From assembly GCF_016937515.1 (NCBI RefSeq), contig NZ_JAFHKM010000002.1:4459001-4523000 (forward strand): a stretch of 64,000 nt of DNA. Reading direction: 5' to 3'. Under the pieces are notes generated by a model. The model was not told where the DNA came from. It did not search any database and worked only from the letters and a program-made list of their open reading frames with translations. Both the position numbers and the translations under genes were made by a program. Each line of letters opens with the position of its first letter. Positions within the stretch are counted from its first letter, which is position 1. Source of the stretch: Cohnella algarum. GTDB lineage: Bacteria > Bacillota > Bacilli > Paenibacillales > Paenibacillaceae. Shown piece after piece: positions 1 to 64,000 of this stretch.

Positions 1-197
1 CAGAAACCCCCGAGCCTTTGGCCGGCGTAATGCGCCACGGATTCGGTCGACTTCCCTAGAAAGCCTGCCGCGAAGACGATCGCGACCGCCGCGACGACAA
101 ACTGGGCGATCGCATTCCAATCGGCATAATGAGCGACGGCGCTGAGCGCAAATGTCGCAAAGAGCAGCGGGAAAAAAAGCTTTTTCAGACGGACCAC
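1..197 (-). CDS. Calcium/proton antiporter (CAX family), N-terminal part, cut by window edge
   Basis: The minus-strand reading frame open to the window edge encodes about 65 residues: a basic start (VRLKKLFFP), two hydrophobic stretches and the motif GKSTESVAHYAGQRLGGF. This matches the N-terminus of CAX-type cation/H+ exchangers such as B. subtilis YfkE, where the GRATES...GPRIGGL motif precedes the first ion-binding region. The product would be an inner-membrane Ca2+/H+ exchanger. The start is uncertain: GTG at 197 lies inside the only purine-rich stretch (GAGGTGG), and CTG at 188 would have better spacing; no ATG is available before the upstream stop. The gene is divergent from the Asp23 gene. 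Confidence 0.7.
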   Translation of the reverse strand, partial: MVRLKKLFFPLLFATFALSAVAHYADWNAIAQFVVAAVAIVFAAGFLGKSTESVAHYAGQRLGGF

Positions 198-286
198 CTC
201 GGATCGGGTTTCGTGAAGTCAAGCGCTAAGGTCTAATATAACCAGATTTTAGGATAAAATAAATCGGAACCCGATCTTAAGTCCAG

Positions 287-316
287 TTGCTTGCGCGGGG
301 GAAATTCCGATACAAT
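287..316 (+). promoter_or_regulatory. Sigma-A-type promoter for the first Asp23 gene
   Basis: TTGCTT (287-292) and TACAAT (311-316) are separated by 18 bp, 34 bp before the ATG at 350. The ribosome binding site GGGAGAGTGAG follows. Confidence 0.6.
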
Positions 317-349
317 GGAATTACGAAATAACGGGAGAGTGAGCCGCCG

Positions 350-730
350 ATGACCGAACATTTGCAGGATGGATTAATTCGAATTTCAAACGATGTCGTC
401 GCAACGATTGCCGGAATGGCGGCATTGGAAACTCCGGGAGTCGCCGCTATGTCGGGAGGTATTTCGGAAGGACTTGCCAAACGCTTGAGCGGCCGAAACG
501 CGCAGAAGGGCGTTTCCGTGGAAGTCGGCCAGGTGGAGGCGGCGATCGATTTGCGGATCGTCGTTCAATTCGGAATTCCGATTCAGGAAGTCGGCGTCCG
601 GCTGCAGAACAACGTGCGCGAAGCGGTAGAGAATATGACGGGCCTTCGGGTCGTCGAAGTGAACGTGAAGGTCGAAGGCGTTGCCTTCAAAGACGAACCG
701 GAAACGGAAGACGCGAATCGAGTCAAATGA
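350..730 (+). CDS. Asp23/Gls24 family envelope stress protein
   Basis: The 126-residue protein has the Asp23/Gls24 pattern: an N-terminal IRISNDVVATIAGMAALETPGV segment split over two strands and a helix, a central hydrophobic strand (AIDLRIVVQFG), and the VREAVENMTGLRVVEVNVKVEGV ending. Family members are small cytoplasmic or membrane-associated proteins linked to envelope homeostasis; B. subtilis YqhY and YloU are relatives. It has its own promoter and is closed by a hairpin terminator, so it is probably monocistronic. A second family member lies at 50555-50914 in this window; the two differ clearly in sequence. The exact role is unknown. Confidence 0.88.
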   Translation: MTEHLQDGLIRISNDVVATIAGMAALETPGVAAMSGGISEGLAKRLSGRNAQKGVSVEVGQVEAAIDLRIVVQFGIPIQEVGVRLQNNVREAVENMTGLRVVEVNVKVEGVAFKDEPETEDANRVK

Positions 731-779
731 AAACGGCGCCTGCGGGCTGTGAAAACAGCCGACGCAAGGCGCCGTTTTT
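730..779. terminator. Bidirectional intrinsic terminator
   Basis: AAAACGGCGCC pairs with GGCGCCGTTTTT, with an inner GGCTGT/ACAGCC stem. There are T runs on both strands, and it lies between convergent genes. Confidence 0.85.
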
Positions 780-788
780 CGATTCGGT

Positions 789-1987
789 TCAGGAAGCGTT
801 CGCCGTTCTGCGTTGAGAAGTTCTGGCGTTCGATTGCGAGGTTTTGCCGACCCGGTTGTATTCTCTGGAAATGCTGAGCAGCACGCCCATGCCCATCATC
901 AAGCTGAGCATCGACGAGCCTCCGTAGCTGATGAACGGCAGGGTTACGCCCGTAATCGGGATCGCGCCGCTCACGCCCCCATGTTGATCAGCGCCTGGAT
1001 GGCGATCAGGGAAATCAGTCCGATGCCGACCAGCGTCCCGAAACGGTCCGGGCAGCGGATCGAGACGATCAGGCCGCGCCACAGGAACAGAACGTAAAAC
1101 AAAAGGAACAGCGTCGTCCCCACGAAGCCGAGCTCTTCTCCGATGACGGCAAAAATAAAGTCGTTATACGCATACGGCAAATAGAACAGCTTCTGAACGC
1201 TGTTGCCCAGCCCGGTTCCCGTAAACCCGCCGTGACCGAACGCTTCCAGCGAGCGCAGCAATTGCAGCCCGTAGCCCTGGGGATCGGAGAACGGATCGAG
1301 AAAGGCGGTAAAGCGCGCAAGCCGGTAACCGCCGTCGAAATCCGGATTGGCCAGCAAATAAACGCTGAGGCCGAGCGCTCCGATCCCGGCGATGATGCCC
1401 GCCGACAGCAGCAAGTGCTTCAAGTTGGCCCCGCCCGCGACGATGATCGCCGACGCGCACAGCAGCAAGATGACGCACGAGCCCAAATCCGGCTGAAGCA
1501 TGATGAGACCGGCGATAAAGCCGATGACGATCATGACCGGAAGCAAGCCCCGCTTGAACTCGCGGAATTTCTCCTGCTTCTTGGTGATGATGGCCGCCAG
1601 GTAAAGAATGACCGCAAGCTTGGCGAATTCGGTCGGCTGGATGCCGAAGCCGGCGATTTTCAGCCAGCTGCTGGCGCCGTTCACGTCGCCGACGAACGGC
1701 ACGATGAACAGCAGAACGATCGTGAACACCAAGAACGGCAAAAACAGCTTTTTGTACCGTTCGTATGGAATATTCATCAGGACAAGCATGGCCACCGTAC
1801 CGAGCCCGGCCCACATGACCTGCTTTTTCGTGAAGTACAAGGCGTCGTATCCGAAATCCTTCGACACGACCGTCATGCTGGAGCTGGCGCTGAACACCAT
1901 GACAAGCCCGAATCCAACGAGCAAAAGCGTCATGATCAACAGCAAAAAGTCAGGCGTTCCCCGCTGTCCGCTCCCCGGGTTTTTCAT
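789..1987 (-). CDS. ftsW: FtsW/RodA/SpoVE-type SEDS cell-wall polymerase, single-base frameshift
   Basis: The frame from ATG 1987 gives 338 residues with about nine membrane segments and SEDS motifs (FSASSSMTV near the N-terminus, GVNGASSWLK-like DVNGASSWLKIAGFGIQP, PYAYNDFIFAVIGEELGF). It then stops after INMGA. The remaining family motif ITGVTLPFISYGGSS continues in another frame to the stop at 789. Adding one G to the five-base run (C5 on the plus strand, 976-980) joins them as INMGGVSGAIPITG and gives 399 residues, the usual FtsW length. SEDS proteins polymerise glycan strands in the membrane during division or sporulation. Which paralogue this is (FtsW, RodA or SpoVE) is not settled; FtsW is the best fit. 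As an essential-type gene it is more likely a consensus error than a true pseudogene. Confidence 0.85.
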
Positions 1988-2004
1988 TTGCTACCACCCG
2001 GCCG

Positions 2005-2349
2005 TCAAAGAAGGAGCTGCTTCAGCTGCTGGACCCTTTGGTTGGCCGTATCCAAAATCGCGGGCGGAATCGGGGACTCGTATTCCATCCCGTGCGGGAA
2101 CGTAGCGCGGCCTATGTAGACGGATTCAATTTGCAGGATCGCTTCGGGATTTTCCAGTTTGCCTTCGACGGCGCGCGTGTTAATGCGCAGGAAATAATCG
2201 GAGCCGCTTGCGGCGTCGTGAAGCTTGAGATCGTAAGTGGCCCGGCGGTACTCCCATTGCCACCGGACGAAGCCGAGTTTCTCGCCGGAGTCGTCGAGGT
2301 GCGCGAGATCGCTTTTGATGCCGTTCAAGCCCGTATTTTCGAGAATCAT
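2005..2349 (-). CDS. YugN-like family protein
   Basis: This 114-residue protein starts MILENTGLNGIKSDLAHLDD and contains WQWEYRRATYDLKLHD and FPHGMEYESPIPP. That pattern belongs to the YugN-like family, whose function is not established. It has no signal peptide or membrane segment. It lies immediately upstream of the FtsW-type gene on the same strand with a short gap, so the two may be cotranscribed. The start ATG has GGAGGAACC just upstream on the minus strand. Confidence 0.82.
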   Translation of the reverse strand: MILENTGLNGIKSDLAHLDDSGEKLGFVRWQWEYRRATYDLKLHDAASGSDYFLRINTRAVEGKLENPEAILQIESVYIGRATFPHGMEYESPIPPAILDTANQRVQQLKQLLL

Positions 2350-2474
2350 GAAGGTTCCTCCTTAAACATGCCATTCGTGCCAATGTTACCCCTTCATCAT
2401 AGACGGTTTGTCTTTCTTGCGCAAGCCTGCCTTCGGGGGAAATCGCGCAAAAAAGGCGGGAACCGGGACGCCGG

Positions 2475-2505
2475 TTTACAAGGAGGAACCCTTTTCTGAT
2501 ACAAT
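2475..2505 (+). promoter_or_regulatory. Extended -10 promoter for M20 amidohydrolase
   Basis: TTTACA (2475-2480) is followed after 19 bp by TGATACAAT, an extended -10 with TACAAT at 2500-2505. Confidence 0.5.
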
Positions 2506-2537
2506 GAAAGACAAAACGAGGATTGGGGAGCGGCGCT

Positions 2538-3728
2538 GTGAGCCTAAACGAAGAAACGCTGCTGTCGTTGTACGAAAGCATGGTCGAATGGCGGCGGCAT
2601 TTGCATCGGAATCCGGAGCTGTCGTTTCAGGAAAACGAGACGTCCCGCTTTATTGCGGATAAATTGGAAGCCTGGGGCTACGAGGTGGTCAGGGGAATCG
2701 CCGGAACGGGGGTGCTCGGCCGTTTGCGTGGCGGACTGCCGGGGAGGACGATCGCGCTGCGCGCCGATATCGACGCCCTGCCGATTCAGGACGAGAAGTC
2801 GTGCGAATACGCCTCCGCCGTTCCGGACGTCATGCATGCTTGCGGGCATGACGGACATACGGCGGAACTGCTCGGGGTCGCCCGTTATTATTCGCTGCAT
2901 AAGAACGAAACGCGGGGCGACCGCGTGCTGTTGTTTCAACCGGCGGAGGAGGTGCTGCCGGGGGGAGCGCTTCGCATGATCGCCGAAGGAGCGCTGTCCG
3001 GCGTATCGGCGATTTACGGCGTGCATCTGTGGTCGTCGTTTCCGTACGGCATCGCGACGACCCGCCCGGGCGCCTTCATGGCTTCCCCCGACGAATTCGA
3101 GGTGGAGCTCGTCGGCCGGGGCGGACACGGTGGCTTGCCGCATCAAAGCAGGGACGCCCTGTTGGCGGGGGCTCATCTGGTAACCGCGCTCCAGACGGTC
3201 GTGGCGCGCAACGTCAATCCGGTCGATTCGGCCGTCTTGACGGTTGGCCGCCTTCAGTCCGGAACGGGGAACAATATTATCGCCGACAAGTGCAAGCTCG
3301 GCGGGACGATTCGCACCTTCGCGCCGGAAGTCCGGGCGCTCATGAAGCAGCGGCTGGAGGAGGTCGTTCGCCATACCGCCGCCTTGCACGGAGTCGAGGC
3401 GAGGGTGCAGTTTTTCGAGGGCTACCCGCCGGTCGTCAACGACGAGAGGGAAGCGGCGCGGGTGCTGAATATCGCGGCAAACCGGCTCGGTTCGGACCGC
3501 GCCCGCCCGTGCGAGCCGATTATGGCCGGGGAAGATTTTTCCTATTATTTGCAGGAGAGGCCGGGCTGCTTCATCTTCATTGGCGCCGGACGGGAGGACG
3601 GGAGCTCGCCGCCGCATCACCATCCCCGCTTCGATATCGACGAGCGGGCGATGCTGATCGCGGCGGGGCTGCTGATCGCCGTAGCCGACGATGCGGCGGC
3701 GGACGACGAGCCTGCGGCCGGCGCATAA
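2538..3728 (+). CDS. M20 family metallo-amidohydrolase
   Basis: This 396-residue M20D peptidase/amidohydrolase shows the metal-binding motif HACGHDGHTAELLG near residue 105, the general-base region PAEEVLPGG, the lid-domain motif GGHGGLPHQSRDAL and a C-terminal GEDFSYY. Relatives are hippurate hydrolases, N-acetyl-diaminopimelate deacetylases and IAA-amino-acid hydrolases. They remove an acyl group from an N-acyl amino acid using two metal ions in the cytoplasm. The substrate cannot be told from the sequence. GTG at 2538 is preferred because GGGGAG ends 7 nt before it; TTG at 2523 lies upstream in frame without a good site. No dap genes are adjacent, so a lysine-pathway role is not supported. 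Confidence 0.88.
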   Translation: MSLNEETLLSLYESMVEWRRHLHRNPELSFQENETSRFIADKLEAWGYEVVRGIAGTGVLGRLRGGLPGRTIALRADIDALPIQDEKSCEYASAVPDVMHACGHDGHTAELLGVARYYSLHKNETRGDRVLLFQPAEEVLPGGALRMIAEGALSGVSAIYGVHLWSSFPYGIATTRPGAFMASPDEFEVELVGRGGHGGLPHQSRDALLAGAHLVTALQTVVARNVNPVDSAVLTVGRLQSGTGNNIIADKCKLGGTIRTFAPEVRALMKQRLEEVVRHTAALHGVEARVQFFEGYPPVVNDEREAARVLNIAANRLGSDRARPCEPIMAGEDFSYYLQERPGCFIFIGAGREDGSSPPHHHPRFDIDERAMLIAAGLLIAVADDAAADDEPAAGA

Positions 3729-3814
3729 TGCCGGTGCTATATGATGGAACGAATGAGGATCGATCCCTTCGGTGATGCTAAGGCACGGAACCGAAAGGAG
3801 GAATCCGTTTTTTC

Positions 3815-4255
3815 ATGAGAAAAGTATCCGATGTCATGTCGACCGATTGCGTGACCGTTGCTCCTCAAGACAACATTTACGAGTGCGCCGTCAAAATGAA
3901 GGACCACGATATCGGGTTTTTGCCGGTCGTCGAAGGCCGCAAGCTGATCGGCGTCATTACGGACCGGGACCTGGTCATTCGCGGGTATGCCGAGAAGCAC
4001 CCCGGGTCCGAATCCGTCATGACGGTGCTGACCGAAGGCGTCGAAACGATCTCTCCCGACACGTCCGTGGACGAGGCGGTTTCGCTTATGTCTTCCCGGC
4101 AAATTCGCCGCCTGCCCGTCGTAAGCGGCGGAGAGCTGCAAGGCGTCGTTTCGATCGGGGACCTGGCCATTCGGGAAATTTTCGTTCAGGAAGCCGGGGA
4201 AGCGCTCAGCGGGATTTCCGAGCACGAGCACCGGGAATCTTCCTTTATGCATTAA
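3815..4255 (+). CDS. Tandem CBS-domain protein
   Basis: The protein is 146 residues and consists almost entirely of two CBS domains. The first runs about residues 5-60 (VSDVMSTDCVTVAPQDNIYE ... GVITDRDLVIRG) and the second about 70-130 (VETISPDTSVDEAVSLM ... GVVSIGDLAIRE). A charged tail ends SEHEHRESSFMH. Stand-alone CBS pairs bind adenine nucleotides or similar ligands and act as sensors; no partner enzyme is fused or adjacent. AAAGGAGGA precedes the ATG. It is followed by a terminator and looks monocistronic. Confidence 0.88.
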   Translation: MRKVSDVMSTDCVTVAPQDNIYECAVKMKDHDIGFLPVVEGRKLIGVITDRDLVIRGYAEKHPGSESVMTVLTEGVETISPDTSVDEAVSLMSSRQIRRLPVVSGGELQGVVSIGDLAIREIFVQEAGEALSGISEHEHRESSFMH

Positions 4256-4276
4256 GGAGTATGTTTCGCAGGCCGG

Positions 4277-4325
4277 CAAACGCCGTCTCTCAAGAGCCTT
4301 TGGCCTTGGGGGACGGCGTTTCCTT
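4277..4325 (+). terminator. Intrinsic terminator after CBS gene
   Basis: AAACGCCGTC pairs with GACGGCGTTT with an inner CTCAAG/CTTGGG stem, followed by CCTTTT. Confidence 0.65.
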
Positions 4326-4439
4326 TTCGGCATTCCCGTCCCGGAAGACTTATTCGTCGCGGAAATGGACAAAATGCAAAATAAACGCTTTTCGACCTTC
4401 CGCGTTTCGCAGCGGGATTTCGCAAGGAGGATATGGAAC

Positions 4440-6146
4440 ATGCCGTTTGCCGATTCGAAGCCGCTGCTTATGCAATCGGACGGAACTGTGCTGCTGGACG
4501 AGCAGCATCCGAATTACGACGAAGCCGTCCGGTCGCTGAGCGAGTGGGCGGAGCTGATCAAACGTCCCGGGCGCTTCCATACGTACCGCATGACGCCGGT
4601 AACGCTTTGGAACGCGGCCGCGGCGGGCTGGACGGCCGCAACCGTACTCGCGCGGCTTGACGAATTGTGCCGGTACGGGGTGCCGGCCGTCTGGAAAGAC
4701 AAGCTTCGCGCGATTATGCAATCGTATGGCAAACTTCGGCTCGTGCAGGATCGGGAAAAGCTCCTGCTGCGCGCCTCGGATGCGGAGCTGATGAAAGCCG
4801 TCAAAGCGCTAAAGGGACTGGAGACGGCCTGGCTCGGCGCGGATGGCGACGATGCCGTCCGCGTCAAGCCGGAAGCGAGAGGATGGCTGAAGCGGGAGCT
4901 TGCGGCCAAAGGCTATCCGGTCGTGGACGATGCCGGTTACCGCGCCGGCGAAACGCTTGCGGTCGCGTTCCGCGAAGCGGCGGACGACGGCCGCGCTATC
5001 CGGCTCCGCGATTATCAGCGGGAAGCGGCGGAGGCGTTCGCGGATGCCAGCATAGGCGCCGGCGGCAGCGGCGTCGTCGTTTTGCCGTGCGGCGCCGGCA
5101 AAACGTGGGTCGGCATGGCGGCGATGGCCCGGCTGCGCTGCGAGACGCTCATTTTGACGCCGAATGCCGTTTCCGTTTCGCAATGGGTGCGGGAGCTGCT
5201 GCAACATACGACGCTGACGGAATCCGATATCGGCGCGTATACGGGCGAGACGAAAAACGTCCGTCCGGTCACGGTCGCCACCTATCAGGTGCTGACGTAC
5301 CGCAAGCGGAAGGAAGGGGATTATCCGCACTGGAAGCTGTTCGGGGAGCGAAATTGGGGGCTCATCATCTACGACGAGGTTCATCTGCTCCCCGCTCCCG
5401 TGTTCCGGTTGACGGCCGAGCTGCAGGCGACTCGGAGGCTCGGACTGACCGCCACGCTCGTTCGGGAAGACGGCAGAGCCGGCGACGTGTTCGCCCTGAT
5501 CGGCCCGAAAAAGTACGAACTTCCGTGGTTTCGCACCGCATCGGAAGGCTGGATCGCGAAAGCTTCGTGCCGGGAAGTGAGAGTGCCGCTGAACGGGAGC
5601 GCGGCTTTGATGTACGCGTCGGCCGCAAGGCGCGAGCGCTTCCGGATCGCTTCGGAAAACCCGGCGAAAGCCGAATTCGTGCGGCGCCTGCTCAGCCGCC
5701 ATCCCGACGAGCCTACGCTCATCATCGGCCAGTACTTGAATCAGCTTCGCGATATCGCCGAATCTTTGTCGCTGCCGGTCATCACGGGAAGCACTCCGCA
5801 AAAGGAGCGGCGAGAGCTGTTCGACCGCTTTAACGCCGGCGGGCTCAGGGCGCTCGTCGTATCCAAAGTCGCCAACTTCGCCATCGATTTGCCGGACGCT
5901 GCCGTCGCGATCCAGCTGTCCGGCAGCTACGGCTCCAGGCAGGAGGAGGCGCAGCGGCTGGGCCGGATTTTGCGGCCGAAAAGTTCCAAAAGGGAAGCGC
6001 TGTTTTATACGCTTGTCAGCGAAGGGACGGAGGAAGTGGAATACGCGCGCAAGCGGCAACGGTTTTTGCTCGAGCAGGGCTACCGGTACGAAATCGAGTT
6101 TTGCGGCGATCGCTCGGAAACACCGATGGAAGGAGCGGGAACATGA
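4440..6146 (+). CDS. XPB/Ssl2-type superfamily 2 DNA helicase
   Basis: This 568-residue helicase has motif Q/I LRDYQREAAEAF and PCGAGKT, motif II IIYDEVHLLPA (DEVH box), motif III LGLTATLVREDG and motif VI QRLGRILRP. The LTATLVREDG motif and the overall order are typical of bacterial XPB/ERCC3-like helicases. An N-terminal region of about 200 residues precedes the motor. ATG 4440 is chosen because AAGGAGG (4424-4430) lies 9 nt upstream; a longer in-frame start at 4365 has no site. It overlaps the next gene by ATGA, so translation is coupled. XPB-like helicases with such a partner are known from actinobacteria and some Firmicutes and are thought to act in DNA repair or remodelling; the role here is inferred. 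Confidence 0.88.
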   Translation: MPFADSKPLLMQSDGTVLLDEQHPNYDEAVRSLSEWAELIKRPGRFHTYRMTPVTLWNAAAAGWTAATVLARLDELCRYGVPAVWKDKLRAIMQSYGKLRLVQDREKLLLRASDAELMKAVKALKGLETAWLGADGDDAVRVKPEARGWLKRELAAKGYPVVDDAGYRAGETLAVAFREAADDGRAIRLRDYQREAAEAFADASIGAGGSGVVVLPCGAGKTWVGMAAMARLRCETLILTPNAVSVSQWVRELLQHTTLTESDIGAYTGETKNVRPVTVATYQVLTYRKRKEGDYPHWKLFGERNWGLIIYDEVHLLPAPVFRLTAELQATRRLGLTATLVREDGRAGDVFALIGPKKYELPWFRTASEGWIAKASCREVRVPLNGSAALMYASAARRERFRIASENPAKAEFVRRLLSRHPDEPTLIIGQYLNQLRDIAESLSLPVITGSTPQKERRELFDRFNAGGLRALVVSKVANFAIDLPDAAVAIQLSGSYGSRQEEAQRLGRILRPKSSKREALFYTLVSEGTEEVEYARKRQRFLLEQGYRYEIEFCGDRSETPMEGAGT

Positions 6147-8163
6147 ATTTGGCGGAGACGCTGTCCAGACTGCCGGACGAGGCGCTCTTTTCGCTTCGGT
6201 CCGAGCCGCTGCTGGCGTCGAGGCTGGCATCCGGCGGCACTCTGGAGCGGACGCTCGCGGATCGGAGCTGGGCGAAGGAGTGGCTTGATGCCGCGGGCTC
6301 ATCCGTCAGGGAGACGCTCGAGTGGATTGTCGGGCGATACGGGGCGATGCCTTTCGAGGCGGAAAAGCTGGAGCGGGAGATGCGGCACGCCACCCGCTGG
6401 ACCGGAGCGGAAATCCGGGTAGCGCTCATTCGCCTGCGAAAATCGGGGATCGTGTTTGCGGTACGCAAGCTGTGGGGGGAAACGCTTATGTACGTTCCGA
6501 CGGATACGGCCGCCATGTGGAGGCGTCTGCTGCTGCCGGTCCGAAGCGCGCCGCTGGAAACGGGCGAGGAGCGAAACGTCCGGAAGCCGGAGGCCGATTA
6601 CCGGCCGCCGCTGTCGATTCAACTGCTCGCCGTTTGGTCCGACATCCGGAAAACCGGACTGCCTCTTACCTCGAAAGGACTTCCCCACAAAACGGCCGCC
6701 GCGCGAATTGCCGGAAGTTTGCGCTTTGCCGCTTCCGAGCTCGGCGCCATCGCGTTCGCGCTGCCGAATGCGGAGGGCTGCCCCCGCCTCTGTCGCTGGC
6801 TCTCGACCTGGGCCTGCTGACGGGCGTCCTCGTCAGGGAGCCGTCCGCGATCGCGGCCGCTCCGGATCCTCAGTGCCCGAGCGAGTGGGCCGACCTGCTC
6901 CCGGAGCAATTCGACCGGCTGCTGCTGGGGCAAATCATCGACCGGTTCGCTTCGCAGCAGCCGCTTCTGTTCGGCGCGGCCGTCGCGATTTCGCAGCTTG
7001 TCCCGTTTCGGTGGCATGTCGAACGGGAGGCGCGCGCCGGACTTCCCGAAGAAGCGTCGGCCGATTTCGCGGCGTGGATCCGACTGCTCGAAGCGTTCGG
7101 CTGGATCGAGAGGGGCGAGTGGAGATCCGAAAGCGTTTTGCGCTGGAAGATCGACCCCGGATTCGCCGAGGAAGACGGGGAACCGATAAAGCGAGCTTCG
7201 GCGGAAAAAGCTTTCGTGCTGCCGGACTTGGAAATTATGGTGCCGCCCGGGGTGCCCGTCGGCCCAAGATGGCTCCTGGAGGAAATCGCCGACCGAAAGG
7301 CTGTCGATGTCGTGTCGACGTATGCGTTGACGAAAGAAGCCTGCGTAGCGGCCGGCAGGCGAGGCTACGATCCGGAGTCGCTGCTCGCGGCGCTTGAGCG
7401 GATTTGCGAAGGCGAACTGCCGGGCAACGTGCGTCTCGTCGTCCGGGACTGGTTTCGGACGATCGGCAAAGCTTCGGTCGAAAGCGCCGTTTTGCTTCGC
7501 ATCGGCGACGAGAAGCTGACGTCGCTGATCGAACGGGATCCCCGGGCGCAGTCGATGCTGGCGGAAAAAATCGGACCCCGAGTTTACCGGATTCTGCCCG
7601 AGCGCGCAGACGATGTCGGCCGATGGATTGCTGAATTCGGATACTCGACCGACAGGGCTGCCGATTCTCCGGCGCTGCCGGCGGGGAAGAAAGAGACGGC
7701 GGGAGACTTGCGCGCGAAAGCCCCGGCAGCGGGGACGGCCGCCAAACCGGCCGAAGCGGCGATCGGCGGAGGAAGCGGCGGCGGATGGGCGCTGCGCCGC
7801 CATGAGTTGGGCTATTACGAGCAGGATCCGCTGCTTCCGGACGAAACGGAACTGTTTCCCGGGGTGGACGGGATTCCCGCTTCGTGGTTGAGCAAGCCCG
7901 CCGCCTACCATCCCTCGACTCGCCGGAAGCTGATCGAGCGGGCGATCGCCTGGCGAACGGCGCTGCGCATCGGCAGCGGGCAGGCGGGGCGGATTTTCGT
8001 GCCGGAAACGCTCGACGGAGACGAGGGAGGCTGGCGCGTGTCGGGAACGGTTCGGCCGGACGGCCCGTTCGGGGCAAGCGATTCGCCGGGAACCGAAGGG
8101 AAATTGACGCTGACGGCGGACGAATTCGGGGAGATGATGATCGTCCTGCCCGGAAAGCCGTAA
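6143..8163 (+). CDS. Helicase-associated protein partner of XPB, single-base frameshift
   Basis: The gene starts at ATG 6143 inside the stop of the helicase gene. The first frame gives about 226 residues (MNLAETLSRLPDEALFSLRS...) ending in an early stop at 6820. The rest, from LPPPLSLALDLGLLTGVL to VLPGKP, continues in another frame to 8163. One extra C in the run C5 at 6781-6785 restores a continuous 673-residue protein. The C-terminal half includes RVYRILPERADDVGRWIAEF, resembling the helicase-C-like domain of proteins encoded beside XPB helicases (for example mycobacterial Rv0862c next to ercc3). The function is unknown but coupling to the helicase is clear. The stop codon is embedded in the target duplication of an insertion sequence. 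Confidence 0.78.
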
Positions 8164-8167
8164 CGGC
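8159..8167. repeat. Left target-site duplication of ISLre2-like element
   Basis: CGTAACGGC recurs at 9758-9766; the shared block extends to CCGTAACGGC (8158-8167 and 9757-9766). The TAA stop of the helicase-associated gene is inside it. Confidence 0.75.
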
Positions 8168-8222
8168 GATAGTGTAAAATCTCTGTGGGTGTAGGAATTG
8201 GAAAAAGCGGATATAGAAAAAG

Positions 8223-8278
8223 AGCTTCTCCCTTGGTAAAGTGATGTTTGCGCACAACACACCAAGAAGGAGGAAGCT
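8223..8278 (+). promoter_or_regulatory. Hairpin occluding transposase ribosome binding site
   Basis: AGCTTCTCCCTTGG (8223-8236) pairs with CCAAGAAGGAGGAAGCT (8262-8278) through 6+3+5 base pairs with two small bulges. The AAGGAGG site (8267-8273) lies within the 3' arm. Transcripts entering from outside would fold and hide the site. Confidence 0.6.
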
Positions 8279-8281
8279 CCT

Positions 8282-9628
8282 GTGAGCCACTTTACCACAA
8301 CAATGCCGACGATGAAAGAGATTGAGCAATGGATTTTCCGGAAAATGCAGGAGGAATTCGCTCGTGCGATGAAGCAGGTACTGGAGGCGCTGGATCAGCA
8401 GATCCTGGAGCAACGGGACCGAGAGCGTTATCGAGTAAAGGACGAGCGTGAAACAAGCGTCAACACAGTGTTCGGGAATGTGCGCTTTAAGCGGAGATTG
8501 TACTGTGACCGTAGAAGCGGCAAACACGTGTATCTGCTGGATCAGCTGTTGCAATTCGAAGGGCGCGGGAAAGTCAGTCCGCATTTGGAAGAGACAGCAA
8601 TCGCATTCGCAAGCCAAGGACCGTCGTACCGGGACAGCGCAAAGAGGCTGGAGCAGCTTTTGGGCTACAATGTGCTGAGCCACCAAGCGATCAGGGAAAA
8701 ACTGATGGAGCGTGCGCAACAGCCGATGCCAGCGGTGAAACGGCGCGCTGCCCGCGTGCTGTTCGTGGAAGTGGATGGGCTGTACACGAAGCTGCAGCGG
8801 AGCAAAAAGCGCGGGATGGAGAACGCAATTGCAGTCGTACACGAAGGCTGGGAGAAGAACGGCAAGCGGGTACAGCTGAAGAACAAACAGCATTACCTGC
8901 ATACGAGCGGCGGCGACTTCTGGGAAGGGTTCGGGGACTTTCTGGTGGAGCGTTACGAAATCGACGAGAACACGTGGCTTGTGGTGAACGGAGACGGCGC
9001 GGCGTGGATCGGGGAATGTACATCCTACTTTCACCAATGTCTGTACATGCTGGACCGCTTTCATGTGGCGCGTGATTTGAAACGCTTTGTTGGTCATTTG
9101 CCGCAGGTGTGGGAGACCGTGAGACGGTCTTTGGCCAAACAGGATGCAGCCGCGCTTATGGCGGTCCTGGAAGGCGTGTCGGAGCAAGAGATAGCGGAAG
9201 AGAACCGGAAGGATTGGAAGCCGTATAAAAGATTTCTAAAGCGGCATGAGAAGCATTTGGACGACTACCGAAAAACACTCCAGGCGAAGGGGATCGACAC
9301 AAGCGGTATGCGCCCGATGGGAAGCGCGGAATCGCAGATGCGTATATTCGCCAAGCGGACGAAGCGTGGCGGGTACAGTTGGAGTGAGCGAGGCGTCAGG
9401 GCGATGCTGAGGACGATGATGAGGATTCAAGAAGCGGGCACGGTGGTAAGAACGGTTGAAGGACAAGCGAGTAAGCAGGCAACGCCGCAGCAGTCGATAA
9501 ACATGCGGCAATTGCTCAAGAACGTGACGCAACCGGTCAAGGGTTGTATCGCTGGAATGATTCGCATGCTGCAAGGACCGAAGCAAAGCAGCACAACGGG
9601 TATGGCACTCAAAGCACTTCGCGGATAA
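8282..9628 (+). CDS. ISLre2 family (UPF0236-type) transposase
   Basis: This 448-residue transposase starts at GTG 8282, 8 nt after AAGGAGG. It shows the family pattern: an N-terminal helical region (IEQWIFRKMQEEF), TVFGNVRFKRRLYCD, a catalytic-type segment ARVLFVEVDGLYTKLQ, NGDGAAWI, YMLDRFHVARDLKR and GSAESQMRIFAKRTKRGGYSW. The D-D-E-like acidic residues (EVDG, NGDG, AESQ) are present, so the protein is probably active. It is bounded by inverted repeats of the element. Confidence 0.9.
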   Translation: MSHFTTTMPTMKEIEQWIFRKMQEEFARAMKQVLEALDQQILEQRDRERYRVKDERETSVNTVFGNVRFKRRLYCDRRSGKHVYLLDQLLQFEGRGKVSPHLEETAIAFASQGPSYRDSAKRLEQLLGYNVLSHQAIREKLMERAQQPMPAVKRRAARVLFVEVDGLYTKLQRSKKRGMENAIAVVHEGWEKNGKRVQLKNKQHYLHTSGGDFWEGFGDFLVERYEIDENTWLVVNGDGAAWIGECTSYFHQCLYMLDRFHVARDLKRFVGHLPQVWETVRRSLAKQDAAALMAVLEGVSEQEIAEENRKDWKPYKRFLKRHEKHLDDYRKTLQAKGIDTSGMRPMGSAESQMRIFAKRTKRGGYSWSERGVRAMLRTMMRIQEAGTVVRTVEGQASKQATPQQSINMRQLLKNVTQPVKGCIAGMIRMLQGPKQSSTTGMALKALRG

Positions 9629-9757
9629 CGGCAAAAAATTCTGACAAATCACTTGTGTTTGATGAAAGAACGAAGCAAAGCGCTTACAAGGAAGAGGTTC
9701 CTTCGGGGTTCGCGTTCCAGGCATCTTAAATGACTGCCCACGCTAGCTTGACACTGA

Positions 9758-9766
9758 CCGTAACGG
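9758..9766. repeat. Right target-site duplication of ISLre2-like element
   Basis: CGTAACGGC, identical to 8159-8167. Confidence 0.75.
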
Positions 9767-9773
9767 CATAAGG

Positions 9774-9805
9774 ATTGACCAACTTCCCGGGCTTTGTGGT
9801 ATGAT
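9774..9805 (+). promoter_or_regulatory. Promoter for ylbF-ylbG
   Basis: TTGACC just before 9781 and TATGAT at 9800-9805 with about 19 bp between. It lies directly downstream of the insertion sequence, so ylbF expression should not depend on the interrupted upstream region. Confidence 0.55.
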
Positions 9806-9841
9806 AGGATAGATCGCAAGCCCAAAGGTGAGGTGGACCCT

Positions 9842-10333
9842 ATGGTTAACGGAGCGGAGACCCTCCCGGCGGCGAGGCCTGCGGGAAGATCGGCCCAAGG
9901 AGGCGTCGCCGATATGACATTGCTGATGACCCGCGCTTTCGAGCTGGGGGATATGATTAAACAATCCGCTCTCGCGGCGGAATACGTTTATTGCAAGGAA
10001 TGGGTGCGGCGCGACGAGAGAGCGAACGAGCTCTCCCGCGAATTCGTCAAGGCGAAGGAGAAATTCGCCGACTGCGAGCGTTTCGGACGCTTTCACCCCG
10101 ATTACAACGAGGCGCTGGACCGGGTGAAAGGGCTCGAAAAGACGCTGGCCGACCATGAACCGGTACGCCGGTTCAAAGCGGCGGAGGAAGCGGTCGATCT
10201 GCTGCTTCACGAAGTTTCGCTCGCGATCGCCCGCGCCGTGTCCGAAACGATCAAGGTGCCGGACAACAATCCGAACCCGAAAGGGTGCGGGGGCGGGGGC
10301 AGCTGCTCGTGCGGCAGCGGCGGGTGCGGTTGA
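9842..10333 (+). CDS. ylbF: YlbF family regulatory protein with Cys-rich tail
   Basis: This 163-residue protein has the all-helical YlbF/YmcA domain (LLMTRAFELGDMIKQSALAA to LLLHEVSLAIARAVSETI, residues about 27-140). It ends in a Gly/Cys tail, GCGGGGSCSCGSGGCG, with four cysteines in the last 14 residues. In B. subtilis YlbF works with YmcA and YaaT to influence RNase Y-dependent mRNA maturation, competence, biofilm formation and sporulation; that complex carries iron-sulfur clusters. The cysteine tail could help bind one (inference). ATG 9842 follows AGGTGAGG; an in-frame TTG at 9794 overlaps the promoter and is rejected. ylbG follows after 52 bp, as in Bacillus. Confidence 0.88.
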   Translation: MVNGAETLPAARPAGRSAQGGVADMTLLMTRAFELGDMIKQSALAAEYVYCKEWVRRDERANELSREFVKAKEKFADCERFGRFHPDYNEALDRVKGLEKTLADHEPVRRFKAAEEAVDLLLHEVSLAIARAVSETIKVPDNNPNPKGCGGGGSCSCGSGGCG

Positions 10334-10385
10334 CGGCGCCGCAAAAACGCCCGAAACGGTCATTAACTTTGCGGGAGGCTCGCGC

Positions 10386-10649
10386 ATGATTGCGGAACGA
10401 ACCGGATACATCGTTTGGTTCAGCGATTGGAAGGCGGCGCGCGGACTGGACAAATACGGAACGCTGCACTATTTGTCCCGCAGGATGCATTACGCCGTGC
10501 TTTACGTCAATGCGGAAGCGGCGGAAGAAACGATGCGAAACATTCAGCGGCTGCCCTACGTTCGAAAGGTCGAACGTTCCTATCGCGGCGAAATCAAGAC
10601 GGAATACGAGCGCAACGTCCCCGACAAAACCCGGTTTTACGGGCTTTGA
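10386..10649 (+). CDS. ylbG: YlbG family protein (DUF2129)
   Basis: The 87-residue protein MIAERTGYIVWFSDWKAARG... contains LDKYGTLHYLSRRMHYAVLYVN and ends KTRFYGL. This is the YlbG/DUF2129 family of small cytoplasmic proteins with unknown function, normally encoded beside ylbF. The ATG at 10386 has GGGAGG upstream; a longer frame reaching back into ylbF is a shadow. The pair ends at a strong terminator. Confidence 0.87.
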   Translation: MIAERTGYIVWFSDWKAARGLDKYGTLHYLSRRMHYAVLYVNAEAAEETMRNIQRLPYVRKVERSYRGEIKTEYERNVPDKTRFYGL

Positions 10650-10671
10650 ACGGAATGTTGCCGAAAAGAAG

Positions 10672-10707
10672 GAGCGCGCCCGGATCGTGGGCGCGCTCTT
10701 TTTTTTT
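10672..10707 (+). terminator. Intrinsic terminator after ylbG
   Basis: GAGCGCGCCC (10672-10681) pairs with GGGCGCGCTC (10689-10698), followed by nine T. Confidence 0.93.
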
Positions 10708-10751
10708 GCCTTTAAGCGGCACGGCGCATAGAACGGGAATGCTGCAACTTC

Positions 10752-12827
10752 TTAATGAATTTCGAAATCGTCGATGTTGATCCGCTGGCCGCTCGTTCCG
10801 CCGACGACGATCTTGAAGCGGACGTTGCCGGTTTCGCCGACGGCGATCGTTTGCGAAGCGAGCGCGCTGCCGCTTGTATGGGAGCCGCCGACGGCCGTCC
10901 AGGTGGAGCCGCCGTCGAGCGATTTCTGAAGCGTCCAGCTTGCGCCCGAATCGGAGCCGAAGTTCGCGTGCCAGACGGTGACCGAATTCGCTCCCGCAAC
11001 GTCGAAGTTCATCGCGATCGAGCCGGCGGATCGAATCCGGGCGGCTTTGGTTCCGTTCTTCTTGTCGGTCGCCAGGTCCCCGAGCAGCGCGTTGTCGAAA
11101 TGCCAGGAGCCCGAGGCGAGCGTCACGTTCGCGGCGGCATAAGCCGTCTTGACGCCGGATTCGTAAGACTCGCCGACGCTTGCCGCCGGAGTGACGGTGA
11201 AATCGTCGATGTTGATCCGCTGGCCGCTCGTTCCGCCGACGACGATCCTGAAACGGATGTCGCCGGTTTCGCCGACGGCGATCGTCTGCGAAGCGAGCGC
11301 GCTGCCGCTAGTAAAGGGTCCGCCGACAGTCGTCCAGGTGGAGCCGTCGTCGAGCGATTTTTGAAGGGTCCAGCTTCCGCCCGAATCGGAGCCGAAGTTC
11401 GCATGGCTGACGGTGACCGATGCCGCGCCCGGTGCGTCGAAGCTCATCGCGATCGAGCCGGCGGAGCGGATCCGGGCCGCCTTGGTTCCGTTCTTCTTGT
11501 CGGTTGCCAGGTCCCCGAGCAGCGCGTTGTCGAAATGCCAAACGCCGGTGTCCAACGTAACGCTCCCGGCCGTATAGGCGGTTTTGACCCCGTCTTCGAA
11601 ATCTTCGCCGTCGCCGATCGTTCCGCCGCCTCCCGGACCCGGGTCCTCATAACCGTAAGAGCCGGGTTTGAACGTCGAACGGTCCCACCATTTGTAGCCG
11701 GCGGCCGGAGCAGTCCAAGGTTCGGGAGCCGGTTCCGTCGACACGGACGGCGTTTCCATCGCAAGCAGCGGGGTCGGCGAATCGAGCGTCAGGCCGGGCA
11801 CTTGATCGAGAGACGTGTAGCTCTCCGGGGTCGCGAGCCAGTTGACCAGGTTGACCAGCAGTTCGCCGTTATCCAGCTCGGTAAACCCGTCGTACGTCGT
11901 TTTCGCGCCGCCCGTTTCTTCGCGCAAATATTTGGGCGTGCTGTCCTCGACGGGGGAAGAGTCGCCGATGGCCGCGACTTTTCCGAGCTCCGCTTTCGCG
12001 ACGGCGACGAACGGACCTTCGTCGATGCCGCCGCCGTTGTATACCCCTTGATCGACGGCATTGCCCCACGCCTCGGTCGTCTCTTCCATGTAGACGATGC
12101 CTTTCGCTTTCGTCGGATCGGTAATCGCGATCGTCGAGCCGGCATGCATCGTGACCGTTTCAATGCCGGCCGTAATGCCGAACGCTTGCGAAGGAGCAAC
12201 GATATAGCCGGAGTCGACGTTGCCGAGAGCGTTGTAACGAATCCGCATTCCGAAGTTGTCCGAAAGCCAATCCGAGCTGCTGACTCCGTCCATGGCGTCC
12301 GATGCCGTCTCTTCCGCGCTCATGCCGGCCGCGGGATTGCTCCATCCGCCGCGTCGGTAGCCGTTAAACGCTTCGGAGGAATCCCAGCGGTTTTTATTGC
12401 GGTCGGCATTGTAATGGTCCGCGATAAAGAAAATGCTGCCGCCGTTCTCGACGTAATCCAGCATCGCCTGCTGTTCGGTCGTTTTATAGGGAATATTGGC
12501 TTCGGGCACGATGAAAACGTCGAAATCCTCCAGATCGGAAAGAGCGATGGGGTTACTCTTGCGCAGTTCTTTGACGTAATAGCCTTCGTCCGCCAGCGCT
12601 TCCGCAAAGTCGGAAAAGCCGCCGTCGATCACCCAGTCGGCCGCCCCGGCGGTTTGGGCGTGCGTGTTGTCGAACAGAACGGATTTGCCGTTGGCGGTGC
12701 CGGAAGGGAAGATTTCGGGAGCCGGATCGGAAGGGCCTTCGGCGAGCGCAAGGGGGACGGGGATCAACGAAAGGGCGAGCAGGAGGGCAAGGGCGACGGA
12801 GAGAAAGCTTTTTCGCGAGAACATCAT
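10752..12827 (-). CDS. Secreted protein: GATase-like N-terminal domain plus two tandem beta-sandwich repeats
   Basis: The 691-residue product has a clear Sec signal peptide (basic MMFSRKSF, hydrophobic core, likely cleavage after PLALA). Residues about 40-330 contain KSVLFDNTHAQTAG, DVFIVPEANIPY and GGSIFFIADHYN, resembling a class-I glutamine-amidotransferase/ThuA-like fold found in secreted Paenibacillaceae proteins. A Pro/Gly linker follows. The last 290 residues are two nearly identical copies of a domain ending GGTSGQRINIDDF; similar modules occur at the ends of secreted nucleases. No enzymatic activity can be assigned. The start ATG has AAGGTGG upstream. The gene is convergent with ylbG and divergent from the response regulator. 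Confidence 0.75.
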   Translation of the reverse strand: MMFSRKSFLSVALALLLALSLIPVPLALAEGPSDPAPEIFPSGTANGKSVLFDNTHAQTAGAADWVIDGGFSDFAEALADEGYYVKELRKSNPIALSDLEDFDVFIVPEANIPYKTTEQQAMLDYVENGGSIFFIADHYNADRNKNRWDSSEAFNGYRRGGWSNPAAGMSAEETASDAMDGVSSSDWLSDNFGMRIRYNALGNVDSGYIVAPSQAFGITAGIETVTMHAGSTIAITDPTKAKGIVYMEETTEAWGNAVDQGVYNGGGIDEGPFVAVAKAELGKVAAIGDSSPVEDSTPKYLREETGGAKTTYDGFTELDNGELLVNLVNWLATPESYTSLDQVPGLTLDSPTPLLAMETPSVSTEPAPEPWTAPAAGYKWWDRSTFKPGSYGYEDPGPGGGGTIGDGEDFEDGVKTAYTAGSVTLDTGVWHFDNALLGDLATDKKNGTKAARIRSAGSIAMSFDAPGAASVTVSHANFGSDSGGSWTLQKSLDDGSTWTTVGGPFTSGSALASQTIAVGETGDIRFRIVVGGTSGQRINIDDFTVTPAASVGESYESGVKTAYAAANVTLASGSWHFDNALLGDLATDKKNGTKAARIRSAGSIAMNFDVAGANSVTVWHANFGSDSGASWTLQKSLDGGSTWTAVGGSHTSGSALASQTIAVGETGNVRFKIVVGGTSGQRINIDDFEIH
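10764..11633 (-). repeat. Two-copy 435-bp tandem duplication inside secreted protein gene
   Basis: The block starting GAAATCGTCGATGTTGATCC at 10764 recurs at 11199, an offset of exactly 435 bp (145 codons). Long stretches are identical at the DNA level, which points to recent duplication or gene conversion. Confidence 0.85.
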
Positions 12828-13116
12828 GAATTACCACCTTCCATTAAATTGGATTTGGCGTAGTCAGTCTCGGATGTGTTCGAACCGAAAAACGACGGCG
12901 CGTTTCGTCTCGGAATCTCTCAGCTCCTTTATTTTCGTCATGTAGAAAGTGAATCCAGTATAGCATAAATAATAGGTTAAAAATGTAATAAAAGTTTAAG
13001 TCTGAGTAAAAAGTGGGAATGCGGAAACCGGCGCCGCCCCGTTCATTCACATAAATTTAATAGTTTCTTTACAAATGGAAGGAGGTTGTCCCGCCTTATC
13101 GGCCGGAATTGTAAGG

Positions 13117-13145
13117 TGGACAACAATTTTTCTAATCGATATAAT
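13117..13145 (+). promoter_or_regulatory. Sigma-A promoter for response regulator
   Basis: TGGACA (13117-13122), 17 bp, TATAAT (13140-13145). The surrounding gap between 12828 and 13205 is AT-rich and holds no gene that I can support. This promoter lies downstream of an in-frame upstream start, which excludes that start. Confidence 0.75.
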
Positions 13146-13205
13146 ATAAATATTAAAGAAATATTAGGAATCAAAACATTTGACGACGACAAGAGGTGCC
13201 CCACA

Positions 13206-13916
13206 TTGACCAAAATTCTCGTCATCGAGGATGAGAAGATTGTCGGAGAAATGATATCCATGTATCTGACGGATGAAGAATTCTCCGTATGTAGTGTCGA
13301 AAGCGGCGAAGAAGGCTTCGAGTCGCTTCGCACGTTCAGGCCGGACGTCGTGCTGTTGGACCTTATGCTTCCGGATATCGACGGAACGCAGTGGTGCGAA
13401 CAAGTCCGGCGCTATTCCGATACCCCCATCATCGTCATTTCCATGAAGGCGAAGGTTAACGAGCGCATTCAGGCGTTGAACGCCGGCGCCGACGATTATT
13501 TGGTCAAGCCGTTCAGCATGCAGGAGTTGAAGGCGCGCATCGGAGTGGCGCTCCGCCGGGCGCGGCCCGGCCATGCCGCCGAATCCGACATCGCCGCCGC
13601 GTCGGAGACGGCGTATGCCGAACTTCACCTTGATTTGCAGAAGCGGCTCGTATTCGTGCGGGACGCCTCCATCGAGCTGACGTTTTCCGAATTCGAGCTG
13701 ATGAAGCTGTTGTTCGAGTACCCGGGACGCGTCTTTACGCGGGACGAGCTGATCAACGCCCTCCGCGGCATCGACTCGTACGTCAACGATCGGGCGATAG
13801 ACGTTCACATTACCAATCTTCGCAAGAAGCTGGAATCCAATCCCAAAGAGCCGCAATATATTAAGACGGTTTGGGGAGTCGGCTATAAATTGCAACTCGA
13901 TAAAGCCGGCGCCTGA
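13206..13916 (+). CDS. OmpR/PhoB-type response regulator
   Basis: The 236-residue protein has a receiver domain with the acidic pocket ED (VIEDEKIV), phospho-acceptor Asp in VVLLDLMLPDIDG, Thr/Ser in PIIVISMKA and Lys in DDYLVKPF. A C-terminal winged helix follows with FSEFELMKLLFEYPGRVFTR and NLRKKLESNP...VWGVGYKL. TTG 13206 is chosen because GAGGTG lies 7 nt upstream and the promoter lies between this and any earlier start. It is followed by a terminator-like hairpin and then a large sensor kinase, its probable partner, though a classical OmpR kinase would lack the extra receivers seen there. Confidence 0.9.
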   Translation: MTKILVIEDEKIVGEMISMYLTDEEFSVCSVESGEEGFESLRTFRPDVVLLDLMLPDIDGTQWCEQVRRYSDTPIIVISMKAKVNERIQALNAGADDYLVKPFSMQELKARIGVALRRARPGHAAESDIAAASETAYAELHLDLQKRLVFVRDASIELTFSEFELMKLLFEYPGRVFTRDELINALRGIDSYVNDRAIDVHITNLRKKLESNPKEPQYIKTVWGVGYKLQLDKAGA

Positions 13917-13946
13917 GGGGATGGTCCGCAGGCGCGGACAAATCGC

Positions 13947-14001
13947 AACCTTCTTCTTTCAAGCCCGCTTGAACGTTCATGCTAAGAAGAAGGTTTTTTG
14001 T
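13947..14001 (+). terminator. Terminator or attenuator between regulator and kinase genes
   Basis: AACCTTCTTCTT (from 13947) pairs with AAGAAGAAGGTT followed by TTTTTTG. There is an inner TTCAAGC/GCTTGAA stem. Confidence 0.75.
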
Positions 14002-14032
14002 ATGACCGCTTTCGGCCAAGGGGGCGCTTGAC

Positions 14033-17000
14033 GTGTTACGATCGCTGCGATTTCGCACCTGGTTTTTGCTGCTGCTGACGACCGTCTGCGCGATCGCCGC
14101 ATTCGGGACGATCTATTATTCGGCGGCCGAGAAGACCGCAAGGGCATCGCTCTTCGACAAGGCGGAGTCCGACGTCCGCGAGCGCGCGGAGGAGCTGTCC
14201 GCGTGGCTGGCTTCCCGGTTGGAAACGGCCGGGGGCATCAGCGTTTCCGAATCGCTTAGGACCGGCACCGCCGACTCCCGGAACGCTTATTTGGAAAGCG
14301 AACGAAAGAAGCGGAACGGGGAATTTTCGAACCTGGCCTATATTGACGGCGACGGGTCGCTTCGCATGCCCGGCGGCCGAACGGAAAGCTATGCGAACAG
14401 TCCGTATTTTCTCCGCGCAATGAACGGCGGACAAGCGATTCAGCCTCCCTTCTTCGAACCGGAAGACGGGCGGAATGCCGAGATCGCCCTTTACTTGCCC
14501 GTCTACGATCTCTCTTACCGGATCGAAGGCGTGTTGAGGGCAACCTTGCCATGGGACTCGATCTTCGGCCGGCTTGCCGAGCGAAACGGCATGGCGGTCG
14601 CGGGCTATCTCGCCGACGAGTCGGGCACCGCCGTCTATCACACCCGCAATGCTTCCGCGCTCGACGCGCAAACGCGCTCCGCCGTTTTCCGCCTCCTGTC
14701 CGAACGGCTTCGATCGGTCGATAACGGTCGCGGCGAGCTTTTGATCGCCTATCCCGTCGAAGGCAGCGAGTGGCATTACGTAGCGGGTTTCTCCGTGGAG
14801 CGGCTTTACCGGCCGCTTGACGCTTTGCTGGGGCGGACCGTTACGGCCTGCCTTGCGGCGACGCTGCTGATCGCCGGATTGCTGCATCTTTCGATCGAGC
14901 CTCCATTTCGCAGAATCAAGGCGATGCTTCAGGCTACCGAAGCGGTCACGGACGGCCGGTTTGGCGTGAAGCCGCTGGAAGAGCAGCCGCGCGACGAGAT
15001 CGGGACGCTCGCCGCTTCGATCAATGCGATGGCGGAAAAGCTGCGGAAACGGTACAAGCCGTTCGATGCCGTGCGCAGCCAAAGCGAGTACGGCATTATC
15101 GTCACCGATCCGGATTACGTTATCGTCAGCTTCAACGAGGGAGCGTCGCGCATACTCGGTTACCGCGAGGAAGAGGTTACGGGCGTTACGCCGGCCTCTT
15201 TTTCCGATCCGTCCGACCTCGAAGAGAAAGCGGAGCGCCTCTCCGCGAAATTGGGGAGGACGATCGCTCCCGGGGTTTCGTACTTTACGGCCCGCCTGGA
15301 AAATCGGCTGTCCTACTCGGAAGAAAGAATATACGTGCATAAGAACGGCACGGGGGTTCCGGTCTTTTTAAGCGTCAGCAAAATGGTGAGCGACGACGGG
15401 CAGACGCTCGGCTACATCGGGCTGTTCCACGACATCGTCAGGCAGAGATCGATTCAGGCGGAGCTTTCGCAGGCCAAGCAAGCGGCGGAGGAGGCAAGCC
15501 GCGCGAAAAGCATGTTCCTGGCGCGCATGAGCCACGAAATCCGCACGCCGCTCAACGGCATCGTCGGATTGTCCAAGCTGTTGCAGCGGACGAAAATGAC
15601 CGACATTCAGCAGGATTACGCGCTGAAAATCGTCTCCTCCTCCGAAGTGCTGCTGGGCATCGTCAACGACATTCTCGATTTTTCCAAAATCGAGGCCGGC
15701 AAAGTGGAACTCGAAACCGTCTCGTTCGAGCCGGACGAGCTGTTTCGGAAGCTGGCGGACACCATCGGCATTTTTATCGGCAAAAAGCAGATCGAAGTCG
15801 TCTTCGACATCCCCCGGCCGATGCCGGGCCGTTTGATCGGCGACCCGCTCCGGCTGGAGCAGGTGCTGCTTAATTTGCTTAATAACGCTATCAAATTTAC
15901 GGACGAAGGCCATGTTCATTTCCAGGTGCAGACGTTCGGCGTCCGCAATGGCGAGGCGATGCTGGAATTCGCCGTGGAGGATACGGGCATCGGCATCGCG
16001 GAAAATCAGCTGGCGCATCTGTTCACGCCGTTCACCCAGGCGGACGGATCGACGAGCCGCAAGTACGGCGGGACGGGGCTCGGGCTCGTCATCTCGGAGG
16101 AATTGGTCAAGCTGATGGGCGGACGCCTTGAGGTGGAAAGCAGAAAAGGCGTCGGCAGCCGCTTTTCGTTCGCGCTGCTGTTTCCGGTCGTTCCCGCAAC
16201 ATGGGCCGAGCCGGAAATTTCGGTTTCCCGCCCGACCGTTCTCTGCATCGAACGTCCGGGCTTGATGCAGCGCGCTCTCACGGACATGCTCGGTTCCATC
16301 GGCATGGAGGCGACGTGTTCGGGCAGCTGGAAGGAGGCCATCGCGCTCCTTTCCGGGCTGCCCGAAGGCGAGTCGTTCGATTACGTTTTTTTTAATATGG
16401 AAATGGCCGACATGTACGGGGAAGAGACGTGGTTCGCCCTTCGCAAGGCGGTCCGTTCGGCCAAAACCATCGCCATGACGACGGCGTTCGGCCAAAACGA
16501 GTGGCTGCGCATGCCGCCGGAGGAAAGGCCGGACCGGACGCTGATCAAGCCGGTAAACCGGAGGGCGGTGCAGCATATGCTGGCTCACCTGGCGGAAGAA
16601 ACGAGGCACCTCGAAAGCTCGGGCTTCCGGCGAAAAAAAGGACCTCTTTTCGCCCCCCGCATTTTGCTGGTCGAGGACCATGCGATCAATCAACAGGTGG
16701 CGAAAGAACTGCTCGCGGGCAAAGGGTACGAAATCGGGATCGCCTGCGACGGTTACGAAGCGCTCGACATGCTGGAGCGGGAAGATTGGGATCTCGTCCT
16801 GATGGATCTGCATATGCCCGGACTGGATGGAGTCGAAGCGACCCGCGCGATTCGGCGCGCTCGGACCGGCTGGGAGCTTCCCGTGATCGCGATGACCGCG
16901 AACGTGGTGCAGGAAGACCTGCAAAAATGTTTCCAGGCCGGAATGAACGACGTCGTGACGAAACCGATCGAGCCGGAGGAACTGTTCGCCGCCGTCGAAC

Positions 17001-17371
17001 GGGGGCTTCGTGCCGCCGGCCGGCTGAAATGGGAAGAGGCGAGCCGAAGGGTAGGCGGCAAACAAGCGATTTTATGGCATATGCTTCACACCTTTCGCCT
17101 GGAAAATCGTTCGTTCGGGGCGCAACTGGAGCGGAGCCTTGCCTCCGGAGAAGTCGAAGGAAGCCTGAAAATGCTGCACGGGCTCAAAGGGGTGGCCGGC
17201 AATCTCTCGGCCGTCTACTTGTTTGATGAGGCGGCTGCATTGGAAACGCTGCTGCGTCGGCAAGGGCTTGCCGGAGACGAGTGGCGCCAGCCGCTCAAAC
17301 GCCTGCAAGATGAGATTCGCGAGCTCTGCGACGCCATCGAATTCGAAGAAAATGCAAAGAGAGTATCCTGA
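14033..17371 (+). CDS. Hybrid sensor histidine kinase with two receivers and HPt domain
   Basis: This 1112-residue membrane kinase has, in order: a membrane segment (residues 9-28); an extracytoplasmic Cache-like sensor; a second membrane segment near 275-295; HAMP; PAS ([21 protein letters not shown]); HisKA with [11 protein letters not shown] (His about 501); HATPase ([26 protein letters not shown]); a degenerate receiver (about 735-850); a full receiver ([12 protein letters not shown], Asp about 923 in [13 protein letters not shown]); and an HPt domain with [13 protein letters not shown] (His about 1048). In the first receiver the phospho-acceptor position is Asn ([12 protein letters not shown]). 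Phosphate would pass His to Asp to HPt His and then to a separate regulator. The start is GTG 14033 after AAGGGGG. Confidence 0.9.
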
Positions 17372-17404
17372 ATATGGAAAATATGGGCCCGGTTTATTTT
17401 TTTG

Positions 17405-17434
17405 TTGAATCTTCTCGAATCCGTGAGTTAAAAT
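17405..17434 (+). promoter_or_regulatory. Candidate promoter for 145-residue protein gene
   Basis: TTGAAT (17405-17410), 18 bp, TAAAAT (17429-17434). Confidence 0.4.
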
Positions 17435-17497
17435 AATCTTGACTTCCTGTTTCTCTGCCATGAACGTAGTCCTATAGGCCCGGAAGGGGAGAGCCCG

Positions 17498-17935
17498 GTG
17501 AGAGACAAACAAAACGAGCGATGGAGTACATACGAACCTTTTCATGTTGTTTTAGGAGACAAAAAGGTTGTAGACATTATCATCACCAACCATGCGCGCG
17601 CTCGTTGGGCCGACCGGGTACAAGCCGAGAAGGCGGATTATGCCGACATCGCCGAATTTTTGTGGCAATGTCTGAAGGAAGGCAGAATCGCTTCTTATTA
17701 TCGCAACGAGCAGGACGTTTATATGGTTGACGAAGATTTGATTTTCGTTGCAGAATTTGCCGTGTCGGACAAGGAAGTCGATTTGCTGGGCAACCCTCTT
17801 CACAAGATGATCGTCGTCACGTTTCTCGGACGGATGTCGGAAACGATGGAACTGCGAGATTTGAAAACGTATTACTCCTGGCTGAGACATTCCCGAAGAA
17901 TGACCTTGATCAAAAACAACCGCAAACGCCGCTGA
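17498..17935 (+). CDS. Conserved-looking protein of unknown function
   Basis: The 145-residue protein starts at GTG 17498 after GGAAGGGGA. It has an acidic and aromatic core with VVDIIITNHARARWADRV, IAEFLWQCLKEGRIASYY and HKMIVVTFLGR, and ends in a basic tail NNRKRR. The HARxRWxxR helix followed by strands is reminiscent of RelE-fold/DUF4258 proteins, but this is a weak resemblance and no antitoxin gene is next to it. There is no signal peptide or membrane segment. It has a candidate promoter and its own terminator, so it is probably a single-gene unit. I do not recognise a function. Confidence 0.7.
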   Translation: MRDKQNERWSTYEPFHVVLGDKKVVDIIITNHARARWADRVQAEKADYADIAEFLWQCLKEGRIASYYRNEQDVYMVDEDLIFVAEFAVSDKEVDLLGNPLHKMIVVTFLGRMSETMELRDLKTYYSWLRHSRRMTLIKNNRKRR

Positions 17936-17948
17936 CCGCAGTCGGAGG

Positions 17949-17981
17949 GAGCCGCGAGGACTCGCTTCGGCTCTTTTTTTT
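17949..17981 (+). terminator. Intrinsic terminator
   Basis: GAGCCG (17949-17954) pairs with CGGCTC (17968-17973) with inner GAG/CTC, then eight T. Confidence 0.8.
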
Positions 17982-18023
17982 GCGCCCGGCGCCGGCCCGC
18001 GGGTCGGGAGGCGGCTTTATCTA

Positions 18024-18032
18024 TGGTATAAT
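18024..18032 (+). promoter_or_regulatory. Extended -10 promoter of LysR gene
   Basis: TGGTATAAT is a perfect extended -10; no good -35 was found upstream. Confidence 0.55.
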
Positions 18033-18069
18033 GGAACGAACGACTACGAACGGAAGGCGGAATGGGCGG

Positions 18070-18978
18070 ATGTCGCTGAACGTGCATCAACTTCATATCT
18101 TTTACATGGTGGCGGAACGGGGAAGCTTCTCCGCGGCCGCGCAAGCCCTGCACATGACCCAGCCTGCCGTTACGATGCAGATCCAGGCGCTCGAGGAAAG
18201 GTTCGGCGTCAAGCTGCTGCACCGGTCGACCAAAAAATTGGAGCTGTCGGAAGCCGGCCATTGCCTGCTCCCGCAGGCTCGCAAGGCGGTCGAGCTCATG
18301 CGGGAAACCGACATGAAAATGGCCAAATATACGGAAGAACTGAAGGGACAACTGCAATTCGCCGCGAGCTTGACGATCGGCGAATACGTGCTTCCGAGAC
18401 TGCTAGGGCCTTTTCTGCTTCGGTTTCCCAATTTGTCGGTCAGCATGCGGGTGATGAACACGACCGAAATCGTCGAGGAAATCGCGCGCCATGCGCTCGA
18501 CTTCGGCCTTGTCGAAGCGCCGACCGACGACCCGAACGTCATATCCGAGCCGGTCATGGACGACGAGCTGCTGCTCGTCGCGCCGCCGGGCCATCCGTTT
18601 GCCTCAAGGGACGAGGTGGAGCTGAAGGAAGTGCTGGCCGAGCCGCTTGTCCTGCGGGAGCGAGGCTCGGGCACGAGACAGGTAATGGTGGAGGAATTGG
18701 AGCGGCAGGGCATAGAGGAAGGAGACTTGCGGATCGTCAGCAATTTCGGGAGCAACGGAGCGGTCAAATCCGCCGTCGAGGCCGGTCTCGGCTTGTCGGT
18801 GCTGTCCAAATGGACGATCAAAAACGAGGTCGCCCTCGGCTTGATGAAACCGGTGAAAATCAAGGATGTCTCGTTCCGGCGGAAATTTTTCGCCGTGCGG
18901 TCGAAATCCTCCGAGCTGCCGCTGCACGCGGTTACGCTGCTCGATTACGTCAGGGGGCTTGCCCATGAGCAAAGTTGA
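18070..18978 (+). CDS. LysR family transcriptional regulator
   Basis: This 302-residue regulator has a typical N-terminal winged helix-turn-helix (HQLHIFYMVAERGSFSAAAQ, QPAVTMQIQALEERFGVKLL) and a periplasmic-binding-like effector domain (residues about 90-295). The sequence resembles the CysL/YwfK-type group, but the effector cannot be named. ATG 18070 has GGAAGGCGG upstream; an in-frame extension to 17980 crosses the promoter and is rejected. The last 14 bp overlap the PHP gene, so the two are translationally coupled. LysR proteins often control a divergent gene, but here the upstream neighbour is on the same strand. Confidence 0.88.
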   Translation: MSLNVHQLHIFYMVAERGSFSAAAQALHMTQPAVTMQIQALEERFGVKLLHRSTKKLELSEAGHCLLPQARKAVELMRETDMKMAKYTEELKGQLQFAASLTIGEYVLPRLLGPFLLRFPNLSVSMRVMNTTEIVEEIARHALDFGLVEAPTDDPNVISEPVMDDELLLVAPPGHPFASRDEVELKEVLAEPLVLRERGSGTRQVMVEELERQGIEEGDLRIVSNFGSNGAVKSAVEAGLGLSVLSKWTIKNEVALGLMKPVKIKDVSFRRKFFAVRSKSSELPLHAVTLLDYVRGLAHEQS

Positions 18979-19807
18979 TTTGCATACGCATACGACGGCA
19001 TCGGACGGATTGCACCGTCCGAAAGAGAACGTCCGGATGGCGGCGGAAGCGGGGCTTTCGGCCGTCGCCATCACCGATCACGACACGGTGGCCGGCATTG
19101 CGGAAGCGGCGGCGGCGGCCCCGATTTACGGCATCGAAGTCGTTCCCGGCGTGGAGATCAGCACGTCGCTCGCCGGAAAAGAGATTCACGTTTTAGGTTA
19201 TTACATCGACATTCGGGACGGGCTGCTGCTTGAAAGGCTGATTTCCCAGCGGAAAGTGCGGGATAGCCGGAACGAAGGCATCGTCGCGAGGCTGAACGAG
19301 CTCGGCATTCCGTTGACGACGGAGCAAGTGGCGGAAGCGGCCGGCCGCAAGCCGGGCGCCATCGAAACGATCGGCAGGCCCCACATCGCCGAAGCGCTCG
19401 TGCGAATCGGCGCGGTCGACAGCGTGCAGGAGGCGTTCGACCGGTATTTGGCCAAAGGCCGGGCCGCCTACGTCGATCCGCCGCCGCGAATTACGCCGTT
19501 CGAGGCGTTTGCGTGGATTCGCGAAGCGGGAGGCGCCGCGATCGTCGCTCATCCGGGCTTGTACGGAAACGACGAGCTGGCCGCGGAACTGCTCGACGGC
19601 GGAGCGGACGGCCTGGAGGCGTACCATTCCGACCACGAGGCCGAACAGGCGGAGCGGTATCGCGGCCTTGCCGAAAACCGCGGGAAAATCGTCACCGGCG
19701 GATCGGACTTCCACGGGGCGCGCAAAGGCAAGCTGTACCACGGCGCCATCGGCAGCCGGTCGGTCGACGCGAGCGTGCTTGAGCGGCTGCGCGGCGCGCG
19801 GGGGTGA
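18965..19807 (+). CDS. PHP-domain phosphoesterase
   Basis: The 280-residue PHP hydrolase has the four metal-binding motifs in order: DLHTHTTASDG, ITDHDTVAG, VVPGVEIS with HVLGYYID, and the C-terminal IVAHPGLYG and TGGSDFHGARKG. This arrangement matches the YciV/RNase AM-type 3',5'-nucleotide phosphatases. These hydrolyse phosphoester bonds in nucleotides or short RNAs using metal ions. It overlaps the LysR gene by 14 bp. The substrate is inferred from family only. Confidence 0.87.
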   Translation: MSKVDLHTHTTASDGLHRPKENVRMAAEAGLSAVAITDHDTVAGIAEAAAAAPIYGIEVVPGVEISTSLAGKEIHVLGYYIDIRDGLLLERLISQRKVRDSRNEGIVARLNELGIPLTTEQVAEAAGRKPGAIETIGRPHIAEALVRIGAVDSVQEAFDRYLAKGRAAYVDPPPRITPFEAFAWIREAGGAAIVAHPGLYGNDELAAELLDGGADGLEAYHSDHEAEQAERYRGLAENRGKIVTGGSDFHGARKGKLYHGAIGSRSVDASVLERLRGARG

Positions 19808-19931
19808 AGCGGGATAGGCGAATCCGCCTGGAACGCTTGTTCTTTTTGCTGCGCCAAGCCCGCAACCCGTCGAGCGGCACCGGACCGCACACCGGGAGCC
19901 GGGCAAGGGGAGATTGCCGTCAAGCCCTTTC

Positions 19932-21683
19932 CTACATCTGCTTAATCGTGCTTGGCAGCTCCTTGACCGCCGCTTCGTCCGGCGTAACGAACAGCGTTCG
20001 CTGGCCTTCGTAGATGACGAAGCCGGGCTTGGCGCCGTTCGGCTTGCGGACCTGGCGGATGCGCGTGTAGTCGACGGGCACGCCGCTCGACTCGCGCGCC
20101 TTGCTGTAATAGGCGGCCAGCATCGCGGCTTCGCGCAGCGTCCGCTCCCCGTATTCCGAGGCGCGGATGAGCACGTGCGAACCCGGAATATCCTTCGTAT
20201 GCAGCCACGTATCGTTCGGCTGCCCGAGCCGGTTTGTGACGTAATCGTTTTGCGTATTGTTTTTGCCCACGAAAATCGAAATTCCCTCGCTGGACTCGTA
20301 GCAGAGCAAGGCCGGGCGGTCCTGCTTTTTTTTGCGCGCGGATTTGCCCGCTCCCCGCTGCCGAATGTAGCCCTGCTCTTTAAGCTCCTCCCGGATCTCC
20401 TCGATATCGCCCGGCGTCGCGGTTTCGAGTCCCTGCAGCACCGAGGCCAGGTACCGGATTTCCGCTTCGGCTGCCCCGATCTGCTCGGCGACGACCGCGC
20501 GGCTGTTTTTGAGCTTGTTGTATTTGCGGAAGTAGCGCTGCGCGTTCTCGCTCGGCGTCAGCTGCGGATCGAGGGCGATCGAAACGAGCGGCTGGTTCTC
20601 GTCGTAGTAGTCGACCACCTCGGCGGCGGCATCCCCTTTGGCGATCGCATGCAAATGCGCGGTCAGCAGTTCCCCGTACTTGCGGAAGCGGTCGGCTTCC
20701 TCCGCGTCCTGCAGCGTTTCCTTCAGCTTGTCGATTTTTTTCTCGTTTTTGGCCGTTTCGTTGAGGAGCAGCCGGGTCAAATCGGTCGTCCGCTGGCGGA
20801 CGAGATCGCGCTCGGCTTTGTCCTTGTAATACTCGTCGAGACATTCGCTCGCCGAATCGAATTCGCGAACCTCTCCGCTCAGGTGCGAGAGCTCGAACAC
20901 CGAAAAAAACGTCTTGCCGCCGTCCGTCTCGACGCTGGCCGGGCGGTACCGATGAAGCTTCGCCCGATCGACGATCGCGGCGAATTCGCCCCATAGCCGC
21001 GTGCGGTTCCCCTCCGCCCGGTGAACGATTTCCTTGGAAAGCAGCGGACTCAAACCGGTAAAAGCGTTCAGCAAAAACGAAGACAGCTCCTTGGACGACG
21101 GCTCCGAATCGGGCGCCAAATCGGCCGAAGCCAAAAGGCTTGCGAACTCGGCTTCCGTCGTCTCGAGCGGATTTTGCTTGTTTTGCTCGGGCGGTGCGAC
21201 GTAAGCGGAGCCCGGCAGCACCGTCCGGTAGCTGCTGATCGCCGGCGTCACGTGGTGGATGCTGTCGTGAATCGTTCCGCTCTGCGGATCGAGCAGCATC
21301 AAATTGCTGTGGCGGCCCATCAGCTCGAGCGTAAGCCGTTTGAGCGACAAGTCGCCGAGCTCGTCCCGGTGGCGGACGTCGATTTCGACGATGCGCTCCA
21401 TTCCGATTTGCCGGACGGTTTCGACGATCCCGCCTTCGCAATGCTTGCGCAGCAGCATGCAGAACATCGGCGGCTCCTGCGGGTTCGTCCAGGTTTGCTC
21501 GGTAAAATGCAGGCGCGGCATCGAAGGGTGGGCGGAGAGCAGCAGCTTGCGGCTGGCTCCCTGGCCTCTTAAATGAAGGACGATTTCATGTTCCGTCGGT
21601 TGATAAATTTTATGAATACGCGCGCCGGCGAGCGTTTGCAGCTCGCGCACGATCGCGCGGACGACGAATCCGTCGAGTGACAT
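19932..21683 (-). CDS. rqcH: Rqc2/NEMF homologue RqcH (fibronectin-binding-protein A family)
   Basis: The 583-residue protein has the NFACT-N domain (MSLDGFVVRAIVRELQTLAGARIHKIYQP split; LHLRGQGASRKLLLSAHPSMPR), a long coiled-coil middle (residues about 270-440) and the NFACT-R domain with GKNNTQNDYVTNRL and DTWLHTKDIPGSHVLIR. RqcH binds stalled 50S-peptidyl-tRNA complexes and adds C-terminal alanine tails for degradation. ATG 21683 has GGGAGC upstream; a start seven codons earlier is possible. In B. subtilis the orthologue yloA is also next to a calcium ATPase gene. Confidence 0.92.
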   Translation of the reverse strand: MSLDGFVVRAIVRELQTLAGARIHKIYQPTEHEIVLHLRGQGASRKLLLSAHPSMPRLHFTEQTWTNPQEPPMFCMLLRKHCEGGIVETVRQIGMERIVEIDVRHRDELGDLSLKRLTLELMGRHSNLMLLDPQSGTIHDSIHHVTPAISSYRTVLPGSAYVAPPEQNKQNPLETTEAEFASLLASADLAPDSEPSSKELSSFLLNAFTGLSPLLSKEIVHRAEGNRTRLWGEFAAIVDRAKLHRYRPASVETDGGKTFFSVFELSHLSGEVREFDSASECLDEYYKDKAERDLVRQRTTDLTRLLLNETAKNEKKIDKLKETLQDAEEADRFRKYGELLTAHLHAIAKGDAAAEVVDYYDENQPLVSIALDPQLTPSENAQRYFRKYNKLKNSRAVVAEQIGAAEAEIRYLASVLQGLETATPGDIEEIREELKEQGYIRQRGAGKSARKKKQDRPALLCYESSEGISIFVGKNNTQNDYVTNRLGQPNDTWLHTKDIPGSHVLIRASEYGERTLREAAMLAAYYSKARESSGVPVDYTRIRQVRKPNGAKPGFVIYEGQRTLFVTPDEAAVKELPSTIKQM

Positions 21684-21896
21684 GGTCGTTGCTCCCGTGT
21701 GCAATGAATTCGGAGATTTCCCGTCCTCCTATGATGCCACAGTTGGCGGGAAAGGGAAAGTGGCCCGGCCGCCCTTCCGTTCAAGCTTCCTTTGAGGGAG
21801 GCGGGATATTTCGCGGCTTGTCTGAATACATATAGGGCAGAACGGCTGTCCCACTTCGGCATCGGGACGGCGAACTCGCGGGAGGGGATGACCGTC

Positions 21897-24719
21897 GTGG
21901 AAGGTAAGGCTTGGCATCAGATGAACGAAACGGAGTTGGCCTTGGCGCTGGGCACCGATTTAAAAGGGGGCCTAAGCCCTGACGAAGCGGCATCGCGGCT
22001 GAAAAGCCAAGGGCTGAACGAGCTGGAGGAGCGGAAAGGCGAATCGCCGATCAAGCTTTTTCTCAACCAGTTCAAGGATTTCATGGTGCTCGTGCTGGCC
22101 GGAGCCACGATCGTCTCGGGGCTGCTCGGTGAAATGCTGGATGCGCTGACGATCATTGCGATCATTATTTTGAACGGCGTGCTCGGCTTCTTTCAGGAAT
22201 TCCGGGCGGAGCGCTCGCTGCGCGCGCTCAAGGAGCTGGCGGCGCCGAACGCGAAGGTCATTCGCGGCGGCTCGCTGCACGTCGTGCCCGCGCGGGAGCT
22301 CGTTCCCGGCGACCTGGTGCTGCTGGAAGGCGGAGACCGGGTTCCGGCGGACATCCGGCTTATCGAAAGCAATCAATGCGCGATCGAAGAAGCGGCGCTT
22401 ACGGGGGAATCCGTCCCGGTGGCGAAGGAAGCGGCCGCGATCGCGGCCGCCGAGCTTCCGCTGGGCGACCGCAAAAACTGCGGCTTTCTCGGCACGATGG
22501 TGACGAAAGGAACGGCGAAAGGCATCGTCACGCTTACCGGCATGGATACGGAAATGGGCAAAATCGCCGGCCTCATCCAGCAGACGGAGGAGGCGGAAAC
22601 GCCGCTGCAGCACCGGCTTGAGCAGCTCGGCAAAATTTTGATCGTCGTGGCGCTGGCGCTCACCGTCGTCGTCGTCGTCGCGGGCGTGCTTCACGGACAG
22701 CCGCTGTACGGCATGTTTCTCGCGGGCGTCAGCCTGGCGGTCGCCGCGATTCCCGAAGGCCTTCCGGCCATCGTGACGATCGCCCTGGCGCTGGGCGTGC
22801 AGCGCATGATCAAGCGGCGGGCGATCGTCCGCAAGCTGCCGTCGGTCGAAACGCTCGGCTGCGCGTCCGTCATCTGCTCGGACAAGACGGGGACGCTGAC
22901 GCAAAATAAAATGACGGTCACCCGGCTCTGGCTCGGCGGGCGCCATCTCGACGTTTCCGGAGAAGGGTACGAGCCGGCGGGCCAATTTTTCGAAAACGGC
23001 AAGCCCGTCGAACTGAAAGGGGACGTCGAGCTTCGCCGCCTGGCGCAAGTGGCGGCCCTGTGCAACAACGCCGAGCTGACGATGGAGGAGCGAAGCGAAG
23101 ACGCCAAACGGAAAAAACCGGCGAAGGAGACGAATGCCGCCGCGGCCGGGTCCGGCGAATGGACCGTCAAAGGCGATCCGACCGAAGGCGCATTGCTCGT
23201 CCTGGCGGCCAAATCGGGAAATTCCCGCTCCTCCCTCGAAGCGCTGTACCCGAGGGTCAAGGAATTTCCGTTCGACGCCGACCGCAAGCGGATGTCGGTT
23301 CTCGTCTCCCACCAGGGCGGCCAGCTGCTTTGCACGAAAGGGGCGCCGGACCTGCTGATCGAGCGGTGCGCTTACGTGCTCTGGAACGGCAACGTCGTGC
23401 CGTTCACGGGAACGCTTCGGCAGAAGGTGCTGCAGGCCAACGAAGCGATGGCGCAGGATGCGCTTCGCGTCCTCGGCTTCGCCTTTCGCGAGGTTCGGCC
23501 GAACGATCCGTGCGAGGGCGAGGACCAGGCGGAACGCGGCCTCGTGTTCATCGGCCTCGCCGGGATGATCGACCCGCCGCGCCGCGAAGTTCCCGAGGCG
23601 ATACTCAAATGCCGCCAAGCCGGCATTCGCACGGTCATGATTACCGGCGACCACCGGACGACGGCCGAAGCGATCGCGCGGGAGATCGGGATTTTGCCCC
23701 GCGACGGCCGGACGATGAGCGGGGCCGAGCTCGCCGGCTTAAGCGACGAAGAGCTGGAAAAGCAGGTGGACAACGTCTACGTGTTCGCCCGCGTTTCGCC
23801 CGAGCATAAGCTGCGCATCGTGCAGGCGCTGCAGCGGCGCGGACACGTCGTCGCGATGACCGGAGACGGCGTCAACGACGCCCCTGCCGTCAAAGCGGCC
23901 GATATCGGCATTGCGATGGGGATCGCCGGCACCGACGTGACGAAAGAAGCGTCCGCGCTCGTGCTCGCGGACGACAACTTCGCCTCTATCGTGTCCGCCG
24001 TCGAGGAAGGCAGGGGCATTTACGAAAATATCCGCAAATTCATCCGCTATTTGCTCGCTTCGAACGTGGGGGAAATTTTGACGATGTTCCTGGCGATGAT
24101 GGCGGGCTTGCCGCTGCCGCTCGTGCCGATTCAAATTTTGTGGGTCAATCTCGTGACCGACGGATTGCCGGCCATGGCGCTCGGCGTCGACCAGGCGGAA
24201 GGCGATTTGATGCGGCAAAAACCGAGAGCCGCCAAGGAAAATATTTTCGCCCGGCGGCTCGGCTGGAAAATTATCAGCCGCGGCGTGCTGATCGGCGTCT
24301 GCACGCTCGGCGCGTTCGTGCTTGCGCTCGGAGACGGGGCGGGAGACCCCGAGAAGCTGACGCATGCGCAAACGGTGGCGTTCGCGACCCTCGTCATGGC
24401 GCAGCTCATCCACGTTTTCGACTGCCGGAGCTCGCGCTCGATTTTTCACCGCCGCCTGTTCGAGAACAAGTTTCTCGTGCTTGCGGTCGTATCGTCGCTG
24501 GCTCTGATGTTCCCCGTCCTGTACGTGGAGCAGCTGCAGCCGATTTTCAAAACGGTTCCGCTGTCGCTTCGGGATTGGGCGCTCGTCTTCGTCGCCGCCG
24601 GCATTCCGACGTTCGCGATGGGAATCGGCAGCGTCTGGGGATCGTCCCGCCGCCGCCGCAAAGGCAATCGCATCACGTACGGAGCGGCGGGCGGCAACCC
24701 GCGCGCCATCGCGAGATAA
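21897..24719 (+). CDS. Calcium-transporting P-type ATPase (P2A)
   Basis: This 940-residue membrane pump has the actuator motif ALTGESVPV, transmembrane-4 PEGLPA, the phosphorylation motif [39 protein letters not shown], and about ten membrane segments. It fits SERCA/PMCA-like P2A ATPases such as B. subtilis YloB, which export Ca2+. GTG 21897 is chosen because GGAGGGG lies 9 nt upstream; ATG 21888 abuts that site and is less likely. It is divergent from rqcH, the same neighbour as in Bacillus, but yloC does not follow. Confidence 0.92.
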
Positions 24720-24740
24720 ACGGCGAAGCGGAGAAACGCT

Positions 24741-24920
24741 TTACACGATGCCCGTTTCGTCGTCGTTCCGATCGTCCGCGATGCCTTTGGTCGAATTGCG
24801 AAATTCGCGAAGCGTATCGCCGAAAGCTCGGCCGAGCTGGGGAAGCTTGGCCGGGCCGAAGACGATCAGCGCGATCGCCAGGATGATGATGAGCCCCGAT
24901 ACGCCGATATTGTTGAACAT
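24741..24920 (-). CDS. tatA: Twin-arginine translocase subunit TatA
   Basis: The 59-residue protein has one N-terminal membrane helix ([20 protein letters not shown]), the FGP hinge, an amphipathic helix ([18 protein letters not shown]) and an acidic tail. GGAGGTGG precedes the ATG. TatA oligomerises to form the translocation pore with TatC. It is the last gene of a four-gene operon whose first gene encodes a Tat-signal protein. As in other Firmicutes, no separate TatB is present. Confidence 0.93.
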
Positions 24921-24964
24921 GCCGCCACCTCCTTTTCGTTTCGATTGACTCCGTGCCGGGAACG

Positions 24965-25714
24965 TCAGGCCGGTCGCGCCGCAAGCGCGGCTTTTCGCCG
25001 GTAGTAGCGGCCCGACACGAACGCGCTGATTTCGAACAGCAAAATAAGAGGGACCGTCACCGACAAATGCGAGACGAAGTCCGGCGGCGAGATGCACGAG
25101 CCTACGACGGCCAGTCCGACGTAGGCGTATTTGCGCACCTGCTTCATCATGCCGGGCTCGAGCAGCCCGATCCGGGTCAAAAACAGCATGACGAGCGGCA
25201 TTTCGAAGGCCAGTCCCATCGGCAGCAGAAATCCGGTCAGAAACGACACGTAATGCTGGATGCCGTACACTTCCTCGGCGCCGATGCTTTGATTCAGACG
25301 GACCATGAACCGGATCATCATCGGCAGGGCGACGGCGTAGCCGAAGCCGACTCCGAGCGCGAACTGAAACAGGGAAAGCGGCACGTACAGCAGCGCCGAT
25401 TTCGCTTCCGCGGCCGTGAGCCCGGGTTTCGCGAACAGCCACAGCTGAAGCAGCAAAAACGGCAGCGTCAGCGCCATGCCGATCGCAAACGCGCACTTCA
25501 TGTAGACCATCAAGCCGTCGGAGAGCGAGAAGACGCTCCACTGTACGCGCAACCCTCCGAGATGATCGCGGACGTAAGCCAGCAATCGGGGGGCTCCGCC
25601 GAAGCCGGCGCCAAGCGCGGCGACGAACCAGACGGAAACGTACAACAGCCGTTTGCGAAGCTCGCTCAGATGGGCGATAAGTTCCCGGTCCGCCGCCGAA
25701 TCCGCGCGGCTCAC
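24965..25714 (-). CDS. tatC: Twin-arginine translocase subunit TatC
   Basis: The 249-residue protein has six membrane segments and the TatC signature: [13 protein letters not shown] at the N-terminus, [30 protein letters not shown] and [20 protein letters not shown]. It recognises twin-arginine signal peptides. Its start overlaps the GMC oxidoreductase stop by ATGA, and tatA follows after about 45 bp. Confidence 0.94.
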
Positions 25715-27432
25715 ACGAGCATGCCGCCTTTTTGCAAATATTTCTCGATCCCTTCGGCCGTCCGGTAAGCGAGCGCGCCGACGGTCGCGGTCGGATTGTA
25801 CCCGCTGTTATGCGCGAACGCCGTAGCCCCGCAAACGAACACGTTTTCCGCATCCCACATCTGCAAATAGCTGTTGACCGCGGACGTATCCGGGTCGCTG
25901 CCCATAATGGCTCCGCCCGTGTTGTGCGTCGACTGGTAAGGCACGATGTTGTAGGTCGACAGCGTGTCCTTGACGACGACGTTCGAGGCGCCCATTTCGT
26001 CGGCGATCCCCTTCACTTTCCCCGCGATGAATTTCACCAGCTCTTTGTCCTGGTCCAGAAAATCGAACGTCATCCGCATAAGCGGCAGCCCGTAAGCGTC
26101 CTTGTAGGTCGGGTCCAGGTCCAAGTAGTGGTAGCGGTACGGCAGCGAGCAGCCTTGCGCCCCGATGTTGAGCACCCGGTTCGCGTATTTGAGCGTCGCC
26201 TGCTTGTAGGCGAGGCCCCAGGACGGCGTGTCCGGCGGCGTCGGATTGTTCGCGATCGGCCGCAGGCCGGCTTGCGTGAACCGGATGTTGGCGCCGTGAA
26301 GGAAATTGAGATCGCTGTGATCGAAATTGTCGCCGTTGAAATCGTCGAGGCTGCTGCCGAGCGCGCCGGCTCCCATGAAGATGTTGAACTCCCGGTCGTC
26401 GTAGAAGGCGGTTCCCGACGCTCCGTTGTTCTGGTAGCAGTAGTTTTTGCCGATGACCCCGGTTTGCGTTTTCGGATCGTAGGGCTTGCCCAGCTTGGAA
26501 AGCAGCAGCAGCTTGACGTTGGTGAATACGTAGCCCGCAAGCACGACGACGTCGGCAGGCTGCGTGAACTCTTCGCCGGTCGTCGTTTGCACGTACGTGA
26601 CGCCGGTCGCTTTTTTGCCGTCGTTTTCGACCCGGATGACGTTGCAGAACGTGCGCAGCTCCATTTTGCCGGTTTGCTGGGCGACGGGGAGAACCGTGAC
26701 GACCGGGTCGGCCTTGGCGCCGTACTCGCAGCCGAACCGCTCGCAAAATCCGCAGTATTGGCAGGCCGCGCGCGCGATGCCGTCGGGGTTCGTGTAGTTT
26801 TCCGACAGGTTGGCCGACGGAATGATGTACGGGTGGTAGCCGAGCTTTGACGCGGCTTCCTCAAACAGCTTCATGCCGGGCGTTTTTTTCATCGGCGCCG
26901 TCGGGTAGGGCTTCGACAGCTTGCCGACGTTTTCCGGCGTCGTCGGTTCCCCGGAAATTCCCGCCATCTGCTCGTATTTCACGAAATAGGGATCGAGCTC
27001 GTCATACGTGATGCCCCAATCCTGCAGCGTCATTCCCTCCGGAATTTTCGCCTTTCCGTATCTTTCGACCGTTTTCGAATAGATTTCGAAATCGTACGGC
27101 AAAAAACGGTAATACTGCCCGTTCCAGTGAACGCCGGCTCCGCCGACGCCGTCCCCGAGCAGAAACGACCCGTACGATCGCATCGGCAGCGCGCGCACCT
27201 TTTCGTTGTTGCGGTAAGTCACCGTTTCCTTGGACAAATCCTGCATCAATTCGTAGCGGCTCGCGTAACGCAGCTCGTCGTGGACGTGGTAGTAATCGGA
27301 CGTTCCCCGGTTTTTCCCCCGTTCGAGAACGACGACCTGGTGGCCGGCCTTCGTCAGCTCGGCCGCGATGATGCCGCCTACCCAGCCCATCCCGACGATG
27401 ACGACGGACGCTTTAGGCAGTGTGGTTGCCAC
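25711..27432 (-). CDS. GMC family oxidoreductase, gluconate-2-dehydrogenase-type large subunit
   Basis: The 573-residue flavoprotein has an N-terminal dinucleotide-binding motif ([17 protein letters not shown]), [16 protein letters not shown] typical of this subgroup, and the C-terminal catalytic region [11 protein letters not shown]...[16 protein letters not shown]. Near residue 220 a cysteine cluster [13 protein letters not shown] could hold an iron-sulfur centre, as in some bacterial FAD glucose dehydrogenases (inference). It has no signal peptide and would be exported bound to the Tat-signal small subunit encoded upstream. The substrate is probably a sugar or sugar acid. The usual cytochrome c subunit is not in this operon. 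Confidence 0.87.
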
Positions 27433-27454
27433 TTTCGCAGTTCCTCCTTTTCGG

Positions 27455-28231
27455 TCAGGTCGACAGATGATCGCTCAGGCTGAGAGGCTCGTACTTGACG
27501 AACTCCTCCTTGTCGATCACGTCGAAATAGCTCATCTGGTTGCCGGGAAAGTTGCGCATTCTCCAGCCGTTCATGTTTTTGTTGCCTCCGTACAGCGGGT
27601 CGGAGTAAACGCCCTCGATCGTAAGGGTTCGAAACATATTGAAAAACGTGGCGGCCGGAACGCCCTTCAGTTCGACTTCGTTCGCTTCGAAAGCGGCCAG
27701 CACCGCATCCTGCTCCTCCGGCGCGAGCTTCGTGAACGTTTTTTGATACTTGTCGCTGCTGTAATCGTTAAGCGCGGCAAGACCGAGCGAGATGAGCTCC
27801 CGGCGCTTGAACGCAAGCTGATAGCCTTGGTACGCCTCGGCTTTGTAAAACGGAGGCAGCATATAGTCGCGCGAGTTCATGCCGTAGCCGCCGGCCAGCT
27901 GATGGTCGATAAAAAACGCGACGCCCAGCTCCTTCGCACCGGCCCCGGCGTCGTCGGCGGGAAAAATCCGCTCGGCCGCGGCCTCGGCGATTTGGAACTC
28001 GTCCTGCGTGAAATACATGAGCGCCTGGTTGTAATCTTTGCCGTTCTGCGCGGCCGGGGATTGGGTTTCGGCCGGCTGCTGCTGCGGCTGGCCGCCGTTG
28101 CCGTCAAGCTGCGAGCCGACGATGCCGCCGACGACGCCGCCGACGACAAGTCCGCCGACCGCCGCGCCGGTGTACTTCAGAAACCTTCGTCTCGATTCGT
28201 CCTGGGGCTGGTTCGGTTTGTCGTTTGCCAT
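27455..28231 (-). CDS. Gluconate 2-dehydrogenase subunit 3 family protein with Tat signal
   Basis: The 258-residue protein begins with a twin-arginine signal SRRRFLKYTGAAVGGLVVGG and continues with a Gln-rich linker. The mature domain shows FTQDEFQIAEAAAERIFPADDAGAGAKELGV and FIDHQLAGGYG, the pattern of the small subunit 3 of gluconate/fructose-type dehydrogenases. It probably chaperones and co-exports the GMC subunit encoded 22 bp downstream. It is the first gene of the operon ending in tatC-tatA. Confidence 0.88.
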   Translation of the reverse strand: MANDKPNQPQDESRRRFLKYTGAAVGGLVVGGVVGGIVGSQLDGNGGQPQQQPAETQSPAAQNGKDYNQALMYFTQDEFQIAEAAAERIFPADDAGAGAKELGVAFFIDHQLAGGYGMNSRDYMLPPFYKAEAYQGYQLAFKRRELISLGLAALNDYSSDKYQKTFTKLAPEEQDAVLAAFEANEVELKGVPAATFFNMFRTLTIEGVYSDPLYGGNKNMNGWRMRNFPGNQMSYFDVIDKEEFVKYEPLSLSDHLST

Positions 28232-28461
28232 GAGATCGCCAAGCCTTTCATTTATTTGTAAGAGGGTCGCTTGGCGGTATTATTTCCTCGATTGCAAAAG
28301 CTATCCATTGAGGACGGAAGCCGGGCTCGCCGATTGCGGCGAAAGCGAAAAAGTGCAAACAAAACCGAAAATCCTGCATCCGCAAAAAGAACGGAATTCG
28401 GTATGATAAAAACAAACGAAGGACAACCGCGGATCAAAGCGGCTGCAGGAGGGAATGCCCG

Positions 28462-29292
28462 ATGAACTTTACGAAAATGCATGGCCTCGGCAACGACTTT
28501 ATCGTCGTTTACGGAGAACGGGAACTTCCGGCCGGCGCGCCCGAGCTGGCTCAGCGCCTGTGCAACCGGTATTTCGGCATCGGCGCCGACGGACTGGTCT
28601 ACATTCTGCCTTCCGAGAAGGCCGATTTCAAAATGCGCATCATCAATTCCGACGGTTCCGAAGCGGAGCAATGCGGCAACGCGATCCGCTGCGTGGCCAA
28701 ATACGTGTACGACAACAAGCTGATCGACCGGACGGACATTACGATTGAAACGATCGGCGCCGGCGTGCAGCCGCTGCAGCTGGAAGTCGAAAACGGCGCG
28801 GCCAAGCTCGTCCGGGTCGATATGGGCGCACCCGTCCTGAACGGGCTGGACGTTCCGACGACGATCGACGCGAATCCCGTGCTCGGCCACAAGGTAACGG
28901 TGGACGGGCGCGAATTTGCCTTTACCGCCGTTTCGATGGGCAATCCTCACTGCGTCATTTACGTCGACGACGCGGTGAATTTCGATTTGGCGGCGTGGGG
29001 ACCGAAGCTGGAGACGCATCCGCTGTTCCCGCGCAAAATCAATGTCGAGTTCGCGAAAGTCAACTCCCGCGACCAGGTGGACATGCGGGTATGGGAGCGC
29101 GGAGCGGGACCGACGCTCGCGTGCGGCACCGGCGCATGCGCGACGCTCGTTTCTTCGGTGCTGAACGGCCTGACCGACCGGAAAGCGACGATCTCGCTTG
29201 CAGGCGGAGACCTGTTCATCGAATGGAACGAAGACAACAATCGCGTTTACATGACGGGACCGGCCGAAGCCGTGTACACCGGAACCGTGTAA
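28462..29292 (+). CDS. dapF: Diaminopimelate epimerase
   Basis: The 276-residue enzyme has both catalytic cysteines in family motifs: EQCGNAIRCVAKYVYD (first half) and TLACGTGACATLV (second half), plus FTKMHGLGNDFIVV at the N-terminus. It interconverts LL- and meso-diaminopimelate for lysine and peptidoglycan synthesis in the cytoplasm. GCAGGAGGGA precedes the ATG. It is divergent from the Tat operon and closed by its own terminator. Confidence 0.95.
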   Translation: MNFTKMHGLGNDFIVVYGERELPAGAPELAQRLCNRYFGIGADGLVYILPSEKADFKMRIINSDGSEAEQCGNAIRCVAKYVYDNKLIDRTDITIETIGAGVQPLQLEVENGAAKLVRVDMGAPVLNGLDVPTTIDANPVLGHKVTVDGREFAFTAVSMGNPHCVIYVDDAVNFDLAAWGPKLETHPLFPRKINVEFAKVNSRDQVDMRVWERGAGPTLACGTGACATLVSSVLNGLTDRKATISLAGGDLFIEWNEDNNRVYMTGPAEAVYTGTV

Positions 29293-29317
29293 GCGGCGAA
29301 TTTCAGCGTCTTTTCCG

Positions 29318-29340
29318 ACCCGGCCGATGCCGGGTTTTTT
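29318..29340 (+). terminator. Intrinsic terminator after dapF
   Basis: ACCCGGC, loop CGAT, GCCGGGT, then six T. Confidence 0.9.
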
Positions 29341-29431
29341 ATTGGTCTTATTTTGACATGGATGGGCATGGATGAGGGGTTAAGCCTTGGCCGTGCCAAA
29401 GCGCCCGTGAAGGCTTGCGGGCACCTGGCGG

Positions 29432-29580
29432 GCGCCGTTCGGACGGGGCGGAACATTTCTTAGGCGACATCTCCCGCATCCGCTGAGAAGTCGGCTCGGC
29501 CCGCGGGGGTCTGGTTGAGTATGGTAACTTCTCCCCACCCGCCGTGCCCATGAGGCCACACCTATTTGAGTAATCCCCTA
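29432..29580. repeat. Array 1, left part: head sequence and first 52-bp unit
   Basis: The head (29432-29505) contains GCGCCGTTCGGAC, GGAACATTTC and TCGGCTCG, shared in order with 49443-49522. The first repeat unit starts at 29527; its TTGAGT lies at 29566, the same offset (39 nt) as in later units. The array is cut here by an IS110 element. The remaining part of the 523-bp gap after dapF (29341-29431) shows nothing I recognise. Confidence 0.65.
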
Positions 29581-29673
29581 TGACGTTACCGTCACCGCCA
29601 TAGATGAAAATGTGGTCGTACGCGTCCTTTTATCCTTCTTACATTCTGGACAAACAGATAATGAACAGATCAA

Positions 29674-29777
29674 AAGACGGAAATTTATTGGTCCCCCGTT
29701 GAGTAATCCGTCTTATTGCAGTTTGCGAGAGCCGCCCATTGTCCCTAAAGACGCGTATAAACTCTCTCCTTTAGGAC
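29674..29777 (+). ncRNA. Candidate bridge RNA segment in IS110 leader
   Basis: Two hairpins lie in the leader: AAGACGG (29674-29680) with CCGTCTT (29708-29714), and GTCCCTAAAG (29741-29750) with CTTTAGGAC (29769-29777). The first spans TTGAGTAATCC (29699-29709), also found in the left flank at 29566-29576. The second loop holds CGTATAAA (29754-29761), also found at the right end (31124-31131). These are the features expected of target and donor guides; the other two half-guides were not found. Confidence 0.4.
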
Positions 29778-29815
29778 TGCATGGTCTGTTTAATCTGAAA
29801 CAAGAGGGTGTTGGT

Positions 29816-31051
29816 ATGGATGCTGTACGTCAAATTTGTGCTGGTCTGGATGTCCATCAGGAAACCGTAGTTGCATGCGTCTTGTCGGGTTCGTTGGAAC
29901 ACAAACCCAAGTCCGAAATCCGCACGTTCGGTACCACTACCCGCGAATTGCTGGAGTTGCAGGATTGGCTCGAGGAGCGCGAGTGCCGAGAGGTAGCGAT
30001 GGAGAGCACCGGTGTGCTGTGGAAGCCAATATGGAACGTCCTGGAGTCCACCTGTGAATTGACTCTCGCCAATGCACGGCAGATTCAAAAGATGCCGGGA
30101 CGTAAAACCGACGTTCAAGACGCACAGTGGATCGCCCAGTTGCACCGCTGCGGGTTGGTACAACCCAGCATGGTCGCCCCACAAGAAATCCGTGAGCTTC
30201 GGGACTTGACGCGGTATCGTCGCAAACTGGTGCAGCAAACGACCTCCGAGAAGAACCGTGTTCACAAAATCTTGCAGGATGCCAACATCAAGCTCACCAC
30301 CTTTATGTCCGATTTGTTTGGCGTCTCCGGCCGGGCTTTATTAGACCGACTTGTCGACGGCGAGGTATTGGAGGAGGCGGAAGTTCGCCAGCTCGTCAAA
30401 TCCCAGTTGAAGAAGAAAGTCAAACAACTCATGGACGCACTGAATGGTAAACTGCTGAAACATCATCGCGAAATGATCAAGTACCACCTGGAGCACCTGA
30501 AGTTTCTCGAGGATCAAATTGGGCGGTTAGAAGAGAAAGTTCAAGCGCTGATCCAACCATACGAAGAAGAGGTGAAATTGCTAGATACGATTCCCGGCAT
30601 GGATCGCACAGCGGCAATCACGCTGCTGGCTGAAATTACGCCTAATGCGGCTAAGCATTTCTCGTCAGATGCCAAGCTGGCCTCTTGGGTCGGTGTAGCC
30701 CCTGGGAACAACGAAAGTGCAGGCGTAAAAAAAAAAGTTAAAGCCCGTAAAGGGAACAAACATGCAAAAGGGATCTTATGCCAAGCGGCATGGGCAAACG
30801 CTAGAAGCAGCAACCGAATTGGCGACTATTTCAGGAGGGTAAGAAAGCGCCGAGGTGACCAAAAAGCAGCTGTCGCCACAGCCCATCTGATTTTGCGAAT
30901 CGCCTATGCGATGCTTCGAGACCGGGTAAATTACCAGGAAATTGAATCCACCGTATTTCAGGAGTCGACCTCCAAGATGGTGGAACGTTTAACGAAACAG
31001 TTGCACCAGCTTGGATATAATGTCGATTTGAAACCTACTGGAACAACCTAA
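29816..31051 (+). CDS. IS110 family transposase (DEDD recombinase)
   Basis: The 411-residue protein has the N-terminal RuvC-like DEDD domain (CAGLDVHQETVVACVL, VAMESTGVLWKPIWNVL, KTDVQDAQWIAQLHRCG), a coiled-coil middle, and the C-terminal Tnp domain (LLDTIPGMDRTAAITLLAEI, LASWVGVAPGNNESAG) with the catalytic Ser region SAGVKKK. The reading frame is intact. ATG 29816 follows GAGGGTG; an in-frame upstream start at 29612 is rejected as it lies in the presumed RNA region. Composition is more AT-rich than neighbouring genes. Confidence 0.92.
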   Translation: MDAVRQICAGLDVHQETVVACVLSGSLEHKPKSEIRTFGTTTRELLELQDWLEERECREVAMESTGVLWKPIWNVLESTCELTLANARQIQKMPGRKTDVQDAQWIAQLHRCGLVQPSMVAPQEIRELRDLTRYRRKLVQQTTSEKNRVHKILQDANIKLTTFMSDLFGVSGRALLDRLVDGEVLEEAEVRQLVKSQLKKKVKQLMDALNGKLLKHHREMIKYHLEHLKFLEDQIGRLEEKVQALIQPYEEEVKLLDTIPGMDRTAAITLLAEITPNAAKHFSSDAKLASWVGVAPGNNESAGVKKKVKARKGNKHAKGILCQAAWANARSSNRIGDYFRRVRKRRGDQKAAVATAHLILRIAYAMLRDRVNYQEIESTVFQESTSKMVERLTKQLHQLGYNVDLKPTGTT

Positions 31052-31136
31052 ATTTTAAAAAAATTAGGGTTGAGATTTCGGGGTAGTGGGTCTTTTTTTT
31101 GCCTTCTTACGGCACTTCATTTTCGTATAAAAAAAT

Positions 31137-31241
31137 ACACATCTCAATGGTTAAGCGTCTGAAAGCCACATCCAATTGAGTCACCGTTACTCATCTTTGA
31201 CCGGCCGAGCGCCTGGAGCCGCACCTATTTGAGCAATAATT
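31137..31241. repeat. Array 1, middle part: two 52-bp units
   Basis: Units start at 31137 (ACACATCTCAATGG) and 31189 (ACTCATCTTTGACCGG), 52 bp apart. The second is cut at its TTGAGCAATAATT by the next insertion sequence. Confidence 0.75.
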
Positions 31242-33031
31242 AGGGCTTGCTGAACGCTTGAAAAACCGACAAAAACCGCATAACCACAAGGATTTTGAGG
31301 CCGATTTGTCGAAATCATATGCAAAGGAAATGTTCGAAAGCAGCCCAAAACCCTTGCAGATGGAGTGACGAAAATGTTCAAGCCGACCGCGCACCTCGAA
31401 AATCAATTGCTCCTGCCCGGCGATTTCTTTCTGCCCTTCGGCGGAAAGCTGGACGAAGAGAATCGCTGGGTCCGGTTGGCGCGATTGGTGCCGTGGGCGG
31501 CGGCGGAGCAGAAATACGGTCAGTTCTTCAAAAACACCTTTCGCGGCCAACAAACGATCAGTCTGCGAACGGGGCTCGGCGCGCTCCTCATTCAGGAGCG
31601 CATGCAACTGACCGACAGAGAGACGGTGGAGTCGATCAGCGAAAATCCCTACATGCAATACTTCATCGGTCTGTCCGGCTTCACAATGAAGCCGCCGTTT
31701 CATCCTTCGATGATGACGCATTTCCGTAAGCGTCTGACAGACGTGCTGGCCGAGCTGAACGAGATCGTCGCCATCGAAGGCGCGAATGAAACGAAAGACG
31801 ATGACAACGATGGTCCCGGCATAAGCGGCGGCGGGAAACGCAAGCGGAAGGCGCCTCATCAAACGACGGACACGGCCAAGATCGAGCAACAAGTGCTGTT
31901 CGGAGACACGCCGATGGAATCGACCGCGCAACGGTCTGCTACGGCGCAGACCGTTGAAAGGGCAGCGCCACTTGAAGCGACCGAACGGGATGTTTATGAG
32001 GCGGAGGCTTCCGCCGCCGTGTCGGAAGCGCCGGAGCAACCGAATCAAGGAACGATGCTGGCGGACGCCACCTGCGCGCCAGCGGATGTAGCGTATCCGA
32101 CCGATCTGAATCTGTTGAACGAAGCGCGGGAGAAACTCGAAGCGATCATCGATACGCTGCATGAACGGGTGATCGGACAAACGGCGAAACCGCGTACCTA
32201 CCGGGAGAAAGCGCGAAAGCAGTTTCTGGCGGTATCCAAGCAGCGCCGGCCGGGACCGAAGGTGATCCGCCGCGCGATCCGCCGGCAACTGGGATTTGTG
32301 GGACGGAACCTTGCCATCATCGCCGAGCAAGTGAAGACGCAGCCGCTTACGCGTTTGAGCCGCAAAGCGTATCGCGATCTACTGGTGATTCAGGAACTGT
32401 ACCGTCAGCAGCTTCACATGTACCAGAGGCGATCGCACCAGATCGACGGCCGGATCGTGAGCATCCATCAGCCGCATGTAAGGCCGATCGTGCGCGGGAA
32501 AGCGAAGGCGCGGGTAGAGTTCGGTGCGAAGCTCGCCGTCAGCATGACGAAGGGCTACGCATTCCTGGATCGGGCGTCCTGGGACAACTTCAACGAGAGT
32601 ACCACGCTCATCGAGACGATCGAGAACTACCGCCGACGCCTCGGCTATTATCCGGCCGTCGTGCAGGCGGATCAAATCTATCGCACACGCGAGAACCGGA
32701 ACTTCTGCAAGCAGCATGGCATTCGGCTCAGCGGTCCGGCTTTAGGACGGCCGCGGAAGGACGGTTCGACGAACGAGCAACGGAACCAGGACAAACGGGA
32801 TGCCGGCGAACGCAACGCCATCGAAGGTAAATTTGGAGAAGGCAAGCGCAAATATGGGCTTGGCCGTATTCGCGCGCGTCTCGCGCAGACGAGCCTGTCC
32901 GCCATCACGCTGCAACTGCTGGTGATGAACCTGGAACGCAGGCTGCGCGTTCTTTTTGGCTTCCTATTTGCCATCCTGCTCCGCCGACGCCTCAGCCTGA
33001 ATTTCGGGTAAAGTATCGTTCAGCAAACCCT
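31242..33031 (+). mobile_element. IS5/IS1182-like insertion sequence, complete
   Basis: The element is about 1790 bp. Terminal inverted repeats AGGGCTTGCTGAACG (31242-31256) and AGGGTTTGCTGAACG (reverse of 33017-33031) match at 14 of 15 positions. AATT on both sides (31238-31241, 33032-33035) is a possible 4-bp target duplication. Removing the element and one AATT restores the 52-bp repeat phase exactly. Confidence 0.82.
31374..33011 (+). CDS. IS5/IS1182-type transposase (DUF772 plus DDE domain)
   Basis: This 545-residue transposase has an N-terminal DUF772-like region (EQKYGQFFKNTF...LGALLIQERMQLTDRE, NPYMQYFIGL), a long charged, low-complexity insert (residues about 135-230), and a DDE-type C-terminal half (GAKLAVSMTKGYAFLDRASWD, VVQADQIYRTRENRNFCK, DAGERNAIEGKFGEGKRKYGL). 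ATG 31374 has GGAG 8 nt upstream; GTG 31365 is an alternative. The frame is intact and lies within matching inverted repeats. Confidence 0.88.
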   Translation: MFKPTAHLENQLLLPGDFFLPFGGKLDEENRWVRLARLVPWAAAEQKYGQFFKNTFRGQQTISLRTGLGALLIQERMQLTDRETVESISENPYMQYFIGLSGFTMKPPFHPSMMTHFRKRLTDVLAELNEIVAIEGANETKDDDNDGPGISGGGKRKRKAPHQTTDTAKIEQQVLFGDTPMESTAQRSATAQTVERAAPLEATERDVYEAEASAAVSEAPEQPNQGTMLADATCAPADVAYPTDLNLLNEAREKLEAIIDTLHERVIGQTAKPRTYREKARKQFLAVSKQRRPGPKVIRRAIRRQLGFVGRNLAIIAEQVKTQPLTRLSRKAYRDLLVIQELYRQQLHMYQRRSHQIDGRIVSIHQPHVRPIVRGKAKARVEFGAKLAVSMTKGYAFLDRASWDNFNESTTLIETIENYRRRLGYYPAVVQADQIYRTRENRNFCKQHGIRLSGPALGRPRKDGSTNEQRNQDKRDAGERNAIEGKFGEGKRKYGLGRIRARLAQTSLSAITLQLLVMNLERRLRVLFGFLFAILLRRRLSLNFG

Positions 33032-33035
33032 AATT

Positions 33036-33163
33036 ACTCATCTCGACTGGCTAAGCGCCTGGATCGACATCCAATTGAGTCACCGTTACTCATCTTGACC
33101 GGCCGAGCGCCTGGAGCCGCACGCAGTTGAGTCACCATTACTCATCTCGCCTATGGACGCACG
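33036..33163. repeat. Array 1, right part: two full 52-bp units and a partial
   Basis: ACTCAT unit starts at 33036, 33088 and 33140, exactly 52 bp apart. Each full unit carries TTGAGTCACC(G/A)TTACTCATCT, a short inverted repeat with a 7-nt linker. Confidence 0.85.
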
Positions 33164-33186
33164 CTTGAGTGCCGCAAATATTCGGG

Positions 33187-33269
33187 ATCCCCGGCAGTTC
33201 CGCCATTCCGGGGATGCCGCCGGGTTTCGTGAACATGCGTTTTTGCCGGGCATGAGCGTTCGCATGTTC
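33187..33269 (+). promoter_or_regulatory. Two strong hairpins upstream of yitJ
   Basis: ATCCCCGG (33187-33194) pairs with CCGGGGAT (33208-33215); GAACATGCG (33231-33239) pairs with CGCATGTTC (33261-33269). Neither has a T run. No SAM riboswitch core was seen. A possible -10 TAAAGT near 33289 lies downstream of both, so they may precede the transcript. Confidence 0.4.
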
Positions 33270-33332
33270 AAGGGAGCGGCGAAATGTGCTAAAGTAAGGT
33301 TACTCTGAATAATGAAATGGATGGGAAGCCTT

Positions 33333-35210
33333 GTGAGAACGGATTTGCGTGCCGCGCTGAAGGCCCGAACCCGGGTCGGCGACGGAGCGATGGGAACCTA
33401 CCTGTATCAGTTGGGGGTTCCGATCGGCGTATCGTTTGAAGAATACAATTTGCTGAACCCGGAATTGATCGCGGACGTTCACCGCCGCTATATTTCGGCC
33501 GGCGCCGAAGTGATTGAGACGAACACGTTCTCCGCCCAGCGCTCGAAGCTGGCCCGATTCGGGCTGGAAAACAAGACGGAGGAAATCAACGCGGCGGGGG
33601 TGGCGATCGCCAGGCGCGCGGCGGGCGATCAAGCGTACGTGGTGGCGTCCGTCGGCTCCGTCAAAGCCGGCCAGCGCAGCGACGCGAGCGATGCCGAGGT
33701 GCGGCGCGACTTCGAGGAGCAGCTCGGCGCGCTGATCGCAGCGGGGGCCGACGGCGTCCTGCTCGAAACGTTTACGGATTTCGCGGAAATGTCGCTCGCC
33801 GTCTCGATCGTCCGCAAGCAAAGCGATCTGCCGGTCATCTGCCAATTCGCGGTCGGAGACGCGGCCCGGACGCACGACGGCGTTCCCCTTCCCGACGCGT
33901 TCGCGCGGCTTGCGGCCGGAGGAGCCGACGTCATCGGCTTCAACTGCCGCAGCGGGCCGGTCGGCATCCTGCGCGCGCTGGAGGAGCTGCCGGGCGGGCT
34001 CGGCATGCCGCTGTCGGCGTTCCCGAACGCGGGGCTGCCGGAATACGTGGACGGCAAAGTCGTCTATCCGGCGTCGCCCGACTACTTCGCGACGAACGCG
34101 CGGCGGTTCGCCGACGCGGGCGTGCGGCTGCTCGGCGGCTGCTGCGGCACGACGCCGGAGCATATCGCCGCGATCGCGGGCGCCTTGAAAGGCTACGAGC
34201 CCGACGCCGCTCCGGCGGCGGACGGCGCGGAGCCGCGCGAGCCGGAGCGGATCGAGGTCGCCGAGCCGGAACCGGTTCCGCCCTCGCCTCCGGCCCGGGA
34301 GCCTTCGATCGTCGATCTCGTCCGCGAGCGCCATACGGTCATCGTCGAGCTCGATCCGCCCCGCGATCTGGACATTTCCCGCTTCATGGCGGGCGCCGAA
34401 GCGCTGAAGGCGGCCGGCGCCGACGCGCTGACGATGGCCGACAACTCGCTGGCGGTGACGCGCATGAGCAACATGGCGCTCGGCGCGCTGCTCAAGGAAC
34501 GGGTCGGCATCCGGCCGCTCGTTCACATCGCGTGCCGGGACCGCAATTCGATCGGCACGCAGTCGCATATGATGGGCTTCGATGCGCTCGGCATCGACCA
34601 TGTGCTGGCGGTAACGGGCGACCCGGCGAAGTTCGGCGATTTGCCCGGCGCGAGCTCGGTTTACGACATGACCTCATTCGAAATCATTCGCATGATCAAG
34701 CAGCTCAACGCCGGCATCGCGTTTTCGGGCAGACCGCTGAAGCAGAAGGCGAACTTCGTCATCGGGGCGGCATTCAATCCGAACGTCAAGCATCTGGACA
34801 AAGCGGTGCAGCGGCTCGAGAAAAAGGTGGAGGCGGGCGCCGACTACATTATGACGCAGCCGGTGTACGATTCCGCCCAAATCGAAAAAATCGCCGAAGC
34901 GACGAAAGGCATCGGCATTCCGATTTTTCTCGGCATTTTTCCGCTGGCCAGCGGCCGCAATGCCGAATATTTGCACAACGAGGTGCCCGGGATTCAATTG
35001 TCCGACGAAGTCCGCCGCCGGATGCGGGGGCTCGAAGGGGCCGAGGGAAGGGCCGAAGGGATCGCGATCGCCAAGGAGCTTCTCGATACGGCCATGAAGC
35101 ACTTTAACGGAATTTACTTGATGACGCCGTTTCTTTTTTACGAGATGACCGCGGAGCTGACCCGGTACGTCGCCGCGAGCCGATCCGCCGAAACGCGAAA
35201 ATCGCGGTAG
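33333..35210 (+). CDS. yitJ: Bifunctional homocysteine S-methyltransferase / 5,10-methylenetetrahydrofolate reductase
   Basis: This protein of about 625 residues is a fusion. The N-terminal homocysteine methyltransferase domain (residues 1-300) starts VGDGAMGTYLYQLGVP and has zinc-ligand cysteines in GFNCRSGP and GGCCGTTPEH. The C-terminal reductase domain (about 335-610) has VIVELDPPRDLD, ADNSLAVTRMSN and NPNVKHLDKA...YIMTQPVYD. It matches B. subtilis YitJ, which acts in methionine synthesis. The start is uncertain: GTG 33333 has GGATGGGAAG upstream, while ATG 33312 and 33321 are in frame without sites. Confidence 0.9.
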   Translation: MRTDLRAALKARTRVGDGAMGTYLYQLGVPIGVSFEEYNLLNPELIADVHRRYISAGAEVIETNTFSAQRSKLARFGLENKTEEINAAGVAIARRAAGDQAYVVASVGSVKAGQRSDASDAEVRRDFEEQLGALIAAGADGVLLETFTDFAEMSLAVSIVRKQSDLPVICQFAVGDAARTHDGVPLPDAFARLAAGGADVIGFNCRSGPVGILRALEELPGGLGMPLSAFPNAGLPEYVDGKVVYPASPDYFATNARRFADAGVRLLGGCCGTTPEHIAAIAGALKGYEPDAAPAADGAEPREPERIEVAEPEPVPPSPPAREPSIVDLVRERHTVIVELDPPRDLDISRFMAGAEALKAAGADALTMADNSLAVTRMSNMALGALLKERVGIRPLVHIACRDRNSIGTQSHMMGFDALGIDHVLAVTGDPAKFGDLPGASSVYDMTSFEIIRMIKQLNAGIAFSGRPLKQKANFVIGAAFNPNVKHLDKAVQRLEKKVEAGADYIMTQPVYDSAQIEKIAEATKGIGIPIFLGIFPLASGRNAEYLHNEVPGIQLSDEVRRRMRGLEGAEGRAEGIAIAKELLDTAMKHFNGIYLMTPFLFYEMTAELTRYVAASRSAETRKSR

Positions 35211-35271
35211 TTTGCTCTACCCCTTGTCCGGGCCGGAATTTTCAAGTAAAATTAATCAATATGACTTCCGG

Positions 35272-35304
35272 GGCCGTCCCCTTCCGAAGAGGACGGCCGC
35301 TTTT
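35272..35304 (+). terminator. Intrinsic terminator after yitJ
   Basis: GGCCGTCC (35272-35279) pairs with GGACGGCC (35291-35298), then GCTTTT. Confidence 0.75.
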
Positions 35305-35468
35305 CCGGAAGCGGGCGCCAAGTACCGTCACACATGCGTACAGCGTCGATTGCGCAGGCTGATTGTATCGTTATCCTGCAGTATGCGAGGGACATCATCG
35401 GGCAACAATGGAAGAGTGTCCGACGTCTCGCGAGAGCGCTGCGAGGACCGACCGGAGGGAAGAGTTGC

Positions 35469-36378
<910 letters not shown>

Positions 36379-36381
36379 ACC

Positions 36382-36615
36382 ATGCTTTACCCTTCTATTG
36401 ACGAACTGGTAAGGAAAGTCGACAGCAAATATACGCTCGTCGTCGCGGCGTCGAAGCGGGCCCGGAGCTTGCGCGAAGGCAAGCAATCCGAGCTGATCTC
36501 GCCCAAATCGCATAAATTCGTCGGCGTCGCGCTCGAGGAAATCTATCACGAGTTTATAAACGTAGAAACGATTCAACCGGAAGAAGCCGTGCAAGCCGAA
36601 TCGGAGAACGAATGA
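36382..36615 (+). CDS. rpoZ: RNA polymerase omega subunit
   Basis: The 77-residue protein MLYPSIDELVRKVDSKYTLV with AASKRARSLREGK and KFVGVALEEIYHEFI fits RpoZ, which aids assembly of RNA polymerase. GGAGAGATG precedes the start. A short terminator follows, so gmk-rpoZ may end here with partial read-through into coaBC. Confidence 0.94.
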   Translation: MLYPSIDELVRKVDSKYTLVVAASKRARSLREGKQSELISPKSHKFVGVALEEIYHEFINVETIQPEEAVQAESENE

Positions 36616-36616
36616 G

Positions 36617-36642
36617 AAAACAACCCTCGCGGTTGTTTTTTT
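36617..36642 (+). terminator. Intrinsic terminator after rpoZ
   Basis: AAACAACC, loop CTCGC, GGTTGTTT then more T. Confidence 0.8.
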
Positions 36643-36696
36643 CATCGCGGCAACAAGTTTTCGCGCATTTTTCAGATTGACGGGGGAGGGAACGCC

Positions 36697-38037
36697 ATGT
36701 CTGGACCGCTTGCAGGCAAGACGATCGTGCTCGGGATTACGGGGGGAATCGCCGCGTACAAGGCGGCGACGGTTTGCAGCCGTCTCGTGTCGCTCGGGGC
36801 CGAAGTCCGCGTCATCATGACGGACGGCGCGCAGCGTTTCATCGCGCCGCTTACGCTGCAGACGCTGTCCCGGCATCCGGTGGCGACGGATACGTTCGAC
36901 GAAAGGGAAGCGTCCAAAGTGCAGCACATCGACTGGGCCGACGCCGCCGACCTGGTCGTCGTCGCTCCGGCCACCGCGAATATCATCGGCAAAATGGCGG
37001 CCGGCATCGCCGACGACATGCTCAGCACGACGCTGCTCGCGACGACGGCGCCGGTGCTGATCGCCCCGGCGATGAACGTGCACATGCTGGAGCATCCGGC
37101 CGTCGTGCGCAATCTCCAGACGTTGGCCGAGCGGGGCGTCCGGTTCGTCGAGCCGGGAACGGGACAGCTCGCTTGCGGCTACGTCGGCAAGGGCCGGCTC
37201 GCCGAGCCCGACGACATTGCGGCGGCCGCCGCGCGGCTGCTGGCGACGGACAAGCCGCTGGCGGGCAGGCGGGTACTCGTCACCGCGGGCGGAACGATCG
37301 AGAGGATCGATCCGGTCCGCTACATTACGAACGATTCGTCGGGCAAAATGGGCTTCGCGCTCGCCGAGACGGCGCTGCTGCTGGGCGCGGACGTGACGCT
37401 CGTATGCGCCCGGACGGACGGCGCGCCGCCTGCGGGGACGAAGCTCGTGTCCGTTCGCTCCGCGGAGGAAATGCTCGAAGCCGTCATGGCGCGCGCGGGC
37501 GAAATGGACGCCATCGTTATGGCAGCCGCGGTCGCCGACTACCGGCCCAAAGCCCCGCTCGAACGGAAAATGAAAAAAGGGCCGGAGACGCTGACGCTGG
37601 AGCTGGTCCGCAATCCCGATATTTTGCAGACGGTCGGAGAGTGGAAGGCGGATCGGATTCACTCCGGCAAAACGCCGTTCGTCATCGGCTTCGCGGCGGA
37701 AACGGACGAAGTGGAAAAGCATGCGACGGACAAGCTCAGGCGCAAGCGTTGCGATTTGATCGTCGCCAACGACGTTTCGCAGGAAGGCGCGGGCTTCGGC
37801 GCCGATACGAATATCGTGAGCGTCTACGGGCCGGAGGGTCTGGTGGAATCGCTGCCGCTCCAGTCCAAACGGGCGGCGGCGGAACGCATCTGGCGGATCG
37901 CGGCCGCGCGTCCGCCGTGGCGCGAAGCGGGAGAAGCCGCAAAGGCCGGGCAACCGGCAGCCGCGGCGGCGGACAGCCGGACCGTCCCGGCAAGCAGCGG
38001 CCGCCCGGCTGCTACCGGGGAGGCGGCCGACGCATGA
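36697..38037 (+). CDS. coaBC: Bifunctional phosphopantothenoylcysteine decarboxylase / phosphopantothenate-cysteine ligase
   Basis: This 446-residue fusion has an N-terminal flavoprotein decarboxylase domain (VLGITGGIAAYKAATV, APAMNVHMLEHPAV, GTGQLACGYVGKGRLAEP with the active Cys) and a C-terminal ligase domain (VLVTAGGTIERIDPVRYITN, GSSGKMGFALAE-type NDSSGKMGFALAE, AAAVADYRP, FAAETDE). It performs two steps of coenzyme A synthesis. An Ala/Gly/Pro-rich tail of about 35 residues is unusual. The stop overlaps the priA start by ATGA. Confidence 0.94.
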   Translation: MSGPLAGKTIVLGITGGIAAYKAATVCSRLVSLGAEVRVIMTDGAQRFIAPLTLQTLSRHPVATDTFDEREASKVQHIDWADAADLVVVAPATANIIGKMAAGIADDMLSTTLLATTAPVLIAPAMNVHMLEHPAVVRNLQTLAERGVRFVEPGTGQLACGYVGKGRLAEPDDIAAAAARLLATDKPLAGRRVLVTAGGTIERIDPVRYITNDSSGKMGFALAETALLLGADVTLVCARTDGAPPAGTKLVSVRSAEEMLEAVMARAGEMDAIVMAAAVADYRPKAPLERKMKKGPETLTLELVRNPDILQTVGEWKADRIHSGKTPFVIGFAAETDEVEKHATDKLRRKRCDLIVANDVSQEGAGFGADTNIVSVYGPEGLVESLPLQSKRAAAERIWRIAAARPPWREAGEAAKAGQPAAAAADSRTVPASSGRPAATGEAADA

Positions 38038-40526
38038 AGGTTGCCCGCGTCATCGTCGACGTGCCCAGCCGGGACACGGACCGGCCGTTCGATTACCGCA
38101 TCCCGGAGCATCTCGCCCGGTGGATCGACATCGGCAGCCGGGTTGCGGTCCCATTCGGCGGCAGGCTGCTTCAGGGGATCGTCGTCGCCGTTCCGGACCG
38201 GGCGGAGGTCGATCCGGGCAGGCTCAAGCCGGTCGAGGACGTCCTCGACTCGCTGCCTCCGCTGTCGGCGGAACTGGTGGAGCTCGGGGAATGGATCAGC
38301 CGCCGCTGGCTTTGCCCGCTCACGGTCGCGCTGCAGGCGATGCTGCCCGCGGCGCTGAAAGGGAAGACGGAGAAGTACATAGCGCCGATGCCGGGAACTC
38401 GCTGGACGGAAGCCGACAGGGCCGCGGCGCCCGGCCTCGTCGAAGCGCTCGAGCGGCAGGCTCCGCTCAAGCTGACTGCGCTCGCGAAGCAATTTCCGGA
38501 TGCGGCGGACGCGATCAAGCGATGGCTGAAGCAGGGAAAATTGGGGGAACGGCAGAAGGTGGAAGACCGGCTGTCGGTCAAAACCGTGCTCACGGTCGTT
38601 CCTCCGGACGAGCGGCGGCTTCGCGAGGCGCTCGCGGACATTCCGGGTCGCGCCGCCAAGCAGCGGGAAGTCCTCGAATATTTGCTCGCCCATCCCGAGC
38701 CGATCGCCCAGCAGAAGCTTGCGGACGCGGCGGGGACGAACGTCTCCGTCATTCGGGCGCTGGCCGACAAAGGCTATGTCGCCGTCGAAGCCGTCGAGGC
38801 GAACCGGGATCCGTACGCGGACCGGACGTTCGCGCCGTCCTCGCCGATGACGCTGACCGAAGCGCAGGCGGCGGCCTTCGAGCCGATCGCGCGGGCGATC
38901 GACGAGGAGCGAAGCGAAGTGTTTTTGCTGCATGGCGTCACGGGAAGCGGCAAGACGGAAATTTATTTGCAGGCGATTCAGCGCTGCCTGACGTTGAACA
39001 AGGAAGCGATCGTGCTCGTGCCGGAAATCGCGCTGACCCCGCAGATGGTCGAACGCTTCAAAAGCCGGTTCGGCGATCTGGTCGCGGTGCTTCACAGCCG
39101 GCTGTCGAACGGCGAACGCTATGACGAGTGGCGGAAAATCCGGGACGGAAGCGCCCGCGTGGCCGTCGGCGCCCGCTCCGCGATTTTCGCTCCGTTCGAA
39201 AACATCGGGCTGATCGTCATCGACGAAGAGCACGAATCTTCGTACAAGCAGGAAGAAAGCCCGAAATATCATGCGAGGGACGTGGCGGCGGAAAGGGCGA
39301 GAAAGCACGGCGCCGCCGTCGTGCTCGGCTCGGCGACGCCTTCGATGGAGTCTTACGGCGCCGCCAAATATCCGGGCAGCGGGGTGGAAGCCGATCTTCG
39401 CCCCGTTTACGTTGCCTTGCCCGAGCGAGTCGCCGCCCGCCCGCTTCCGCCCGTGTCGATCGTCGACATGCGCGAGGAGCTGCGCCTGGGCAACCGGGCG
39501 ATGTTCAGCAACCTTTTGAAAGAGAAGCTGGAGGACCGGCTCGAAAAAGGGGAGCAAACCGTTTTGCTGCTGAACAGGCGCGGCTACTCCACGTTCGTCA
39601 TGTGCCGGTCCTGCGGATATACGGCGCAATGCCCGCATTGCGACATCGCGCTGACGTACCATAGGGGATCGCGCAACCTGCGCTGCCACTACTGCGGCTA
39701 CGCGGAACGGGAGCCGGAGGAGTGCCCGTCGTGCCAAAGCCGGCACATCCGCTTTTTTGGCACCGGAACGCAAAAGGTCGAGGAAGCGCTCGCCCTCGCG
39801 TTCCCCGGCGTCCGCGTCATCCGGATGGACGTCGACACGACGTCGGAAAAAGGCTCGCACGAAAAGTGGCTGACCGCGTTTCGCGAGCGCAAGGCGGACG
39901 TCCTTCTGGGCACGCAAATGGTGGCGAAAGGGCTCGATTTTCCTTACGTCACGCTCGTCGGGGTGCTTGCCGCCGATTCCGCGCTGCGCCTTCCCGATTT
40001 CCGGGCTCCCGAACGAACGTTCCAGCTGCTGACCCAGGTGGCGGGGCGGGCGGGAAGGCACGAGCTTCCGGGCGAGGTGGTCATTCAAACGTACGAGCCG
40101 GAGCACGCCTCGATCGCGGCCGCCCGCCGCCACGACTACGGCGGCTTCGCGCTCGAGGAGCTTCGCCATCGGCGAATGATGGCTTATCCGCCGTACGGGA
40201 GGCTGATCGCCGTCACGTTTTCGCACGAACAGGTTCCGCTGCTCATGTCTCTCGGAGAAACGTTCGCCTCCAAAATGCGGGCGAGGGCGGAATCGGCCGG
40301 GCTTGCCGGAGCCGCGGGCTTGCCCGCGTTCGAGGTTCTCGGTCCCGTCGCGTCGCCGATTCCTCGGCTGAAAGATCGCTACCGTTTTCAATGTATGGTA
40401 AAATATCGGGGAGCGGATGCGGACGCTCATGCCTGGACGGCGGAAACGCTCCGCGAAATCGCGGACCCCGCCAAAAAACACGGCGTGCAAATCAGCGTCG
40501 ACGTCGATCCGCAAATGATGTTATAG
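38034..40526 (+). CDS. priA: Primosomal replication-restart helicase PriA
   Basis: This 830-residue helicase has the N-terminal DNA-binding domain (VARVIVDVPSRDTDRPFDYR), Walker A GVTGSGKTEIYLQAI, DEEH box IDEEHESSYKQEE, zinc-binding cysteines (CRSCGYTAQCPHC and CHYCGYAEREPEECPSC) and motif VI QVAGRAGRHE. It reloads DnaB-type helicase at stalled forks. ATG 38034 overlaps coaBC; a longer reading frame starting inside coaBC is a shadow. Confidence 0.95.
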   Translation: MKVARVIVDVPSRDTDRPFDYRIPEHLARWIDIGSRVAVPFGGRLLQGIVVAVPDRAEVDPGRLKPVEDVLDSLPPLSAELVELGEWISRRWLCPLTVALQAMLPAALKGKTEKYIAPMPGTRWTEADRAAAPGLVEALERQAPLKLTALAKQFPDAADAIKRWLKQGKLGERQKVEDRLSVKTVLTVVPPDERRLREALADIPGRAAKQREVLEYLLAHPEPIAQQKLADAAGTNVSVIRALADKGYVAVEAVEANRDPYADRTFAPSSPMTLTEAQAAAFEPIARAIDEERSEVFLLHGVTGSGKTEIYLQAIQRCLTLNKEAIVLVPEIALTPQMVERFKSRFGDLVAVLHSRLSNGERYDEWRKIRDGSARVAVGARSAIFAPFENIGLIVIDEEHESSYKQEESPKYHARDVAAERARKHGAAVVLGSATPSMESYGAAKYPGSGVEADLRPVYVALPERVAARPLPPVSIVDMREELRLGNRAMFSNLLKEKLEDRLEKGEQTVLLLNRRGYSTFVMCRSCGYTAQCPHCDIALTYHRGSRNLRCHYCGYAEREPEECPSCQSRHIRFFGTGTQKVEEALALAFPGVRVIRMDVDTTSEKGSHEKWLTAFRERKADVLLGTQMVAKGLDFPYVTLVGVLAADSALRLPDFRAPERTFQLLTQVAGRAGRHELPGEVVIQTYEPEHASIAAARRHDYGGFALEELRHRRMMAYPPYGRLIAVTFSHEQVPLLMSLGETFASKMRARAESAGLAGAAGLPAFEVLGPVASPIPRLKDRYRFQCMVKYRGADADAHAWTAETLREIADPAKKHGVQISVDVDPQMML

Positions 40527-40568
40527 CCGTTTGCAACGCCAGTCTGCTTGAAAAGGAATGATGAAACC

Positions 40569-41051
40569 ATGTCGATTCGATTGATCGTCAAACACCCGGA
40601 CGATGTGCTGAGGGAAAGGGCTCAGGAGGTTACCAAGTTCAACGCGAATCTCCACAAGCTGCTCGACGATATGGCGGATACGATGTACGACGCGGATGGG
40701 GTCGGTCTCGCGGCTCCGCAGGTCGGCATTTTGAAGCGCGTCATCGTCGTCGACGCGGACGAAGAGCAAGGGCTGATCGAGCTCGTCAACCCCGAGATCG
40801 TCTCGGCGGAAGGCGAGCAGCTCGGACCGGAAGGCTGCCTTAGCATTCCGGGGCTGCAGGGCGACGTGCGGAGGGCGAACAAAGTCGTCATCCGCGGACA
40901 GGACCGTCACGGCAACCCGGTGCAGTACGAAGGAACCGGATTGCTGGCGCGCGCTTTCCAGCATGAGGTGGATCATTTGAACGGCGTGCTTTTTATCGAT
41001 ATAGCGGAATCGGTATACGAGGCGCGCAAGGCGGAACAGGACGGGGAATAA
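40569..41051 (+). CDS. def: Peptide deformylase
   Basis: The 160-residue metalloenzyme has all three motifs: [18 protein letters not shown] (metal Cys) and QHEVDHLNG (metal His pair and Glu). It removes the formyl group from nascent proteins. Start ATG 40569 follows AAAAGGA; def, fmt and rsmB form a run of translation-related genes. Confidence 0.96.
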
Positions 41052-41052
41052 A

Positions 41053-42006
41053 ATGAACATACTGTTTATGGGAACGCCCGATTTCGCCGTTCCTTCGCTT
41101 CGGGCGCTCCTGGAGCGAGGCCTGAACGTCGTCGCGGTCGTCACGCAGCCGGATCGGCCGAAAGGCCGCAAGCGGGAACTCTCCCCGCCGCCGGTCAAGG
41201 CGTTCGCGCAGCAGCGGGGACTCCGCGTGCTGCAGCCGGAGAAGCTGCGATCGCCCGACGCGGTCGCGGCCGTAACGGAGCTGGCCCCGGATTTGATCGT
41301 GACGGCTGCGTACGGCCAAATTTTGCCCAAGGCGGTGCTGGATTTGCCGCGCTTCGGCTGCGTCAACGTGCACGGCTCGCTGCTGCCGCGTTACCGCGGC
41401 GGAGCTCCGATCCAGCGCTCCATCATGAACGGGGAGCCGGTAACCGGCGTAACGCTCATGTACATGGCGGAGGGGCTCGACACCGGGGACATGATCGCCA
41501 AAGTCGAGGTCCCGATCGGCGACGACGATACGGCGGGCTCGATTTTCGCCAAGCTGAGCGACGCGGGGGCCGAGCTTCTGATCGAATGGCTGCCTCGCCT
41601 GCTCGACGGAACCGCCCCGCGGATCGCGCAGGACGATGCAGAAGCGACCTATGCGCCGAACTTGACCCGGGAAGACGAGCGGATCGACTGGAATCGGACC
41701 GCCCGGGACATTTTCAACCAGGTCCGCGGCCTGCATCCGATGGCCGGGGCGTTTACGTTTTTGAACGGGGAAGTGTTCAAAGTATGGGGCTGCCGGGCGC
41801 CGGGGGAAACGGATGCCCGACTGGCGGCCGAATGGGCCGAAGCCAAGCCCGGCACGGTGCTCGAAGCGGGCGCGGACGGCATTCGCGTGCGGACGGGCGA
41901 CGGCAGCGTCGTCCTGACGCAGGTGCAGCCGGCAGGCAAAAAAGCGCTGCCCGCGGCGGAGTATGCGAGAGGGGCGCGCATCGCCCCCGGAACGGCGCTC
42001 GGTTAA
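41053..42006 (+). CDS. fmt: Methionyl-tRNA formyltransferase
   Basis: The 317-residue enzyme starts MNILFMGTPDFAVPSLRALL, has the folate/catalytic motif HGSLLPRYRGGAPIQRSI and an OB-like C-terminal domain. It formylates Met-tRNAi for initiation. It begins 2 bp after the def stop. Confidence 0.96.
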   Translation: MNILFMGTPDFAVPSLRALLERGLNVVAVVTQPDRPKGRKRELSPPPVKAFAQQRGLRVLQPEKLRSPDAVAAVTELAPDLIVTAAYGQILPKAVLDLPRFGCVNVHGSLLPRYRGGAPIQRSIMNGEPVTGVTLMYMAEGLDTGDMIAKVEVPIGDDDTAGSIFAKLSDAGAELLIEWLPRLLDGTAPRIAQDDAEATYAPNLTREDERIDWNRTARDIFNQVRGLHPMAGAFTFLNGEVFKVWGCRAPGETDARLAAEWAEAKPGTVLEAGADGIRVRTGDGSVVLTQVQPAGKKALPAAEYARGARIAPGTALG

Positions 42007-42143
42007 TACGGGCGCCGTTTTTTCGCATCGCAGCGAATCGGGAACCCCAAAATACATCACCCGCCCGATCCGGCGCAAACTAGGTTTGCGCGGACCGGAA
42101 CGGGGCATGCGGAAGGACGACGAAATCGAGGTGCGAACATATC

Positions 42144-43639
42144 GTGGACGGTCAACATCGAAACACGCCGGGACAAACCGGCGCTAAAAAAGCCGGGCCT
42201 GCCGGGGGAACCAGAACCCGCCGGGATCCCGGGGGAGCGGGAGAGCACGGCAGGAGAACGCCGGCCAAAAGGAAGCCCGAGGGAGCGCGCGAAACCGCGC
42301 TCAACGTGCTGGAGCGGGTCGACCGGGAAGGGGCGTACAGCGGGCTTGAGCTCAACCGGACGCTGAACGAAGCGGGCTTGTCGAGGCAGGACGCGGCGCT
42401 GGCGACCGAAATCGCGTACGGCACGATTCAGAGGCTGAATACGATCGATTACGTCCTCTCGGACCGGGTGAAAGGCTGGCCGCGCAAAATCGAGCCCTGG
42501 GTGCGCAGCCTGCTCAGGCTCAGTTATTACCAGTTGCGCTTCCTTGACCGGGTGCCGGCGCACGCGGTCGTCGCCGAGGCGGTGAACATCGCCAAGCGGC
42601 GCGGCCACGCCGGCATCGCGGGCCTCGTCAACGGCACGCTGCGCGGGCTGCTGCGGGACGGCGTCGCGCCGTCATTGCCGGACGGGCTGGACGAGGCGGA
42701 GCGGATCGCGCTCGTCCACAGCTATCCGCTCTGGCTCGTCCGGCGCTGGCTTGCGGCCTACGGCGCCGCAAGGACGGAATCGCTGTGCGCGGCCGGCAAC
42801 GAGCCGCCGCGAGCGTCGGCCCGCGTCAACCGGCTGCGGGCGGACCGAGACCGGCTGCTGGCCGAAATGGCCGAAGCCGGCATTGCCGCGATGCCGTCGA
42901 AGCTGTCGCCCGACGGCATCGTCGCGGTGCGCTCCGGCAGCCTCGCCGCGACGCCCTGGTACAAGGACGGCCTGCTCACGGTGCAGGACGAAAGCTCGAT
43001 GCTCGTCGCCGCCGTCGCCGATCCGCGCCCGGGCGATCGCGTGCTCGATTGCTGCGCCGCCCCGGGCGGCAAGACGACGCAGCTTGCGGAGCGGATGGGC
43101 GACGCCGGCGAAGTGACGGCGAACGACATTCACGCGCACAAGGAGGCGCTCATCCGGGAGCAGGCGGCTCGGCTCGGCCTCGGCTCGATCCGGACGATGA
43201 CCGGCGACGCGCTCGATCTGGCCGACCGCCTGCCGCCGCTGTCGATGGACGTCGTGCTGCTGGACGCGCCTTGCTCCGGTCTCGGCGTCATCCGCCGCAA
43301 GCCGGAAATCAAATGGAACAAGCGGCCCGAAGACATCGCCGCGCTGGCCGGCTTGCAGCGCCGCCTGCTGGAGCGGGCAAGCGCGCTGGTCCGGCCGGGG
43401 GGACGCTAGTGTACAGCACGTGCACGATCGCACCGGAGGAAAACGAGGAAACGATCCGGCATTTTCTCTCGTCCTTTCCCGAATTCGCGCTCGACCCCGG
43501 CTGGCCGGAGGAGGCGGCTCGGCCGCTTCGCGAGGCGGGCGTTCTGACCGACGCGTTCGAGGGAATGCTGCAGCTTTTGCCCGATCAGTTCGGCAGCGAC
43601 GGTTTTTTTATCGCCAGGCTCCGCAGGAAGGAAGCTTAG
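42144..43639 (+). CDS. rsmB: 16S rRNA m5C967 methyltransferase RsmB, single-base frameshift
   Basis: The first frame (GTG 42144 to a stop at 43409) holds the NusB-like RNA-binding domain and most of the methyltransferase: CCAAPGGKTTQLAERM (SAM), DAPCSGLGVIRRKPEIKWNK (catalytic PCS motif, split). It stops at LVRPGGR. The last family motif, GTLVYSTCTIAPEENE, continues in another frame to 43639. Adding one G to the run G6 at 43397-43402 joins them as LVRPGGTLVYSTC and gives 498 residues. The N-terminus carries a basic extension of about 40 residues rich in Gly, Arg and Lys. It is probably an intact gene with a consensus error. Confidence 0.88.
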
Positions 43640-43682
43640 CCTCTCGCGAAAGGCCGGGTTCTTTCTGAGCCGGCGGTTTTTA

Positions 43683-43691
43683 TGGTAAAAT
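43683..43691 (+). promoter_or_regulatory. Extended -10 promoter for rlmN
   Basis: TGGTAAAAT at 43683-43691, 22 bp before the GTG start at 43713; no clear -35. Confidence 0.4.
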
Positions 43692-43712
43692 AGACAGAAT
43701 GGTGGTGACAAA

Positions 43713-44813
43713 GTGGAAAAACAAACGACGGTCAAAGGATTGGCCGATAAGCTCAATTACAAAACCGAGAAACCTTTTATTTACGACTATACGCTCGAAC
43801 AGCTTCAAGATTGGGTCAAGGAGCAGGGCCAGCCGGCTTTCCGCGCCGGCCAAATCTTCGACTGGCTTTACGTGAAGCGGGTCGACGATTTCGAGGGCAT
43901 GTCCAATTTGCCCAAAGCGCTTCGGGAAAAGCTTGCCGAGACGTTCAATTTCGTCACGCTGAAGGAAATTACGAAGCTGCAATCGAAGGACGGAACGGTC
44001 AAGTTTTTGTTCGGGCTGCACGACGATCACGCGATCGAGACGGTCATCATGCGCCACAACTACGGCAACAGCGTCTGCGTGACGACGCAGGTCGGCTGCC
44101 GGATCGGCTGCACGTTTTGCGCTTCGACGCTCGGCGGTTTGAAACGGAATTTGACGCCCGGCGAAATCGTCGCCCAGGTCGTTCAGGCGCAAAAGCTGCT
44201 CGACCCGGAAAACGAGCGGGTTTCCAGCATCGTCATTATGGGTTCGGGAGAACCGTTCGAAAACTATGACGCGACAATGACGTTTCTCCGCTTGATGACG
44301 CACCCGAAGGGGCTCAACATCGGGCAGCGCCACATTACGGTTTCGACAAGCGGCATCGTGCCGAACATGATCAAATTCGCGGACGAGAACACGCAAATCA
44401 ACCTGGCGATCTCGATTCACGCGCCGAACGACGAGCTGCGCTCGAAGCTGATGCCGGTCAACCGGAGGTTCCCGTTCAGCGAGGTCATCGACGCCTGCAA
44501 ATATTACATCGAGAAGACGGGCCGGAGAATTACGTTCGAGTACGCGCTGATCGGCGGCGTCAACGACCGCCCCGAGCACGCGGAGGAGCTCGGCAAGGTG
44601 CTCAAGGACATGCTGTGCCATGTCAACCTGATTCCGGTAAACTACGTGCCCGAGCGCGACTACGTGCGAACGCCGCGGGACGATATTTTCGAGTTCCACC
44701 GCATCCTGGTTCGCAACCGGATCAACGCGACGATCCGCAGGGAGCAAGGGCACGACATCGCGGCCGCTTGCGGCCAGCTGCGGGCGAAGCATATGGAGTC
44801 ACAGGCGAGGTGA
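43713..44813 (+). CDS. rlmN: Dual 23S rRNA/tRNA A2503/A37 C2-methyltransferase RlmN
   Basis: The 366-residue radical-SAM enzyme has the CxxxCxxC motif in [26 protein letters not shown], the SAM-binding [16 protein letters not shown] [15 protein letters not shown] and a C-terminal Cys in AACGQL. It methylates adenosine 2503 of 23S rRNA. GTG 43713 follows a GGTGGTGA site. prpC begins 5 bp downstream. Confidence 0.95.
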
Positions 44814-44818
44814 ACGAT

Positions 44819-45583
44819 GTGAAGACGGCTTGGCGAAGCCATGTCGGAAGAGTCCGGCATTTGAACGAAGACAGGGCTTGGACGGGGCAGCTCCGGAACG
44901 GCATTGCGGCGGCGGTAGTCGCCGACGGAATGGGGGGCCACAAGGCGGGGGACGTGGCAAGCGGCCTTGCGATCGACAGTTTGACGCAGTCGCTGACCGA
45001 GTGGAACGAGGATCTCTCTTCGGAGGCGAGCGAGGATCGCCTTCGGGCAATCGTTCGCAAGGCGAACGCGGCGGTTTTCGAAATGGCTTCCGGCAACGAA
45101 GCTTATTCCAACATGGGGACGACGGTCGTCCTCGCCATGGCGGACAAGGAAGCCGCGATGATCGGCCATATCGGCGACAGCCGGGCCTATCGGATGCGCG
45201 AGGGCGAACTCCAGCAGCTGACGGAGGATCATACGCTGGTGAACGAACTCGCCAAATCGGGCCAACTGAGCCCGGAGGAGGCGGCGAACCACCCGCGGCG
45301 CAACGTGCTGACGCGGGCGCTGGGAACCGACCGGGAAGTCGCGGTCGACGTCAGGCGGATCGATCTGCGGCAAGGCGACCGGCTGCTGCTGTGCAGCGAC
45401 GGGCTCAGCTCCCTGGTGGAAGACAAGCTCATTCTGGATACGCTGAAGGAACCGGACGCGAATATGGAACAGATCGCGGACCGGTTGATTACGCTTGCTC
45501 TCCTGGCCGGAGGGGACGACAACGTGACGGTGGCCATCATCGATTGCGCCGAGGATGATGCCGCGGAAGGGGGAGCGTCATGA
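44819..45583 (+). CDS. prpC: PP2C-type Ser/Thr protein phosphatase PrpC
   Basis: The 254-residue phosphatase has metal-binding acidic residues in HVGRVRHLNEDRAW, VADGMGGHKAGDVAS, IGHIGDSRAYRM and SDGLSSLVE. It reverses phosphorylation by PrkC. GTG 44819 follows GCGAGGTGA. It overlaps the kinase start by ATGA, so the pair is coupled. Confidence 0.94.
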   Translation: MKTAWRSHVGRVRHLNEDRAWTGQLRNGIAAAVVADGMGGHKAGDVASGLAIDSLTQSLTEWNEDLSSEASEDRLRAIVRKANAAVFEMASGNEAYSNMGTTVVLAMADKEAAMIGHIGDSRAYRMREGELQQLTEDHTLVNELAKSGQLSPEEAANHPRRNVLTRALGTDREVAVDVRRIDLRQGDRLLLCSDGLSSLVEDKLILDTLKEPDANMEQIADRLITLALLAGGDDNVTVAIIDCAEDDAAEGGAS

Positions 45584-47694
45584 TCGGTCATACGTTGAGC
45601 GGCAGGTACGAGCTGCTCGAGCGGGTCGGCGGCGGCGGGATGGCCCTCGTTTACAAGGCGAAGGACAATCTGCTCAACCGATTCGTTGCCGTGAAGGTGC
45701 TTCGCCAGCAGTTTATGCACGACGACGAATTCGTCCGCCGCTTCCGCAGGGAAGCGCAAGCCGCGGCGTCGTTGTCGCATCCGAACATCGTGAGCATCTA
45801 TGACGTCGGGCAGGAAGAAGATACTCATTATATCATTATGGAATTCGTGGACGGCCGCAATCTGAACGAAATTATTCGCGAGCGCGCGCCGCTGCAGGCG
45901 GAGGAAGCGGTGCGGATCGCGTCGCAAATCTGCGACGCGCTCGATCACGCGCACCAGAACCAGATCATCCATCGCGATATCAAGCCTCATAACATCCTTA
46001 TCGGAAACAACGGACGGGTGAAGGTTACCGATTTCGGCATCGCCCGCGCGGTCACCTCCTCGACGATTACGCAAACGGGCTCCGTCGTCGGCTCGGTCCA
46101 TTATTTTTCGCCCGAGCATGCCAAGGGCGTGACGACCGGCGAGAAGTCGGATATTTATTCGCTGGGGATCGTTTTGTATCAAATGCTGACGGGCCGTCTT
46201 CCGTTTTTGGGCGAAAGCCCGATCAGCGTGGCGCTCAAGCACCTGCAGGAGCCGTTCGAGCAGCCGCGCCTGGTCAATCCGCACATCCCGCAAAGCGTCG
46301 AAAACATCATCCTTCGCGCGATGCGCAAAAATCCGCAGGAGCGGTACGCTTCGGCCAAGCGGATGCTCGACGATCTGGAGACGTGCCTGTCTCCGCAGCG
46401 ACTGAACGAACCACCGGTTTCGTTCGAGAGCGACGACGACGAGGAGGAAGACCGGACGAGGGCGATCCCGGCGCTGAAGCCGGATATGCGGCTGTCGGGC
46501 GAAGAGACGATCGTTCGCGGCGAACCGGAGTCCGATGAAGAAGAGGAAGAAGAGGAGCCGAAGCGCCGGTGGGTGATGCCGACGGTGCTCAGCGTCATTG
46601 CCGTCATCCTGATCGGGATTTTGATCTGGGCGATCATGACGCTGCGGGGATCGCTCAGTCCGGACGACGTCGAAGTGCCGACCGTCATCGGCCACGATAT
46701 CCAGGAAGCGATGCAAATGTTGGAAAACGTCGGCCTGGTAGGGGTCGAGGTCGCCTCCGAGCCGAGCTCCGAATACGAAGAAGACGTCGTCATCAAGCAG
46801 AACAAGCAGGATATGTCCGTCAAAAAAGGCGCCACGGTCGAACTTACGGTCAGCAGCGGACCGCTCATGATCGAACTTCCGCCGCTCGTCGGAGGGACGT
46901 ACGAGGATGCCGTCGTCAAGCTGGTCGGTCTCGGCATCGACGAGGGCAGGATCGAGAAAACGGAAACCCATGACAAGAGCGAGCCGGGCACGGTTATCCA
47001 CCAGTCGCCGGGCGAGGGAACGGAGTTCAATCCGGAAACGGACACGATCGAGCTGACCGTCAGCCTCGGCGAAGAGTCGTTCCCGATGCCGAACCTGATC
47101 GGGATGACGCTTAGCGAAGCCAAAGCCGCCATTTTGCAAAACGATCTGGTGCTGCCGAAGGAAAACATCCTTTACGAGCCAAGCTACGCGACGGAGAACA
47201 AAGTATTCAAGCAGTTCCCGGCCGAGCAGAACGAATCGGTGACAGCCGGATCCGAAGTGCAAATCTGGATCAGCAGCGGCTATCCGGCCGAGGCCAAGGA
47301 GCGGAAGTACAACGTGACGGTGCCCCCCGCGCAGGAAGGCGCGCAAAGCGTCATCCGAATCGAGTATTCCGACGCGCGCGGCGACAATATCGAATGGGGC
47401 ACGAAAAAAATTACGACGACGGAGACGTTCCCGGTCACGCTCGTGCTGTCGCCGAGCAAGGAAGGCTTGATCCGGATTTACCGGGACGATCAAATATTGG
47501 ACGAAATTCCGATCCCGTACGAGGACGTCCCGGCTTCGGAGACGCCTGCGGTAGAGCCGTCCGGGGAACCGTCGGACAATCCGGACGCTTCCGGCGAACA
47601 GACGGACGCCGAGCAGGGAACGTTTAACGAAGACGGGAACGGAGACGGAATCGAAGGCGAAGGAGAAGGCGGAGAACAGGAGAATCAAGGATGA
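45580..47694 (+). CDS. prkC: Membrane Ser/Thr kinase PrkC with PASTA repeats
   Basis: This 704-residue kinase has a cytoplasmic catalytic domain (residues about 10-270; GGGGMALVYKAKD, HRDIKPHNILIG, DFGIARAV, SPEHAKG), an acidic linker, one membrane helix (about 330-350), and three extracellular PASTA repeats (PTVIGHDIQEAM, PPLVGGTYEDAV, PNLIGMTLSEAK). A beta-rich domain and an acidic Gly/Glu tail follow. PASTA domains sense muropeptides, and PrkC triggers spore germination in B. subtilis. Confidence 0.95.
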   Translation: MIGHTLSGRYELLERVGGGGMALVYKAKDNLLNRFVAVKVLRQQFMHDDEFVRRFRREAQAAASLSHPNIVSIYDVGQEEDTHYIIMEFVDGRNLNEIIRERAPLQAEEAVRIASQICDALDHAHQNQIIHRDIKPHNILIGNNGRVKVTDFGIARAVTSSTITQTGSVVGSVHYFSPEHAKGVTTGEKSDIYSLGIVLYQMLTGRLPFLGESPISVALKHLQEPFEQPRLVNPHIPQSVENIILRAMRKNPQERYASAKRMLDDLETCLSPQRLNEPPVSFESDDDEEEDRTRAIPALKPDMRLSGEETIVRGEPESDEEEEEEEPKRRWVMPTVLSVIAVILIGILIWAIMTLRGSLSPDDVEVPTVIGHDIQEAMQMLENVGLVGVEVASEPSSEYEEDVVIKQNKQDMSVKKGATVELTVSSGPLMIELPPLVGGTYEDAVVKLVGLGIDEGRIEKTETHDKSEPGTVIHQSPGEGTEFNPETDTIELTVSLGEESFPMPNLIGMTLSEAKAAILQNDLVLPKENILYEPSYATENKVFKQFPAEQNESVTAGSEVQIWISSGYPAEAKERKYNVTVPPAQEGAQSVIRIEYSDARGDNIEWGTKKITTTETFPVTLVLSPSKEGLIRIYRDDQILDEIPIPYEDVPASETPAVEPSGEPSDNPDASGEQTDAEQGTFNEDGNGDGIEGEGEGGEQENQG

Positions 47695-47710
47695 GCAGAG
47701 GAGGCCATAC

Positions 47711-48616
47711 ATGCCCGAAGGCATGATTTTCAAGGCGCTCAGCGGCTATTATTACGTCAAACGGGACGACGGCGGAGAGCCGGTGCAATGCCGGGCGCGC
47801 GGCATCTTCAAAAAACGGGGCGTTTCGCCGCTCGTCGGAGACCGGGTAAAGTTCAGCGAAACGGAAAACGGGGAAGGCATGGTGGATGAAATCCTTCCCC
47901 GCTCGACGGAGCTGATCCGGCCGCCCGTCGCCAACGTCGATCTGGCCGTGCTCGTGTTTTCGGTCGTTCGTCCCGAAATGAACTTGCTGCTGCTTGACAA
48001 ATTTCTCGTCCATACCGAGCATGCCGGGCTTGACGCGCTCATCGTGCTGACGAAGCTGGACGCCGTCCAAAACGACCCCGAGCATGAACGGATCGTGCGG
48101 GAAATGGAAGAAGCGAGAACGTTGTACCGCGCCATCGGGTACGATATGCTGGCGACAAGCTCGAAGCAGGGCGAAGGGATCGAAGAGCTGCGCAAGCGGC
48201 TAGCGGGCCGCGTCAGCGTGTTCGCCGGCCAATCGGGCGTAGGCAAATCGTCCCTTCTCAATGCGCTCGTGCCCGGTCTGACCCTCGAAACGAGCGAAAT
48301 CAGCGAGCGGCTCGGGCGGGGACGCCACACGACGAGGCACGTGGAGCTGGTTCCGCTTGCGGGCGGCGGCTACGTCGCGGATACGCCCGGCTTCAGCCAA
48401 CTGGACTTCGCGGAGCTCGGCATCGATCAGATCGGCTCCTGTTTCCGCGAACTCCGCGAGCTGGCGTCAAGCTGCAAGTTCCGCGGGTGCACCCATATGC
48501 ACGAGCCGGGCTGCGCCGTTCTCGCCGCCAAGGAAAGCGGCGAGATCGCGGCGAGCCGCTATCAAAATTATGCCGAGTTTATGAACGAATGGAAACAGAT
48601 TCGACGGAGGTATTAA
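47711..48616 (+). CDS. rsgA: Ribosome small-subunit maturation GTPase RsgA
   Basis: The 301-residue protein is a circularly permuted GTPase: OB fold at the N-terminus, G4 TKLDAV before G1 GQSGVGKSSLLNAL, G3 DTPGFSQ, and a C-terminal zinc site (CKFRGCTHMHEPGC). It assists late 30S assembly. It lies between prkC and rpe in the conserved order. Confidence 0.96.
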   Translation: MPEGMIFKALSGYYYVKRDDGGEPVQCRARGIFKKRGVSPLVGDRVKFSETENGEGMVDEILPRSTELIRPPVANVDLAVLVFSVVRPEMNLLLLDKFLVHTEHAGLDALIVLTKLDAVQNDPEHERIVREMEEARTLYRAIGYDMLATSSKQGEGIEELRKRLAGRVSVFAGQSGVGKSSLLNALVPGLTLETSEISERLGRGRHTTRHVELVPLAGGGYVADTPGFSQLDFAELGIDQIGSCFRELRELASSCKFRGCTHMHEPGCAVLAAKESGEIAASRYQNYAEFMNEWKQIRRRY

Positions 48617-48619
48617 GAG

Positions 48620-49267
48620 ATGGCTATTATTGCGCCCTCTATTTTGTCGGCGGATTTCGCCAAGCTGGGAGAGGAAATCCGGGAAGTCGACCAAGGCGGC
48701 GCGGATTGGATTCATATCGATATTATGGACGGCCAATTCGTGCCGAATTTGACGTTCGGCCCTCCGGTCGTAGCGGCGGTTCGCCCGTACACGAAACTTC
48801 CTTTCGACGTTCACTTGATGGTGCATACGCCCGAGCGGCTGTTCGGCGATCTCGTCAAGGCCGGGGCGGATCGGATCACCGTGCACGCGGAGGCTTGCGT
48901 TCACCTTCACCGGACCGTGCATATGATCCGGGAGCTCGGCCTCAAGGCCGGGGTGGCGCTCAATCCCCATACGCCGCTGTCGGTGCTGGACTACGTGCTT
49001 GAAGACGTGGATCTCGTTTTGATCATGACGGTGAATCCGGGATTCGGCGGACAAGCGTTCATTCCCTCCACGTTGGCGAAAATTCGCGCCCTGCGGGACG
49101 CGCTCGACGCCCGGGGCCTTTCCGGCGTTCATATCGAGGTCGACGGCGGCATCAACGCGGAGACGGCGAAGCTTGTTGCGGAGAGCGGGGCGAACGCGCT
49201 CGTCGCCGGAAACTCGATCTTTTCGCAGGCCGACCGGGCGGCCGCGATCCGGGCGCTGAGGCCGTAA
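48620..49267 (+). CDS. rpe: Ribulose-phosphate 3-epimerase
   Basis: The 215-residue TIM-barrel enzyme has [56 protein letters not shown] and [10 protein letters not shown]. It interconverts ribulose 5-phosphate and xylulose 5-phosphate. It starts 3 bp after rsgA and ends at a terminator; thiN, which follows in B. subtilis, is missing. Confidence 0.95.
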
Positions 49268-49282
49268 GCTTGCCTTCGCGAA

Positions 49283-49326
49283 AACGGCTGTGCCTCTCCT
49301 TGCGGGGAGGGCTCAGCCGTATTTTG
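49283..49326 (+). terminator. Intrinsic terminator after rpe
   Basis: ACGGCTG pairs with CAGCCGT around inner TCTCC/GGGGA pairs, then ATTTTG. Confidence 0.8.
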
Positions 49327-49442
49327 ATAATATTCTCTGTCCCGGGGACGTCTATGTCGTTTTGCTTGTTTTTACTTGAAATATAAAGAAGGTTTTATTC
49401 TTTCGTCGCGAAGCCGACCGAGAAATCTTTCTGGACATTTGC

Positions 49443-49522
49443 GCGCCGTTCGGACAGCGGGAACATTTCCCCTTTGATGTTTTTTCCATCTGCGCCGCAA
49501 ATCGGCTCGCCCTTCCGCGGAT
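49443..49522. repeat. Head sequence of repeat array 2
   Basis: GCGCCGTTCGGAC, GGGAACATTTC and TCGGCTCGCCC occur in the same order and spacing as in 29432-29505. The bases between 49327 and 49442 show nothing I recognise. Confidence 0.6.
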
Positions 49523-49538
49523 CCGATGGAGTCGTAGT

Positions 49539-49808
49539 TGCTCAACTTAACCGATTAAACGCATGTGACCGCACTCAGTTGGGTAAATATGACTCATTTC
49601 AACCGGATAGACGCATGTGACCGCACTCAGTTGGGTAAATATGACTCATTTCAACCGGATAGACGCATATGACCGCACTCAGTTGGGTAAATATGACTCA
49701 TTTCAACCGGATAGACGCATATGACCGCACTCAGTTGGGTAAATATGACTCATCTGAACCGGCTAGACACATAGGCCGGAGTCAATTGGGTAAATATGAC
49801 CCGTCTCA
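49539..49808. repeat. Array 2: five 52-bp tandem units
   Basis: Units start near 49539 and at 49591, 49643, 49695 and 49747 (period 52 bp, last one 51). The three central units (49591-49746) are almost identical (ACTCATTTCAACCGGATAG ... CACTCAGTTGGGTAAATAT). Outer units are more diverged. No unique spacers are present. Confidence 0.9.
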
Positions 49809-49878
49809 CAGGAGGCAGAGCTGTTTTGACCTGGCTGCCGGCCGCCCGCAAGATGGGCGCGCGATCTCTTCGATCGCC

Positions 49879-49909
49879 GTCATAGGACAAAGAGGCACGT
49901 GCATACAAT
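49879..49909 (+). promoter_or_regulatory. Sigma-E-type sporulation promoter for spoVM
   Basis: GTCATA (49879-49884) and CATACAAT (49902-49909) match the mother-cell sigma-E -35 and -10 elements with usual spacing. Confidence 0.7.
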
Positions 49910-49995
49910 GGAATCAATAGCGTGCGCACTGCGGAACGACCGCCGCCGCGGACCTATGTCTGCTTTGCCGCGAAGGGACCGGAGGAGGGTGAAGG

Positions 49996-50076
49996 ATGAA
50001 ATTTTACACCATCAAACTGCCGAAATTTTTAGGCGGATTTGTCAAGGCAATCCTGAACACGTTCCAGAAAAACTGA
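49996..50076 (+). CDS. spoVM: Stage V sporulation protein M
   Basis: A 26-residue peptide, MKFYTIKLPKFLGGFVKAIL followed by NTFQKN, is read from ATG 49996 after GGAGGAGGGTGAAGG. It matches SpoVM, an amphipathic helix that recognises the convex forespore membrane and anchors SpoIVA to start coat assembly. The Pro near position 9 that is important in B. subtilis is present. The position before rpmB is as in Bacillus. Confidence 0.95.
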   Translation: MKFYTIKLPKFLGGFVKAILNTFQKN

Positions 50077-50160
50077 CGCCTCACCGGGACTACTTTCGTT
50101 CCGGGGGGCGCCGGCCTTGCCGGCACCCGGCCGCAAATCGCAACCTTTCCAACGACAACA

Positions 50161-50187
50161 AAAAGCACCTGGAGCCCAGGTGCTTTT
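50161..50187. terminator. Bidirectional terminator between spoVM and rpmB
   Basis: AAAAGCACCTGG, loop AGCC, CAGGTGCTTTT; T runs on both strands. Confidence 0.9.
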
Positions 50188-50212
50188 GTCATGTCGCCGC
50201 AATGGCGGCCGA

Positions 50213-50401
50213 TTATACGCGAGTCACTTTGCCGGATTTGAGAGCGCGGGTGCTCACATAAACCCGTTTCGGTTTACCGTTTACCAAAATACGCACTTTT
50301 TGTACGTTAACCCCCCACGAACGGCGGGTATGATTGTTGGCGTGAGACACATTGCAGCCGGACCCCGGACCTTTGCCGGTAACAAAACACTTGCGTGCCA
50401 T
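50213..50401 (-). CDS. rpmB: 50S ribosomal protein L28
   Basis: The 62-residue protein [20 protein letters not shown] continues [18 protein letters not shown] and ends SGKVTRV. This is a standard bacterial L28. Two cysteines (residues 5 and 16) remain near the N-terminus, fewer than the four of zinc-binding forms. GGGAGGTGG precedes the start. It is transcribed alone on the minus strand. Confidence 0.96.
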
Positions 50402-50443
50402 TTAACTCCACCTCCCTGCCAAGACCATGCAAACACTCTACCT

Positions 50444-50472
50444 ATCATAGCACAGCCTATGAGGGGTTGCAA
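50444..50472 (-). promoter_or_regulatory. Sigma-A promoter for rpmB
   Basis: On the minus strand TTGCAA (50472-50467), 17 bp, TATGAT (50449-50444). Confidence 0.7.
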
Positions 50473-50486
50473 TCGATGTTCCGCGC

Positions 50487-50515
50487 TTCAAACCGAAACT
50501 TTTTTGTAGTAAAAT
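50487..50515 (+). promoter_or_regulatory. Candidate promoter for yloU-yloV
   Basis: TTCAAA (50487-50492), 17 bp, TAAAAT (50510-50515). Confidence 0.5.
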
Positions 50516-50554
50516 GGGGATAATCCTTAGGTAAGGATTGAAGGAGGAGTTTCC

Positions 50555-50914
50555 ATGTCCATGCAACTGACGACAGAAACCGGAAAAATCCACGTCTCGG
50601 ACCAGGTTATAGCGATTATTGCCGGGTCGGCGGCGCTGGATTGCTTTGGATTGGTGGGAATGGCCTCCCGCAAGCAGCTGAAAGACGGATTCTCGGAAAT
50701 GCTCGGACGGGAAAATCTTTCGCGCGGCGTTGAGATCAGGCGCGAAGGAGAACAGCTGCATCTGGATCTGTACGTCATCGTCGCATACGGAACCAAAATT
50801 TCCGAAGTTGCGCATAACATTCAATCGCAAGTCAAATATGTGCTGGATGAAGTGGTAGGGCTCAAGGTCGATCATGTCAACATTTTTGTTCAAGGCGTAC
50901 GCGTTAGCCGCTAG
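50555..50914 (+). CDS. yloU: Asp23/Gls24 family protein YloU
   Basis: The 119-residue protein has the Asp23 pattern: TGKIHVSDQVIAIIAGSAAL, LHLDLYVIVAYG and LDEVVGLKVDHVNIFVQGV. It precedes the fatty-acid kinase gene as in B. subtilis (yloU-yloV). GAAGGAGGAG precedes the ATG. The function is unclear; linkage to fakA suggests a membrane-lipid or envelope role. Confidence 0.92.
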   Translation: MSMQLTTETGKIHVSDQVIAIIAGSAALDCFGLVGMASRKQLKDGFSEMLGRENLSRGVEIRREGEQLHLDLYVIVAYGTKISEVAHNIQSQVKYVLDEVVGLKVDHVNIFVQGVRVSR

Positions 50915-50979
50915 GACACGACCGGGAAAGAGAACAACTTTATCGATGCCGATCGTATCTTTGGAAGGAGAATTTACAT

Positions 50980-52815
50980 TTGAGCAGACGCAGCTTGAAC
51001 GGAGCGGAATGGTCGGCCATGGTGCTCGCGGGTTCGGAACGGCTCGCGGAGCATGCCGAGCGAGTGAATGAATTGAACGTGTTTCCCGTGCCGGACGGCG
51101 ATACGGGAACGAATATGAGCATGACGATGAAAGCGGGAGCGGCCGAGCTCGGGGCGAGGCCGCAGGCGGAAATCGGACGGGCGGCGGAGGTTCTGTCCAA
51201 GGGACTGCTGATGGGCGCAAGGGGCAACTCCGGCGTTATTTTGTCCCAGCTGTTCCGGGGGTTCGCCCGCGCGGTCGCAGGGCACCAGGAATTGACAGTG
51301 CCGCTGTTTGCGACCGCTTTGCAGCAGGGAGTTGACACCGCTTACAAATCCGTCGTCAAGCCGGTGGAGGGAACGATTCTGACCGTCGCGAAGGAAGCGG
51401 CGCGCCACGGCACGGCGATCTCCCGCCGAACGCCGGATATCGGCGAGTTCATGAAGGAAGTCCACCGCAAGGCGGCCGAAGCGCTGTCGCGCACGCCGGA
51501 TTTGCTTCCGGTGCTGAAGCAGGTCGGCGTCGTCGATTCGGGCGGTCAGGGCCTAGTCTACGTTTACGAAGGCTTCGTCGACTATTTGTTCTCGGGCGCC
51601 GTCGAAGCCCCGGGCTTCGGGGCGCAGTCGGCCGGGCGTTCCGCCGCGGAACCGCCTTCGGCTTCGGCGCCGTCTTCGGCAGCCGTTTCGGGAATCGCGC
51701 CGACGAGCCGATCCGCCCAATCCCGAATCGCGACGGAATCGATTCGATTTCCGTACGACATGGAATTTTTTATCCGGAAATTGGCTTCCCCGGGCGGCCG
51801 GGCATTTTCGGAATCCGCCTTCCGAAGAGAGCTGGAGAAGGACGGGGACTCCATCATTTTGATCGACGACGGAGACGTCATCAAGGTGCACGTTCATTCC
51901 CGCCGGCCGGGCGACGTGCTGAACGCGGCGCTTGCCTACGGCGAACTGACCCAGCTGCATATTCTGAATATGCGCGACCAGCATCGCGATTTGCTTCGGC
52001 CGGAGACGGCGATGCTTCCGGGCGTCCGCCTCCCGGCGGAGGACGAAGCGCTCGGCATGGAAGCGGCGTCCGGCATTCCGGCGGTGCAGGATCCGTTCGG
52101 AGCGGACGTCCTGCAGCCCGGACAAGCGCCCCATCCTTACGTGCACGAAATGGCGGCTTTCGGCGTCGTTGCCGTCAGCGCGGGGGAAGGGAACGCGGAA
52201 CTTCTGCGCAGTCTCGGCGTCGACATCGTCATTTCCGGCGGTCAGAGCATGAATCCGAGCACCGAGGATTTGCTGCAGGCGATCCGTTCGCTTTCGGTCG
52301 AGCACGTATTCGTGCTGCCGAACAACGGCAATATTTTGATGGCGGCCGAGCAGGCGTCCGAGCTGGCGGAGCGGCCGGTTACGGTCGTGCCGACGCGATC
52401 GGTGCCGCAAGGCTTTGCGGCCATGTTCGCGTTCCGCGAAGAGGAATCCGCCGCCGTCAACAAGGAGCGCATGCTGCAAGCCATCGAGCGCGTCGGAACG
52501 GGGCAGATCACCCGGGCGGTGCGCGATACGCGGATGGACGACATCGACATTCGCAGCGGGCAGTTTATCGGAATCCAGGACAAGACGATCGTGGCGGCGG
52601 CGGACGAGCTCGGCGATACCTGCCGGCAACTGCTGGCGCGGCTGATGAAGTCCGGCGACGAAATCGTGACGATTCTGACCGGCGAAGGCTCGGAAGAGAC
52701 GGTTACGGCCGATTTGCTGGCATGGCTCGAGGAACGGTACCCGGACGCGGAAGCCGAACGGCATGAGGGCGGACAGCCGCTATATCCGTACTGGTTCATG
52801 GTGGAGTCGGATTGA
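50980..52815 (+). CDS. fakA: Fatty acid kinase catalytic subunit FakA (YloV, DAK2 domain)
   Basis: The 611-residue protein has an N-terminal DhaL/DAK2 ATP-binding domain (VFPVPDGDTGTNMSMTM, GARGNSGVILSQLFRG), a central linker rich in Ala/Ser/Pro (about 205-245) and a C-terminal DegV-like YloV domain with ISGGQSMNPSTEDLL and LPNNGNILMAAEQ. It phosphorylates fatty acids held by a FakB protein. The TTG start at 50980 has GGAAGGAG 9 nt upstream. A DegV/FakB gene follows directly, making a likely functional pair. Confidence 0.93.
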   Translation: MSRRSLNGAEWSAMVLAGSERLAEHAERVNELNVFPVPDGDTGTNMSMTMKAGAAELGARPQAEIGRAAEVLSKGLLMGARGNSGVILSQLFRGFARAVAGHQELTVPLFATALQQGVDTAYKSVVKPVEGTILTVAKEAARHGTAISRRTPDIGEFMKEVHRKAAEALSRTPDLLPVLKQVGVVDSGGQGLVYVYEGFVDYLFSGAVEAPGFGAQSAGRSAAEPPSASAPSSAAVSGIAPTSRSAQSRIATESIRFPYDMEFFIRKLASPGGRAFSESAFRRELEKDGDSIILIDDGDVIKVHVHSRRPGDVLNAALAYGELTQLHILNMRDQHRDLLRPETAMLPGVRLPAEDEALGMEAASGIPAVQDPFGADVLQPGQAPHPYVHEMAAFGVVAVSAGEGNAELLRSLGVDIVISGGQSMNPSTEDLLQAIRSLSVEHVFVLPNNGNILMAAEQASELAERPVTVVPTRSVPQGFAAMFAFREEESAAVNKERMLQAIERVGTGQITRAVRDTRMDDIDIRSGQFIGIQDKTIVAAADELGDTCRQLLARLMKSGDEIVTILTGEGSEETVTADLLAWLEERYPDAEAERHEGGQPLYPYWFMVESD

Positions 52816-52856
52816 CGGGCGAGTCGAATCGATTAACTGAAACGGGAGGATTGCCC

Positions 52857-53717
52857 ATGCAAGTCGCGATCGTAACGGACAGCACGGCGGATATTCCGCG
52901 GGAAGTGCGCGAGCGTCTCGGGATCGACATGATCCCGCTGCAGGTTCATTTCGGCGACGAATCGTATCTCGACAATATCGATCTTGAGCCTGCGCAATTT
53001 TACGAAAAGCTGAAGGCGTCGAACGTATTGCCCAAAACTTCGCAGCCGTCGCCGGCCGACTTTCACGAAGTGTACAGCCGGCACGTGCAGGCCGGGCGGC
53101 CGGTCATTTCCATTCATCTGTCGTCCGCGATGAGCGGGACGTACCAGTCCGCGCTGCTGGCGAAATCGATGCTGGAGGACGAGGGCAACGTCACGGTCAT
53201 CGACTCCAAGTCGGCTTCCTACGGTTACGGCATGCTGGTCGTAGAGGCGGCGGAAATGGCGAACCAGGGCGCCTCCGTCGATGAAATTACCGCGAGAATC
53301 GACAAGATTCGCAAAGATACGAAGCTCTATTTTCTGGTCGATACGCTGGAATATTTGCATAAAGGCGGCCGCATCGGCAAAGCTTCCGCGATGTTCGGAT
53401 CGCTGCTCAATATCAAGCCGATTTTGACGATCGACGGCGAAGGCGTCGTCTCTTCGATCGACAAGGCCAGAGGACAAAAACGCGCCTTCGCGCGAATCGC
53501 CGAACTGCTGGAGGCGGATTTCGGATCCGCGCCTTTGCAGCTCAGCGCCGTCGTGACGCCTGGCGATACGGCGATGGCGGACGAACTGATCGAGCTGCTG
53601 CACGAACGGTTTGCGATAAGCCGGTTTTTCCGTTCGGAAATCGGTCCCGTCATCGGCACGCACGCAGGGCCCGGGACCGTCGGATTGTTCGCCCGGGCGG
53701 CCGCCTCGGACCGATAG
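52857..53717 (+). CDS. DegV family fatty-acid-binding protein (FakB-type)
   Basis: The 286-residue protein has the DegV fold signatures VAIVTDSTADIPREV, TSQPSPADFHEVY, ISIHLSSAMSGTYQSA and FLVDTLEYLHKGGRIGKASA. Members bind a fatty acid and present it to FakA for phosphorylation. ATG 52857 has GGGAGGA upstream. It stands where sdaAB/sdaAA are in B. subtilis. Confidence 0.9.
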   Translation: MQVAIVTDSTADIPREVRERLGIDMIPLQVHFGDESYLDNIDLEPAQFYEKLKASNVLPKTSQPSPADFHEVYSRHVQAGRPVISIHLSSAMSGTYQSALLAKSMLEDEGNVTVIDSKSASYGYGMLVVEAAEMANQGASVDEITARIDKIRKDTKLYFLVDTLEYLHKGGRIGKASAMFGSLLNIKPILTIDGEGVVSSIDKARGQKRAFARIAELLEADFGSAPLQLSAVVTPGDTAMADELIELLHERFAISRFFRSEIGPVIGTHAGPGTVGLFARAAASDR

Positions 53718-53744
53718 TAGCCAGATTCGAATGGGGTAGGTTCT

Positions 53745-55796
53745 ATGTCTTCATCTTTATTTTCCATTCCGGTGAAGCGACTTCAAGGCGTGAGCTCCCA
53801 GAAAGAAGAGGAGCTTCACGCCTTGGGCGTTTTTACGATCGGGGATCTGCTGGAGTATTATCCGTTCCGGTACGAAGATTACCGGATTCGGTCGCTTTCG
53901 GAAACGAAAGACGGCGAAAAAGCAACCGTTCAGGGAACGGTGGCGTCCATGCCGTCGCTCCAACGCTTCGGCCGCAAATCCCGGCTTATTTGCCGGGTGG
54001 CGGTCGACGGGATGATCGTCACGGGCGTATGGTTCAACCGCGCGTTTTTGAAGGAGCAGCTGACGCTCGGCAGGGAGATCGTGCTGACGGGGAAATGGGA
54101 CCAGAGGCGGCGGCAGATGACGGTGGCGGAATCGGAGTTTCCGGACCGCCAAAACGCGAAGTCCGGGACGCTGCAGCCTGTCTATTCCGTCGGCGGCAGC
54201 CTGACGCAGGCGTGGATGCGCCAGCGGATTGCCAAGGCGCTCGATCAATACGGCGCGATGATTCCGGAGCTGCTGCCGGCGGAGCTGCTCGAGCGCTACA
54301 AGCTTCCGCCGCGCCGGGAAGCGATATGGCGCATTCACCGGCCCGAGGGCACGGCGGAAGGGCAGGAAGCGCGTAGGCGCATGGTGTATGAGGAGCTGTT
54401 TTTGTTCGAGCTCAAATTGCAGGGTTACCGGGCGATGAACCGGAAGCAGCCGGACGGAATCGCGCATAAAATCGACAGCGAAGACATTCGCGCGTTCGCG
54501 GCCGGACTGCCGTTTGCGCTCACCGACGCCCAAAAAAAAGTCATCAACGAAATCACGCACGATATGCGCCAGCCTTACGCGATGAACCGGCTGCTGCAGG
54601 GCGACGTCGGATCCGGCAAAACGGTCGTGTCCGCGGCGGCGCTCTTCGCTACCGTCAAAGCGGGCTGCCAGGGAGCGCTCATGGTGCCGACCGAAATTCT
54701 CGCCGAGCAGCATGCGAGATCGCTCGGCAAGCTGTTCGAGCCGTACGGCATTCAGATCGGCCTGCTTACCGGCAGCCTGACCGAGCGGAAGCGGCGGGAC
54801 ATGATCGCCGGGCTTCAGATGGGGCTGACCGACATCGTCATCGGCACGCACGCGCTGATCCAGGAGGACGTTCATTTTCGCCGCCTCGGCCTCGTCGTGC
54901 TGGACGAGCAGCATCGCTTCGGCGTGCAGCAGCGGAGCATTTTACGGAAAAAGGGAATGAATCCCGACGTGCTGTCGATGACGGCGACGCCGATTCCAAG
55001 GACGCTTGCGATCACGGTGTTCGGGGACATGGACGTTTCGACCATCCGGGAACGGCCGAAAGGCCGCCTGCCGATTTTGACCTATTGGGTCAAGCATGAC
55101 AAAATGGACCGCGTGCTCGGATTTATCCGGCACGAAGCGGAACTGGGGCGGCAGACGTTTTTCATTTGTCCGCTCATCGAGGAATCGGAGAAGCTCGACG
55201 TGCAAAACGCGATCGACCTGCACGCCCAGCTGCGCCAGGCGCTGCCGGAGCTTTCCGTCGGCCTGCTGCACGGGCGGATGTCGTCGGCGGAGAAGGACGA
55301 GGCGATGAGCGCGTTCGCCCGGGGCGAGACGACCGTGCTCGTGTCGACGACCGTCATCGAAGTCGGCGTCGACGTGCCGAACGCGACGCTGATGATCGTG
55401 ATGGACGCGGACCGGTTCGGCTTGTCCCAGCTGCATCAGCTTCGCGGCCGCGTCGGGAGAGGCGAGCACCAGTCGTATTGCGTCCTGATCGCCGATCCGA
55501 AGTCGGAAAACGGCCAGGAGCGGATGAAGGCGATGACGGACACGGACGACGGCTTCGAAATCGCCCGGCGGGATTTGGAGCTGCGCGGGCCCGGCGAATT
55601 TTTCGGCACGAAGCAAAGCGGGATGCCGGAATTCCGGATCGCGAACCTCGTCAACGATTTCGAGGTGCTGGAGCAGGCGCGGGACGACGCGGCGGAACTT
55701 ACGGCGAAGCCGGAGTTTTGGTCGTCCCCGGCTTACGAAGGTTTGCGGGATTTTTTGCGGCGGGAGTCGCAGCTTAGCGGAGAGCCGCTCGATTGA
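53745..55796 (+). CDS. recG: ATP-dependent DNA helicase RecG
   Basis: The 683-residue helicase has a wedge/OB domain (residues about 60-160), Walker A LLQGDVGSGKTVVSAAAL, DEQHRFGVQQR, and LHQLRGRVGRGEHQSYCVL. It remodels forks and Holliday junctions. ATG 53745 follows GGGGTAGG. The fapR-plsX genes that usually follow recG are absent. Confidence 0.96.
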   Translation: MSSSLFSIPVKRLQGVSSQKEEELHALGVFTIGDLLEYYPFRYEDYRIRSLSETKDGEKATVQGTVASMPSLQRFGRKSRLICRVAVDGMIVTGVWFNRAFLKEQLTLGREIVLTGKWDQRRRQMTVAESEFPDRQNAKSGTLQPVYSVGGSLTQAWMRQRIAKALDQYGAMIPELLPAELLERYKLPPRREAIWRIHRPEGTAEGQEARRRMVYEELFLFELKLQGYRAMNRKQPDGIAHKIDSEDIRAFAAGLPFALTDAQKKVINEITHDMRQPYAMNRLLQGDVGSGKTVVSAAALFATVKAGCQGALMVPTEILAEQHARSLGKLFEPYGIQIGLLTGSLTERKRRDMIAGLQMGLTDIVIGTHALIQEDVHFRRLGLVVLDEQHRFGVQQRSILRKKGMNPDVLSMTATPIPRTLAITVFGDMDVSTIRERPKGRLPILTYWVKHDKMDRVLGFIRHEAELGRQTFFICPLIEESEKLDVQNAIDLHAQLRQALPELSVGLLHGRMSSAEKDEAMSAFARGETTVLVSTTVIEVGVDVPNATLMIVMDADRFGLSQLHQLRGRVGRGEHQSYCVLIADPKSENGQERMKAMTDTDDGFEIARRDLELRGPGEFFGTKQSGMPEFRIANLVNDFEVLEQARDDAAELTAKPEFWSSPAYEGLRDFLRRESQLSGEPLD

Positions 55797-55849
55797 AATG
55801 GGCTTGCGAGGATGTTTGGCAAAGCGGGTCATCCCCGCCCGCCGTTCGG

Positions 55850-55858
55850 CATAGGATA
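55850..55858 (+). promoter_or_regulatory. Sigma-K-like -10 element before spoVIF
   Basis: CATAGGATA fits the CATAnnnTA -10 of mother-cell sigma-K promoters; the -35 is not clear. Confidence 0.4.
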
Positions 55859-55888
55859 GTCAAGAATGCCGAAAGGACGTGAAGACGG

Positions 55889-56179
55889 ATGGCCAGCTGG
55901 CAAAAGTTCGGCATCAAGCCGGAACTCGTGGAACGCGTAAAGTTCAAAATGAAAAACCCGACGACGAAAGAGAAGATGAAGCAACTGCTCGACGGCGTAA
56001 CCAAGTACGACCTCCAGGACCGGCTGAAGGTGAAGCGCCTCGTCAAATCGGCGTCCAGAATTTTAAACGAACCGCTTTCGGAACTGCAGGAGGAACAGCT
56101 CGTCAGCTTTGTGTTGAGCCAAAAAATCGACCCGCAAAACACGCTGCATCTGATCAAGCTGTGGGCGATGTTCAGGTAG
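55889..56179 (+). CDS. Stage VI sporulation protein F-like
   Basis: The 96-residue protein has MASWQKFGIKPELVERVKFK, TKEKMKQLLDGVTKYDLQDR and VKRLVKSASRILNEPLSELQ (in order, overlapping frames joined). It resembles SpoVIF/YjcC, a small coat-assembly protein made late in sporulation. There is no signal peptide. AAAGGACGTG lies upstream of ATG. It stands alone and overlaps by 8 bp the end of the convergent SRAP gene. The family call is moderate, from pattern only. Confidence 0.7.
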   Translation: MASWQKFGIKPELVERVKFKMKNPTTKEKMKQLLDGVTKYDLQDRLKVKRLVKSASRILNEPLSELQEEQLVSFVLSQKIDPQNTLHLIKLWAMFR

Positions 56180-56846
56180 AAATCCGCTCGATGCAGGACG
56201 GATCGTCGTTGGCGACGTTGCCGACCCGCTTGTCGACTTCGTAAGCTTCCATCTCCTCGTCGGGGTAGGGCGCAAGCAGCCGGTTCAGCCGCTCCGGCTC
56301 GCGGATTCGCCGGTCAAGCCAAACGCTCTCGTCCTCTTCCCGCAAAATGACCGGCATCCGGTCGTGAATGTCCGCCATCAAGCGGTTCGGGGCGGTCGTG
56401 ACGACGGTGCACGTGTGCACGACTTCCCCGCTCGGGGAGGTCCACGTCTCGTACAAGCCCGCGAGGCTGAACAGTTTCTTGCTGCGCAGACTAATCCGGT
56501 AGGGCCGCTTCGCCCCGTCCGCCGCCTTCCACTCGTAAAAGCCGTCCGCCGGCAGCAGGCATCTTTTGCGCCGGTAGGCGTCGCGATAAGCGGGACGATC
56601 GGCAAGCGTCTCCGCCCGGGCGTTGATCATTTTGTAACCGATTTTGGCGTCTTCGGCCCATGGCGGGACAAGTCCCCACTTCAGCTGTCCGAGCCTGTTG
56701 CCCCGCCCGTCGCTGACGATCGCCGGCACGAGCTGTCCCGGCGCCACGTTGTAGCGGGGGGCGTAAAACGGAACGGCGACCTGTCCGGCCATGTACCGGG
56801 CGATTAATTCTTCCAGCGTGACGGTAATCGTATATCTGCCGCACAT
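56172..56846 (-). CDS. SRAP-domain protein (YedK/HMCES type)
   Basis: The 224-residue protein begins MCGRYTITVTLEEL with the catalytic Cys at position 2. It then has APRYNVAPGQLVPAIV, WGLVPPWAEDAKIG, MINARAETLADRPAYR, LLPADGFYEWK and the His in DIHDRMPVIL. SRAP proteins form a covalent thiazolidine crosslink with abasic sites in single-stranded DNA to protect them. The start is at MCGRY because the Cys must become N-terminal; GGAGG lies upstream. Confidence 0.94.
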   Translation of the reverse strand: MCGRYTITVTLEELIARYMAGQVAVPFYAPRYNVAPGQLVPAIVSDGRGNRLGQLKWGLVPPWAEDAKIGYKMINARAETLADRPAYRDAYRRKRCLLPADGFYEWKAADGAKRPYRISLRSKKLFSLAGLYETWTSPSGEVVHTCTVVTTAPNRLMADIHDRMPVILREEDESVWLDRRIREPERLNRLLAPYPDEEMEAYEVDKRVGNVANDDPSCIERIST

Positions 56847-56914
56847 GTTTTGCGTGCCTCCTGTCGAGGTGCTGTTATGTTTAATCCTACTAGGAAAAGC
56901 GGCGCGGCGCCAGT

Positions 56915-57062
56915 CCGGTTGAGTCGCGGTGACGCAACTCAACCCGCCAAACGCAAACAACCGTACGCAGTTGAGTGAAAATTACCCATCTCAACTCCTC
57001 GGCAAGCACGTTACCGCTCCAATTGAGTCGTGGTGACACAACTCATCTCACAAATGCTACTC
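56915..57062. repeat. Array 3: diverged copies of the 52-bp repeat family
   Basis: GGTTGAGT...ACTCAACC, AGTTGAGT...ATCTCAACT and AATTGAGTCGTGGTGACACAACTCA-type inverted repeats follow each other between 56915 and 57062 with spacings near 47-57 bp. Sequences are related to arrays 1 and 2. The rest of the gap to 57378 shows no gene I can support. Confidence 0.65.
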
Positions 57063-57378
57063 AAGAGTGCGCAGAGCCCTTCACCTACGTTTTATTGCCT
57101 AACGGCCCGTCAAGAGTCGGCAGGAAATTCGTCTCCCGTGTCAAATTATGCAGGAACAGGAAGAAGCGCCGTCACGCGTCATTAGCCCCGCTCCGAGCAA
57201 ATTCACGGCCCAGATTACCGGAACGGATTTGAATTGGGTCGGATCGGATCTTAGCTTCGCGTCATGAACAGGGCGTCGACCCTGTACCGCCTCGTTTCAT
57301 TTTCAAGATGCATGTTCGAAAGAGCGTTACCCCCTTTAACAGGAGCTGCCGCTCTTATCCTGCAAAGGGGGATGAAGC

Positions 57379-57553
57379 GTGAAAAAGCCGATCGTTTATG
57401 CGCTTGCGCTGGCGCTCGTCGCGGCCAGCCAGCTTCTGGGTGATCCTGCTCGTCCGCCGCGCCGGGCGGGAGCTGTCCGGACCGGGCGGAGACGGCGACG
57501 GGAGCGCGGAATCGGAGGGTCATGCGGAGCGACGGATCGATATCGCCGTTTGA
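57379..57553 (+). pseudogene. Small membrane-protein gene, probably frameshifted
   Basis: GTG 57379 follows AAAGGGGGATGAAGC. The first frame gives MKKPIVYALALALVAAS, a hydrophobic start, then a low-complexity Arg-rich run that is unlikely to be real. Switching frame by one base near 57430 gives FWVILLVRRAGREL followed by an acidic tail and a stop at 57553. That would make a one-helix membrane protein of about 58 residues. I do not recognise it. It ends just before the thiamine operon promoter. Confidence 0.35.
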
Positions 57554-57558
57554 CGTTG

Positions 57559-57587
57559 TTGACGAAATTTCGATTAAGCGGTATATT
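57559..57587 (+). promoter_or_regulatory. Sigma-A promoter of thiamine-precursor operon
   Basis: TTGACG (57559-57564), 17 bp, TATATT (57582-57587), about 35 bp before the TPP riboswitch. Confidence 0.75.
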
Positions 57588-57622
57588 CGAAAAGGATAAA
57601 TCGTACGGACAACCGAAAATCG

Positions 57623-57713
57623 CCCCCGGGAGCTTAGGGAACTATGCTGAGAGGAAAGCTGATCCGCTTTCGACCGGATAACCTGATCTGGATAATTCCA
57701 GCGTAGGAAGGTG
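57623..57713 (+). ncRNA. TPP riboswitch (THI element)
   Basis: Conserved blocks are present in order: GGGAGCTTAGGGA, CTGAGAGG, GACCGGATAACCTGATC-type core (ACCTGATCTGGATAATTCC) and AGCGTAGGAAGG. It lies between a promoter and an intrinsic terminator, upstream of thiamine transport genes. Confidence 0.95.
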
Positions 57714-57759
57714 GCCGCAATCGCGACGGTTTCGTTGCGTTTGCCTAAGTGCAGCTTGT

Positions 57760-57787
57760 GCGCCCTCCGAGATCGGGGGGCGTTTTT
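57760..57787 (+). terminator. Riboswitch-controlled terminator
   Basis: CGCCCTCCGA (57761-57770) pairs with the CGGGGGGCG arm (57774-57782), then five T. TPP binding would favour this hairpin and shut the operon off. Confidence 0.85.
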
Positions 57788-57832
57788 CATGCGTTCCGTA
57801 ACCAGGGAAAGAGTGGATTGGGGAGGATGGCC

Positions 57833-58882
57833 ATGGAACGGCAACATCAAAGAAAAGGCTGGAAATCGAAAGGGGCGGCCGCGTTCGCGGCGCTGCTTGT
57901 AATAGCGGGCTGCGGAGCCGGCGGGAACGGGGGAAGCGGCAACGAAGGCGGGGCCGCCGCTTCTCCTTCCGCGACGGCGCAGCCGCTCAAGGAAATCAAA
58001 GTCGTGCTCGACTGGACGCCGAACACGAACCATACGGGCCTGTACGTAGCGGCGGCGCAAGGCATGTGGGAGAAGCGCGGCCTGGACGTCGAAATCGTGC
58101 AGCCGCCGGAAAGCGGCGCGGATCAGATGGTCGCGAGCGGAGCGGCCGAATTCGGCGTCGGCACGCAGGAAGGGCTGACGCTCGCCCGCGAGCAGGACAT
58201 TCCGCTCGTGTCGCTGGCGGCGGTCATTCAGCACAATACGTCGGGCTTCGCTTCGCCCGCGGACAAAAACATCACCGAGCCCAAAGATTTCGAAGGCTAT
58301 ACGTACGGAGGCTGGGGGTCGCCGGCCGAGGAAGCGGTCATCGGCTCGATGATGAAGGAGCAAGGGGCGGACGTCGGCAAAGTCAACATCGTCAACATGG
58401 GCATGGCCGATTTCTTTACCGCGGTGCAAAAGGACATCGATTTCGCCTGGATTTTTTACGCGTGGACCGGAATCGAAGCGGAGCAGCGCGGCATTCCGAT
58501 CAATATGGTGTACTTGTCCGATTTCAACGAGCAGCTCGATTATTACACGCCGGTGCTCGAGACGAGCGAGAAGATGATCGCGGAGCAGCCGGACGTCGTG
58601 CGCGCGTTCGTGGAAGGGGCGTCCGAGGGGTACGAGTACGCGATCGAGCATCCTGCCGAAGCCGCGGACATTTTGCTCGAAGCGGTGCCGGATTTGAACG
58701 CCGAGCTGGTCAAGGAGAGCCAGGAATGGCTGGCCGGCAAATATCAGGACGACGCTCCCCGCTGGGGCGAGCAGAAGCGGGAAGTTTGGTCCGGCTATGC
58801 CGAATTTTTGCGGGAGCACGATCTGCTGAAAAAGGAACTCGACATCGACGCGATGTTTACGAACGAGTTTTTGCCCGAATAA
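57833..58882 (+). CDS. thiY: Pyrimidine (HMP) precursor-binding lipoprotein ThiY
   Basis: The 349-residue NMT1/THI5-like protein has a lipoprotein signal ending LLVIAGC, then an Gly/Ser linker, and a solute-binding domain with VVLDWTPNTNHTGLYVAAAQ, GVGTQEGLTLAREQD and TYGGWGSPAEEAV. It captures formyl-aminopyrimidine or HMP outside the cell. ATG 57833 has GGGGAGG 6 nt upstream, while ATG 57827 abuts that site. It is first in the TPP-regulated operon. Confidence 0.92.
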   Translation: MERQHQRKGWKSKGAAAFAALLVIAGCGAGGNGGSGNEGGAAASPSATAQPLKEIKVVLDWTPNTNHTGLYVAAAQGMWEKRGLDVEIVQPPESGADQMVASGAAEFGVGTQEGLTLAREQDIPLVSLAAVIQHNTSGFASPADKNITEPKDFEGYTYGGWGSPAEEAVIGSMMKEQGADVGKVNIVNMGMADFFTAVQKDIDFAWIFYAWTGIEAEQRGIPINMVYLSDFNEQLDYYTPVLETSEKMIAEQPDVVRAFVEGASEGYEYAIEHPAEAADILLEAVPDLNAELVKESQEWLAGKYQDDAPRWGEQKREVWSGYAEFLREHDLLKKELDIDAMFTNEFLPE

Positions 58883-58921
58883 ACGATAAAACGAAACGCA
58901 ACGGAAAGCGGGGAAACGACG

Positions 58922-59227
58922 ATGGCGCAAGCGCTGCTCAGCATTCAAATTTTACCGAGAACAAAGTCCGGGGACGACAGCGTCTATCCGTACGTGGACA
59001 AAGCGATCGACATCATCAAGGCTTCCGGCGTCCCTTACCGCGTCGGTCCGCTGGAGACGACGATGGAAGGCGATCTGGACCTGCTGCTGGATATCGTCAA
59101 GCAAATGAACGCCGCCATGTTCGAGCTCGGCAGTCCGTCCGTCTTGTCCCAAATCAAGCTGTCCGTCGATCGGGATAGCAACGCCTCGATGGCGCGGCTG
59201 CTGCAAAATTATCCCGATGGGAAGTAA
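58922..59227 (+). CDS. Thiamine-binding protein (MTH1187/YkoF-like, DUF77)
   Basis: The 101-residue protein MAQALLSIQILPRTKSGDDS has YPYVDKAIDIIKASGVPYRVG and LETTMEGDLDLLLDIVKQMN. This fits the small ferredoxin-like family that binds thiamine or hydroxymethylpyrimidine. It has no signal peptide. It overlaps the permease gene by 11 bp, so it is part of the uptake operon and may be a cytoplasmic carrier or sensor. Confidence 0.88.
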   Translation: MAQALLSIQILPRTKSGDDSVYPYVDKAIDIIKASGVPYRVGPLETTMEGDLDLLLDIVKQMNAAMFELGSPSVLSQIKLSVDRDSNASMARLLQNYPDGK

Positions 59228-60002
59228 AGCGTACCGCCGCGTCCTTCTGCCGGCCGGGACGCTGGCCGGCATTGTGCTCGTATGGCAGGCGTGCTGCTCG
59301 CTGCTTCGCATCGATCCGTGGATGCTGCCGAGCCCGCTGGCCATCGCCGAGCGGATGGGGACGGACGCTTCGCGGCTTGCGGAGCAATCCGTTTCCACCC
59401 TGCTGCTGGCGCTCAAAGGAATCGGGCTCGGCGTCGGCTTCGGCGTGCTGTCGGCGATCCTCTTTCATCTGATTCCCGGCGTGCGGACGGCGCTGTCTCC
59501 GATCATCATCATTACGCAAAACATTCCGATCATCGCGCTCGGGCCGCTTCTCATGCTGTGGTTCGGCTTCGGGCTTTTGCCCAAGCTGATTTTGCTGGTG
59601 CTCGTCTGCTACTTCCCGGTCGCCTGGTCGATGCTGGCCGGCCTCGGTCAGTCGGAGCCGCATCTGCGCGAATATTTGGCCATGATCGGCGCGAGGCGCT
59701 GGGAGGTGCTCCGAAGGCTGGAGCTTCCGGCTTCGCTGCCGTACTTCTTTTCCGGATTGAAAATTACGGCGACATACAGCATTTCTTCGGCCATCGTGGC
59801 GGAATGGCTCGGAGGCAGCGAAGGCATCGGCCACTATCTTGTCTTGAAGAAAAACGGCTACGATACGGCCGGCGTTTTTTCGGCCATCATCTGCATCATC
59901 GTGCTGTCGCTCGCGTTTTACGGGCTTGCCGCGCTGCTCGAGCGGCTTTCGATCCGCTGGCGCCCGGCCGGAACCGAAGCGAAGGGAGGGAGGAACGCAT
60001 GA
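59217..60002 (+). CDS. thiX: ABC transporter permease ThiX
   Basis: The 261-residue membrane protein has about six helices and the binding-protein-dependent permease loop IGARRWEVLRRLELPASLPY. It forms the membrane channel for the ThiY substrate. Its start overlaps the thiamine-binding gene and its stop overlaps the ATPase gene. Confidence 0.92.
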   Translation: MGSKAYRRVLLPAGTLAGIVLVWQACCSLLRIDPWMLPSPLAIAERMGTDASRLAEQSVSTLLLALKGIGLGVGFGVLSAILFHLIPGVRTALSPIIIITQNIPIIALGPLLMLWFGFGLLPKLILLVLVCYFPVAWSMLAGLGQSEPHLREYLAMIGARRWEVLRRLELPASLPYFFSGLKITATYSISSAIVAEWLGGSEGIGHYLVLKKNGYDTAGVFSAIICIIVLSLAFYGLAALLERLSIRWRPAGTEAKGGRNA

Positions 60003-60787
60003 ACGCGCAAAACCGTCCCAAGCTGGAGCTCTCCGGCATCAGCAAAAGCTACGCGCGGGGCAAGCTGAGCCATCCCGTGCTGGACCGCATTTCGCTGACC
60101 GTACGCGCCGGCGAGTTCGTGACGCTCATCGGGCCGTCCGGCAGCGGCAAGTCCACGCTGTTCCGGCTGATCGGCGGCGTGGAGCGGCCCGACGAAGGGG
60201 AGATCCGGATCGACGGCGAGCTGTCGACCGGCCGGCGCGGGCGGATCAGCTACATGCCGCAGCAGGCGTCGCTTTTTCCGTGGCTGTCGGTATCGGCGAA
60301 CATTTCCTCGGCGTTGACGACCGCCGGCGTGCCGGCGAAGGAAGCGGCCGCCCTGGCGGACCGGTGGCTCGACCGCATCGGACTCGGCGGCGTGGCGAAG
60401 CAGTATCCGCACGTGCTGTCCGGCGGGATGCAGCAGCGGGTGTCGTTTTTGCGCGCTTTGCTCATGCCTCGCGGCTTGATGTGCCTGGACGAGCCGTTCG
60501 CGGCGCTCGACGCGCTGACGAGGGCGGACATGCAGGCGTGGCTGCTCAAGCTGTGGGAGGAGGAACGCCGCTCGGTGCTGTTCGTGACCCACAGCATCGA
60601 GGAGGCGCTCACGCTGTCGGACCGCATTTACGTCCTGTCGCTGGCGCCGGCCCGCGTGCTTGCGGAGCTTGAAATCCCGTTTCCCCGTCCGCGGCGGACG
60701 GACGTCTGGACCGAGCCCGCTTTCGTCGAGCTCAAGCGCCAGGTGCTCGAGTTGCTCGGAGAGACGGGCGGCGGGCAAGGCCGTTAA
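59999..60787 (+). CDS. thiZ: ABC transporter ATP-binding protein ThiZ
   Basis: The 262-residue ATPase has Walker A GPSGSGKST, Q-loop MPQQASLFPWL, signature LSGGMQQRVSFLRALL, Walker B LMCLDEPFAALDALT and the switch His in VTHSIEEALTLSD. It powers the ThiXYZ importer. It overlaps thiX by ATGA. Confidence 0.92.
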   Translation: MNAQNRPKLELSGISKSYARGKLSHPVLDRISLTVRAGEFVTLIGPSGSGKSTLFRLIGGVERPDEGEIRIDGELSTGRRGRISYMPQQASLFPWLSVSANISSALTTAGVPAKEAAALADRWLDRIGLGGVAKQYPHVLSGGMQQRVSFLRALLMPRGLMCLDEPFAALDALTRADMQAWLLKLWEEERRSVLFVTHSIEEALTLSDRIYVLSLAPARVLAELEIPFPRPRRTDVWTEPAFVELKRQVLELLGETGGGQGR

Positions 60788-60810
60788 ACGTTAACGTCGT
60801 CTCCAATCGT

Positions 60811-60849
60811 ACTCGCCCGATCTGCGGCGCAAGCTGCCGGATCGGGCGA
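60811..60849 (+). terminator. Strong hairpin after thiZ, possible terminator
   Basis: CTCGCCCGATC (60811-60821) pairs with GATCGGGCGAG (60839-60849); there is no T run, so the terminator role is uncertain. Confidence 0.45.
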
Positions 60850-60975
60850 GCGCGCGTTTGCGGGCGTGCCGCGCCGGAGGCGGGGGATTAACGAGCTTCC
60901 TGCATTCGCGCAATTTCGGCTACGATCTCTCGCCGTTCCGTTTTTTCGAGGGCGGCGATTTCCGGCTGCGCCGGA

Positions 60976-61278
60976 ATGTCGAACCGGAGGTGCGAATGCG
61001 CAAATTTCAGCACTAACGTTCCGATTCGATTCCGCTACCGAACGTACGACAAGTTTCAGGAAGCGAAAATCAGGCTGTTGAAATCGCTGCAAAACGCGGT
61101 CTACGCCGAGGAAACGGTCCGGCTCAAGTCCGCGATCGGAAACGCCGCGTCCGGGGATTTGCCCGCCCTCAGCGCGCTGATCGAGTCCGCGCGGGAGGCG
61201 CGGCATCGCCGGCAGCGAGAGCAGCTGCGCGGGCTGCACCGGCTGTATCGGCTTTGCGAGGCGCTCGGATTGCTTTGA
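60976..61278 (+). CDS. Small hypothetical protein
   Basis: Reading from ATG 60976 gives 100 residues with a Lys/Arg-rich, helical second half (YDKFQEAKIRLLKSLQNAVY, ALSALIESAREARHRRQREQ). The start is weak, with no clear ribosome binding site, and the first 20 residues look non-genic. The true start may be further in. I do not recognise the protein; the helical part looks protein-like in composition. Confidence 0.4.
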   Translation: MSNRRCECANFSTNVPIRFRYRTYDKFQEAKIRLLKSLQNAVYAEETVRLKSAIGNAASGDLPALSALIESAREARHRRQREQLRGLHRLYRLCEALGLL

Positions 61279-61366
61279 ATTCCGCCGCAAACCCGCGCCT
61301 GACCGCGCCATGCGAAGCCGATCCGAAGGCGCGCCGAAAATGGCTTTGAGAAAGGGGGCGTCGGCC

Positions 61367-62152
61367 ATGGCCGTTGACGCTCATATTCATTTGGATTCGT
61401 ATCCGCCCGATCGGCGGGAGCAGCTGCTGAACCGGGCGTTTGCGTCCGGCGTGGAGGGGCTCGTTGCCGTTTCCATGGGGTTCCGATCGTTCGCCGTCGT
61501 TCGCGAGTGGGCGGCGCGGTTCCCGGGCCGCATCCTTCCCGCATACGGGCATCACCCCGAACAGCCGCCCCTTGCGGAGGAGGAGCTCGCGAGGATGCGC
61601 GACTGGATCGGGCAGCTCGGGGACGGCGCATTCGCCATCGGCGAAGTGGGGCTGCCTTACTATTTGCGGACGGAAGCGGAAACGTCGGGCCGTTCGTTCG
61701 ACGAGGCTCCCTATATCGTTCAGCTCGAAGCCTTCGTCCGGCTGGCGGCGGAGCTGGACCGCCCGATCGCGCTTCATGCCGTTTACGAAGACGCCGACAA
61801 GGCGCTCGAGCTGCTGGAGCGCCACCGGGTGCGGCGCGCGCATTTCCACTGGTTCAAAGGCGGGCCGGAAACGATAAACCGCATCGTCGCGCGCCGGTAC
61901 ATGATCTCGATCGCGCCGGACGTGCTGTACGAGCCGGAAATCCGCGAGCTCGCGGCGCGCGTGCCGCTTGCGCAGCTCATGACCGAAACGGACGGGCCCT
62001 GGCCGTTCGAAGGACCGTTCGCGGGCAAGGAAACCGTGCCGGAAATGGTGCTGGACGTCGTCCGCGAGATCGCCTCGCTGCGCGGTTCGGACGAAGCGGA
62101 GACGGCGGCGGTTCTGCGCGCGAATGCGCGAAGATTTTACGGGATCGGGTGA
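61367..62152 (+). CDS. TatD family metal-dependent hydrolase
   Basis: The 261-residue protein has AVDAHIHLDSYPPDRREQLL, YGHHPEQPPL, GEVGLPYY, IALHAVYEDADKALELL, HWFKGGPETINRI and MTETDGPWPF, the ordered metal ligands of TatD-type TIM-barrel hydrolases. Members are DNases or related phosphoesterases, but this branch is of uncertain substrate. ATG 61367 follows AAAGGGGGC. It stands alone. Confidence 0.86.
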   Translation: MAVDAHIHLDSYPPDRREQLLNRAFASGVEGLVAVSMGFRSFAVVREWAARFPGRILPAYGHHPEQPPLAEEELARMRDWIGQLGDGAFAIGEVGLPYYLRTEAETSGRSFDEAPYIVQLEAFVRLAAELDRPIALHAVYEDADKALELLERHRVRRAHFHWFKGGPETINRIVARRYMISIAPDVLYEPEIRELAARVPLAQLMTETDGPWPFEGPFAGKETVPEMVLDVVREIASLRGSDEAETAAVLRANARRFYGIG

Positions 62153-62161
62153 AATGAACAA

Positions 62162-62182
62162 TTTTTTGATCGAAACCTGATT
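62162..62182. promoter_or_regulatory. Putative DeoR operator, upstream of regulator
   Basis: TTGATCGAAACCTGATT with a T-rich lead. It matches 63253-63273 at all but two of 21 positions; related TTTGATC motifs follow directly. Confidence 0.55.
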
Positions 62183-62248
62183 GAAATTTGATCATTTGTC
62201 TATTAGAATGATAGCAACGATGGATTTCCCGGTATAAGGAGAAACTTG

Positions 62249-62995
62249 ATGCCAAATTCCAGACAGGAACAATTGATTCGCTGTCTCGGCGAGAAATCGC
62301 CGCTGTCGGTGGAGGAGCTGTCCGTCCTGCTTTCGGTTTCGGAAGCGACGGTCCGGCGGGATCTCGTCGAGCTTGAAGACAAAGGCCTGATCGTCCGCCA
62401 GCGCGGCGGCGCTTCCTTGCCCGGATTGGGCGTCGAGCCGCTGTTCAACCAACGTCAAAAGCTCAATCGGGATTGGAAGAGGAAGATCGCCCAGCACGCC
62501 GCCGAGCAAATAGCGGAAGGCGAAGTCATCGCGCTTGATGTCGGAACGACGACGGCCGAGCTTGCCAAGGAACTGCTCAAAAAGGCCAACCTCACCATTT
62601 TCACGTACTCGCTGCAGGTGGCGAGTATTTTGTCCCGAAGCCGCCATAAGGTGTATATCGTCGGCGGGCATTTTCGCATGTCGGAAATGTCGATGGTCGG
62701 CTCCATCGCGCTGAGCACGATCAAGCAATTCAACTTCGACCGGTTTTACCTCGGGCTTGCGGGCTTGTCCAAATTCCAGGGCCCGACCGATTTCAGCCTC
62801 GAGGAAGTAGAAATCAAACGCGCCCTTATCGAACGTTCCAAGCAGGTGATCGCGCTGGCGGATCCTTCGAAATTCGGCGTTTCCTCCTTGGTCAAGGTAT
62901 GCGAATTCGATGAAATCGACGAGATCGTGACGGAGGAGAGCGGGCGCAAGGCGGCGGAAGAGCTGGAATTCGCGGGCAAAATAACGATCGTATAG
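62249..62995 (+). CDS. DeoR/GlpR family transcriptional regulator
   Basis: This 248-residue regulator has an N-terminal DeoR helix-turn-helix (RQEQLIRCLGEKSPLSVEEL, VSEATVRRDLVELEDKGLIV) and a C-terminal sugar-phosphate-sensing domain with ALDVGTTTAELAKELL, YIVGGHFRMSE and LADPSKFGVSS. ATG 62249 follows AAGGAG. It is flanked by two copies of the same operator-like sequence, suggesting autoregulation and control of the downstream amidohydrolase. Confidence 0.9.
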   Translation: MPNSRQEQLIRCLGEKSPLSVEELSVLLSVSEATVRRDLVELEDKGLIVRQRGGASLPGLGVEPLFNQRQKLNRDWKRKIAQHAAEQIAEGEVIALDVGTTTAELAKELLKKANLTIFTYSLQVASILSRSRHKVYIVGGHFRMSEMSMVGSIALSTIKQFNFDRFYLGLAGLSKFQGPTDFSLEEVEIKRALIERSKQVIALADPSKFGVSSLVKVCEFDEIDEIVTEESGRKAAEELEFAGKITIV

Positions 62996-63015
62996 CGCGT
63001 GGCGGTTATGCGGAA

Positions 63016-63047
63016 AGAGCGGGAGCGGCGTTCCCGTTCTTTTTTTG
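63016..63047 (+). terminator. Intrinsic terminator after deoR-type gene
   Basis: GAGCGGGA pairs with TCCCGTTC (one G-T pair), followed by seven to eight T. Confidence 0.8.
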
Positions 63048-63252
63048 CATGTCAACATTGTTGAATTTCTGCCCCTCGCCATCCGCCCAGGGGCGATTCG
63101 GAGAATCGGTTCCGGCTTTCAATTTATATGTAATAAAACATGACGCTATAAAAGTGAATGTTTGTTCCAGAAACCCGCCTCATTTTGCAATTATGCCCAC
63201 ATTTGTGCATGAAACTATGGTTTTTTCGTTCGGTTCAAGGTGATTTTTGATT

Positions 63253-63307
63253 TTTTTTGATTGAAACATGATTTTTTGTTGACAGTATTTGATCGAAATA
63301 TTATATT
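63253..63307 (+). promoter_or_regulatory. Amidohydrolase promoter with overlapping DeoR-type operators
   Basis: TTGACA (63279-63284), 17 bp, TATATT (63302-63307). Just upstream is TTGATTGAAACATGATT (within 63253-63273), and the spacer itself contains TTTGATCGAAA (63288-63298). The stretch 63048-63252 is AT-rich and holds no gene I can support. Confidence 0.65.
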
Positions 63308-63447
63308 TAACTTACGGAACGAGAAAAGGGTTATGTGATTTATGTGTAATGTAAGATGACATCATTTCTTCGTTTGCCGCCTGCTCCGGACCGGACCTTC
63401 CGTCCGGCAACGCCGAACGCATCATACTTGCAGAGGAGGAGTCGATA

Positions 63448-64000
63448 TGGCCGTCACATCGACCGAAGGAGTGCCGGAACAAAAGCGAAGCAAGCCGATG
63501 CCGTTCCCCGTGATCGACACGGACGTGCACGAGCGTTTCGCTTCCGTCGAGGAATTGCTTCCTTATATGAAGGAGCCGTTCTTAAGCTACATGAAGCATT
63601 GGACCGGATGGGGAGAACTCAAATATACGCATCCGATCGGCGGCTCCAGGCTGGATTCGCTGCTGCCCAACGGCAACGTGCCGGGTTCCGACTACGATGT
63701 GCTCCGGGAGCAGCTGTTGGACGAGTACGACATTCAGTACGCGATCTTGACCGGGCTGTTTTATCCGGCGACGATGGAGGCCCAATTCGAGCTGGCCGGG
63801 GCGCTAGCCGCCGCCTATAACGAATGGGTGGTCGACAACTGGCTGGGCAAGGACGACCGGTTTCTCGGATCGATTCACGTCGCGCCGCAAATTCCGGAGC
63901 TCGCGGTCCGGGAAATCGAAAAATGGGGCGATCATCCGAAAATGGTGCAGGTGCTGCTGCCGATCGGCAACGTCGCGCTCGGGGATCCCTACTATCACGC
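63448..64000 (+). CDS. Amidohydrolase family protein (amidohydrolase_2), cut by window edge
   Basis: The reading frame from ATG 63448 (after GAGGAGGAG) stays open to the window edge, about 184 residues. It has the metal-binding start FPVIDTDVHERF, then YDIQYAILTGLFYPATM, AAYNEWVVDNWLGKDDRFLG and HPKMVQVLLPIGNVALG. This fits the TIM-barrel amidohydrolase_2/ACMSD-like family, which includes decarboxylases and hydrolases of cyclic acids. The substrate is unknown. The promoter carries operators of the adjacent DeoR-type regulator, so it is likely induced by a sugar-phosphate-like signal. Confidence 0.85.

Follow-up and report, generated by a model that had tools for sequence, protein, structure and literature searches.

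A putatively RNA-guided IS110 element within high-copy palindrome arrays of Cohnella algarum

RESULTS AND DISCUSSION

In a 64,000-nucleotide stretch of the Cohnella algarum genome (assembly GCF_016937515.1, contig NZ_JAFHKM010000002.1, positions 4,459,001 to 4,523,000; hereafter the window), a tandem array of palindromic units is split by two mobile elements. It is probable that the first, an IS110-family element, is guided by a bridge RNA to a palindrome present in high-copy arrays resembling BIME or BOX elements, and that the second, an IS5-family element, landed there separately. The IS110 insertion point is identical in five of five copies, and the guides of related elements covary with their targets. 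From these patterns we infer that an RNA is made from the left end of the element, that it folds as predicted and acts, and that an AA dinucleotide is the recombined core.

Two mobile elements interrupt one palindrome array

The array (29515-33148, forward strand, as are all features given here) was delineated by direct reading and by script, and it comprises six units of about 52 bp. The core of the unit is an imperfect palindrome, TTGAGT-N7-ACTCAT, and both elements sit inside its 7-nt linker. Unit 1 (29515..29565) is degenerate. Unit 2 is divided into a left part (29566..29573), in which TTGAGT and the core AA form the left target, and a right part (31130..31175), which has the second AA core (31130-31131) and ACACAT in place of ACTCAT. 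Unit 3 (31176..31228) is 53 bp long. Unit 4 is likewise divided into a left part (31229..31242; TTGAGC, AATAATTA) and a right part with the second TAATTA (33031..33074), and it is followed by unit 5 (33075..33126) and the incomplete last unit 6 (33127..33148).

The TTGAGT anchors, at 29515 (degenerate unit), 29566, 31176, 31229 (TTGAGC), 33075 and 33127, lie 51, 52, 53, 52 and 52 bp apart once 1558 bp for the IS110 element with a single AA core and 1794 bp for the IS5-family element with a single TAATTA copy are subtracted. The initial annotation proposed a 52-bp phase and both palindrome halves in every unit. The starts of the ACTCAT halves (29527, 31137, 31189, 33036, 33088 and 33140) are spaced 52, 52, 53, 52 and 52 bp, so the phase holds to within 1 bp; the palindrome pattern is also present, with units 1, 2 and 4 being degenerate. 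Its observation that two unrelated elements occupy the linkers of different units is correct, with IS110 in unit 2 and the IS5-family element in unit 4.

There are two more arrays of this family in the window. The second (49527..49805) has a period of 52 with a degenerate unit followed by five good ones, and the third (56919..57042) consists of three units and is degenerate. A leader-like segment located 5′ of the first array (29412..29514) resembles, by eye, one before the second array (~49440-49526). The sole Rfam match at gathering thresholds in the window is a TPP riboswitch.

The palindromes belong to a high-copy family

Exact matches to TTGRGTN7ACTCAT number 302 genome-wide, versus 0 for a reversed control pattern, which greatly exceeds chance expectation, and the family is present in high copy in 4 of 37 genomes of the genus. 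We examined 68 arrays, with 40 of the 302 exact palindromes falling outside the stretches taken. Units are arranged head to tail, and few within arrays are on the minority strand (left arm, 6/172; right arm, 14/232). Leader motifs precede 6 to 14 of the 68 arrays versus 1 to 5 of 600 control stretches; the best motif exceeds the 1% control threshold before 14 arrays and 2 control stretches. This test took the first array of the window from its later units, and that array is outside the 14. No defined element ends were found for the arrays.

The IS110 element occupies a single position of the repeat

The IS110-family element (29574..31129) is 1556 bp long, with ends set by comparison of five copies, and it has the long left end (242 nt) and short right end (78 nt) typical of the IS110 group. 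Its 411-aa recombinase ORF (29816..31051) contains the DEDD N-terminal domain PF01548 (E 8.7e-28) and the C-terminal Transposase_20 domain PF02371 (E 6.1e-19), and also matches NF033542 (E 2.6e-78; 263.5 bits versus a cut-off of 140).

In the window, the element is inserted after linker nucleotide 2 of unit 2, and all five near-full copies in this genome lie at the same point (TGAGT-AA^). The left flank is xTGAGTAA^TCCCC in all five. In the four copies with an intact right end, the right flank is CGTATA^AA, then the rest of the linker, then ACTCAT or a one-base variant. The four copies with both ends show the AA core and no longer target duplication. Every one of the five copies is in a unit with an AA-initial linker, although of the other four host arrays, two (L234 and L237) also contain alternating palindromic units in which the linker starts with CG.

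These data bear on the idea that both insertions occurred by chance, the arrays being no more than intergenic DNA that tolerates any insertion. Arrays are mostly located behind genes (58 of 67 have a co-directional upstream gene), and chance is the simplest reading of the lone IS5-type insertion. However, because all five IS110 copies share one nucleotide position, neutral chance is not possible for this element, and we give the idea very little credence overall.

A putative bridge RNA carries guides that covary with their targets

The left end of the IS110 element (29574..29815) contains a putative bridge RNA, as judged by a fold test and by alignment with six relatives. The stretch from 29567 to 29816 has a better predicted fold than any of its 200 shuffled versions (z -3.54). 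A bridge-RNA-like loop carries two candidate guides, both of which match their target and covary with it in relatives. The putative left target guide (29698..29706; GTTGAGTAA), 9 nt long, has the same sequence as the left target with its core; the 5-nt putative right target guide (29681..29685; AAATT) is reverse-complementary to the right target (AATTT).

Agreement of the left guide reaches 9/9 in this genome (best copy) and 6-8/9 in relatives. The right guide agrees with its own target at 5/5 positions in elements G006, G247 and G319 and at 4/5 in G020 and g13; agreement with the right target is 3/5 for the IS110 copy of the window and for the copy at 3601030. The right guide of G185 matches its own target at 1/5 positions and the target of this genome at 5/5, and the left guide of G006 matches both at 7/9. 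When guides and targets of seven related elements with different targets are permuted, none of the 5040 pairings except the true one reaches the observed total, with the guide frame having been fixed after the first matches had been seen. The loci of genus g13 (14 of 24 loci) entered this test as one representative. Left out were G032, G176 and G189, whose right-side agreement is partial or none by eye, G343, whose left end is apparently cut short, and G315, which has no right flank.

In the mechanism we propose, a bridge RNA from the element's own left end would direct IS110 to the palindrome. The 9-nt guide GTTGAGTAA would read the left target and core, the 5-nt guide AAATT would read the right target, and recombination would occur at the AA core within the linker. 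This model would place the insertion after TTGAGTAA of the unit TTGAGTAAAATTTACTCAT.

The initial annotation suggested a structural landing pad. For IS110, a landing site does exist, as five of five copies attest, but guidance by sequence rather than structure is the better candidate for its cause. A palindrome whose hairpin or cruciform loop attracts unrelated transposases regardless of sequence could account for the presence of both elements in the linker and for the IS110 element of G006, which likewise lies inside a tandem array. It would also fit the symmetry of the linker, since Watson-Crick pairing in the unit family exceeds all 2000 shuffles both at positions 1/7 (142 versus 107.8) and at positions 2/6 (171 versus 110). 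However, the restriction of IS110 to one exact position of AA-type linkers, the covariation of guides in its relatives, and the single IS5-type insertion all make a purely structural attraction highly improbable. As a mark of single-stranded hairpins, wobble asymmetry (G.T 149 versus A.C 86) was not used because one position pair drives the excess.

It had also been anticipated that finding the same elements in relatives without the array would speak against a role for the repeat. Some such relatives do carry related IS110 elements, but their guides differ and fit their own sites.

The IS5-family element probably landed separately

The IS5-family element (31243..33030) has a terminal inverted repeat and is 1788 bp long if its target duplication is TAATTA. 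Its 548-aa transposase ORF (31365..33011) matches NF033578 (E 1.2e-119; 400.1 bits versus a cut-off of 275). A TAATTA duplication in unit 4 would cover linker nucleotides 3-7 and the following A, and AATT or AT fit equally well because the target itself is palindromic. We found no second full copy in the genome, which leaves a single insertion event, and the sole remnant with a right end lies outside any repeat. Thus, the expectation that unrelated elements cluster independently in the linker was not borne out. The one insertion reveals no preference for the repeat, and one full copy is too few to judge target preference. That this element is a second repeat-seeker was rejected, there being no informative relative. 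It probably inserted independently of the IS110 element in a neighbouring unit, the likeliest reason being that insertion into an A+T-rich linker between genes does no harm.

Many arrays share a 51-52-bp period, and those of one genome align with replication

Six Cohnella genomes were sampled regularly for tandem arrays with at least 3 copies and a period of at least 30. The period is 51-52 bp in 11 of the 19 arrays, and arrays with this period belong to several sequence families unrelated to one another. A significant inverted repeat is present in 12 of 37 other arrays of 50-53 bp (one counted twice, L145 = L244); among arrays with a different period the figure is 3 of 47. With so few of the 37 having one, the palindrome was rejected as the cause of the period.

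Perhaps the units are protein-binding sites under selection, phased five helical turns apart and bound, for example, by a nucleoid protein or gyrase. The period common to unrelated families, the dyad symmetry of the TTGAGT-N7-ACTCAT family and the location behind genes, which is also where BIMEs are mostly found, are consistent with this explanation. We nevertheless consider it unlikely, given that so few genomes of the genus carry the family in high copy and that a significant inverted repeat occurs in so few of the remaining arrays of 50-53 bp.

The arrays also have a polarity. In this genome, 64 of 68 point with the replication fork, even with the ambiguous array 4177763 and the mixed array 2356716 scored as exceptions. 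The same orientation holds in convergent regions (24 of 25 arrays) and behind a head-on upstream gene (8 of 9). Among the matches listed for other genomes, most arrays of G004 (6/7) and G015 (7/8) oppose the fork, and those of G020 are mixed (2 with, 3 against). In 8-kb named loci, which are partly the same places, arrays run against the fork in AR92 (3/3), 7 with and 4 against it in C. fermenti, and against it where the skew is clear in C. thailandensis, with one mixed. A fixed functional polarity (Chi- or KOPS-like) was rejected as a genus rule on account of G004, G015 and G020. Also rejected as a common factor was a C-rich strand facing the fork, which is found for 48/61 arrays of this family, 2/10 of other families in this genome and 20/37 in other Cohnella.

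REP elements are moved by a Y1 (RAYT) transposase, and IS200/IS605 elements insert on the lagging-strand template. Fork orientation might therefore arise if the repeats themselves were mobile and single-stranded at integration in a similar manner, as the 64 with-fork arrays, including those in convergent regions and behind head-on genes, would allow. This origin is improbable. Y1_Tnp (PF01797) shows no association with carriage of the repeat, since two of four carriers (G004 and G015) lack it and 10 of 33 non-carriers have it, and Y1-driven mobility was rejected on this basis. Moreover, polarity is reversed or mixed in the other species, element ends were not found, and leader motifs precede a minority of arrays.

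The titles and abstract openings returned by our literature searches contain no report of 51-52-bp or fork-oriented arrays of this kind, and passages of PMC9426551 and PMC3119063 have no bearing on them. We tentatively entertain, as a possibility with somewhat less than even prospects, that Cohnella and some relatives have a further process or constraint. It might build intergenic tandem arrays, or keep them, at a set unit length of 51-52 bp, close to five helical turns, irrespective of sequence, and replication might set array polarity in at least one species. A clade of bridge-RNA elements, with a target loop in the reverse order of IS621, might follow such repeats from one species to another, with its guides rewritten.

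Relationship to known systems and implications

Use of interspersed palindromes by IS110 elements is already known from IS621 and REP; insertion of IS621 and other IS110 elements in REP palindromes is reportedly documented in Choi 2003. Like IS621, the Cohnella element has a DEDD/Transposase_20 recombinase, a long left and a short right end, and putative guides that covary with targets, and it inserts at a dinucleotide core within an intergenic palindrome of high copy number. The targeting of REP palindromes by IS110 elements is established (PMC1525189; PMC11208160), and the IS621 order is described as a long left guide 5′ and a short right guide 3′ (PMC11208160). The Cohnella element differs from IS621 in its target repeat and its AA core, and in that the short guide is 5′ and the long guide 3′ in all elements examined. 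The long-left-guide-first order is a feature of IS621 that is not known to define the IS110 group.

The arrays themselves form a high-copy intergenic tandem family, BIME- or BOX-like in kind. As with REP and BIME sequences, they are regular, lie mostly behind genes, include alternating unit types and serve as IS110 targets. However, BIME units are reported to alternate in orientation, whereas Cohnella units run head to tail, lack an association with a Y1 transposase and keep to a fixed period of 51-52 bp that unrelated arrays also show. In the BOX elements of Streptococcus pneumoniae, a leader is followed by short tandem units whose number varies. Cohnella arrays share this arrangement, but leader motifs precede only a minority (best, 14/68) and defined ends were not found. 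The second mobile element resembles the IS5 family in its terminal inverted repeats and in a transposase that scores above the curated cut-off.

These related, putatively RNA-guided recombinases, with guides suited to the repeats of different hosts, constitute a natural series. The loop, seemingly wired in reverse relative to IS621, bears on the evolution of target choice and on tool design. Furthermore, that unrelated arrays share a 51-52-bp period, and in one species line up with replication, may indicate a rule governing how chromosomes are organised or how repeats form.

Organization and symmetry of TTGAGT arrays

The TTGAGT family comprises tandem arrays of an approximately 52-bp unit that carries the imperfect palindrome TTGAGT-N7-ACTCAT, wherein N7 is the linker. 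One such array (29515-33148) lies between dapF and a homocysteine S-methyltransferase/MTHFR gene, and is split by an IS110 element (29574-31129) and an IS5-family element (31243-33030), each residing in the linker of a unit. The initial annotation described a tandem array that keeps its phase across both elements, and this is borne out by six units of 51-53 bp each (the sixth incomplete) that hold the phase once the elements are removed.

A whole-genome pattern count of the 6.2-Mb Cohnella algarum genome yields 302 exact copies of TTGRGTN7ACTCAT (149 versus 153 on the two strands), a few of which are possibly counted twice because the ends of the contig (C2) seem to repeat about 21.7 kb, and 0 copies of the reversed control pattern. 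The apparent overlap of these ends (about 1-21700 and 6173200-6194872) is read from equal matches at positions 17761 and 6190975. The window occupies C2:4459001-4523000. At least 30 copies are present in four of 37 Cohnella genomes (302, 109, 35, and 30) and 0-2 copies in the other 33, with C. fermenti, C. thailandensis, and Cohnella sp. AR92 being carriers by name. Many arrays alternate two unit types, such as those with linkers AAAAATG and CGTGGCG. A TPP riboswitch (57616-57726) is located approximately 570 bp past the third array of the window (56919-57042).

When 231 distinct units from 67 arrays were compared with 2000 shuffles, linker pairs 1/7 and 2/6 were complementary above all 2000, linker pair 3/5 showed no excess, and the variable stem pair 4/16 equaled the shuffle mean. 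Because the first two linker pairs are over-complementary and 3/5 is not, dyad symmetry reaches two positions into the linker, possibly as a protein site or as a hairpin.

Array polarity and replication

In C. algarum, the arrays were examined in 67 stretches fetched around listed palindrome or element places, in 20 regular samples, and in the window itself; these contain 262 of 302 exact palindromes, grouped into 68 arrays. The dnaA gene at 1,706,405 coincides with a GC-skew flip, and the reverse flip falls between 4.70 and 4.96 Mb. Fork-wise orientation is observed for 64 of 68 arrays, and for 166/172 units on the left arm and 218/232 on the right, ties excluded. By simple codon-score gene calling, 427 of 590 called genes are co-directional. 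The gene upstream of the array is co-directional in 58 of 67 cases, and the one downstream in 40 of 68. By the same calling, 24 of 25 arrays in convergent regions follow the fork, and eight of nine with a head-on upstream gene still do so. A second 52-bp family (GGTGCGCTACAT) is fork-wise in six of eight multi-copy arrays. In the array at C2:813415-813538, one unit is inverted relative to its two neighbors.

Among the matches listed for three related genomes, fork direction was judged from the GC skew nearby: six of seven arrays in G004 and seven of eight in G015 (one of them where the skew is weak) oppose the fork, and G020 has both kinds (two with, three against). Thus, array polarity in C. 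algarum is tied to replication, and its sign is not conserved among relatives.

Insertion sites and putative guides of the IS110 element

A DNA search of the C. algarum genome with the IS110 element returned nine rows, of which five are near-full copies and three are pieces that are either short or distant; the ninth is a 32-nt match that is a CRISPR spacer. All five near-full copies lie inside TTGAGT-family repeats with the left flank xTGAGTAA^TCCCC, and the four with an intact right end share the junction CGTATA^AA and run on through the remaining linker into ACTCAT or a sequence one base different from it. The fifth is in opposite orientation and has lost its right end. Because the junctions agree across near-full copies, the target is TGAGT-AA, and AA is likely the core. 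Units whose linker starts with CG alternate in two host arrays, and none is used. At locus L064 (C2:2338910-2338999), a solitary second right end stands in tandem behind a full copy, as if an adjoining copy had been lost. The CRISPR spacer (C2:2852289-2852320, locus L252; repeats start at C2:2851990) matches nt 1-32 of the element, counted from the AA core (window 29572-29603), without a difference; this host carries a spacer matching its own IS110.

The left end of the element (29574-29815) encodes a putative bridge RNA, and the fold of 29567-29816 is better than 200 of 200 shuffles. Alignment with six relatives reveals a variable loop flanked by conserved blocks, roughly GACGG-[5 nt]-TATTGG...CCC-[9 nt]-CCGTC. 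The 9-nt part (29698-29706) is identical to the left target plus core, and the 5-nt part (29681-29685) is the reverse complement of the right target. This pattern was first read in the window element and in those of G006 and G020, and then in relatives from a search in which 18 of 295 family genomes matched at E 1e-120. Over nine elements, mean scores are 7.3/9 (left) and 4.1/5 (right) against own targets versus 4.2/9 and 1.6/5 against other targets. Only one of 5040 pairings of seven representatives, the true one, reaches the observed total, in a test that leaves out five relatives and uses a frame picked after the first matches. Several further points weigh against the guide reading: the right guide of G185 fails against its own target, the G006 left guide matches the C. 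algarum target and its own equally well, left targets are similar between G020 and another genus (g13), and the window copy has right-target agreement of just 3/5.

The initial annotation regarded the same elements in relatives lacking the array as evidence against its proposal. Such related elements do occur, and because their guides fit other sequences, they are instead the best evidence for guidance. Two earlier reports (PMC1525189, PMC11208160) already describe IS110 elements that target interspersed palindromes. In this loop the long guide occupies the 3′ side, whereas in IS621 it occupies the 5′ side (PMC11208160); the reversed order could be genuine variation or a mistake in the loop model.

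For the IS5-family element, which also interrupts a linker, no claim of targeting is possible: there is one full copy in the genome, a remnant (C2:5924442-5924719) with its right end lies outside any repeat, and four other matches genus-wide are all partial (63-73% identity).

A shared 51-52-bp period

Arrays with at least three copies and a period of at least 30 were surveyed in regular samples (twenty 12-kb samples of C. algarum and twenty 20-kb samples of five other Cohnella genomes). A period of 51-52 is found in five of eight C. algarum arrays, two of which belong to the TTGAGT family, and in six of 11 from the other Cohnella, all six from G024 and G016. The G003 sample gave one array of period 50, and the regular 20-kb samples of G006 and G010 gave none. 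A survey of 400 kb from ten genomes of nine other genera has this period in one of three arrays; another 400 kb, from six genomes that bear IS110 and belong to three other genera, has it in two of five. When stretches fetched for other reasons are included, 25 of 41 non-TTGAGT arrays in other Cohnella have this period; some of the 41 belong to a common family, and one (L279) resembles a TTGAGT array that has diverged. The arrays vary greatly in sequence, some with and some without palindromes.

Sequence-unrelated arrays with this period occur in Cohnella and g13 (e.g., loci L131, L142, L223, L328, L329, L338, L398, and L399), and superperiods of 102-104 bp are frequent among them. In G006 and G032, the related IS110 elements lie next to 51-bp arrays. 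In g13, the palindrome ATGTAATCGAAAAACCGATTACAT repeats at 51 bp and is also the target of a related IS110; at lag 51, the self-identity of the right flank in this genus is 70% or more in three of 14 loci and 44% or more in six of 14. Because 51-52 bp fits five turns of DNA, helical phasing is an obvious candidate explanation. For the specialist, the surprise is that unrelated arrays have a common period, together with the fork polarity.
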